Shown: positions 1 to 64,000 of the stretch, piece by piece
Layout of the letters: each line of letters begins with the position of its first letter
Numbering within the stretch: the stretch's first letter is position 1
Source of the DNA: Hoplostethus atlanticus
Taxonomy: Eukaryota > Chordata > Actinopteri > Trachichthyiformes > Trachichthyidae
Length of the DNA stretch: 64,000 bases
Reading direction: 5' to 3'
Assembly (NCBI GenBank): GCA_034670405.1
Contig: JAXDDX010000007.1
Location: forward strand, 1,636,001-1,700,000
The notes under the pieces: model-generated
What the model saw: the letters and a program-made list of their open reading frames with translations, nothing else
Database searches by the model: none
Told to the model about the DNA's origin: nothing
Translations under genes and position numbers: made by a program

Positions 1-173
1 CTCCTCTCCATCCCTCCCTCGTCTCTCAGCATCCCTCTCCCTCTCTCTCTCTCTCTCTCTCATGGGTCTTCTTGCCGTGGTGTGGTGCTGTTGGCAGAGC
101 GTGGGCGCAGGCGGTACACAGACGGGAGCACAGATGGGCAGCAAGCTGCGCAGGGCGGCCAGGCACACCTGCT

Positions 174-174
<1 letters not shown>

Positions 175-216
<42 letters not shown>
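175..216. repeat. (CA)n microsatellite
   Basis: 21 uninterrupted CA units in an nfix intron. Confidence 0.95.
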
Positions 217-217
<1 letters not shown>

Positions 218-991
218 CCCCACTCTGCCACCTCACCACACGGCCTGCCTGCCTGGCACAGTGGCACAGGGACTCAAACACACACACACATACATACATA
301 CATACATGCATTCATACATACAGTGCATGCTACACACGCTCGATCACTCAGTAACTCGTCCTCGGGTTGAACTTTTATGCTCTTTTGGTTTTTAGACGAT
401 TTGTTTCTCAGACTTCCAACAAAGCATACGTACATTGGAAAAGGTCACACTGCTGCCCCGCCACATGGGGATCTGGGTAACACTCAGGACACAACAAGCA
501 TTAACACGCACGTGCACACACACATGCACTCTCAAGAAATCTCGAGAGACTTCAGACTTTACCCCCAAAACTGAAATATTCCCTCAAATGACGCAGAATT
601 AAATAGTAAAAAAATATAAAAAAAATAAAACTGGGAAAAAAAAATATAAATAAAGAAAAACTGGGGAAAAAAAAAACAGAAAAATAATAAAATAACGTCC
701 AATAAAAGAGCTGAGTGAACATCTGTGTGGGATAGCCGGGGGGATTAGGAGGGTTTGGAACATTTTAAGCGCATTAAGGATTAAAAAAAGGTCAGAATGT
801 TTAGCAACATACCGATAAACCTCTTAAGCGAAACCCAATTGGGAGGCTGTACCGCGTTATCCTGTGTTTTGGGGAGGGGAGGAGAGGGGAGGGGGAGGAG
901 AACAAGGAGGAGGAGGAGGAGGAGGGGAGGAGAGTTGACATTTGTTCCAGCAAGGAGGGGGAATCTCTGTGAACCAGAACCGACAGTCCGT

Positions 992-1036
<45 letters not shown>

Positions 1037-1110
1037 CAGATGGCTATATATTTATCACTTGTAGGTTTGTAATGTTGATGTCAGGAGTGTGCATACCTTT
1101 GCATTGCTGC

Positions 1111-1152
<42 letters not shown>

Positions 1153-1469
1153 GCCACTTGGAAGCCACTTTTCCAATTTTGACCTTGCTCTTAACTTTTT
1201 ATCCCATATTTAGAATCATCGTTTTGCACGTTTGTGTGTGTGTCAGTAAAGTGTGTATTCTCGGTTTTGTCTGTTTGGCCACAAAGGGGCTCATGTTTGA
1301 GTTTCTGGATGTGTTTTAATCTGGGCTGTTCTGCACAGCTTTACCCCCCCCCCCCCCCCCCCCCCGCTCTGCTCTGCCCTGCTGGCCATGAAGAGGGACA
1401 GACTGGCATCTCCCTGTCTGACCTCTGATAACCAGAGACCAGTCGGTCAACAGCACAGGCCAATAGGTC

Positions 1470-2017
1470 ACCGAGCCAAGCCTTACACTCCCCACCCTGC
1501 AGGACTTGTACACCAGGAGGTGCAGAACCAGAGCCTGCAGGATCATGAAGGATCCTCACCACCCCAACAACGGACTGTTTCAGCTGCTGCGGTCAGGCAA
1601 GCGCCTCCGTAGTCACGCTGCCAAAACAGAGAGACTGAGACGGAGTTTCTTTCCTCAGGCCATCAGGACTGTGAACTCCGACCTCACCAGGGCCCCCACC
1701 AAGACACACACACTGCCCCTCTTATGCACACACACACTTAGGTAAAGACTACACATAATTTATAATTTTTACACATACAATTTTCCCTTTTTTTACTATA
1801 TTTTTTTATAAAGTGCTCTTATTGTAAATATTGTGTTGTTTTTTTTATATAGAGCTCTTAAATATTGTAAATATTGTGTTGGTCTATTGTAAATAGTGTG
1901 AACCTGTTATTTTGCACATTTCTGCTGAGCATTGCCACTTTGCATTTCACTACACACCTCGTGTGTGTATGTGACAATTAAACTCCTTGAATCTTGAATC
2001 TTGAATCTTGAATCTTA
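1470..2017 (+). mobile_element. 3' end of an L2/CR1-group LINE
   Basis: The stretch around 1490-1690 encodes, in one frame, the C-terminal tail typical of fish L2/CR1-type non-LTR retrotransposons (peptides MKDPHHPNNGLFQLL, SGKRLRSHAAKTERL, RRSFFPQAIR). It is followed by an AT-rich 3' UTR and a tail of tandem TTGAATC units (about 1987-2017), as these elements end in short tandem repeats rather than poly(A). It is 5'-truncated, without the reverse-transcriptase core, so it is an inactive fragment. The exact clade is not certain. Confidence 0.75.
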
Positions 2018-2023
2018 ATCCAC

Positions 2024-2068
2024 GGATGGATGGATGGATGGATGGATGGATGGATGGATGGATGGATG
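2024..2068. repeat. (GGAT)n microsatellite
   Basis: About 11 units directly after the LINE tail, which may have seeded it. Confidence 0.95.
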
Positions 2069-3706
2069 CTTTGATAGGGGACAGCGCAACAGACTGGCGT
2101 GGGTTTCATTTCAGCTTTGGCAAAAGAAAAAGAAAAGGTGGGGCTCATGGTGGGGTAGAGTCTGGGGGTCTTAGAGAAGACCAGATGACAACGTCACAGA
2201 AACCAAGAAACGGTGATGAAGAGAATGTAATACAGATGGAGCTGATGGAGAGAAACCCCACGGAAACAGACAGAGAGAGGTTAGCCACACAGTGATAAAT
2301 GGAAGGATTTGGAGAGAGAGAGAGAGAGAGGAGAGAGACCACCGTGGAGGGTACAGTATATCAGGACCAGGATGACTATGTATAGGGACCTAGGCACTAC
2401 AGCCTCTGGTCGGTTGCTCAGTGTTATGGGACTTTATATAGGACCTCTCTGGAAATGTGCAGTAGCGATGGGCGTACACGTGTGCAGGCGTACGTGCGCT
2501 TCTGTGTGTGGTTTAAGGGGTAGGGGCTGCGGGGCAGGCTGAAGGGGTTTGAGGTTAGAGACGGGGCCTGCCGGCGGTGGAGGTGGAGGGGAACAGGGGG
2601 AAGGAAGCTGCAGGACCTCGATTGGGGCTGCTGCAGGGAGGGCTTTGGGGGGCTGCGGTGGGGAGATAAGGGGCTGGATGCGTGGCTGGGAGGCCAGGGG
2701 GGGTTGGAGGACAGGGTCGGGGAGGGGAGGGGAGGGGAGGGGTTGCTGCTGCTGCTGTTGCAGCCTGCAGCTGGCAGAGTGGTGATAACCAGCAACCAGA
2801 CCCCCTCTGTCTTACCTCCCTCTCCCTCCCCCTCCTCCTCATCCCCTCCACCCGGCTACCCTGCACTGTGACACTCCACAGTGGCAGTGATTCAGAATGG
2901 AGTGGTGCATTGTTAGTACAGTGTTAGCTGGCTAATGCTAGCAGAGCCGAAGCTCAAAACTAGAGTACAAGCTAAATTCGTGTAACTAGCTACAGCTAGC
3001 TTAGCTTAGCACAGGCCAGCTGGCAGAAAAGGGCCCTACCAGGGAGACATTTGTTTTATTCTCCTATTGACACCAATGCTTTTTGGCATTATCAGGGGTC
3101 AGGGTATCCAGCAACACGTGAGCTGACATTGTGACGTTCAGTCTCGTCTCCCCTGAGAGCCGAGGGTGACGCTAACCCTAACCTCAGCGGACATATCCAC
3201 CGCCAGCCGTCGGTTTTCACACTTTCACACCTCTACACAAACCCTGAACCTCAGCAAGGTCCCACACTGTCAGCCGGTGGAGCGTCTTGTCAGTCAGATA
3301 ATATCAGGTATTATCAGCAGGCCTAATACTTGTTCTTCCTGTTTTTAGACAGTTGAAGATATACAGGTTTCATTTGTGTCTCTTATCTGTTGCGAAATAC
3401 CGAAGCAGCAATCGAGCGGGGACCAGGAAGACCCGAGGGACCTCCCACTCCCACCGGCAGGCGTATCCTATGACAGAGCGAGTTCACTGGTGACGTTTAT
3501 TCTCTGAACTCTCTCTCGTGAACTCGTACTCTGTACTGTATGTACGGTGTGAGAAATGGAGCGCTTACACTAGAGCCCAGCGGCGAAATACTACACAACG
3601 GCAGAAAGTCCAGTGAAGTCAGGTTGTTTTCTCAACAGCTTTCATTGGCCATCATACATGTTTACTCTCAGTGCGTGTGTGTGTGTACCTCGGTGTTTGT
3701 CCGCGT

Positions 3707-3746
<40 letters not shown>

Positions 3747-3847
3747 ACACGCTGGTGTCTGGCCCGGCGTGCGCGGCGGGGGCACAGGCCCGCATGTTTG
3801 GAGTGAGTGCCGTCAGCTAGCTGGAATGTGGCACTACCGCCAATGCT

Positions 3848-3878
3848 AAGATGGCTGCCAAGCTCTAAGATGGCTGCC
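3848..3878 (+). promoter_or_regulatory. Tandem YY1-type motifs in an nfix intron
   Basis: AAGATGGCTGCC occurs twice, at 3848-3859 and 3867-3878, 19 bp apart and in the same orientation. This is the strong YY1 consensus usually found just downstream of TATA-less transcription starts. The flanks (3750-4130) are less repeat-rich than the rest of the intron. An internal nfix promoter is possible but not shown. Confidence 0.35.
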
Positions 3879-4681
3879 AGGATTACACCCAGCCGGCGAG
3901 AGACAGAGAAGCGCGGGAGATTCTGCATGAGAACAGAAGGGGGGGGGGGGGGGGAGAAAAAGAAGCTCGCTTTCATTTCTGTTGCGCTTCGCTTTCTTTC
4001 ATTCTCGTGCTCCTCCAGTCGTCGGTCTGTCTCTCTCTCTGTGGGCAAGCGGTGCGTTGTCGGCAGCGAGACAGGTCTGTTATTGTTTCTGCCCAGTAAT
4101 CTGTGGCTTAGTGTGGCTGCAAGGCAAAGCGTTGCTGGCAGGAGTGTGTGTGCTCTGTTATCACCTACAGCCTACAGATAAACACCTCCCCTAGCTAGCG
4201 AGCTAGCTAGCCGCAGCCTAGCTAGGGCTGGCTGGACGGGCGACACCGGCACTGGAGATGTGTCTCTGTCTCACGTGGTCGCAGACACACACACACACAC
4301 ACACATCCGAAACTGATGCGCACAAATAAACGGGAATACCTGCAGCAAAACGCGAACATTTCATTCACAACTCTCTGAGATCGCCGTTCCTCCGGAGTCA
4401 CGTCGGGAAACCTCCTCCTGCAACGTCCCGCCGGCCTCCAGTTCCAGGCTTGCTGCGGCCTATTAAGACCTGCATGTGTGTGTCTGCTTGTACGCCGCTT
4501 TCCTAAACCAGTCATAACAGGTGTGGGCATGTGTGTGTGTGTGTGTGTGCTGTCAGTTGAGCCCAAGGGCAGCAGGTTTGCTTCACCTTTAACACACTCA
4601 CTCAAATCCCTCCGGGCAGCCAGCCTGGCACGGCGCGCGTGTGTGTGTGTGGGTTCGTATTAGAGCGTGTATAAAAGTATG

Positions 4682-4712
<31 letters not shown>

Positions 4713-4966
4713 AAGTGAGATACTGAGAAAGAGTGTGTGCAAGTGTGTGTGTGTGTGTGTGTAAGGTGCTCTGTTTACGCAGACTAAATCCCTACCAGCA
4801 AGAAGGTATTAAATGGGATTAGGATGAGGGTTATGATTGCGTGGTTAGATACTGGATGGCATAGCAGCACACTGTAAATCATTGCACCTTAAGTCAGGAG
4901 GGACAGAGGGAGAAGGGAGGGAACGTTCTTAGATATGAGACACTCACACAAAAATGCATGCATGCG

Positions 4967-4997
<31 letters not shown>

Positions 4998-5111
4998 GAT
5001 TCCCTCTCACACCCCAGACATCCCAGTCTTGGCAGCACGGTTGCATAGCTGGGACTGAAAAAAGAGATATTGTTTATTTCCTAACGGTGTGTTTTTCCAA
5101 TGTCTCCTCAG

Positions 5112-21937
<16,826 letters not shown>

Positions 21938-22963
21938 CAAGGCCTCTCTGAATCAACAGCTAAAATTGTGTCATGAAAATTGGAAATGGAAAACAAACAA
22001 ACACACACACACACACCACCGCTGATCAAGAACAGACTGCTGACACTAAAAGGTCTTTCTCTCTCGCCGACACTATTCAAACTACTACTACTACTACTAC
22101 AGAACCCCAACCCCCAGAACTCGTCCCGGCCCCAAGAGGACTCCCAATTCAACACAATTTGAACAGGAACGTTCGTCCCCCTTTTTTTCGCAGGAGGCTT
22201 CAATGAGATTGAGTGGACAGGCTCAGAATGCAAGGAGGAAGAGGAGGAAGAGGAGAATGAGGAACTGTCTCACACACACACACCATGAAATGTCAGAAAG
22301 CAAAAACACAACATGGCAACCTGAGAAATGACCAATTCTACATTTGTTGTTTTTTTATTTTATTTTTATTTCTTTAATTTTCTCCACAATGAAACTCCAT
22401 GCATTGGCTGGGAGACCCAAGTACACAAAAAAGTACTCGAAAAAGAAACGGTAATGGTAGAAGTCGGATGTTCGAGTTGAAAAAAGATTGCCACCCAAAT
22501 TGCACGCCCTCGTATCTGTTTCTCCTGTAGGCGCGAGCGCTAGCCAGGGGCCAGACCGCACCCACAGCCTCATGCCCGTCTGTCACCACACTCTACTGCT
22601 TGATTCGCTCAGCCCTGAGCCTCTTCATTTCTGATTGGCCAATCATGGTGACACCATCCAATGGTGTGACATATGCACTAAGTGGCTGGTCTTTGTTTAC
22701 CTGTCAAAGTATCAGGGTGTCCTGCTGTGAGAGAAGCGATAGCCATGAGTCGAGAGTGAGCGAGTGACCACACGACAGACAGTCATAACACTAACGCTAA
22801 CGTGCTCTTTCGTCCCCTCACCTATGCACTATTGATTTTAATAAGGGATGAACGGTATTGCACATTGACGGTCAGACAAGAGCGACTAGAGAAGTGGGTC
22901 AGGGCTGGCTGGCACTACAGGAATGCGGCTGTGCTAACATTCAAGTCTAGGCCCTGAAACTTG

Positions 22964-23006
<43 letters not shown>

Positions 23007-25799
23007 CTACAGAACATCCTCTCTAGAATAGTCTGTCACACAATCACAATCATTATATCATCTTGTTATTACTCTTAGGCATGGAATTTACTTTACAGTA
23101 ACGCGCACACGGCAACCGCATCATATTATTTGCATCCATTTTGCTTGTAGGTGTTTTTTCTTGCAATTCCTTTTTTTTTTTGTTTGCCAGATTTGGTTTT
23201 TTGGTTTTGTCTCACTTGGATTCTTTCACGTTATATAACCTCCTCTTGCATGTCATAACACTTTCTCTTTTAGTTTGCAGTAAATGCATTAAGTATCACG
23301 CTGAGATTTCATCTAACAAAACAATAACAGCAGTCTCTCAAATCTCTCACAAACGGCAGCACACAACAGTTCATCACGTTCACATCCCTTGCATTGCTTC
23401 AACCCCTGTGCCCGAGGTCCAGTCACAGTGAAACCCAGAGGAACACACACACACACACACACACTTTTACCACAGCACCATATAAAAACGCACACTAACA
23501 CCACCAACACCCCGATATAAAGTAATAAAGGGAAGCCTTTATATTTGGTTCTCCAAACTGCCTTTGTTAATGGTTTTTCATTCACTTCAGATTTGTCATT
23601 TTAATTTGAGGTATTTTTTTTTCTCTGTAAATGTTCTCATTAAAAATTGTTAATGGTATTATTTTCATCATGGCACAATAATTCCAAAAAAAAAAAAAAA
23701 AAAAAGCCGACCTCACAAAATAACTGGACTGCCTAGCTGTTGGTTCTATTTTGCAGGGATAGTAAACAGGGCTGAGACCCTCCGCTCAGCCTCTCTAGTA
23801 ACATTAGCTCTATGTACTAAAACCATATATCAAAACTATAACAATCTATGAAAGTGCCTCTGTATTCCCTTCATGCAATTAGTAATAAACTTGACTTCAG
23901 GTTCTGTTCCCACATATAAGCTAAAGCTACGGGGAATGGTAGCATTGGTGCACGTGGAAACCATTGGCCTAGGACAGATCTTTATAGAGGACTGCAAACC
24001 TTTTTTTGTAAAGACAGAGAGAGAGAGAGATCTTATACATATATATTTATGATATATGCTCCTTTTTAACTTTTACTGAATGAGCTGGTTGGCAGTCTAG
24101 TTATTTTCTGAACTCTCAACTCCCGCCCCACCCCCCATTTCAGTAACATCACCTCACTGTTACCAGTACGATTCAACGACACACGCCAACGCAAAAACCC
24201 ACAGCGCAGCAATCTAATACCTAGATGAACATGTCAAAAAAATCGACAGTAGATTTGAAGAAAAAAAAAAAGTGTTTGTTTTTTGATGGAAAGTATTATT
24301 ATTGAAAAATATGTGTCGATTGAGCCACGTGCAATGCATTGGGTAGATCATTGTGTTTGTCTGTTAGAGATTTTTAAGAAAGCTAAGAGAAAAGAGAAAA
24401 AAAAATCTATTTGTTTCAAGTCCATAAGCTCCGGGACTCTAAACTAGAGGGCCTTGAAAAATCCTAGTCTTTGTAAGTTGGGGGTATTTGTTTTTATTTC
24501 CTTTGTCTCTTTTTTAATGTTTTATGTGTAATCATTTGTTTATAAAAATATGGGAGGGCTGAAGGAAAAAGAAAATTCTACACAATGTCAAAAAAAATAT
24601 CCTATATCATGAGATGAACCTGGTGCTTTTACACTATAAAGTACATTCAAAACTATTATAAAAGAATGAACAAAATAACAGACCATTTAGGAAACAGCAT
24701 TATTCCTCTCTCTATTTGTATTCTTCTTCTATTTGTATTGAGCGGGGGGGGAGGGGTTCCTATTCCTTAAGGTTGTGACACAAAAGGCATTTTGGTTCAA
24801 CCTTTAGAAAAAAAGAAAAAAAAAACTATACTGTCAAGCCCACAAAAACTTCAGATAACTTGACGTCTTCAAGGACTTCGATGCCTCTACACTCACCAGC
24901 GAGAAAAAAAACAAAAACCCTCCCAGATTCAATCCCATTCATCGTATCTCATACATTGGCGCAAAGAGACGAGGTCTTCCCTATATGCTGCGGGAGATGA
25001 GGTCTTTTTATTCCCATGATGATCATCTTAAATTTGGATAAAGAAGCTCGGCAGGTTGTCCGCCGGACGAGTGAGACCCACGGAGCCGGGTTGCGGTCGT
25101 CTTAGATTTAGACTTTCTCTCTCTCTCTCACACGCACGCACACACACACTCACACACACACCGAACAAAGCCGCAGATAACACAGAAGGGGCAAACGGTA
25201 GCTTAGAATCAGGCAAAATATGAGGACCCGGTCTGAATCATTTATGAAAAAGACAGCAAGGTGAGCCTGTCCCCCTAACCCTGCCCCTCCTCCTCCCTCC
25301 CCACCCACCCACACCGCCCTCCCCTCCTCTGTAAATGACTCTTGAGTAGTGCTTGTGCTGTAGTGTATAGTTTCCCAGCAGTTAAAGGTTGTCCCTTAAA
25401 AGTGCCTTTTGTTCACAGACTCCATTTTGTAATCCAGATCGCCCCTTCGAAATGGCTCGAGGTGGCAGGTTGCCCCCGAGTGCCGCCAGGAGGCAAAAGG
25501 TCGCCCCACATTCAGCGCTCAGGGCCAACTTTCCCCTCTCGGCCTTCGAAAAAAAGAATCCCCTCCATTGTACCTCCCCTATATCCTCTCTTCCTTTTCA
25601 AAGCCGTATATATATAGTACAAAAGGAAACTGGTGTGAATTAGTTCTTTACTTTTTATTGATAAATGATGAAAAAAAAAAAATACCGAAAAGGCAAAAAA
25701 ACTTGTTCTCGTTCAGCTCTTGCTTTTTTCTTCCCCTCTGTCTCCTCTGTCTGTTTTCTCTCTTAGACACTGGAGTAGTCTGTAACTGTGTGTCCGTCG

Positions 25800-25857
<58 letters not shown>

Positions 25858-27045
25858 CCGCCCTCTCCGCTGTTGGAAGGGTTTAAAAAAAAAAAAAAAA
25901 AAATTGCAGAAAAACTTTTGTCTGAGCAGAATGCAGTTAGCTCACATGTTATTCTTGTCTGTATGCTTCACATTGTATTACCATTACCCATCTCTTCAGC
26001 TTCTTCCATTCAACAGCTAATGTAAGTGAACAAATTACGCTGACGGGCTTTTGGGGGTGTCCATGGGTGGTTAAGAAGGGACGTCAGGGCTTCGGGGGTG
26101 GGGGGTCGGGGGGGAGGGGTTCGGGTTGAGGAGGCCCAGCGGAGAACACTGAGGGGAAGGGAGGGCCGGGTGAAGCTTAAGGATCTCCTCTTTGGGTTTG
26201 TTGGAATGGGGCTGCTTTGACAGGGTAAGAGTTTGCTCTTTTTTTATTTGACCTATTTATATTGGGTTTTGTTTTCTTTCTCCTTTATTTTTTTTCCTTT
26301 TTTGTTTGGATTTCCTTAAATATTTGCTATCAGGGTATGCTGTCTTGGAGGCTCTCTTTGAGGGACGCCTTGGACTGTAAAAATGAAAAAGCTACAAGCA
26401 CCTTATAACCAGACTCCTCCTGCATGAGGTTGAGGAAAGGAGGGTTTGCATTTCCAGTACATGCACCCAGTCTCATTGCCTTTCAAGTCAAGACTTTTAA
26501 AGTATTATTGTAATGGTGGGGTTTATGCAATGAGTCCACCAGCAGTATTAGACATTGACAACACACACAAACTGGCGAGGAAAAAAAGAAAAAGAAAAGC
26601 CAGCACGAACCTGATCTCAGAAGTATAACCTCTCGAGACTCTTGAAGATTCAGGAAAGTCCAACCATTTTTTTCTCCTCTATCCACCTCATGCAGGGCTA
26701 GCCGTGTCTCTGTTCTGTTGTTTATTTTGTTCTTTTCTTCTTCTTACGAGTGTATGGTTAGTGGTGTACTAGGCAGCACCCTTAGGCCCTCTGACTTCCC
26801 AGCTCTCCCAAACGCCTCTGTGTACGCCCTCAGCGCAGCACCCCGTGTCTTTGTGAGAACACCCCCATGAGCTCTAGGTGAAATGCATGTGTTAATTACA
26901 GTTTCTTTTCCATAAGAAGAAAAACAGTTTGAGAAGAGCAGCACCTGATTGAATAAAAAGGATGTTCTTGACTGTACCATCTTGCCGTGCCATGTCCTTC
27001 TTTCTAATTACTGGTGACTAAATAAAGAATGGCTCCTTTCCATGC
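21938..27045 (+). other. nfix: nfix 3' UTR
   Basis: After the SWFL stop no open frame or splice signal of note appears for about 5 kb. The stretch is AT-rich, with A/T homopolymers (for example A-run 23687-23705), CA tracts (22966-23000, 23443-23464), a CT tract at 25800-25858 and an internal AATAAA at 23884-23889. A pair of AATAAA hexamers at 26952-26957 and 27021-27026 offers a distal end. NFI genes are known for multi-kilobase 3' UTRs. The 3' end is inferred. Confidence 0.6.
26952..27026 (+). terminator. nfix: Distal polyadenylation signals of nfix
   Basis: Two canonical AATAAA hexamers, at 26952-26957 and 27021-27026, lie close together at the end of the long untranslated stretch and before the first - strand gene candidate. 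A proximal AATAAA at 23884-23889 could make a shorter mRNA. Actual use is inferred. Confidence 0.45.
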
Positions 27046-27625
27046 AGCTTCCCTTGAGGCGGCATGGCATACGACAATGTGAGTATTAACATTGGTGGGG
27101 CCAATGCATTATTATAGGATATTTTATTATCATGCTCCAAGACAATTTGATTCAAGAAAACACACACGAGACAGTGACGGGTAACCACAATTTTTAGTGT
27201 AGACAAATAAAATCTTGTCTCAATTAAAGTGCAAGATAGATAACATTGTTGCATGTAAACATTGTCCCAGTCGGTTATCCCAGAAACATTAATATGATGT
27301 TTCTTTTCTTTACAATTCCAACTATTTTGGACATACAACTCTTTCCAATGAGAGATTACTGTTTTACTACTGAATTGTCTGGGAAGGGGAAAAAAAATCT
27401 TGATGTGCAATCTCGAGAGACTCTCTCTATACACAGAGATATTTTTTTAAATCAATCCAGCTGCAAACGATGATGATGATTGAAGGCTGAATTCATCTGT
27501 CCAAATACTTTTGGCCTTAACATCAAACAGTGTCTTAGTGTAGATGTCACATGCACTTATAGGCTTGTGCTTTCAAGTATCTAATACATCCAGGCCTATG
27601 TTTTCATGTGCCGCTATCAGGCCCA
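27046..27625. other. Gene-free stretch between convergent transcripts
   Basis: No coding signal seen. It lies between the inferred nfix 3' end (+) and the stop codon of the - strand Pro/Gln-rich candidate, and presumably holds the latter's 3' UTR. Confidence 0.4.
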
Positions 27626-28790
27626 TCAGTCCTGTCCAGCCTGGTCCATCAGAGGGTTAGCAGACAAGTCCTCCCTTTGAATGGTTGCTTCATCCTGAGG
27701 CCCCGTGCCCCCTGCAGCCCCAGGTAGCTGGAGATGGATGTCCTGCTGTTAGTGGGAACAGTCAGAGGATTAGTGGCCTGGCCAGCCGTGCTGCAGCACA
27801 GATAACAATGGCACCAGTTTTTTTTTTTCCATTTCCATTTTAAAGCCAATTAAAGGTGAACTACATACAACAGAGGATCACTGGAAAATAGCAGTGATTC
27901 GAGATAAGGAAAGTGAAAAGGAAGAATTCTACCTGGGGGGAGTTTTGTGCTTGTGGTGCTGGGTCAGTTTCCTGGACCGGATGGTATTTCTCATCAGTAC
28001 CAGAGGGACTGTGCCCTTGTCCTTGGAACAGTGGAGGGTGGAGTTCAGATTGAGGTGATTGTGGTGGAGGAGCTGCAGCCTGGTTGCAGGAAGAATTGTT
28101 ATGAATAGATCTTTGTCAGGTTGTATACCCACAGGGCTTGGGAGTAGGGCTGGTTATTGTAATGCAATTTGCAGTTCATCCTTATTCATTCCTTATTCAT
28201 CCCCGTATCGATTCCGATTAGATCATGATTTAGGGAGGAGAGACTACATGCAGCTTTAATAGAGTGCCCTAACGTTGAAATGTCTTATTGTTTGCAATAA
28301 ATGGCACACCTAAAAGGCCCAAAAGTCTGTTGTGCAGCTGTCGGAGCAAAGAGCATCCAGCATCCAGCTGAGCAGCAGCTACTTGCCATTAATAAGAGGA
28401 ATCCATAGTACAGGAGCTTATCTTTTGTAATCTGAGGAATTGGGAAATTTGAAATCGGTTCTCAATACCTAGCCCCACTTGGGATGGTGTAGGAGGCATT
28501 TACCTGGGTGCCATCTTGGGTCTCTGGTGAAGGATTTGTTTCCTGGACTGGATGGTCCTCAGCAAAAAAGTATGGTAGAGCAGCATGTTCAGGGATCGGT
28601 GGAGTAGCCGGGTGTGATCTGTCTGAAGGAAGTGGGGGAGGTGGAGGTGGAGGTGGAGGTGGAGGTGGAGGGGCTGCATCCTGTATGGATGGAGATTGGC
28701 AGTTTGTGAGCTATAGCACTGTAGCCTATGTAGCTATCAAGTACTATTATAATATTTGTAGTAATCATAATAGTATATGAGTGATAATAG

Positions 28791-28823
<33 letters not shown>

Positions 28824-30229
28824 GTAATAATAACAAAGTAGTAATAATAGATGAGTGATTAATAATAAATAATTCATATCGGCAGAATTGTAAAGTAAGG
28901 CTTTTCAAAATCCCACGTTGTTATAGTAGGGCCGCGCTACTCAACACGCGGCCCGCGGGCCGCATGCGGCCCGAGGTTAATATTATTGCGGCCCGCGGGC
29001 CACAGGTCAAAAATATAATATTCTCATTTCAATGAACACAAACCATTTCTAAACTAAATTCTTAATGACCACAAGATGGCGATCGTGCATACTGTGCTTA
29101 TTTAGCAATCGTGGGATCAACAAAGAAGATAAACCAACACATGATCAGCGACAAAAACGCTCGGCGCTCGCACTGCCATTGATTTCCTATTTGGCAAGTG
29201 TCGCTGCCGCCCTCGGCGTTGTGCACCTGGCCACAGACGCTGGCAGAGTCCCCTGACGCTGCGCTCAAAGTTCAACTATAATCAACTTTGACATTCGCGA
29301 CCCTGATCTCTGCGGCTCGCAACCAATCACAGCACAGTTTGATATCATAACCGCGAAATAAAATAATAAAACAATGGAGGAGAAACTTGTTTTATGTGTG
29401 TCAGAGCATCCCGAGTTATACAACATGACGCTTAAATCATACCACGATCTGACTAAAAAGTCTGTGGCATGGAATGATGTCGGTTTACAGATGAGACTGC
29501 CAGGTTGGTTGACAGCTTAGTACAGGTTCGTATATGCAGCCAGTCTATATTCACTTCCATGGCTGTGCTAGTATGATCATTGGCGGTGTGGTTAACTACG
29601 GCTGATGCGGGCTGTAGTCCGAAATTGAACTCCACTCTATTCTTTCCTGAATGCTGTCATTTTAAAAACTCGACAGTGTTTAAGTAATGAATGTAATGTA
29701 ATTCTCCTGGCGCTGTGAAGGGGTCGCGCTCAACCTGGTGTTGACGCCGACGCTTTGCATGGATCATGTGAAAGCCCCAACTGTGCAGGAAGTCTAGCCT
29801 AGCCTACTCTCAAGTCATGGCAAAACCGGCAAAACGTAACATTTCTGATGAACACAGGGTATTTCAAAAAGCATGGGAGGAAGAATTCGCTTTTGTTGAG
29901 GTAAATAACAAACCAATGTGCCTTCTTTGCTAGAGAACAATAGCAGAACCAAAACCTGATTTCAATTTAATATGCCTATATTTATTTTATTAAACATTCT
30001 TGTGATTTATTGCAACAGCAATCTAACACTTTTACATTTAATGAATAAAGCCTTATTGTCATTTAATCATTTTATATCCATGTGGCTTGAAATAACACTA
30101 CAAAATAGTTTTATATGACCAAGAAATTTGCGTTGCGGCCCTTTGACACAGCTGTATCTTGCTGTGTGGCCCTTGAGCGATGTAAAGTTGAGTAGCCCTG
30201 TAGTAGGGCATATTTATGTATCTCACCAT
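27626..30229 (-). CDS. Candidate small Pro/Gln-rich protein gene
   Basis: I do not recognise this gene. Four - strand segments join in phase 0 with GT-AG borders: 30229-30227 (ATG only, donor GTGAGA; an in-frame TGA lies two codons upstream), 28680-28504 (59 codons), 28079-27933 (49 codons) and 27745-27626 (39 codons plus TGA). The product would be 148 aa with no recognisable domain. The two middle exons are homologous: each begins xAAPPP, has a Pro-rich body, and ends with HPVQET(D/N)P and a final Q before the donor. Length, phase and shared motif argue against chance. The first intron (28681-30226) carries a hAT element. The start faces rnf11 head to head about 650 bp away. A poly-Pro tract suggests an SH3/WW-binding role, but this is inference. 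Confidence 0.45.
29374..29504 (+). pseudogene. MADF-domain fragment inside the hAT element
   Basis: An ATG at 29374 opens about 44 codons resembling the start of a MADF (Adf-1 Myb/SANT-like) DNA-binding domain: MEEKLVLCVSEHPELYN, then a W-containing segment (KKSVAWNDVG). A GT follows LPG, so it may once have been an exon. The frame stops soon after. It is probably a relic of the element's own or a captured DNA-binding module. Confidence 0.5.
29817..29933 (+). pseudogene. Truncated transposase N-terminus with BED-like finger start
   Basis: The open stretch from ATG 29817 (MAKPAKRNISDEHRVFQ) runs through EFAFVEVNNKP to MCLLC and stops at TAG 29931-29933. This is the usual start of ZBED/GTF2IRD2-like hAT transposases, where CLxC begins a zinc finger. 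The rest of the finger and the catalytic domain are missing. Confidence 0.55.
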
Positions 30230-30874
30230 TTCTCAATCCTTCGATAACACCTCCTCAAGACGAGCACTCGCCGGGATCACTGACTTAAGATCAGTAAACC
30301 TCCGTAATGCACAGCCTGGTTGCGGTCAATTTCTCTCCTAGTTTTGTTCAAAGACAAACACGCACAGAAAATAAACACTGGAATACAACAAAATCACACT
30401 ACATCTAATGTTCTTTTACACCACTGTGGATGGTGTAAGGAACATTTTTTCGACCTGATTCTACTGTCACGCCAGCTGACCAAACATCCGGATACGGTGA
30501 CGACATATCCGGCCTTCACTTTTTGTAAACAAATGTAAACAAAAGCAAAAGTAGGCAGCTAGAGATATCAAATCACGTCGCTAAAAACAGTTGAAATCTG
30601 TGTTATTGACTATTTTACCAGCCACTGCATAGCACAGCACTAAAGTTGTATTCCGTTAAGACTGTCAGTGATCGATGTTGGTTCTCCCATCGATTCTCCG
30701 TCAAGCTTTTCACGGAATGACAACAGCTAACGACAAGCTAACCGACGGGAGTTAGCTCACAAGTGCCAGCTCGTCCAAACGTTAGCTAGCGTTGACACTA
30801 GCCGTTAGCCAAGGCGGCTTTAGTGTCCATCATCCCCAGACCGAAGTGGGCATTCTAATGCTGGTCTCAGTCCG
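30230..30874. promoter_or_regulatory. Divergent promoter interval upstream of rnf11
   Basis: This 645-bp interval separates the rnf11 start (+) from the ATG-bearing exon of the - strand candidate. No clear TATA box is seen. The part next to rnf11 (about 30700-30870) is enriched in GTTAGC/CTAACG-like words. A shared promoter is inferred from spacing only. Confidence 0.35.
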
Positions 30875-31242
30875 ATGGGGAACTGTCTGTCTTCGCAAAG
30901 TGCCGACGACTTGTCTCTCCTGAATGAGTCCGAGGGTGCCAGTCTGCCAGGAGAGCCTCCGCCGCCTTACCAGGTGCGCTGCTGGGGGTTAATCAAAATC
31001 GACTCCGGGGATTTCAGTGCATGTCATGAAGTTTGCCAGCGTAGTTCTTTAACTTGAGCAATTGTTTGGAGGTGACCCTCAACGTGATTCATCCTGTTTC
31101 TTGTAACGTTGTCGAAACAACCGTGACCTGTCAACACAAGTCACCAGCCTTGCCAGTGTCCAATATTGAAAACAATACACTAACCCCAGTGCTATAGCTT
31201 GATATGAGATGCACAGATTTTTTAATTTTTTTAATTTTTTAC

Positions 31243-31279
<37 letters not shown>

Positions 31280-32112
31280 AAAGTTAAGTGAGCAAGCATG
31301 CTCTTTTTCAGCAATGGTCTGTTTCCCAAAATACCTAAGAGCTAGGTGCTTTTCTCAGGGGCACCTAGACAGTAGTTGTTTAGGGAAGGAGTATTTCCCA
31401 TTCACTTTCCCAGCTAGTGCGGGGAGTTGAACCGAGGTCACTAGCCCACTTATCTAACCTCTTGGCTCCTCAGGTGAGTTGTCTGGTGACCCCCGAATCC
31501 CTTTTCAGTTCTTGCCTAACCAGAATGTGAACCTAACATCAGAGCAACTAAATGCATCCTCCCCAAGACGGACTTGATAGATGACATAGGGGTTGTCTCC
31601 CGTCCCTCTTCCCCAGGAGCATACCGAACCAATGCCAGTGTACCACCCCAACCCTGGGGAGAGCCGTCTGGCCAGCCAGCTGACCGAGGAGGAGCAGGTC
31701 CGCATTGCCCAGCGCATCGGCCTCATCCAGCACCTGCCCAGAGGCATCTTCGACCCAGGCTCTGATCCCTCCGACAAGAAAGTTAAAGAGTGAGTCCTCA
31801 CCAATGGTATCATCATATTAATAGCAGTGTTAATATGAATAGGTGCAGAATTGATCACATTTTAATGTTTATTGTGTATTTTTAAGATTTACTACATCTG
31901 ATATTGAATGCAACCCCAAAATTGTCTCTCTCTCCCCTAGGTGTGTGATCTGCATGATGGATTTCGAGTACGGGGATCCCATTCGGTTCTTGCCCTGCCT
32001 TCACATCTACCACGGGGACTGCATCGACCCCTGGCTGATGCGCTCCTTCACCTGCCCCTCCTGCATGGAGCCTGTAGACGCAGCCCTGCTGTCCACTTAT
32101 GAAACCAACTGA
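30875..32112 (+). CDS. rnf11: RING finger protein 11
   Basis: RNF11 is a small membrane-tethered RING-H2 protein that works with NEDD4-family and A20-type ubiquitin complexes in TGF-beta and NF-kB signalling. Exons: 30875-30973, 31617-31789, 31941-32112; 147 aa with all phases intact. Visible: MGNC start (N-myristoylation and Cys acylation), PPPPY WW-binding motif (residues 28-32), the family block LTEEEQVRIAQRIGLIQHLP, and a RING-H2 at residues 92-132 (C92, C95, C110, H112, H115, C118, C129, C132) ending in SFTCPSCMEP and the C-terminus YETN. It is 7 residues shorter than human RNF11 (154 aa), from a shorter exon 1. The divergent N-terminus and the nfix/lyl1 neighbourhood suggest a second paralogue (a/b not assigned). 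Confidence 0.93.
31248..31276. repeat. (TA)n microsatellite
   Basis: About 14 units in rnf11 intron 1. Confidence 0.95.
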
Positions 32113-33750
32113 GCCGCTGGTGGCGGTGGCTCTGGCCTACACATAAAATGCACCTTATTAGCCCAAGTGGTTCTAGCTGCTCAGACAGGTAGCCAAGGAG
32201 AGGGTCTTTTTAGGAGATGCATACACGTGCTGAAAACAGTGCCCTATAGTGCATTTCTTGGGTGCCATATGGGAATATTTGGGCTAGAAAATCTCTGCCT
32301 TTTACAGTAGGAGAATGTGCCAAATCGATATTAGATGAAGGAGATAGAAAGCTATGCAATTAACAAGATATTACTGCATACTGTGTTCACTTTGGGGTGA
32401 CTAACAGTTCTAATCTGTTCTTCTCATGGTGATTAAATGCATGTGACCCCCTTCCAGACCTAATATGCAATATTAATAGAGAAAGTGCAAGCAAATTGTC
32501 TCGGTCAGGTGGTGACCTCTGACCTCACCACAGGCCTAATGGTCAGTACAGAAGTGCAGTTATTGGCGCCCATGGCCTTGAATGTCAATAAAGCACAGGG
32601 TTCTACTGGAAGGCAGTTATGGACTCCAAGGGCAACCATAGAAACATCACCTACATTTTTCTAAAGAGAGATCTCCTATGAGGTCCCATAACCTTTCATG
32701 TTCTACACCACCATGAGCAAAAATGGCTTATAGCTTTTGAAGAGATTTTCTTAGTTTTATTAATTTGGGTTTGGGTTTTTGTAGTCTTTACTGTAGTTCC
32801 CTTTCTAAGCTGCTTTTATAAAGGGGGCTCTGTTTTTTTTATGCCTTTCTTTAATATGCTTTGCCTTGAGTTTGTGCTTGCTACTGCATTTTCAGATTAA
32901 TCCTAAGTGTGTGTGGTGTTTCATTCTTGTTCATATTTACTGTCAGTGACCTTTACAAAGACAAAGATGCTGTGCAATCCCCCTCAAAGCACCTTGGGAT
33001 ACTCCTCATCTGGCACTCTGTAGCTTATGGACATAATAGATTGTGTGTGTGTGCGCGTGTGTGTTAAAAGGGGGTCTGACATGTTAAGATGTTGAATTAA
33101 TCCTGTCAGGGTAGGGTAGTTGTAGTCACCTCTGTTTTTTCTAGTGTGAAGCTATTGGATCTTGTTGTGTGTTGAAGGCCTTCCTACAGCAAGTGATATG
33201 TTTCCGGGGCACTTGGGTCTGGAAAAAAAACCAACTGCTTTTAGCTTTTGGAATAAGATTTGTAATATCTGATACTGACTGAGTAATGTATAGCACAAAC
33301 ATTGTGAAAGAATAGCTGCAGCAGTAAAATGGAATCAATCCTGAATGTAACGTAACAGCATTATTTCAGATTTTAAAAACTTGGACAGTATTTTGAAGAT
33401 GAGATCTTAACAGCAGCACGTGATGATAACAGGGCAGTTCTGATTTACTCAGGCTGCTGTGCCCTTTTAGGTCGAAGTGAGCCAACTCTCCTGTGAAGTA
33501 CAATCATTTCTGAGGTCTATGAATTTTTTTTGTTTGTTTGTTTGTTGTCCTCTCGGTGGAGATGAATAAAGAGAAACCAGCACTGTGCTGATTTGTTTGT
33601 CACATATGAAGTAACAGGCCTAGGATGGAGCCAATGGTTTGGTCTGGCTGCTGTTATAATGTTTTGTGTTTTATTTTGTAAAGTGTGCAACCAGTGCACA
33701 GCTTTTAGGAAAATCCTAACACCACAATAAAAGTTGATACCAAAATCTAT
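32113..33750 (+). other. rnf11: rnf11 3' UTR
   Basis: Non-coding, AT-rich, without splice signals of note, from the stop codon to an AATAAA at 33726-33731. It contains a short TG tract (33041-33063) and a GTTT tract (33532-33546). Confidence 0.6.
33726..33731 (+). terminator. rnf11: Polyadenylation signal of rnf11
   Basis: Canonical AATAAA about 1.6 kb after the stop codon; the last clear + strand hexamer before gene-free sequence. Use is inferred. Confidence 0.5.
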
Positions 33751-35215
33751 GAGTGTGATGTGTATCCTTGCTATATATATAAAGGGGTTGCTAAAGGCAA
33801 AAAGCATTGAAAGGAAGAGTGGTGCTGTCTTTGAAGTAAGTTGCAGTACATTTAGCTAAATCATTGTTAATGGAGCTGGTGATACCTTTTTCTCTTCCAA
33901 CTTACCATTTTTTTGCAATTAAGTTATTGCAACCCCGTTACATGCATTGTTCTACTACAACCTCGATGGCCTCTACCATTCATGTCCACTTATTTAGAAG
34001 AAATTACAGTGGGCAAAATAGCGTAGGGTACTGTGTCCTTTATTAATAGACTAGGGTCTGGATGGTGCCATGGTGTGAGAATGACTGACGTATAAAAACG
34101 GACGGAGCAGAAATAAATTCAGACGGGGGCTTCCCAAAGCAATGTTGTACTTGTCAGATCCCACAGAGAGTAGATTATGTCTCTTTATCCACCTCTGGTA
34201 CTCTCATGCCTGACCTTGTGTATCGCTGACAGTTTGTTGACCAGTGACATGGCCAACTGTCACCCACCAGACACCCAAAATGCCACTAAATGCTCCAGAC
34301 ACGGGTCAGACAGCTGCTGGATATACCACATCTGTAGCTAAGGACTATTATATAATATGATGGAAATGATTGAAAAGCAGGAGACGTCACGACATGTAAC
34401 CAGAAGCTTGAAGACCAGGGGCTAAAAGAGGAGCAGAAGGATCAACCAGATGGACCCCAAAAATCAGCAAACAGAGTGTCATAAAGTTTAGGAGCAAATA
34501 CAAGGAAATGTGCCAAGAGAAACCAGCGCACCAGCAGGTAGAGGAGCAATAAACATCGTATCCAGAAGACAGAGGCCTAAAATCGCTGTGCTGACTACTG
34601 ACTGTTGGACTGTTCCCCTGCTGTGTCCACGTCGTTACGGGGACACACAGCGACCCCTGCTGAGAGAATGATGGAGTGAAGAAATGCTTCGCAAAATTGA
34701 AAGAGAGCAGCATTAAATGAATCGAAAACCTCAGGGGGTTGTTTGTAATATTGTTTGTCATAAAAGGGTGTTTTATTTTGTAGTTATTGTGTTGTGATTG
34801 AAGACGTCAGTGGGCCCTACTGTTAGTAATTTGCAGAATGATTCCCCCGGTGTGTGCATGTTCAAGAGTCTGTTAAATGAGGCCGGAGTCTTGTTCAAGC
34901 GCCGTTAATCATTGCTAGAGAGCTATTCCACGGTCCGTGCACTTTTACACTGCACCGTGTGCCTGTTCTTTTTTATTGTTGTATACTAGGGAGGCTTAAA
35001 GACAATTTATTGCCGACAGTGTCTTGTTGGAGCTGTAGGTGGAAGAACCCAGAGCAGAAACCCATCGTGGCACTCGTGTTCATAATTCTACGTGGGTTTT
35101 TTTTTTCTGAGCCCGATTTCAGAGTTGTCTCAGTTGACAAAGTCTCACACGACACGCCTTGCCCTGCTTTAGTTATATTGTGTTGAACACTTGAGACTTG
35201 GCTGAGGCTACCCCT
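33751..35215. other. Gene-free stretch
   Basis: No coding exon, RNA gene or clear transposon end seen. Base composition is ordinary. Confidence 0.4.
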
Positions 35216-35223
35216 CTTCAGGC

Positions 35224-35820
35224 CAGGGGCGATTTTCAAGTGAAAATCAGTGAAAGGAACCAGTTCCTTTGCATGGTATACCAGTCTGTTTCTCTGGGCT
35301 AAATGTAGCACAGATTTATTGTCCCTTAAGGCTATATGCACTATAATATACGTAAAATATTGTTGAACTTAAAGCAAATTTGTAGCATTTTTGTAGTAAT
35401 TCATGAGGATTCAGTTCTGTGCTGATCGGCAGTGAGTTTATAGTGACCTAATCCTACTTGATGGTATTTTCTAATCTGCTATGGTATTCTTATAATATTA
35501 CTATAGGGTCTTATAGTTTTTCTATGATATTTGTATACCTAGTATCCTTCTAAAATCTGTTCCAGCATACTTTAGTACCTGCTCCTCAGTGGTTTCAGTG
35601 AAACCTGAGTGTCATGGAGAGGATTTCTTGTCCCCTTCTTGAATACAAGGTATCCATACCTCCTAAAAGGCTCTAGGCAGGTCTATAGACTTTCTGGTCA
35701 CTAGCTGTTGGCCTACTAGTTTTACTTATTTAAGGCGCAGCACACATTAAATAAAATGTAATTACCCTTCTCTGAGGGGGCTCACCTCCCCCCAAACCTC
35801 ATGTCCTAAAATCGCCCCTG
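35224..35820. mobile_element. Short non-autonomous hAT element
   Basis: Perfect 13-bp terminal inverted repeats (CAGGGGCGATTTT at 35224-35236 and its reverse complement at 35808-35820) are flanked by an identical 8-bp duplication, CTTCAGGC (35216-35223 and 35821-35828). The 597-bp interior is AT-rich and has no open frame, so it is a MITE-like deletion derivative. Confidence 0.88.
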
Positions 35821-35867
35821 CTTCAGGCTCACTGGAAAACTGCTGTCTGTCATTGTGGTTGATAAAC

Positions 35868-36340
35868 CGTTGTGGCCAGTGTCATCTTCTTTGCGGTGGT
35901 GTGTTGGGGCACTAACACCAGGGCCAAGGATGCCAACAGACTGAACAAACTGATCAGGGAGGCTATGTTGTGGGCATTAACCTGGACACCCTGGAGGAGG
36001 TGGCAGACAGAAGGATGCTGGCCAAACTGCTGGCCATCATGGATAATGTCTCCCACCCCCTCCATGACGTGGTGATGAAGCAGGGGAGCTTATTCAGCCA
36101 TAGACTGATCCCACCGTGGTGCGACAGAGAGCTACAGGAAGTCTTTCCTGTCGGCCACCATCAGACTTTTCAACACCTCCCCTCCCCTCTACAGCTCAAC
36201 TGAGGACTGTGTTGCTCCTCATCACTATCACTCTGCACTTTATTCATTGCCCTGCACTTTAGACACTTTAGACACTCTCATTCCCTTTCACATTCCTTCA
36301 TTACCATTCTTTAACTCTATTTCTGTAGGCAATATTGAGA
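35868..36340 (+). mobile_element. 3' end of an L2-like LINE
   Basis: The stretch encodes, with frame breaks, the post-reverse-transcriptase tail seen in fish L2-like elements (VVCWGTNTRAKDANRLNKLI; LDTLEEVADRRMLAKLLAIM; NVSHPLHDVVMKQGSLFSHR). It is followed by a pyrimidine-rich 3' UTR with TGCACTTTA words. It is truncated at the 5' side and inactive, and follows the MITE-like hAT element with about 40 bp between them. Confidence 0.75.
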
Positions 36341-36547
36341 GTTTTGTTCCAAAATGACAAAAAATGACATGCACACTTATAAAACAATTTGATGGCACAA
36401 AATTAAAACAAAGAATAGTAGATCCCTTGGTTTATACAAATACACTTGTACAGATAGAATCCACAATGTATTTAGTTTAAATGTATTTAGTTTAAATACA
36501 TTTATTTGAACATGACAATAAGCAGAATGATTCAAGTGCGATTTGCA

Positions 36548-37601
36548 TTAGAGGATTTGCTGTTCTTCTTTCGGCCTGAAGAGACGGAAGAGCCAAGAGA
36601 AGCAGCCAGAATTCTTCCTCTCTTCCTTTGGTTTTGAAGCAGGTGATCTCAACGTTGGAGCAGTCAAGTCCTGCAGGGTCGAGCCCTTGGACCAAGTCTC
36701 CCTCCTCCTGTGCAGTGATACTGCTGTCAGGCCCAGCACAGAGCAAAGTAGTGACGTTGTTTTTCTCATCACACTCAGGATTTGCATCTTCATGGACACT
36801 TGTGGCACTTTCATCAATTGGATCACCGGCAGAAAACATGACTTTCTCTTCCTTGAGGACCACATGGTCTTGGCCCTCTTCCTCTTTTTCCAAGTCTGAG
36901 AGGAACTGCTGTTGAGTCAGAATCTGCTGTGACGACTGGCTCCCATGTATCAAGCTGGTTTATAGACGGCCCACAGGGTGAAGAGCAGTCAACCACAAAT
37001 CCAGATACATCAGATGAAGGAGCATAGAAGTACTTTTCACCAAGTACATTCTTGCAGTATTCATACACGTGGTCTTCTAGTTCACCAATGCAGGATTGCT
37101 GCAGCAGCCTCCCAATGAGCTCTATGGTCTCACTGGTTTGCGCCATGCTGAATGAAGCCTCAGCATCTTCAGAGATAGAGGCTGGAGCATAAGCGTATCG
37201 TCCCTCCCAATGGTCTTCAGCTGAGTTGGGCTGAGCAAATGGAGACAGGGCCGAGTTGAGCTCAACAGCGTATCCAGAGATAGAGGCTGGAGCGTAAGCA
37301 TATCGTCTCTCCCCTATGGTCGTTGGCTGGGATGTAAGCCATGAATTCGTCATCATCATCTTTGAAGGCGTTGAGGCGAATGACTTGATCCATCCACGCT
37401 GAAAGAAGTGAGACAAGGTATGTCAGCATGTTAGCAAAAACATAGGCTGACAGAGAGTTTCAGTTCTAAAACATTTAGCTTCATCTTTTATCACACAGAG
37501 ACAGTAAAGGAACTGGCTGGAAAGAATGTTTTAGGATAGTAGATCTGTTTAAAAAAGACAAATACAAGTAGATTTGTTTTACCTGGACAGAAATTCTCCA
37601 T
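36548..37601 (-). pseudogene. Unrecognised gene with tandem YAYAPASIS repeats, frame-broken
   Basis: Not recognised. Exon 1 (37601-37583) starts MENFCP and ends in GTAAAA. Exon 2 begins at 37398 after a strong acceptor (tctcacttctttcag) and continues WMDQVIRLNAFKDDDDEF. Two tandem copies of a DH.EGRYAYAPASIS unit follow, a third, diverged YFYAPSSDVSG, then an acidic region. The C-terminus (NSGCFSWLFRLFRPKEE) ends at TAA 36548-36550, with AATAAA on the - strand at 36501-36506. The first repeat copy carries one base more than the second (G run near 37310), which breaks the frame; two further frame changes are needed near 36930 and 36620. Conserved splice sites and poly(A) signal suggest a recently active gene, or consensus errors. 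A SEC16-like C-terminus is a loose guess only. Confidence 0.45.
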
Positions 37602-37639
37602 AATTGCTTTTGTTAAATTGTAACGGTTTGCTAACTAAG

Positions 37640-39600
37640 ACAATGAAATCGCTGTTTCTTTCAGGTTGGTAGAGTGAAGTCTGAAGCTCTGATTCTGAAG
37701 CCCTCTCAGAATGTCATGATGTCACAGCCAATCTGAGCTCTCTGACCTCGGCACACATTTCATCACACCCAGAGTCACATGATCACTAATGAATAAATAA
37801 AAATACTAATAGATAAAAATAATCCCTAATAGAAAATGAGGGAAGCAAATATCAACAAAAAAGAAACTAACAATACTAGCTGCTTTATTTTCTGCAGAAC
37901 TCACCACCATGTCCATGACTGCTCATCCATGAGCATTAAGAATCTCTTTTTGTCTGTAAAAGGTGATCACACACTGCCCATCCAAAGCCCCCCAGGCTGC
38001 TGCCATTATGCTTGACCTTCCTTGGAGTCACACAGTCTCATACTCCAAACATAAGAGACAACATAGACAACAGAACAGACTAGTTATAGTGCATACATAC
38101 AACATGGGTCTGGTCGGAGAGGCTGACTTAGACAGTTATGCAAATTTTCCAGGTTTCACAATCACAACACAATTCTGCAATCCAAATTTCAGTCAGAAGT
38201 AAAAATTAAAGAGATTAAAAATGTTTGTATTCATTGCATCATAAACTTGTGCAACACTGAGAGCTGTTTACTCCGTCTGGCTCTCAGACAACCACCCCAC
38301 CAACTTGTATAATGAATGAACATTTGTTGTAATGAAACGTGCTTAAGGTAAGTTAAGGTACTTCAATTAGTGCAAATTCTTTATAATAATTATCTTTTAT
38401 ACTACAGTATGTAATGGTGAAAGACTAAAGTAACTGAAAAGTGCCTTGATAAGTGCAACAGAAATCTGACAACACAGAACCCTGAGACAATGGCAGAAAA
38501 TTATGAACACAATAAGACCTAATAGAAAATAACATTTAAGAAAAAAATAAATGAATATGGTATTACATTTGAAATACCCAGTGCCATCAAAACGCTGAGT
38601 GAACTGGCTCAAAGCCATATGACTTTGCCACCTTGTGGCTTAAACTTTTTGTACATAAATTTTGCCCTTCTCTCCTTGAGAGATGCACATTTCTCAATGA
38701 CTCTATGGCGCCACAGAACTTGACACAGTTTATTATTTTAGACAGGATGTGCCTGTTTTTGTCAACCTCTTCATTATGCTCACGGATCCCTGTCCTGTAG
38801 CCTTCATCAAGCTGAGCAGCTATGTTTACTTTCCCAAACATTTGCTTTTGATTTTTCTGATGTGTGGTTTAAATCATTCAAACCTGTCTGAATCCATGCT
38901 GGGTCTGAGACCTGTCGTTTGAAAAAGGGTGCATGGAAAGCAAAATAAAGCATTGGTGTCACTACATGCAGTTAGCCAAGCCTTCCTACTAAACCAGCTC
39001 CTTGAAAACGACCGAGTATATTGTCTCATTCTGGCGCATTTTATGTCAGATGTACCACGAGCCCCTCGCTCTCTGCTGCCAACCAGTGGTTGGTGGTGTG
39101 GAAATCAGCAGCATTCAGATAAATGCTGGTGGGCGCAGGAAAGCTGCCCCCCACCAAGCTCCTATCTCTTGTATTGAAGAGGAGCGAACTGCGCATGTAC
39201 AACTTTAGACAACGTAGAACAATTTTAATCTACACTTTATTGCGGATTATACATTTTACTCACTAACTATATAATATTTACCTCGCTCATTTAAAAATCA
39301 AAGTCATTTTTAGTCTTATTCAATGAAGTCTAGGATGTGGGGAGTGGTGGGGCCAGCCGCCACTCTATCTATCTATCTATCTATCTATCTACAAATGTTG
39401 GTAAATATAGCAAGTTCATGCATTGCAAAGCCATTTTTAACAAAGTGTTTTATTATTAAATAGACATATTTACAGTATATACAATCATTTTTTAAATCAA
39501 AAATATTGCACTATTACTTGCTAACAATTTTATTTTAGCAATATTCCAGTGAAAACTGAATTCTCAAACCCGTTTTTCTGACATGAACAATTATAAATGT
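37640..39600. other. Gene-free stretch
   Basis: No supported exon on either strand. AT-rich sequence, with a short (CTAT)n tract at 39364-39391. Confidence 0.4.
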
Positions 39601-39639
39601 GCTTCTCAGTTAACATTATAAAAAACATTGTACAGTATA

Positions 39640-39645
39640 TTTATT
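39640..39645 (-). terminator. hmox1: Polyadenylation signal of hmox1
   Basis: AATAAA on the - strand, about 115 bases after the stop codon; the first canonical hexamer in the 3' UTR. Confidence 0.6.
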
Positions 39646-39759
39646 TACAACACCATTTAACATTGTTGAAGAAGAAAAGAAGCTCAGGGTCTTTGAGAGG
39701 CTTTCACAGTATAAAAATAGAGCTTTGATATTGATAATGGTCTGGTTGGTTGTGTATGT

Positions 39760-39947
39760 CTAGAAAGCATAGATTCCCACACCGACTGTGGCCAGAGCCA
39801 CGAAGAGTCCCAGGACCATTCTGAAGAGAGGAGCGATCGAGGTGCTGGGGATCTGGAGCATCAACGTACGATCTCCTGAGAGACGACATGAATTAGGACG
39901 TTAGTAATAATACAGAAACATCAACATCATACTGTAGGCCTGAGTAA

Positions 39948-40003
<56 letters not shown>

Positions 40004-41501
40004 CTCTACCTGTCTTATCAATAGCCCCTCTGGACTGTGTTGCCTGACTCTGTAGCTCACTTTCCCCCTGAGTGACATTCACCATCTTCTGTAAATCATC
40101 AAAGACCTGTAAAACAAAGACAAGAACATCCATCAGCCACGTGTAAAAGTAAATCTTCCCACTGTCCCTCATTTCTCCTAATCAACCAATACATATTTGC
40201 TCTTCACTTTCACAAACTATCATACCATCCACATCTTACCTGGATGTTGAACTCAAAGGATCTGACCGCCTCCTCCAGCACTCCGTTCCTCTCCTCCTCT
40301 GTCAGCTCGATGCCGTTCATCCTGCTGCGGTAGAGTTGTTTGAACAGGTTGGGGCTGGAGACGCCAGGGAAGGAGAAGAAAGACAGGCCCTCGCCACCCT
40401 TCAGCCCCAGGGACTTCTGGGTGATCCGTCCCAGGACCTGCCCCCCCGACAGGTCACCGAGGTACCGGGTATAAGCGTGCGCGACCAGGAATTCAGGGTT
40501 TTCCTTGGCGATCTGAAAAAAGAGTGAGACGTGGGAGTGTTACCTCAAATTTGAAGCTTAACGGAAAAGCGTACCAAGCATCTATACTGTACAGAAGACC
40601 AAGTCACGTGTATGTTTTCATTTGACACACACCTGTCTTATTCTGTGGGCGTATCTTTTAGTGGCTGCGGGGACAACGATCTTCTCTCTCCAGTCCTGGC
40701 CATAGAAGTACTCCAGGTCTTTCTCAACAGACTCCAGTCTCGCCAGTTCGGCAGGGAAGTAAATGGGTGCGACACCAGGGTGGTTGGAGTTCCTGTCCAG
40801 CTCCTCCTCCAGGGCTTGGTAGATCTCATACAGTGAACACAGGAGGAGCTGAGGAGGGGAAGGGAGGAGGAGAGTCACTAAGCGGAGTCTGAGTCGGTCC
40901 TGAAATAACCCAAAGCCACCAGATCACGGCGACCACTAACCTACATACAACACGGCCTGGATAGGATCATTATCAATGAATTAATAATAACAGTAATAAT
41001 AATAATAATAATTAAAAATAAAATTCTGCATCAGCTGATCGTGAATTTATGTGCATGTGTGGCGTAGTGCGTTACCTTATACTGTGCCAGCGTGACTTTT
41101 CCCCTCTGGTAGCTCAGCATCAGTTCTGTGTTCTCTGCCCTGACGTGACTCTCCTTGGTCACCGTTTTGATTTGCTCCGACAGATCCCTGCAGGAGAAGA
41201 AGCCAATAATGCTCACTTTACAGCCGGCTGAACCTGCGACGCATTGGCAGTGGATGCTGTCTTGACCACAGTAAAGCTTTGACTATGGTCACACTGAATC
41301 CTTGACAGAGAAGAATGAGGGGTGAGAGAGGGAGGGAGCTATGCCACGTGCAGTAATACTAAACACACATGAAGTTTCCATTTGAACACTTAGCATCCTA
41401 CTAGCATCCTAGATCCAGGTCATGTGGACAGTATATTACAATGTGTAAATGTCTAACCTGTCAGTCATCTGGTCTGCTGCTGTCTTCCTGTCCGTCTCCA
41501 T
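39760..41501 (-). CDS. hmox1: Heme oxygenase 1
   Basis: Cleaves heme to biliverdin, CO and ferrous iron with electrons from cytochrome P450 reductase, on the cytosolic face of the ER. Coding exons on the - strand: 41501-41458, 41187-41076, 40848-40633, 40512-40240, 40106-40010, 39875-39760; 285 aa, all phases intact, close to the 288 aa of human HMOX1. Seen: the proximal heme ligand His29 in [10 protein letters not shown]; distal-helix motif YLGDLSGGQ (Asp144, matching human Asp140); [14 protein letters not shown]; and a C-terminal membrane anchor ([19 protein letters not shown]). The start is the first ATG after a non-coding 5' exon. A TATA box and an array of antioxidant-response-like sites lie upstream. 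Fish may carry a second copy (hmox1b). Confidence 0.96.
39951..40001. repeat. hmox1: (AG)n microsatellite in the last hmox1 intron
   Basis: 25 units, reading (CT)n in the gene direction. It begins eight bases after the donor of the 40106-40010 exon. Confidence 0.95.
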
Positions 41502-41651
41502 CTGTACGTCTGAAAAAGCACAGCCTTTAGAAATATGCCTTCACCGTACATCATAAAACTAACGCCATATATAATCAATTTAGTATCAAATAGAAAAAAA
41601 AACAGCTTATGAATGTGACCGTAATGCAAAAACGCCTTGTGTTTCACTCAC

Positions 41652-41732
41652 CAGTTACGATGCAGTCCTTTTAGTTTGGGAGTTTGGATTATGCCCGCAG
41701 TGATTCTTTCTGTCTGGATGTTCAGTAGAGCT
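41652..41732 (-). other. hmox1: Non-coding first exon of hmox1
   Basis: A GTGAGT donor lies at 41651-41646 (- strand), and the ATG exon has a matching acceptor at 41511-41510. With a TATA box at 41756-41763, transcription should start near 41730, giving an exon of about 80 nt. The start site is inferred. Confidence 0.55.
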
Positions 41733-41755
41733 TGTGCCTCTTCAGTGCTCTCTCC

Positions 41756-41763
41756 CTTTTATA
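41756..41763 (-). promoter_or_regulatory. hmox1: TATA box of hmox1
   Basis: TATAAAAG on the - strand, about 30 bp before the inferred start and 105 bp before the donor of the non-coding exon. This fits an inducible TATA promoter, as in mammalian HMOX1. Confidence 0.65.
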
Positions 41764-41822
41764 TCATCCTCCCCTGTCTCCTCCCTCTTTCTGCCAGCTA
41801 CATGAAAACAGGAAGCAGCCTG

Positions 41823-42180
41823 GCTGACTCAACGTCTGCCTCTGGAAAGCCACGGGAGGAGAGGCCTCAGCTAAACATGACCTGGCAACTTCAGCAACGA
41901 ACAGGGAGGAAACGGGTGGGAGGGCCGAGGAGTTAACATGATGCAGCAGCTTTGGGAACCGCTTGGAAAAGTGCAGAGGGAGGAGACTACGGGAGTTAGC
42001 ATGATGAAGCGGCTTTAGGAATGCCATGAGAAAACAGCAGGAGGAGGGGTGAGCGCTAAACGTGACAGTGCAGCTGCAGACATTAGACTGGACTAGAAGA
42101 GGAGGAGGGACAAACTCTTACCATGACGGTGTGAGTTTCTCAACCAGGGGAAGGAGGAGGAGGAGGAGGACTGGTGACTG
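41823..42180. promoter_or_regulatory. hmox1: Tandem array of ARE/StRE-like sites upstream of hmox1
   Basis: Next to the promoter lies a TGACTCA element (41826-41832; read on the gene strand TGAGTCAGC, the NRF2/MAF stress-response core). Behind it are five imperfect repeats starting near 41871, 41933, 41996, 42056 and 42118 (period about 61-63 bp). Each has (C/T)TA..(A/G)TGA near its start and a GGAGGAG-rich end. The sites are ATGACCTGGC (41877-41886) and GTGACAGTGC (42062-42071), both perfect RTGACNNNGC, plus ATGATGCAGC (41938-41947), ATGATGAAGC (42001-42010) and ATGACGGTGT (42123-42132), each one base off. HMOX1 is the standard NRF2/BACH1 target. That these sites bind is inferred. Confidence 0.6.
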
Positions 42181-42199
42181 GTGGTATGAAGAATGATCA

Positions 42200-43548
42200 C
42201 AAGGTTGCTTTATGCAAAGGACAGCACAACAGCAGTTCTCAGTAATGTTCTCAGTTCATGAGAAACATTCCTGAGCAAGTTAAACCACTTGGCCTCAGTG
42301 AAAGCCACAATGAAGTTAGATTACAACTTACAAGTCAACCCCCATGACACAAGGCAAGCTCCCAAACACTGTTTAACCACTACAAAATAAAAGGCTTTAT
42401 TCAAACTGTAATAAAAGACATTGCTTGTTATGACATTGCTCCTTATTTCTGCAGTACATATTACACCATATGTGGGCTAATGACTTTTATACGTTTTTAA
42501 AGGTCATTGTAAAATAATAACGTGGAACAACTTTGGACCTCTGTTCAAAGCCTGCAGCAAGATAATAAAAAGAGGACGTGTTTAGTTAGCACTTTGTCTT
42601 TAACATGATTCAGCAGAGAGAGAAACAGAGATTGAGAGAGAGAGAGGGGGAGAGAGAGAGAGAGAGAGAGAGTGAGACAGAGCGAGACAGAGCGAGACTA
42701 AACGTGAATCAGCAGCATTTGCTCAAAAGGATTCAGGAAGTTGAGGCAGTAGGTTGAAAGCGATCTCCTGACCGTGTGATAATGGCTCATTGTTGTGGAG
42801 TGTAACTGTAGCTCAGCCTACAAACACGAACTCATCCTACACGGAACTGTTTTCGTGTTGTTGTTGCCTCCCACCGTGTCCCCGACAAACTTTGAACTCC
42901 AAACATGGCGACAGATCAAGGAGCTTTATAGAAAAGAGACAGTGTTTGTCACAAAGCTTTACCAACTTGTTTAGAGGCGTTTAGGAGGAAAACGCTGCAG
43001 TGACGACGTAAAACCTCCGTTCCAGGTGTGGGCCAGATACTAAACGGTTTGCGGTGTTTTGGCACAGGCCGCTTTCCGTACACTCGCCCAGTAGCGATAG
43101 CCCAGTTAAAAAGGTCTTCTTTGTTGTTGTTTTACGTTTGGCTGGTGTCCTCGATAGGAAACACGCAGCTTACAGCCTTGGAGTCTTAATTGTGTCTTCC
43201 TTCGCTAGAGATAGTACATTTATGATGCTCAGTTGGTGATGCGTTCATCTTGCTCAAGTTGCCAGTGGTGCCAATGCTGTATGTCCTGATAGAACTGAAT
43301 AGCAAGCCTGGCTGTTGTGTGTGTGTGTGGTGGTGATGATGATGATGACAGTTGTGGTGGTGTTGGTGCCAAAAGTGTAACTGAGGATAAACCCACCTGT
43401 ACTCACTGTACCTGACTCACCTTTTTCTTTGCAGAATAGCTTTTATCCACCGTTTTAGTCTGATGTAAGGTAAATCCACAGTACACATAGTAAGTAGCAT
43501 CAGACTGGTGTCCATTAAAGACAGATCCAGAGTATCTTATCTAGATAG
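42200..43548. other. Interval between hmox1 and the HMGXB4-like gene
   Basis: No coding exon supported. It presumably contains the HMGXB4-like promoter and any 5' non-coding exon. It holds a GA-rich tract (42615-42695) and a short TGG/GAT-rich stretch (43318-43375). Confidence 0.4.
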
Positions 43549-43596
43549 ACCAACCCCATCACCTCTACTGCCAGTCCAATGACCCAGATGATAGTG
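43549..43596 (+). repeat. Stray copy of an HMGXB4-like SP-repeat unit
   Basis: Reads NPITSTASPMTQMIV in one frame, closely matching [15 protein letters not shown], encoded 1.7 kb downstream in the fourth coding exon. It lies about 65 bp before the start codon of the HMGXB4-like gene, with an in-frame stop just upstream, so it is a relic or an unrecognised upstream exon piece. Confidence 0.4.
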
Positions 43597-43661
43597 TCTT
43601 TTAAGAAAAGAACAACAACATTTTCTGGAAATGTACTTGATTTTTGTCCCCAGGAGTGTAG

Positions 43662-45892
43662 ATGGATGATGAAGCGGCCGTTGTGAGTGGACGCAGCCAG
43701 AGAGAGAGAAAAAGATCCTACAAAGACTTTCTGATCGATGCGGAGGACCTGCAGTCGGACGATGAAGACTGTAGCACCAAAAGACCGCACAAGGTGGTTA
43801 CTGCACCCGGCGTGGTAGTTAGGGAGGGAGGATGGATGGATGGATGGATGGATGGATGGATGGAAATCTGGACACAGAGGGGTGGGTGATTGAATGGATG
43901 GATTGTTAGGTAGGTTGTCTGCTTCAATCATTGACGATCTTTCCCATTTTCACACCTCTCTGTAATTTCTTACCTTGGTGGTTAGCAACATTATTAAGTC
44001 ATGTCAAGTTGTGATGGATTATTCAACCTTTGCAGGAACAAAAGGACTCACACAAGAAGAGCAGGCAACACTCTGGTAAGGAACAGTTGATAAGATGGTT
44101 GTTGTGACTCCCAGCCGTCCAGCATGGTTGTAATACGTTTCAGTGGTAAATAGTCTAAATGGGCATACTCTCATGGGCAAATTCCATGTTGAATCTGCTT
44201 CACTACACCACTGCTGTCCTCTGCAGTCCATTTTTTTTATTCAACTGATGTGACCAGAGTTTCAGGGGGTTGAGGGACAATTGAATCCCCCTGGTTAACA
44301 GGGAGACTTTGGGGAACAAATTGCCTGGTTGTTAAATATGAATAAATGACCCATTGCAGGTAATAGCAGAGCTGAACCTGAACTTTACGGAGTAGAGACC
44401 TCTGGCTTCCTCCCCGCCTCTCCAATTTATGTACCACAAGACAGATGGAGAGAGAGAGGAGGAGAAGAGGTGAGAGAACAGATGGGATGTAAGAATAAGA
44501 GATCTAGTACATTTTACTCTCAGTCAGATGAAGTTTACCAGGAAAATGTTGGTTGTTTGATGGAGAGAGAAACAGTGTCGACTTTTGAGGCAATTGGCTC
44601 GTCGGTAAACTTTATGTGACGAGAGGATTGGCAGAAGAAAGCAACACCAACTCTGGATTACTTAAAGGTCCACCTTTTTACATTAGATCATGCTAGTTGC
44701 CTATACAGACACTTAATGTACTGTATGCTAACACGTTAGCATGTGCACAGGACAGAGATATCTACCAGAGAGACAAGATGATTTTGGTTGTACTGCTATG
44801 GTAACATGACCGATGAGCCAATTTGCCAAAAGGTCTGTGTTGGTCTTAAACATTATTTGTTGTTCAAGGTTTAAACTGAAATCATCATCCGTACAAAACT
44901 GATCTGATCACTAATCTGTAAACTCCCCATGTGTCACCACATTAACTAGGTTGGCACAGAAGACAACTTGTTGCATTCACATTGTACAGCAGAGGGCAGC
45001 ATTGATCAGGTAACTATTCAACGTGTTCCTCATTTTCTACTTTCATTTGTACTCATCCAGTGAATCTGTTTTTGTTCTGCCTTCCTGTTCCTCCCAGGCA
45101 GGTCATAGCTCTGTAGCGGAGTACTGGGCATATCTAGACGACGATCACAACATGTCTGAGTCTCCAGAGACCAGCCCCATCGCCTCCACTACCAGTCCAA
45201 TAACTCACGGTCCTCGTCCAGTCACATCCCTGCCTAGTTCCATGGCAGCCATTTCCAGTCCGGTGAGTTACATAGTTAGTCCAGTGACCTCTACGGCTAG
45301 CCCCGTGATGGACATGGCTAGTCCCACTAGCCCTATGAGTAGTCCCACCAGTTCACCATCCAGGGGCCCCGGCCACCCTGACCTGGATCCTGTCAACGCT
45401 GCTGCTCACCTACACCTCTTGGGGGAATCCTTGTCCCTCATTGGACACCGGCTTCAGGAGACAAATGTGAGTGGAGTCAAAGAGCATAGAAAAACTGCAC
45501 GTAATGGTCAGTGTCCTGCCAGAAATTGAGGAATTGGGGTGGGGGGGTCTGGTTTGTGCATTTCCCACATTTTACAATCCATATACAACACCCCGTCATG
45601 GAGTCACAGTTTACCCGTCTCTGTCTGTTCCTGCAGAAGACGGTGTGTGTGTCCGGCAGCCTGTCTCTGCTCTTGGACTCTCTGCTGTGTGCCCTGGCTC
45701 CCCTGGTCTGCCTCACCTCACAGATACCAGAGCTCAGGAGCTGCCCACAACACACACTGGTGAGAGAAGCAGCCACTCGCAGCGCACACAGTGTCTTATG
45801 TGATTTATGATGAAACACCTATTCTCTCCTTTTCCTCCTTTTTAAAGGCTGACACTCTGGAAAACATCGCCTACGTGATGCCCGGGCTGTGA
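43662..45892 (+). CDS. HMGXB4-like protein lacking the HMG box
   Basis: Related to HMGXB4 (HMG2L1), a nuclear regulator linked to Wnt signalling and the NURF complex. Exons: 43662-43793, 44036-44075, 44360-44469, 45098-45466, 45637-45759, 45848-45892; 272 aa, phases intact (the first donor, GTGGTT, is weak). It keeps the N-terminal motif [15 protein letters not shown] (residues 10-24) and the C-terminal block [24 protein letters not shown] plus [19 protein letters not shown] and [10 protein letters not shown] at the end. Between them is a Ser/Pro/Thr repeat region (residues 115-190). Human HMGXB4 (about 600 aa) has a Lys-rich region and an HMG box in the middle; neither is found in any intron here. 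It is therefore a shortened paralogue, or a copy from which the box was lost. Placement near hmox1 matches human 22q12. Confidence 0.85.
43832..43862. repeat. (GGAT)n microsatellite
   Basis: About 7 units in the first intron of the HMGXB4-like gene. Confidence 0.9.
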
Positions 45893-46113
45893 GTGACGAA
45901 GACGCTGTTGGCCACACACAGGAAGTTACAACATGTGGACAGTTTAACTTAGTTTAGACTCATTGGAAAATAAGGACCAAAGCCATTTTGTTCTAAATGA
46001 CTAGGGATTAGTCAGGTGTCTTTTGGACCAAGCACTATCTAATTGTATATAAATATTGTGTGTTAGTATCAAATATGTAAGATAAAGAGTTTACTTTGTT
46101 GTCTTGGTTGTTC

Positions 46114-46119
46114 AATTAA
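46114..46119 (+). terminator. Possible polyadenylation signal of the HMGXB4-like gene
   Basis: The variant hexamer ATTAAA occurs within AATTAAAATG near this position, about 220 bases after the stop codon. Use is inferred. Confidence 0.35.
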
Positions 46120-46590
46120 AATGATTCATTTGTTATGAATCACATTGGCATCTAATGGGTCATCACATACATAACGGACGCTTTTCATCTATAGGATTAG
46201 ACTCATTGGAAGTGGCAGATGGGATTTTTATGGTTGGAGTTCATCGAGCATTTCATAGATGTAGTGCTGGTCTAGAATTTTTGAATCCAGCACTTATGAT
46301 TTGAAAAAGACTGATAGATAAAGTCTGTGAAGCCTTGAACTTGGGGCTTGATATTTAGAAGGAAGTGGCGGAGGGATGTACAATTACGCAGGCTTACATG
46401 TGTTGCTGGGTATTAACCCCTGAAGGTCAACCTCATATCGAAAGGCATCCGTGAACTGGATGGGTGTGGCGGGTAAAACCTTTGGTGGAGTGATTCACGC
46501 GTGCCCCAGGACACATCTGCTCCACCCTCTCAAGGAATGCTTAGTCGCCTGCAGACAAAGGAGCCTGTCTGCACACTAAACAAGAAAGAA
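46120..46590. other. Gene-free stretch
   Basis: No coding or RNA signal seen between the HMGXB4-like 3' end and the possible GIMAP 5' exon. Confidence 0.4.
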
Positions 46591-46609
46591 AAAAAAGGGT
46601 GTCAGAGTG

Positions 46610-46851
46610 AGTTTAAAGGTGCAGAGGCAGGAAAGTGGGAGTGGCTAGACAGCTACCTGAGACTGTGAGACACACCTGTAAAGGCACTTGAGATGATTGT
46701 TGTAGGTTGCTGCGATCGGGCGCTTGTTTTCTAGAGCCAAGAATACAGAAGGAAGTTTTCTGGATGACATAATTTAACACCAGTAAACCAAACGGAGCCA
46801 ATCGAGAAGACGAGGATACATGCACGCCGTCTAAAGCTCTCACACAGTTGA
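46610..46851 (+). other. Possible 5' non-coding exon of the GIMAP gene
   Basis: The stretch ends in an ideal donor (TTGA then GTAAGTATG at 46852), and the GIMAP start-codon exon has its own acceptor only two bases before the ATG (AG at 47821-47822). An upstream non-coding exon is therefore needed, and this is the best donor in the interval. The exon start is unknown. Confidence 0.35.
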
Positions 46852-47824
46852 GTAAGTATGTTGTTTCATGTGGGTTGGACAATGCAAAACATACATGTAT
46901 ATTCCAGTTTTTATATGAAAGTAGGGAATATTTGTAACAGCAGATTATGAATTACCAGATGATGATGCTTTACTGACTATTTGGTGGTAAGGATAATCCC
47001 ATAATATCAACCCATGTATGGCCTGAGCACGTATGGCACGTTTACCAGCTGCATCTACGTCTATTTTAGCTGCTCTAACTGGTATTCAACATCTAACATT
47101 ATACTCCACGCCCTCAGTATTTGAGGTTCATGCTCAATGGTGCGTTTATTCTAGTTTTGTGTCTGTTGCCAGGTGGATTTGTTTACGGGCATGTGTGCAG
47201 ATCAATCCAAATAGAGAGGTCAAGGCAGAATGTAGTTAGACAGGACTAGCAAGGCGTGCCAAGCAACACCTCGCTGATGCACGTCAGGTAAAAAAGGTTT
47301 TATTGAGGAAAAGGAAGAAAGTCGTTCCAATGATATGACGGCTTGCTGAGTGGCAATTACCTTCATCTTTGCTAGCTCATGCACAACAGGTGGAACCAGA
47401 TGGAGTGAACGTATACAAAAGAGAAATGGTATTCGAGTGACATGACATAGCTTTCTTTTAATTATGGGAGGCCCACAACAAAGACACACTTCAGTCAGTT
47501 AAGTCAGTCGAGATAGACAACACACACATCAAACAGCCCTTCTATGTTGACTTCATTTTCCTTGCACATCAGATGCCAGATCAGCTGCTTCAACAGGAAG
47601 CAACCTTGCCCTACCTACACCATTCTCTGTTTTTCTAGTTGTATTTGCATGTCTGTCCATATCCTCAATTCTTTGCGGAGACAAGCCTCCGCCTAAAGCG
47701 ACATTATAAACACGTCCTTGCTTGTTGCTAGTACTTATTCTTTTCTAATATCACTGTTGCAGATTGAGTCTTCTCTCCATTTCCCCCCAAGATACTGTAA
47801 AATGTCCCTCCTCTCTTTCCAGCT

Positions 47825-50800
47825 ATGACCGAACACTCGAGAGGGAGCCTCTATGGGCCCTCGCTCCCAGAGCTGCGGCTGGTCCTTTTGGGCACCATCG
47901 GATGTGGAAAGACCGCATCGGGGGACACCATCCTGGGCCAGCTGTACCCCATCTCTCCCAGTGGGCCCTCCAGGAGCTGCCAGGTGCGACAGAACATCTC
48001 TGAGGGCAGGAGGCTGACCCTGGTGGAGGCGCCGAGGTGGTACTGGAGCGGCGGCCGCATGGAAGCCAATGTTAGGAAAGAGACGGAGCGCGCGTTGACA
48101 CTGGCAGCGCCGGGCCCGCACGCATTTCTGCTGCTGGTGCCAGTTGGCCAGTTCACAGAGGTCGGTGGTAGTTTCTGTCTGTCCCTCTGGTGACATTTCT
48201 CATTTGAACTCATGTTTTTGGATCTACATTCTTGTGTTTTCCAATATTTTTTAAAAATTTGTTTGCTACATATTTCATGACAATGGGAAAAGTTTGATAA
48301 AAATATAATATTTAGCTACTAATGGGTTCTCCTCCTGTTGTCATTCCTCTTCCTGGTCTTCCCAGGTAGAGGGCCGTGTGCCTGCAGAGCTGGAGAAGGT
48401 GTTTGGGAAGTGGGTGCTGGGCCACACCCTGGTCCTGCTGACCTGTGGGGATTATTTGATGGGCCAGTCAGAGCAGGTATGTAACAAATATACACTCAGC
48501 GGGGGGTATTTGACAGAAACCCCCTGCAATATTTCTTCACCATCCCCTGTGTGAAATCTACAACTGATTGTAGGAGAGAATCAAAACAATTGCAAAAATC
48601 TGAATTCACACAAACTGTGTTGCACAGGACTACCTGGAGAGGGAGGACCCGGGCCTCAGGCAGCTGATAGAGCGCTGTGGGGGGAGGTACCACATCATCA
48701 ACAACCGGCGACGACACAACAGGGAGCAGGTCCGTGCTCTGCTGGACAAGGTAAGAGGGAGGAGTTTTCATGGGAGTTTTCCCCCCTTTTTTTCATTGAC
48801 GGTCAAAGGTTGGGAGGTGTCAGTTTCATTTTGTTTTCATTATGATTTTTTTTTGTTTCACAATGTGGGTGTTTGTGAAGCCCTTTGAAACTAAAGGTGA
48901 TTAAGGGCATTATATGTGTGTGTTTTTTATTGTTTCATCTGGCAAGGTTGCTGAGCGTGCATGTTTTTGCCAGCAACGCCCTGTTTCAAACTGGTTTGGT
49001 GTCATGCCTTGTTCTCCTCTGGCAAGTTTGCTGAGAAATTAAATGATTTTTAAATTTTTATAGGTAGAGAATATGGTACAGAAGAACGGAGGATGCTACC
49101 TGAAAACACCCCAGGGGAGAGAGATGGAGGAACGGGTGAAAGCAAGAGAGCAAGAACTTAGTGAAAGGTACAGAGTTAAGGTGGAGGAGAAAAGGGAGAC
49201 CGTGGAGTCCGGGCGCATCCCAAACACAGATACGCAGAGGAGCACGGGAGGAGAGGAGTACTGGGTACGCCGCTGCCTTGGAGAGGAGGAGAAAAGAAGA
49301 GAGGGAGGAGGAGAGAGTGACGGCGAACCCAGTAGCCAACGGGGTCCATTCAGCAGCACCGGAGCCGCAGTCACAGCCGGAGCCAGGCAGTGACGGCACA
49401 CAGCAGGCCAAGAGGAGCTCCAGTTTCAGACTCAATGCAGGTAAAGGCAACAACTGGGTTCTCTGCCACTTTCCTACCCAACTCATTCCTACGTCACAGT
49501 GTCATGTAAGGAGAAAAAAAAGTAAAGAAACTGTGCATGGGTCATACTTATGTTTCTCCTGTAGATGGCGCCGTGCTCTCACAGCTGTCTGAGGTCAATC
49601 CAACTCCAACTACAAAAAAGATCAGTACTTGTGAGTAAATTCACTCACTTCTTTTGTGTTGTTTGGAGATTAGAATCAATTGTATTTCTAGTTTCCTCGT
49701 CTAAGCTTCAGATTTCACCTCCTTCCTTTCAGTACACCACAGAGTCAACAGCGTTGAAGAGAGATCTTCTCCTGAGGCTTCTCCCACCTCCTCTCCTCAT
49801 TCACCCATCTCCTCCTCCGTCTCCTCAGCAACCTCCTCCTCCTCCTCCTCCTCCTCCTCCTCCTCTCCGGAGTTGCGTGTGGTGTTGCTGGGGCGGTCTG
49901 GAGCGGGGAAGAGCGCAGCTGGCAACAGCATCCTGGGTCGGGAGGAGTTTGAGTCGCGCCCGGACAGCCTCACAGCCATCACTCAGGAGTGTGAGAAAAA
50001 GAGGGCGCTGGTTGCAGGGAGAAGGGTCAGTATTTCAGCCCGGTTACCGGGGACGTTTTGCTCGCTTTAAAGGTGCTACGTGTAGCATTTTTAAACATCA
50101 ACACATCATTGTTAAATGAATTGGTGTAATTACCAAAACAACTGGCTGCCTCTATCTCACGGCAGTTACTGTTTTTGCTATTGGTTCTCAAAATGAAGAC
50201 CTTATTTCCCGTAAATCCTTTTATTTCCTGCCACAAAGAGGATGTCAAAGGTTTTTTTTCTTTCGCTAAACACCAACTGCCATGAGAAACTCTGAAAGCT
50301 TTGACTCTGTTTGTGGTGGAAGGACAGTGACAACCTGCTGGAAGCACAATATAGAATGAAGATTTCACCATTTATTAGGATTTTTTTACTGTGTGTTTAT
50401 AACCCTCTCTCTATCCCCCTCTCTCCCTCTCTCCCTCCCCTAGCTGGCAGTAGTGGACACCCCAGACTGGTTCCATTCAGAGCGCTCGCCAGACGAGGTG
50501 CGAGCTCAGATCTCCTCCTGTGTAGCGCTGTCCAGTCCCGGCCCCCACGCCTTCCTCCTGTGTGTCCCCGTGGACCAGCCTTCCAGGACCGAGCTGCAGG
50601 CTCTGAGGGCCCTGGAGGGGGTGTTCGGCCCCGAGGCGGTCCAGACGCACACCCTGGTCCTCTTCACATACGCGGATCGACTGAGGGAGAACGAGAAGGT
50701 GGGGAAAAATGGCGTGGAAGCATACATCTCCGGTCAGCGGGGGGATCTGTTGAAGCTGGTGGAGAAATGCGGCGACCGGTTTCACGTGATGGAAAGGGGA

Positions 50801-51958
50801 GGAATGGAGGAGGAGGAGGAGAGGAGGAATGTGGCAGAGCTGCTGGAGAAGGTGGAGCAGACAGTGAGGGAGGGAGGAGGACAGTGTTACTCCTGTCCTG
50901 CTTTTCAGGAGGCGGAGAACCGAGTGAGGCAGAGGCAGGTGGAGATAGCCATGGAGAGGAGGGGGAGAAAGCTAGAACAGGAAAGACCCAGAGAAACTAA
51001 TAGGAGGGTCCTCTATCCCTCCATGCAGCCCTTGACAGAGGAGGATGAAGAGGACGTGAGAGAGGATGAAATTGAGGAAATGAGGGATGAAGCAGAGAGG
51101 AGTGTCGGCACCATGAATCTGGAGAGTCTTCCTCCGATTTCACTTGCTTTGTCCCCGTCGCTTATTCGTTCCATGTGGGAAAAAGTTGGCTCCGGTGCGA
51201 AGATGGTTCCCAAGCTGTTGGCTGATGGTTCTGTGTGGGTTGGCGAAGGAGCAAAGAGGGTGGCGACTAGTCCCAGGTGGGGAGCGGTTGGAAGTGGGGC
51301 AAAAAGTGTCCACAAAATGATGATTGATAGTTCTGTGTGGGAGAAGTTAGGGGCAAAGAATGTCCCCAAGTTGACTGTAGACAGTTCTACATGGGTGGGA
51401 TCTAGAGCAAAGATGGTGACGGGAAGTCCCATGTGGGAAAAGGTCGGGTCAGGAGCCAAATCTGGGGCCAAATTAGTAGCAGACAGCTCCATGTGGGTTG
51501 GGTCTGGGGCCAAGAGTTTGGCACAGAGTCCCGTGTGGGGAAAGGTAGGATCTGGAGCCAAAATCATGGCCAGCAATTCCATGCGGGTCGGAGCCGGCAT
51601 CGGGGCCGGGGCGAAGAAGGTGGCGCAGAGTCCGGTGTGGGGCAAAGTGGGATCTGGAGCCAAAGCTGGGGCCAAGATGGTGGCCGAGAGCTCAGTGTGG
51701 GAGAAAATCAGCACCGGCGCTAAAAAGACGTCCGCTGTAGTTATAGGCGGTGCGTTGCTGGGTCTGGTGCTCGGGGTGTTTTTGGGGGGCGTGATAGGGG
51801 GCGCCCTGGGGGCCACGACTGGGTCTTTGGTCACTGAGGTGGCTAGACGGAAATTCAGCAAAGAAAACACACGGGAGGGGATGGATGTGGGGAAAACGGT
51901 GGATGACGGCGTGGAATCGCTGGCAAAAAGTGGAGAAAAACTATTGAAAACAGAATGA
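47825..51958 (+). CDS. GIMAP-family protein with two AIG1 GTPase domains
   Basis: GIMAP/AIG1 proteins are immune-associated GTPases on membranes, often C-terminally anchored. Coding exons: 47825-48160, 48366-48476, 48628-48750, 49064-49440, 49565-49630, 49733-50025, 50444-51958. The product would be about 940 aa. Domain 1: P-loop GTIGCGKT (residues 23-30), but EAPRWY in place of DTPG. A charged linker and a poly-Ser tract follow. Domain 2: P-loop GRSGAGKS, NSILG, VVDTPDWF, and LFTYADRL at the G4 position. Then an acidic stretch, about eleven W..(V)GSGAK repeats and a Gly-rich membrane segment (GGALLGLVLGVFLGGVIGG). Exon 49064-49440 is 377 nt where 376 would keep phase; the frame changes between about 49255 and 49320 in GA-rich sequence. 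Read as given, the first frame stops at 49391-49393. It could also be two genes, but the downstream phases all fit one. Confidence 0.8.
51171..51725 (+). repeat. Coding tandem repeats, W-x-x-V-GSGAK type
   Basis: In the last GIMAP exon about eleven units of 15-22 residues alternate between forms such as MWEKVGSGAK, VWVGEGAK and VWGKVGSGAK. Trp/Arg, Gly-Ser-Gly-Ala-Lys and a following SP or SS recur in register. The repeats end just before the Gly-rich hydrophobic segment. Nucleotide similarity between units (GGTC.GG.GCCAAA-like words) points to recent duplication. Confidence 0.8.
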
Positions 51959-52008
51959 GTGCTGCCAACACTCGAAAAGCAATGGCAAATAATTCAGAGC
52001 AGATTAGA

Positions 52009-52014
52009 AATAAA
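52009..52014 (+). terminator. Polyadenylation signal of the GIMAP gene
   Basis: AATAAA about 50 bases after the stop codon. Confidence 0.55.
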
Positions 52015-52279
52015 CCCTGAGTCATCTATTAAGTATTATTATATAGTATTATAGGAGATTCTGTTATAGTTGCTCATTGTATAAAAGAATTAGCAGTTGT
52101 GTCATATCATAATTATTGTAAGAAAGTAATAATGACATCATATCAATGAAACCAATTTTAGGATTATTATTCTTTACTTATTTCCTCGTCATGGCTTAGT
52201 GTGTAAATTCCAACTTCATGTTATAAGACTCAGCACTTCCTGTCATGATATTGTAATCTTACTTGCTGCCTGATTAAAG

Positions 52280-53382
52280 GACTTTAAATTTCAAGATGGT
52301 TTTAGTTTCCTGTCTGTTCCTGGTGTATCGGCGGTGCTGAGAATTCATTTAGTTTACTACAACATTGATTTTGTTCCAATAATATTACAGTATTACCTAT
52401 TTCCACTACCTACAATAGTTGCCCTCACCTTCAGCAGGCCGAGGCTACTTTAAGTGTGAGTGAATGCTGATATACAGCAACTAGTGTTTCTGTGTGCGAG
52501 TGGGCGTGGATCTGGTGGCGAGAGGGGCGCAACAGAGGGCAGCTGGAGGCGAAAGGCATTATCTCTATGTCCCAGGCTGTCGAGCATCACCCCGCTGGGC
52601 CTCCTGTATCAGAAGGAGATGGAGAGCAGGTCAACACCCCAGCAGGGCCCTGCTCCATGTACACCCCCTGTGCAGTGATGCAGCGGTAAATAGTAGTAAA
52701 TAAAAACGTTGGTAAAATGAACTCCACTTGGGAAACACACTATAGATATCTCCGTGATAATTTAGGTTTGATGTTCTTGAAAAGACACTTATATTAATGC
52801 AGCCCTTTTTACTATTGTGTACTGCAGATACACACTGATTTCTATCAGCTTAAAAGGGGAAACAAGGGGAAGCTGAGTGATGGGTTTACCCCCATGTCAC
52901 CAATCAGGGTGTTTGAGAGGGCCTGCTCTACTTACATCATCTACAAATCACCCATTGTGTTATTCTTTAAACTTTATCGACCCAGGGTAGATTCACTGAG
53001 CACTCTCGCTCTTCCTCTCTGTTCCATACCACTCGCTCTGCACACCAAATCACGTGTGCTCGTGGAGAAGAACACACGATAGATAGACAATCCTTACTGC
53101 AAAAACCTGGCGCAGACCCATCCTCTCAAATGTCTCTGCAACTGCAGAACACCCCCGGTGCCCCCCTCACTTTCCACGACCCCTGCCTCCATCTCTAACC
53201 TCTGTGTGGTTTCGGGAGGAGACAGGCCAGCCTGGCACACCAGCGTGAGGCAGAGGCAGCGGGGTTGTGCAAGCAGCTCTTCCTGTTGTGCAGTGCAGGA
53301 CCGGGTGCATAGGGGTGCCAAGAGCACCCTGGTGGCTGTTTTTCTCTCTCTCCCTTCTTCCATGCAGCGGTTGCCTCCCCAA

Positions 53383-53416
<34 letters not shown>

Positions 53417-54770
53417 CAACTACTCCCCTCCCCGGTCAATGAGACAGCACTAACTGTAGGCGTTTGCTGGCCACTTGATAGAGCCCCCCCCCCCCCTGCC
53501 TCGTCCCTTGCTGAACCCATCTCTAACCTCATCCCACATCCACTCTAACCTCTCTAACCCTCAACCACACACCAGCTGCTGTTACATAACTCCTGGCTAA
53601 TTCTTCACCACATCCACACACACACACACACGCACTTACTCACACACTCCACCTCAACCACACCCACACACACCTCCACAGTTGAGCATCTTCTACCTGA
53701 GCCCATCCAAAACTCCCGTACAACCAAACACTGAGCTGCCCTTGGGGAAAATCGAGCAACTCGTGGACTAGCTGGTTTTTTTTCCCCTATAGCCGGGATT
53801 CTCACGGTAATGTCATGGAACAGCAATGTCCGGCTGGGGGATATCACGTCACAACATTGTTTTTTTGTTTTTTTTAATCATACTGGTGTTGGAGTGTTGT
53901 TGTTTATGGCCCCCTTGTTAAAATGAGCGCTGCTATCAATCTGTCATGCTGGTGAACGACCCAAACAAACAACATGGAGGGATGGAGCGAGGCTATTCAG
54001 CCCATATCCTCCTGTAAATGTAACGCCCGCTGACAGATTACTGGATGTATTGTGTCGAGTTATGAACTACACTTATTGTTGCTTATAGTATGCTTAAAAT
54101 TGAAGTCGGCATTTTCTGATCATAGATTTAGCAGCAAGCAAGCCCACTTTTAAATCCACTTTTTAGTATTGTACATGTATAAAAGACAAAAGCAGCGTCT
54201 CACACTTACTTTCAACACTTTGAAACTAGGTGAGCGTTCCCTAAACTTGAAAAACATCAAAACATTTGGAAGCGTTGTGAAATCGTGCTGACGAAAGGCA
54301 GTCTTTGGAGTGCAATAAGAGGATGTCAAATAAGGAACAGCAAACTAAAACACACTTTATTTCTGTCTGGTACAAGTGTGTCACAATGTCCGCCAAAGCC
54401 AGGGCAGGACCTTCACCCCTGCTTGTCTGACGAAAGAAATAGGAACAATAGGAACATCAAAAAACGGCAACCTAGTTGAACGAATGCACGTCCATTGATC
54501 TTTCTGGGTTTTCATTTCATTCCAGGCATTCAGAGGCTCCGTGACTGTAGTTCAAGTCTGACAATTATTTTATTCTATTTTATTATTATTATTATTATTG
54601 TTATTATGTAAACTTTTAAGGCTGGATTTACACAGGAACAGAAAATCAGGTTTTTAACCCTTGTGGTAGGGATCGAGATTCTGTGTTTTTTTCCTGTTTA
54701 GCCAGAGAAGAAGTGAGAAGATTACATGTGCGTCATTAAGATTTTTTTAATTTTTATATATTATTTATAT
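52280..54770. other. Gene-free stretch
   Basis: No supported exon. A few open stretches at 52460-52690 and 53090-53550 lack splice signals and family similarity. It holds CA tracts (53385-53413, 53616-53631), a C run (53487-53498) and AT-rich repeats (54580-54600). Confidence 0.4.
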
Positions 54771-54778
54771 TTTTTGTA

Positions 54779-54784
54779 TATATT
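54779..54784 (-). terminator. lyl1: Possible polyadenylation signal of lyl1
   Basis: AATAAA on the - strand within AGAATAAATATATAC, about 410 bases after the lyl1 stop codon. Other AT-rich hexamers lie further downstream; the choice is inferred. Confidence 0.35.
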
Positions 54785-55191
54785 TATTCTGTGCCGATGT
54801 AAATCCAGCCTGAGACATTGCCCAATTCTATTTCCAAGACCTCAATCTGTATCATTTATCGATGCTGCTGATTCACGCTGTTTCAAACATGATGGCCTCG
54901 TTTTGATATAAAACACACGTTTGTATTTGAACATTGAGCCGCACACACTCAAGTTCGCACATCACTGGAAAAGGACAGAGAGACAGTGAAAACTACAAAA
55001 TATGCACTGATTCAAACGGTGTCGTAGCTGAGCTCGCAGCCTCGTGGCGCAGAAGAGAGGAACCACACGGACTCCTGTGTCTTTAAACACTGTGGCCATC
55101 TCACGACAACTGCGTCTCCTTTCCTGTCTTGTCAGTTTGACGTTTGACCCCCCCAATGGTCGCACGCCTCTTTGTCTGATGTCTCGCAGTG

Positions 55192-58146
55192 TCATCGCTC
55201 ATCATTTGTGGCTGCCACCGTCCTTATCTGACCCTTGACCTTCCCCAAAATGCCATGGGCCACCAATGAGGTCTTGGCCCCAAAGCTCTCCTCGCTGTCC
55301 GTGTCGCCATAGCAACTAGATGTTGCTGGGGAATTAGCCAGGGCAATGACCGAATCAGTTGAGTCTCTATCTCTGAGGGACGTCGCCATGGCAGGACGGG
55401 CCGAAGCTGGCGGCAGGCAGCGGGGTGGAGGGGGTGTGCCACACTGGAAAAGGGGGTTCAGTTTGTTGCCGTCCAACCCGCCCTTGGTGCTCTCCTCCTC
55501 GGCCTCATCCTCGGCCGAGTTCCTGGTCTTGTCCTGGGCCTGGTCGTTGAGGAGAGTGACCAGGAAGTTGATGTATTTCATGGCCAGGCGGAGGATCTCG
55601 TTCTTGCTGAGCTTCTTGTCGGGAGGGTGCGTGGGGATGAGCTTCCTCAGATCCGAGAAAGCCCCGTTCACGTTCTGCTGCCGCCAGCGCTCGCGGCTGT
55701 TGGTGAAGACGCGCCGGGCGAGCTTCTGAGGAGGGCCTGCCAGACAGACATACACTGTGTAAGGGTGCAGAACATACATAGTGAATCACATGAAGGTTAA
55801 TAGTATTTTCACAAACACACTTTCAAACATGCAAACAAACCCATAGGAAAGCAAAACCCAAGAAGAGATCTCATATTTATACCTTTTACATCTCCTAGAC
55901 ACAAATTAGCTTTTTTTTAAGACTAAGATGAGACTAAAGGCTTTAGGTTTTAGGAGAAACATTTCAGAAGAAGGTGATCACAAAATGAGATCTCTCCCGT
56001 ATTTCTCAGGAGATGAAGCAAAGAGGAAAGGTTTTTATTTTAATCTTGTTTAGACACACAGAAACTCACAATCATTGAGCTCCATCTCAAAATGTGAAGA
56101 GGGTCTCCTCTTGATCCGGCTGCTGGTGAAGACCCCGTAGCTACCAGAGGAACCAAGGTAAGAACTGGAGAGAAATGTGATGAAAATGTATTAGAAACAC
56201 TGTTGTGACTGAGACTGTGACTGTAAAACCCAGCTACGTAAATAAAGAAAACCAATTGAATCATACGTTAGACCATTCCAGCTCACGTAATCACTCCAAA
56301 TTGAGATGAACCTTTGAGAACGGATGGAGCCAGCAAGAGAACGGTGGAAGCCATTAACTGTGGCGTGATTACGCTAGTGGCGTTGACTGTGCATGCAGAG
56401 CTAGAGCCCAGTCTCATTAAGCCTGGTTACTATATAGCTGATTCTACTTCTGGGCGATGAAATAGATCAATGTTTCCTGCTGGGGGAAGGAATCTTATTC
56501 CCAGATCGCCATGACAGATGGGGAAGCTATAGACAAAAACGTGGCTCGATACTGAAGAGGAACCGTTCAGGATGGAGGAACAGTAGGAAGGCTTTCATAA
56601 TGGCTGCAAATGAACGTGTCCCTTCATGAGAGAGGGTACTCCACATGTTCAGTGTTCTGAAGCTTTATTTTTTTCAATTGAACTAGTGCTGCAGCCTGTA
56701 CGCTTACAACCATACTAGTTTCAGTTGCAGTTAAAAGTACACGTGTACTTCAAGTGCTACCTCCAGCGTTTTGATTCTAATCGCATGAAGAAGAAAAAGA
56801 AAAACATTGGGCGATGCAGCTCACGTTCAGCAACCAGATGTACTGTATATCTAACGTGTTGCGTGAGAAATGTGAGATGCCCCTTTATAACAGCACGTAT
56901 CCTGCTGTCAATTTCACAATTCATACCCATAACTGTGAAACATAACCACTATAAATCACAATGGGAAGTCATGAAGTCTCAGCAGTTAAAGGTTTCACAT
57001 GAAACAGAAACGTGGCCTCAGCACCGCAGTGGCATCATGATTACTAGAGACAACTAACCATACCAGGATACTATTCCACATCCTCTCACCTGGCGAAAAG
57101 GCGGCGAGTGAATTAGCAGTATATGTTTGCCTTTTATTTGATATATCTTGTAATGTTGTATAAAAATCTAAAGTCAGCATTGCCTATAATAAAGAATACC
57201 ATAATAAATAAATAATAATAAATAATAAAACATTTTTCTAAAAGGTTTAAATGCAACCTATGTATACATTTGACTGGAAATGAAGCGGAGCAGCCAGGTA
57301 TTCTAGCAAAAAGATTGTTTAATACCGTCCCCTTTCCCCTTTACTGTATATTACTATCAGTGGTGTCATCCAATGTGGGATCCTAATAAACCAATTCTCA
57401 CCTGGAGAAGAAAGGGTGTGGAGGCAGGTACTGGTGGGGCAACAGGGGCCCCGGGGAGGGAGCTGAGGGGCCTCCAGGACCTCCAGGACCCCCGGGGCTG
57501 GCCGCTGACAGTGAGGTGAGCTGGGTGAGGCGGAAGTCCCCGTGGGGCCCGTGAAGGAGGTTAGGAATTGGGTGCAGGGCAGTCAAAGGGGTGTTGGGGA
57601 GGGGGAGAGGAGGCTTGCTGTGACCGAGGCTGATGACCGGAATGTGGGGAGGAAGAGGAGCGGCGGAGGAGGATGAGGCCGAAGGGAACGAGGCGGTGGA
57701 TGTTGGAGTGGGGAGAGGACATGGGGAGGTCTTGGAGTCCATGGCTGGTGCCGGGAGGAGAGGAGGTGGGGAGGAAAGCGTTGGGGAACCGGTGGCGGCG
57801 ATGGCGGTCGGCCCTCCTCTTTTCTCCTCCTCCATCTCCATGACGATGAGCTCAGGTGCAACGGCTGTATCCGCCCGGCGATTGGGTACTGCTGTTGTGG
57901 TGGTGATAAGGGGTTGAAGTGAGGTGGCAGCGGGGATGTCCGTGTCTCCCTTGTGCCCAGTCTTGTTAGCCGGATGTGGACTGCTGATAGCGTCCGGAGA
58001 GGGTGAAGGCTGCTTCTGGAAGGGACTGTTTTGCTCCGTGGAGGCAGAGGAGGAGGAGGAGGAGGAGGAGGAGGAGGAGAGGAAGAGGAGCGAGGTAGGT
58101 CTGGGGGTGAGGCAGGCAGGCCGGCGGGGTTCAGCTTCTCCATCAT
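55192..58146 (-). CDS. lyl1: LYL1-type bHLH transcription factor
   Basis: LYL1 and TAL1 are class II bHLH factors of blood and endothelial development that bind E-boxes with E-proteins and join LMO2/GATA complexes. Exons (- strand): 58146-57402, 56164-56070, 55736-55192. The bHLH is at the start of the last exon ([20 protein letters not shown], then [19 protein letters not shown]). The middle exon encodes SSRIKRRPS, and the first exon [11 protein letters not shown], a LYL1 signature. PQKLARRVF and linkage to nfix (human NFIX-LYL1) also favour LYL1 over TAL1. The start MMEKL with a good Kozak context at 58146 is family-like, but its frame differs from the rest of the exon: the shift falls in the (TCC)n Ser/Pro tract at 58046-58080 (one base short or two too many). 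Downstream phases fit. The N-terminal region is longer than in human LYL1 (280 aa). An internal in-frame start lies at 57841. Confidence 0.9.
58046..58080 (-). repeat. lyl1: (TCC)n tract in the lyl1 first coding exon
   Basis: About twelve TCC units on the coding strand. The family-like start codon and the downstream coding sequence are in different frames on either side, so tract length decides whether the long N-terminal form can be made. Confidence 0.8.
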
Positions 58147-58241
58147 GGTGGTGAGGTCTCTGGGGAGACCGTGTCAGCGCCAAGCCTCTCTTTCCCTGTT
58201 CGGTTGCCTCTCCCCCAGTGTGTGTACTGTCAGCGTGGGTA

Positions 58242-58243
<2 letters not shown>

Positions 58244-58276
<33 letters not shown>
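58244..58276. repeat. (TG)n microsatellite at the lyl1 5' side
   Basis: About 16 units roughly 100 bp upstream of the lyl1 start codon, in the 5' UTR or promoter. Confidence 0.95.
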
Positions 58277-58278
<2 letters not shown>

Positions 58279-60586
58279 TGTGAGTGTTCATGCGTACCAC
58301 CTGCAGCTATTCCTATGGACCTCTGCAGACCTCTAGCCTAGTGTATGTGTCTTTTCCATGAAACAATCCTGTATTTCCAGACTCCTGCAGATAATGCACT
58401 ATTTTGCGTCCCTATGTCACTTAAAACTGCACGTTGCTCTTCCGGCCAACTCAACATCCGTACGTCCTTCTTATCAGTATAAGGGTTCTTGCGCTTTTCC
58501 CATTAGTCCAGAGTATGTGTGCCTCGGCTGGGGCTACAGCTGCCCTCTAGCTCAGTCTGGCCCAGCATCATTACCCATCATCCTGGGGCGTGTTGGTGTT
58601 GTGTGTTTGCAGCTGTATCTGGAGTGTGAGCGAATGTGAGCTTGCATTGATTCCCTCGCTAGAACATTACAGGAGCTGCCCGTGAACACACTCCTTGTAG
58701 AAATGGAGGGCTGATCCAGACTCTGGTTTGGGGTGGATGTCTGTCTTTTTCTTACGGTACATCCTGAGCAGTCCAGGCTGTTTTTTTTCGAAATGGGTCT
58801 CCAGTGGCCGCTCTTGATGAGTCTATCGGTCTGTGCGTACTTTGAGGATGTGAGTCAAAATCCTTTTAAACATTCAAAGTCTCCCAGGCCGCTAAAGATT
58901 GGATTGATATCAAAGAGTCTGTCGAACAAAAGAAAAAGACAAAAAGCCCACAGGATATATCATTAGTGAAGGATAGTGAAGGATAAGGCAATAAGATGTG
59001 AAAATGTAAAGACCCGAAGGCCAACATTTGCATTGCACAAGCTTGTGATTTTTTTAACTGTTGACTCGCGGAAATGTAATGAGTGGTTGGCGGGGAGATT
59101 TCCTAAATGGAAGCTTTCCTTCAGGTCAGAATTTGAATTCAATTCATGTCAGTGTACATCCCTGTATATCTTTCACCAGAAGCGCTGTTGTTGGATGTCG
59201 GTGGTAGGGGTTACTATTGTGCCTCGCTGATTAAAGAAGTGAGCTCTCATTTCTACTCCGCTCTGCAAAACACACAGACACTGACTCTGAATTGTCGAGT
59301 TTTGCAACAGTAATTCTTCCCTTTTTGTGTTTTCCAGTAGTCATGTCTTTTGTTCCTTCTTTAATGACGATGCTCACAGGTTGGGTTTTAAAGCAGCAAT
59401 TGCTTTATTTATCATGAAGAAACCCAAAGATGATGTTTAGAGAAAGCTCAACGTGTACGTGGATGCAAGTGAATGTTTGACAGGCTAACATAACGACATT
59501 CAAGTGTAAAGTTAAATATTTTAGCTGGAAGCATCATTTGCTGTACAAACTTAAGGCAATTCAGAGCAAAACAGAGCCATAAAAAATCCCCATACATTTT
59601 GGAATTTCAACGAAAAGTATTTAATCCTTAAAAAGAGTCATGCCTGTATCATATTGAGCTGTATGGATTTAAAAAGTAATACTGTAAATATTACAAAATA
59701 CTACAAAATAAATTAAGGATGTTGGGATTAATTCATCAACTGACATTATTTTGAAAGTTATCTTGATTTAACTTTTCATAGCGTTAGATTGTGCTTTTGT
59801 CAGATATATATTTTATTTTCTCTGTGTTATATTCATATATATCTTTGCCTTATATTATCATTTAATGCCCAGTGTGCTGTACATTTACCATAAAGAGTAG
59901 ATAGCCAAAAATATCATTCAACCTTTGATATAATTGATATATTGATATAAATCCATTAGTTTTTTTTTATTATCAATTTGTAATAGTTATTATACAAAAC
60001 ATAGAATTGACTAAATGAACACGGCAGCTATGACAGTAATCCCTACAATGTTTCATTTTTTCAATTAATATCTAAAATAAATAACAGACTGTAAACTGCT
60101 GATTTACTGTCAGCTAAACCAAAAAACACCTTGACAAAATACAAATACTCACAAATGCATTGTGGCCCCCCAGTGTGGCCCGTCTGTCTGTCAGGTTAAA
60201 ATCCACCGGAGTCCAAGTCAACTGTGAACGCACATGTTGTAGCCTCTCCTCTTCCTCCTCCTCCTCCTCCTCGTCCTCGTCCTCTGTGTTTTAACGTCCT
60301 CCTCCTCCTCCTCCTCCTCCTCCTCCTCAGGTCCCTCACACTTCACTGCAGGCTGGCAGAGGAGGCGAGCCCGTCAGCGTCCGTCACTCTGAGGTCAGAA
60401 CTGGAGCCAAACAGTCCCAAGGATCCACAGAGAAATGAACCAGGAGCGAAAGTGAATGAGGATCAAAACACACTTTTTGTTTTATTTGTCTTTAGTTGTG
60501 AAGTCGCTCCTTAAGACGAAGACACACTCACAACGTGGGGGTGGACGCTGCTGGTTATGCCGTCCCCTTGTCCTTATGTCATGCTC

Positions 60587-60628
<42 letters not shown>

Positions 60629-60753
60629 CTCTCCTCTCTCTCTTTTCTCTATGCCTGTCCTGTCTATCCTTCCTTCTCTTGCTCTCCTCGCCAACGAGAC
60701 ACAATGCTCTAGTTGGTTGCCAGTCGAAGAGCTCTGGTATTGGCGAATGGGAG

Positions 60754-60813
<60 letters not shown>

Positions 60814-61033
60814 CATGTTGCAAGGAGAGTTTTCCGCTCCCTGCTGGACAAGAGGATGTGCTCGTACAATATGGTGGCTGCTGATAAGAGCCTCAAAAGC
60901 TGCCTGTGGCCTGTAGATAAGGAAACACCCCCCCACCCCCCACGCAATACCAACACACACACATACACACATTCATTACACATCTCTCACACACACACGT
61001 ACAAACAGGTTCACGGCTGCGTGTGCGTGTACA

Positions 61034-61074
<41 letters not shown>

Positions 61075-61209
61075 ATTCACACACACATCACACTAGACTG
61101 GTCAGTCCCGGACTTTGAAGGGTCTTGGATCGTTACCAAGAATCGAGCTGCACTTACATCAAAATATAATAACAGATGAAAACGTACGCATACACACATG
61201 CACGCATAT

Positions 61210-61252
<43 letters not shown>

Positions 61253-61692
61253 AATAGACAATGCCATATTTAATAAAAGCACTTGGGGAATTACCTCAAA
61301 GCATTAATAGGTAATTCCCCAAGCCTAAAGCCTAAAGTTCATGGTAATAAATGTCTGTTATTAGACTTCATTTTTCTGTGTTGTCCCCAGAGAGCATCTC
61401 CCAGCACAAACACAATATGTGTTTGCAATAGATTATACCAACACAAACGGTCTTTTTTCACCAGACCTGACACAGGTTGAGGACATGAGAAGAGGTAAGC
61501 AGACGGATAAATAGAGGGAGACTGAGAGGGAAAAACGAGGAACAGGAGAAGCTGGGTTTCTGTGGTCCTCTGTCATTACATCAGACCGCACCTGTGCCAC
61601 TCATGACCAGCATGCAAGTCGTCATCGTGGTCACTTTCCTCTCCAAGAGCTCCCAAACTTCCTTCCTATATCTGTCTCTCTACCATCTCTCT

Positions 61693-61727
<35 letters not shown>

Positions 61728-61815
61728 GACCTCAGGGTCAGCACCTCTCTTACATTCCCTCAGTCCATTTCCTTCTTAGACAGTCTGAAACACAAACACT
61801 GTAAAGGCTTTACAG
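58277..61815. other. Region upstream of lyl1, no supported gene
   Basis: It probably holds the lyl1 promoter (GATA-like words AGATAA near 58388 and TTATCA near 58471). The rest is AT-rich (59400-60170), then CTC repeats (60255-60330), opposed CT and GA tracts (60590-60626, 60757-60813) and CA tracts (61046-61070, 61214-61250). No exon with splice signals and family similarity was found. Confidence 0.45.
60590..60813. repeat. Opposed (CT)n and (GA)n tracts
   Basis: A 37-bp CT tract (60590-60626) and a 57-bp GA tract with one interruption (60757-60813) are complementary and 130 bp apart, so one strand could fold into a long stem. Confidence 0.9.
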
Positions 61816-62049
61816 TTACGTGACCTTGCGGGTCCTGGGAAAGAAAGCAAAGTCGCAGAGAAACCATTCAACAAATCTATCACCATCGTCGTTGTTGTCG
61901 TCATCCGAGTCATCGTAACCGTTGCCGCCGTCACCAAAGACACCGAGCGGTATGGGGTTGAATGCGCTGAAATAACAGCCGAGGTCTTTGCGCCGCTGGT
62001 CTGTCACACTCTTTTGCGTCCGGCACCTGCGGTTCCAGTTGATCACACT
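61816..62049 (-). CDS. Possible terminal exon of an unknown gene
   Basis: Not recognised. An AG at 62051-62050 (- strand) precedes 77 open codons ending in TAA 61818-61816. The peptide has SVINWNRRCRTQK, QRRKDLGCYFSAFNPIPLG, an acidic Asp/Asn run and FVEWFLCDFAFFP near the end. It is not simple repeat and is richer in varied residues than the chance open stretches nearby. Two of its three Cys are 17 residues apart. No upstream exon was identified in the window, and the acceptor lacks a strong pyrimidine tract. Confidence 0.3.
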   Translation of the reverse strand, partial: SVINWNRRCRTQKSVTDQRRKDLGCYFSAFNPIPLGVFGDGGNGYDDSDDDNNDDGDRFVEWFLCDFAFFPRTRKVT

Positions 62050-62051
62050 CT

Positions 62052-64000
62052 ATGTGCAAGAATAACGCTGCAGTGGCAACGCCGAGCCTGGGGATACTGT
62101 GTGAATTTGCCTGTCACTTATAAAAAGCTACACAAGGGACAGAGAGCATTCCTCTGGGATTAGCGTTTTCCTATGCGTTTTATGCTCTTGTTAAATTAAG
62201 TATCACGCTATTGTCACTTTATTGTATTATTAGTAGTATTAGTTTTTTGCGAGGTCCTATGGTGTTTGGCGCCTCGGTCCCTGCTTGTGCTTTGGCGGGG
62301 TTTCATCAAAATGTGGCTTTTGACGAATGAAAAACCCTCAAACGGCAGCTTCAGTTTCTATTCATTTGTTGAGTGATGCGTTATATCAGGGGTGATGTGT
62401 GTCTATGTGTTGCTGTATTTGAGCACCTGTCTTTTAACGCGTCTCATGATGAGTGCTTTTGAAAGTGAGGGACGGGACACAAAATTGGGTGACAGAAAGA
62501 TTCAAATGGGTATTTGAATTATTATTTTTTTCTTTACCATTTTACTTTCTTTTTTAAAAAAATCTTTTTATTGGGAATACAGAAACAATACAGAAGTATG
62601 AAATAAGTATTTCCCATTTTTGTTACCATTTTACTTTTACATGAAGCTATTGTCGTCACGAGACCCTGCAATGGGGACGGTGTGTTGGATTAAGTACTGA
62701 GAGGTAGTAGTTGAGTAGATTACGAATCAATGTAATTTTGGGATTCCCCCTCTTCAAAGGCTGACCTCGACTTCCACAGACAAGCAGTCTCTCTTCTGGC
62801 CAGCAGCCACCCCCCGAAAAGAGACAAGAAACCAGACAAATAAGTTGACTCGTGTGAACACGCAAACTAATAATAATAGAAACAAACGATAGGCTTCCGC
62901 TTCTGCCTTGAGTGAGGAAGAATTCAAGAGAGAATTGTTTTAATCTCAGAGTCACGCTGTCACACCCGCCTCGAAATACCCAGCTCAATAAATGGAGCAT
63001 CGATAGGGGAGCATTTGTGGATGATTGATGTGTGATCGTGTGTGCGCTTGTGTGTGTGTGTGTGTATGTGTGTGTGTGTGTGCGCGCGCGCTTGTGTGTG
63101 TGTATGTGTGTGTACCTGCGGAAACAACATTGATTTCACTGGCCGCGTGTGGGTTAGGAGGTAAGGAAGGCCTGTGGAAAATAGCAGCGTTTTATAACCA
63201 CTGAGGTGTACTGAGATACAGGAACTACCACAGGACAGCAGTGAATATGATGCTAACAGCAATAAACCCGATCCCACGAGACCACTGAGCAAAAACAATT
63301 TCCCATTTTCCCATTGTTGTTTTTTTTTTTAATAAGGGATGCTAATATTTTTCACCCCCCGGTGTACAGTGTGAGCACATGCATCATAGGAATCATATGC
63401 AATCAATAGCACAATGCATGTGCTATGAACATGCAGCAAGAACACACACGCACACACACGCACTCCTGAAGTGGGCTCCATGGCCACGTTTCCTCTGTGT
63501 CATGTAAACACTATTGTGCGGCGGGCGATAGGGATCACTGGAACCTAATTGTTTGAGGCAATATTCGCAGCGCATTTCATGGAGAAAGTGACAAACAATG
63601 CCGCGAGCGCCAGCTGGGACAGGCGCTCCCTCTCTCTCCTGCTCTACTGAGACAGATGTGGCCGCGGGTGTTTATTTTTTCCCCCCCGATTGGCCTGGAG
63701 ACCGGGGCCCATCCAAGACATCGGACAACGTGGAGAAAGAGTTAGGATTTATGATTGGGGGGTTTAGGATGAAACGTGTGAGTCAGTGAGTGACGTGGAC
63801 CTGCGCTGCTCCCCACTCGGCAGGTGTTTGTTCAAACTGCAGCCGAAATGTTTCTGGAAATGAAATGGACGAACAAGATTGTTATTAGAATTTCATAAAT
63901 AGGACCTAATCGGATTAGATATTTTTTTTTAGACAGAAATTAAAACATAAGATCAGTGTCACACATGAGAAAAGAACATTATCTTAGAGAGCAACACACA
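62052..64000. other. Gene-free end of the window
   Basis: No supported gene. It contains a TG/GC tract (63045-63115) and T/A runs. An open stretch at 63598-63789 has no family similarity. Exons of the possible - strand gene ending at 61816 could lie here but were not found. Confidence 0.4.

Follow-up and report, generated by a model that had tools for sequence, protein, structure and literature searches.

HMOX1 is a standard NRF2/BACH1 target, and the 64-kb stretch of DNA analyzed here (64,000 nucleotides, referred to as the window) raises the question of whether an imperfect 61-bp repeat beside the hmox1 core promoter is an array of antioxidant response elements (AREs) kept for their binding bases or a decaying repeat that carries ARE-like words by descent. 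The gene was identified by three neighboring minus-strand segments, out of eight segments sent, that matched Pfam PF01126 above the cut-off, and the heme oxygenase domain reads away from the array. A TATA-like box was confirmed on the minus strand (Table 1), the extra TGACTCA that the original prediction had placed nearer to this box was found, and the array cores lie 114 to 360 bp from the box. Moreover, hmox1 is arranged head to head with a neighbor whose first coding exon we take to resemble HMGXB4. Since the exon-1 donor of this neighbor is probably at 43025, the two starts would be at most ~1.3 kb apart.

Table 1. Features of the hmox1 promoter region, in window coordinates
Feature	Positions	Strand	Remarks
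Stretch with three Pfam Heme_oxygenase open segments	40213..41282	-	Pfam
hmox1 start-codon exon	41458..41509	-	ATG 41501-41499; acceptor TTTTTCAG, donor CAG/GTT; borders read from sequence
hmox1 exon 1, non-coding	41652..41732	-	Inferred borders and start (~30 bp from TATA); donor CTG/GTGAGTG
TATA box of hmox1	41758..41763	-	TATA-like GATATAAAAG; TATAAA at 41763-41758
StRE/AP-1-type core TGAGTCAGC	41823..41831	-	Sole TGASTCAGC in the 64-kb window; TGACTCA at 41825-41831
U1	41854..41916	+	Extended ARE 41872-41887 TAAACATGACCTGGCA, 11/11 specified positions
U2	41917..41978	+	Extended ARE 41933-41948 TTAACATGATGCAGCA, 10/11
U3	41979..42039	+	Extended ARE 41996-42011 TTAGCATGATGAAGCG, 10/11
U4	42040..42100	+	Extended ARE 42057-42072 TAAACGTGACAGTGCA, 11/11
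U5	42101..42162	+	Degenerate ARE 42118-42133 TTACCATGACGGTGTG, 9/11; GT replaces GC
RTGACNNNGC core ATGACATTGC	42430..42439	+	Outside the 61-bp array
X1, extended ARE TTAACATGATTCAGCA	42600..42615	+	10/11, full TCAGCA half-site; flanks unlike units
X2, extended ARE-like TAAACGTGAATCAGCA	42699..42714	+	10/11, fails at Y; TCAGCA half-site
First open frame of divergent neighbor	43662..43886	+	hmgxb4-like, no Pfam match; probably overruns exon end

Self-alignment recovered five imperfect units (41854-42162) upstream of the minus-strand hmox1, with RTGA starting at 41877, 41938, 42001, 42062, and 42123 and with core spacings from U1 to U5 of 61, 63, 61, and 61 bp. The five units had been predicted to start at positions that proved to be at most one base off the core 16-mers (41872, 41933, 41996, 42057, and 42118). 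The predicted periodicity was likewise seen: a gapped banded self-alignment at lags of 58 to 66 scored 61.4, compared to a mean of 11.4 and a maximum of 24.8 in 300 dinucleotide shuffles of 41801-42200, and the best single lag among 10 to 149 in the self-alignment of the local region was 61. The copies are thus arranged head to tail at a regular lag, as in a tandem repeat, and the repeat score, the position of the TATA box, and the PF01126 matches together support tandem duplication beside the hmox1 core promoter. The array was absent from the 21 rows returned by Tandem Repeats Finder for 35000-50000, an omission probably explained by the divergence of the units, and it fell outside the 40 best results of an ungapped scan of the whole 64 kb at lags of 25 to 159.

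Only 43 to 60% of the bases are common between units. Whole-spacer gapped identity for three adjacent pairs was 0.74, 0.66, and 0.63, compared to 0.63 (standard deviation, 0.07) for shuffles; since this is hardly above the shuffled level, the spacer as a whole is near saturation, although the stretches adjacent to the cores are not. Indeed, between-unit identity was 0.45 in the 20 nucleotides 3' of the cores (P = 0.0016) and 0.53 in the 18 nucleotides 5' of them (0 of 5,000 as high), versus 0.28 in random stretches of the region in each case. Each unit consists of a GGAG tract followed by an extended ARE, 14 bp start to start, in a form that is TNANCRTGANNNNG(C)R-like, and the region around the array is strongly purine-skewed. 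The GGAG tract lies outside the ARE and is invariant across units, equaling the fixed bases of the ARE in this respect; it may act as an additional element or may have seeded the duplication. The proposal that the spacing approximates six helical turns did not hold, because the cores fall out of phase at 10.5 bp per turn (0, 291, 291, 223, and 154 degrees). At 10.2 bp per turn the phases become 0, 353, 56, 49, and 42 degrees, and since the outcome depends on the value chosen, phasing cannot be claimed. A coding repeat was rejected, as 61 bp is not divisible by 3, yet a 117-codon minus-strand open stretch crosses the array. Structured RNA was rejected as well, since a scan of 40000-45000 at gathering thresholds gave no hit in Rfam.

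The units were compared to the published ARE consensus, TMANNRTGAYNNNGCRWWWW (Wasserman and Fahl 1997, cited in PMC1934401), and to the core RTGAYNNNGC without the WWWW tail, which is the form used in ARE work on fish, namely, salmon (PMC5068245). The 16-mer tested, TMANNRTGAYNNNGCR, comprises the first 16 consensus positions, 11 of which are specified. The five cores showed exactly the predicted variants (two perfect with TGAC, two with TGAT, and one with a terminal C-to-T change): U1 and U4 are RTGACNNNGC, U2 and U3 are RTGATNNNGC, and U5 ends in GT rather than GC. The published ARE permits TGAT through its Y, so that the inference of both gain and decay of sites holds in part only; U2 and U3 are not decayed at this position, and U5 alone is off the core consensus. 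RTGAYNNNGC was present in four of the five units and at 42430 and 42605, with U5 failing at GC and X2 at Y, and the extended form TMANN....GCR was exact in U1 and U4, had one mismatch in U2, U3, X1, and X2, and had two in U5. The full WWWW tail occurred in none of these seven sites (U1 to U5, X1, and X2), the best being 3/4 in U1 and U5. The reading of the repeated core as an ARE is supported. A motif search found TGASTCA in none of the five units.

Exact matches to TMANNRTGAYNNNGCR occurred only twice in the 64 kb, in U1 and U4. Genome-wide, there were 4313 in 633 Mb (about 1 per 147 kb) versus 2107 for the pattern read backward, and RTGACNNNGC was found 112,474 times versus 74,715 for its control. 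When one mismatch to the 16-mer was allowed, 6 of the 18 matches in the window fell within 41800-42750, all six on the same strand. With the array counted once, these amount to three events, compared to ~0.18 predicted from the other 12 matches (Poisson P near 0.001, calculated by hand for a region picked after the fact). The local excess expected from the original prediction was found for both forms of the core in 41801-42750, where RTGACNNNGC occurred 3 times (shuffle mean, 0.17) and RTGAYNNNGC 6 times (shuffle mean, 0.30), each count being reached by 0 of 2,000 local shuffles. At the scale of the window, RTGAYNNNGC was again clustered, with counts of 4 per 300 bp and 6 per 1,000 bp that none of 100 shuffles attained, but strict RTGACNNNGC was not, since its maximum of 2 in 300 bp was reached in 52 of 100 shuffles. 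More sites are thus present than expected by chance, as in a homotypic site cluster, and four of the six RTGAYNNNGC sites are duplication copies.

The predicted extent of the cluster, five units plus TGACTCA, was correct as far as it went but was understated, in that the core at 42430 and the ARE-like sites at 42600 and 42699 had been missed. X1 was rejected as an array unit (5' flank match, 0.11 to 0.28; 3' flank, 0.20 to 0.45) and is treated as separate; X2 is probably separate, with the same range for the 3' flank and a purine-rich 5' flank that is moderately alike (0.33 to 0.44). On a profile built from the five cores, X1 scored 16.3 and X2 scored 11.9, with nothing else outside the array scoring higher than X1 anywhere in the window. 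Over 60 shuffled windows, the top score averaged 13.6 and reached 17.3, placing X1 inside this range and X2 below the mean; both are unremarkable by score alone and notable only by place. No distal StRE enhancer of the mammalian type was found in the window, which covers ~21 kb upstream of hmox1 and contains a single, proximal TGASTCAGC. Two 15-bp copies of GACATTGC(T/C)... occupy 42417-42446, and the second copy yields the perfect RTGACNNNGC, ATGACATTGC. ACGTG, which we take to be the hypoxia-element core, overlaps the RTGA of U4 (42060-42064) and of X2 (42702-42706), and the corresponding letters at the other sites are ACATG, GCATG, or CCATG.

The columns of the array were compared over five units only, in an alignment anchored on the core. 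Overall, 13 of 60 ungapped columns were invariant, as were 6 of the 7 fixed bases of the ARE (P = 2e-4). Pairwise identity was 0.94 at the fixed ARE bases and 0.38 at the N positions of the ARE, compared to 0.45 when the core was left out and 0.38 when the GGAG block was left out as well. When the consensus was slid over 46 registers, the true register was the best (0.94) and the next reached 0.70. TGA was also excluded, because the finding had been chosen for its standout RTGA; three of the four other fixed bases remained invariant (P = 0.015), as did both the T and the A of TMA taken alone (P = 0.024). These P values are optimistic, the locus having been selected for its motif. This comparison is the principal evidence added by the analysis, and it turns around the emphasis of the original prediction: the spacer has decayed and the sites have not, except in U5, and this near constancy of the fixed ARE bases while the spacer drifted suggests that selection acts on the ARE sites of the array.

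Given that the repeat is present, agrees with the published consensus, and has conserved fixed bases beside a diverged spacer, we consider it fairly probable that the array is a homotypic ARE cluster in the proximal promoter of hmox1, one that would have grown by tandem duplication of ~61 bp and then been preserved by selection acting on its binding bases. It is unlikely that purine GGAGGAG tracts instead seeded a minisatellite that has since decayed, with the ARE-like word persisting by descent without function and the lone TGAGTCAGC near the TATA box doing the work, although this is the strongest of the alternatives. The purine skew of the region and the invariant GGAG tract fit it, as does the fact that TGAGTCAGC at 41823 is the only canonical site of its kind in the window. 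RTGA(C/T) is moreover a short word, and repeats at 11 other loci hold three such words at the same spacing. These loci came from a genome-wide search for ATGAYNNNGC followed by two RTGAYNNNGC, 59 to 65 bp start to start, which returned 49 places grouped into 12 loci including hmox1; the reversed control pattern was commoner (129 places). Regular spacing of ARE words is therefore not rare in repeats and is not special in itself. The hmox1 locus differs in belonging to a known target gene and in pairing constant cores with a diverged spacer. With one record taken per locus, gapped spacer identity was 0.80 to 1.00 at 10 of the 11 other loci, compared to 0.66 to 0.74 at hmox1, and the eleventh locus (C33; identity, 0.62) looks like a repeat of shorter period. 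Neutral decay of a minisatellite would, furthermore, spare columns at random, yet six of the seven fixed ARE bases are invariant and the N positions have diverged like the spacer. The additional ARE-like sites beyond the array also argue against this explanation.

It is improbable that the sites serve mainly the divergent hmgxb4-like neighbor, or both genes through a shared bidirectional promoter. The head-to-head arrangement, the inferred proximity of the two starts, and the location of X1 and X2 on the side of the neighbor are consistent with such a role, but the array cores lie close to the hmox1 TATA box and hmox1 is the established NRF2 target. Slightly less probable again is that the core serves another factor, whether ATF4-C/EBP-like, a hypoxia factor, or one acting at the GGAGGAG tract. 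For this comparison, U2, U4, and X2 were set against what we take to be the ATF4-C/EBP composite and hypoxia-factor motifs. U2 (ATGATGCAGC) resembles the C/EBP-ATF composite TGATGCAAT, U4 and X2 contain ACGTG, and GGAG is invariant; however, neither the composite nor ACGTG is common to all units, and the ARE is a better fit to the invariant columns, T.A.C.TGA....G. Quadruplex-heme control was rejected, since the cells studied in PMC9753424 lacked a G4 at the HMOX1 enhancer.

If the array is indeed a homotypic ARE cluster, Bach1-small Maf would at rest be bound mainly to the TGAGTCAGC site by the TATA box and repress the gene. Upon exposure to heme or electrophiles, Bach1 would depart, and Nrf2-small Maf heterodimers would occupy both the TGAGTCAGC site and the array, such that the filled sites could give a graded, multisite induction of hmox1. 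The array would be expected to favor CNC-Maf heterodimers over AP-1 because no unit contains TGASTCA, and AP-1 would then read only the site at 41825 in this stretch. We infer the binding, the Bach1/Nrf2 exchange, and the graded output by carrying the protein steps over from the coho salmon hmox1 promoter and zebrafish zymogen promoters. A more far-reaching version is doubtful: that an ancient composite array preserved by selection (the GGAG tract plus an extended ARE blind to AP-1) has come to fill the part played in mammals by the far enhancers, so that in fish the tuning of hmox1 depends on how many CNC-Maf sites its bidirectional promoter contains, and that the two ARE-like sites outside the array arose independently.

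It is already known that hmox1 of fish is under proximal ARE control and that HMOX1 carries several StREs. In coho salmon, mutation of the proximal ARE drastically cut or abolished activation of hmox1 by Nrf2 (PMC5068245). That promoter, like the present one, is from a teleost and carries the RTGAYNNNGC core, located at most 380 bp from the transcription start and required in a reporter. In contrast, it was the most proximal element that was mutated there, and the available text of that study mentions no 61-bp tandem array (PMC5068245). The human E1 and E2 elements are likewise at the same gene, with several NRF2/BACH1 sites per element, but they are located ~4 and 9 kb upstream and contain multiple StREs, as described in PMC4267629, whereas the sites found here are in a tandem repeat at the core promoter and the unit cores are not of the AP-1 type. 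In zebrafish, heme causes Nrf2a to take the place of Bach1b at MafK sites, and among zymogen promoter fragments, one that carried two MAREs was stronger than one that carried a single MARE (PMC4073273). This Bach1b/Nrf2a exchange parallels the one proposed for the hmox1 array, although the zymogen MAREs belong to different genes, are ~5 to 7 kb upstream in the constructs described, and are not tandem units (PMC4073273). Zebrafish Nrf2 targets, with hmox1a among the genes studied, also resemble this locus in having multiple upstream AREs (more than three in 5 kb), but no regularly spaced ARE array is described in the part of that report available (PMC3201981).

Among the matches listed from the open-license literature, none reported a tandem ARE array at an hmox1 promoter by title or abstract opening. 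The combination of a diverged spacer with constant binding bases offers a natural experiment in which copy number, spacing, and half-site type can be set against response, and the array makes it possible to examine whether homotypic clusters expand by duplication and are subsequently maintained because their sites are under selection. Should the sites be bound, this locus would join that of coho salmon as a further fish example of hmox1 being controlled through AREs at the promoter and not kilobases away.

Several further observations were made in the window. A search for relatives in IMG/VR, with one 109-aa hmox1 exon as the query, gave eight pattern stretches, none of which was confirmed. 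A repeat with a 63-bp lag, close in period to the promoter array, lies within the hmgxb4-like open frame at 45169-45345 on the plus strand. On the minus strand, an open frame at 36826-37422 contains a 35-aa repeat around RYAYAPASIS and matches CLAMP weakly (E = 0.019, below the cut-off), and another, at 55192-55779, contains a bHLH domain that is presumably TAL1/SCL-like. The top ungapped repeat score of the window belonged to a plus-strand open frame of 501 aa (50453-51958) with a 34-aa repeat (102-bp lag), upstream of which, at 47801-47998, is a weak AIG1-type segment (E = 0.002, below the cut-off).
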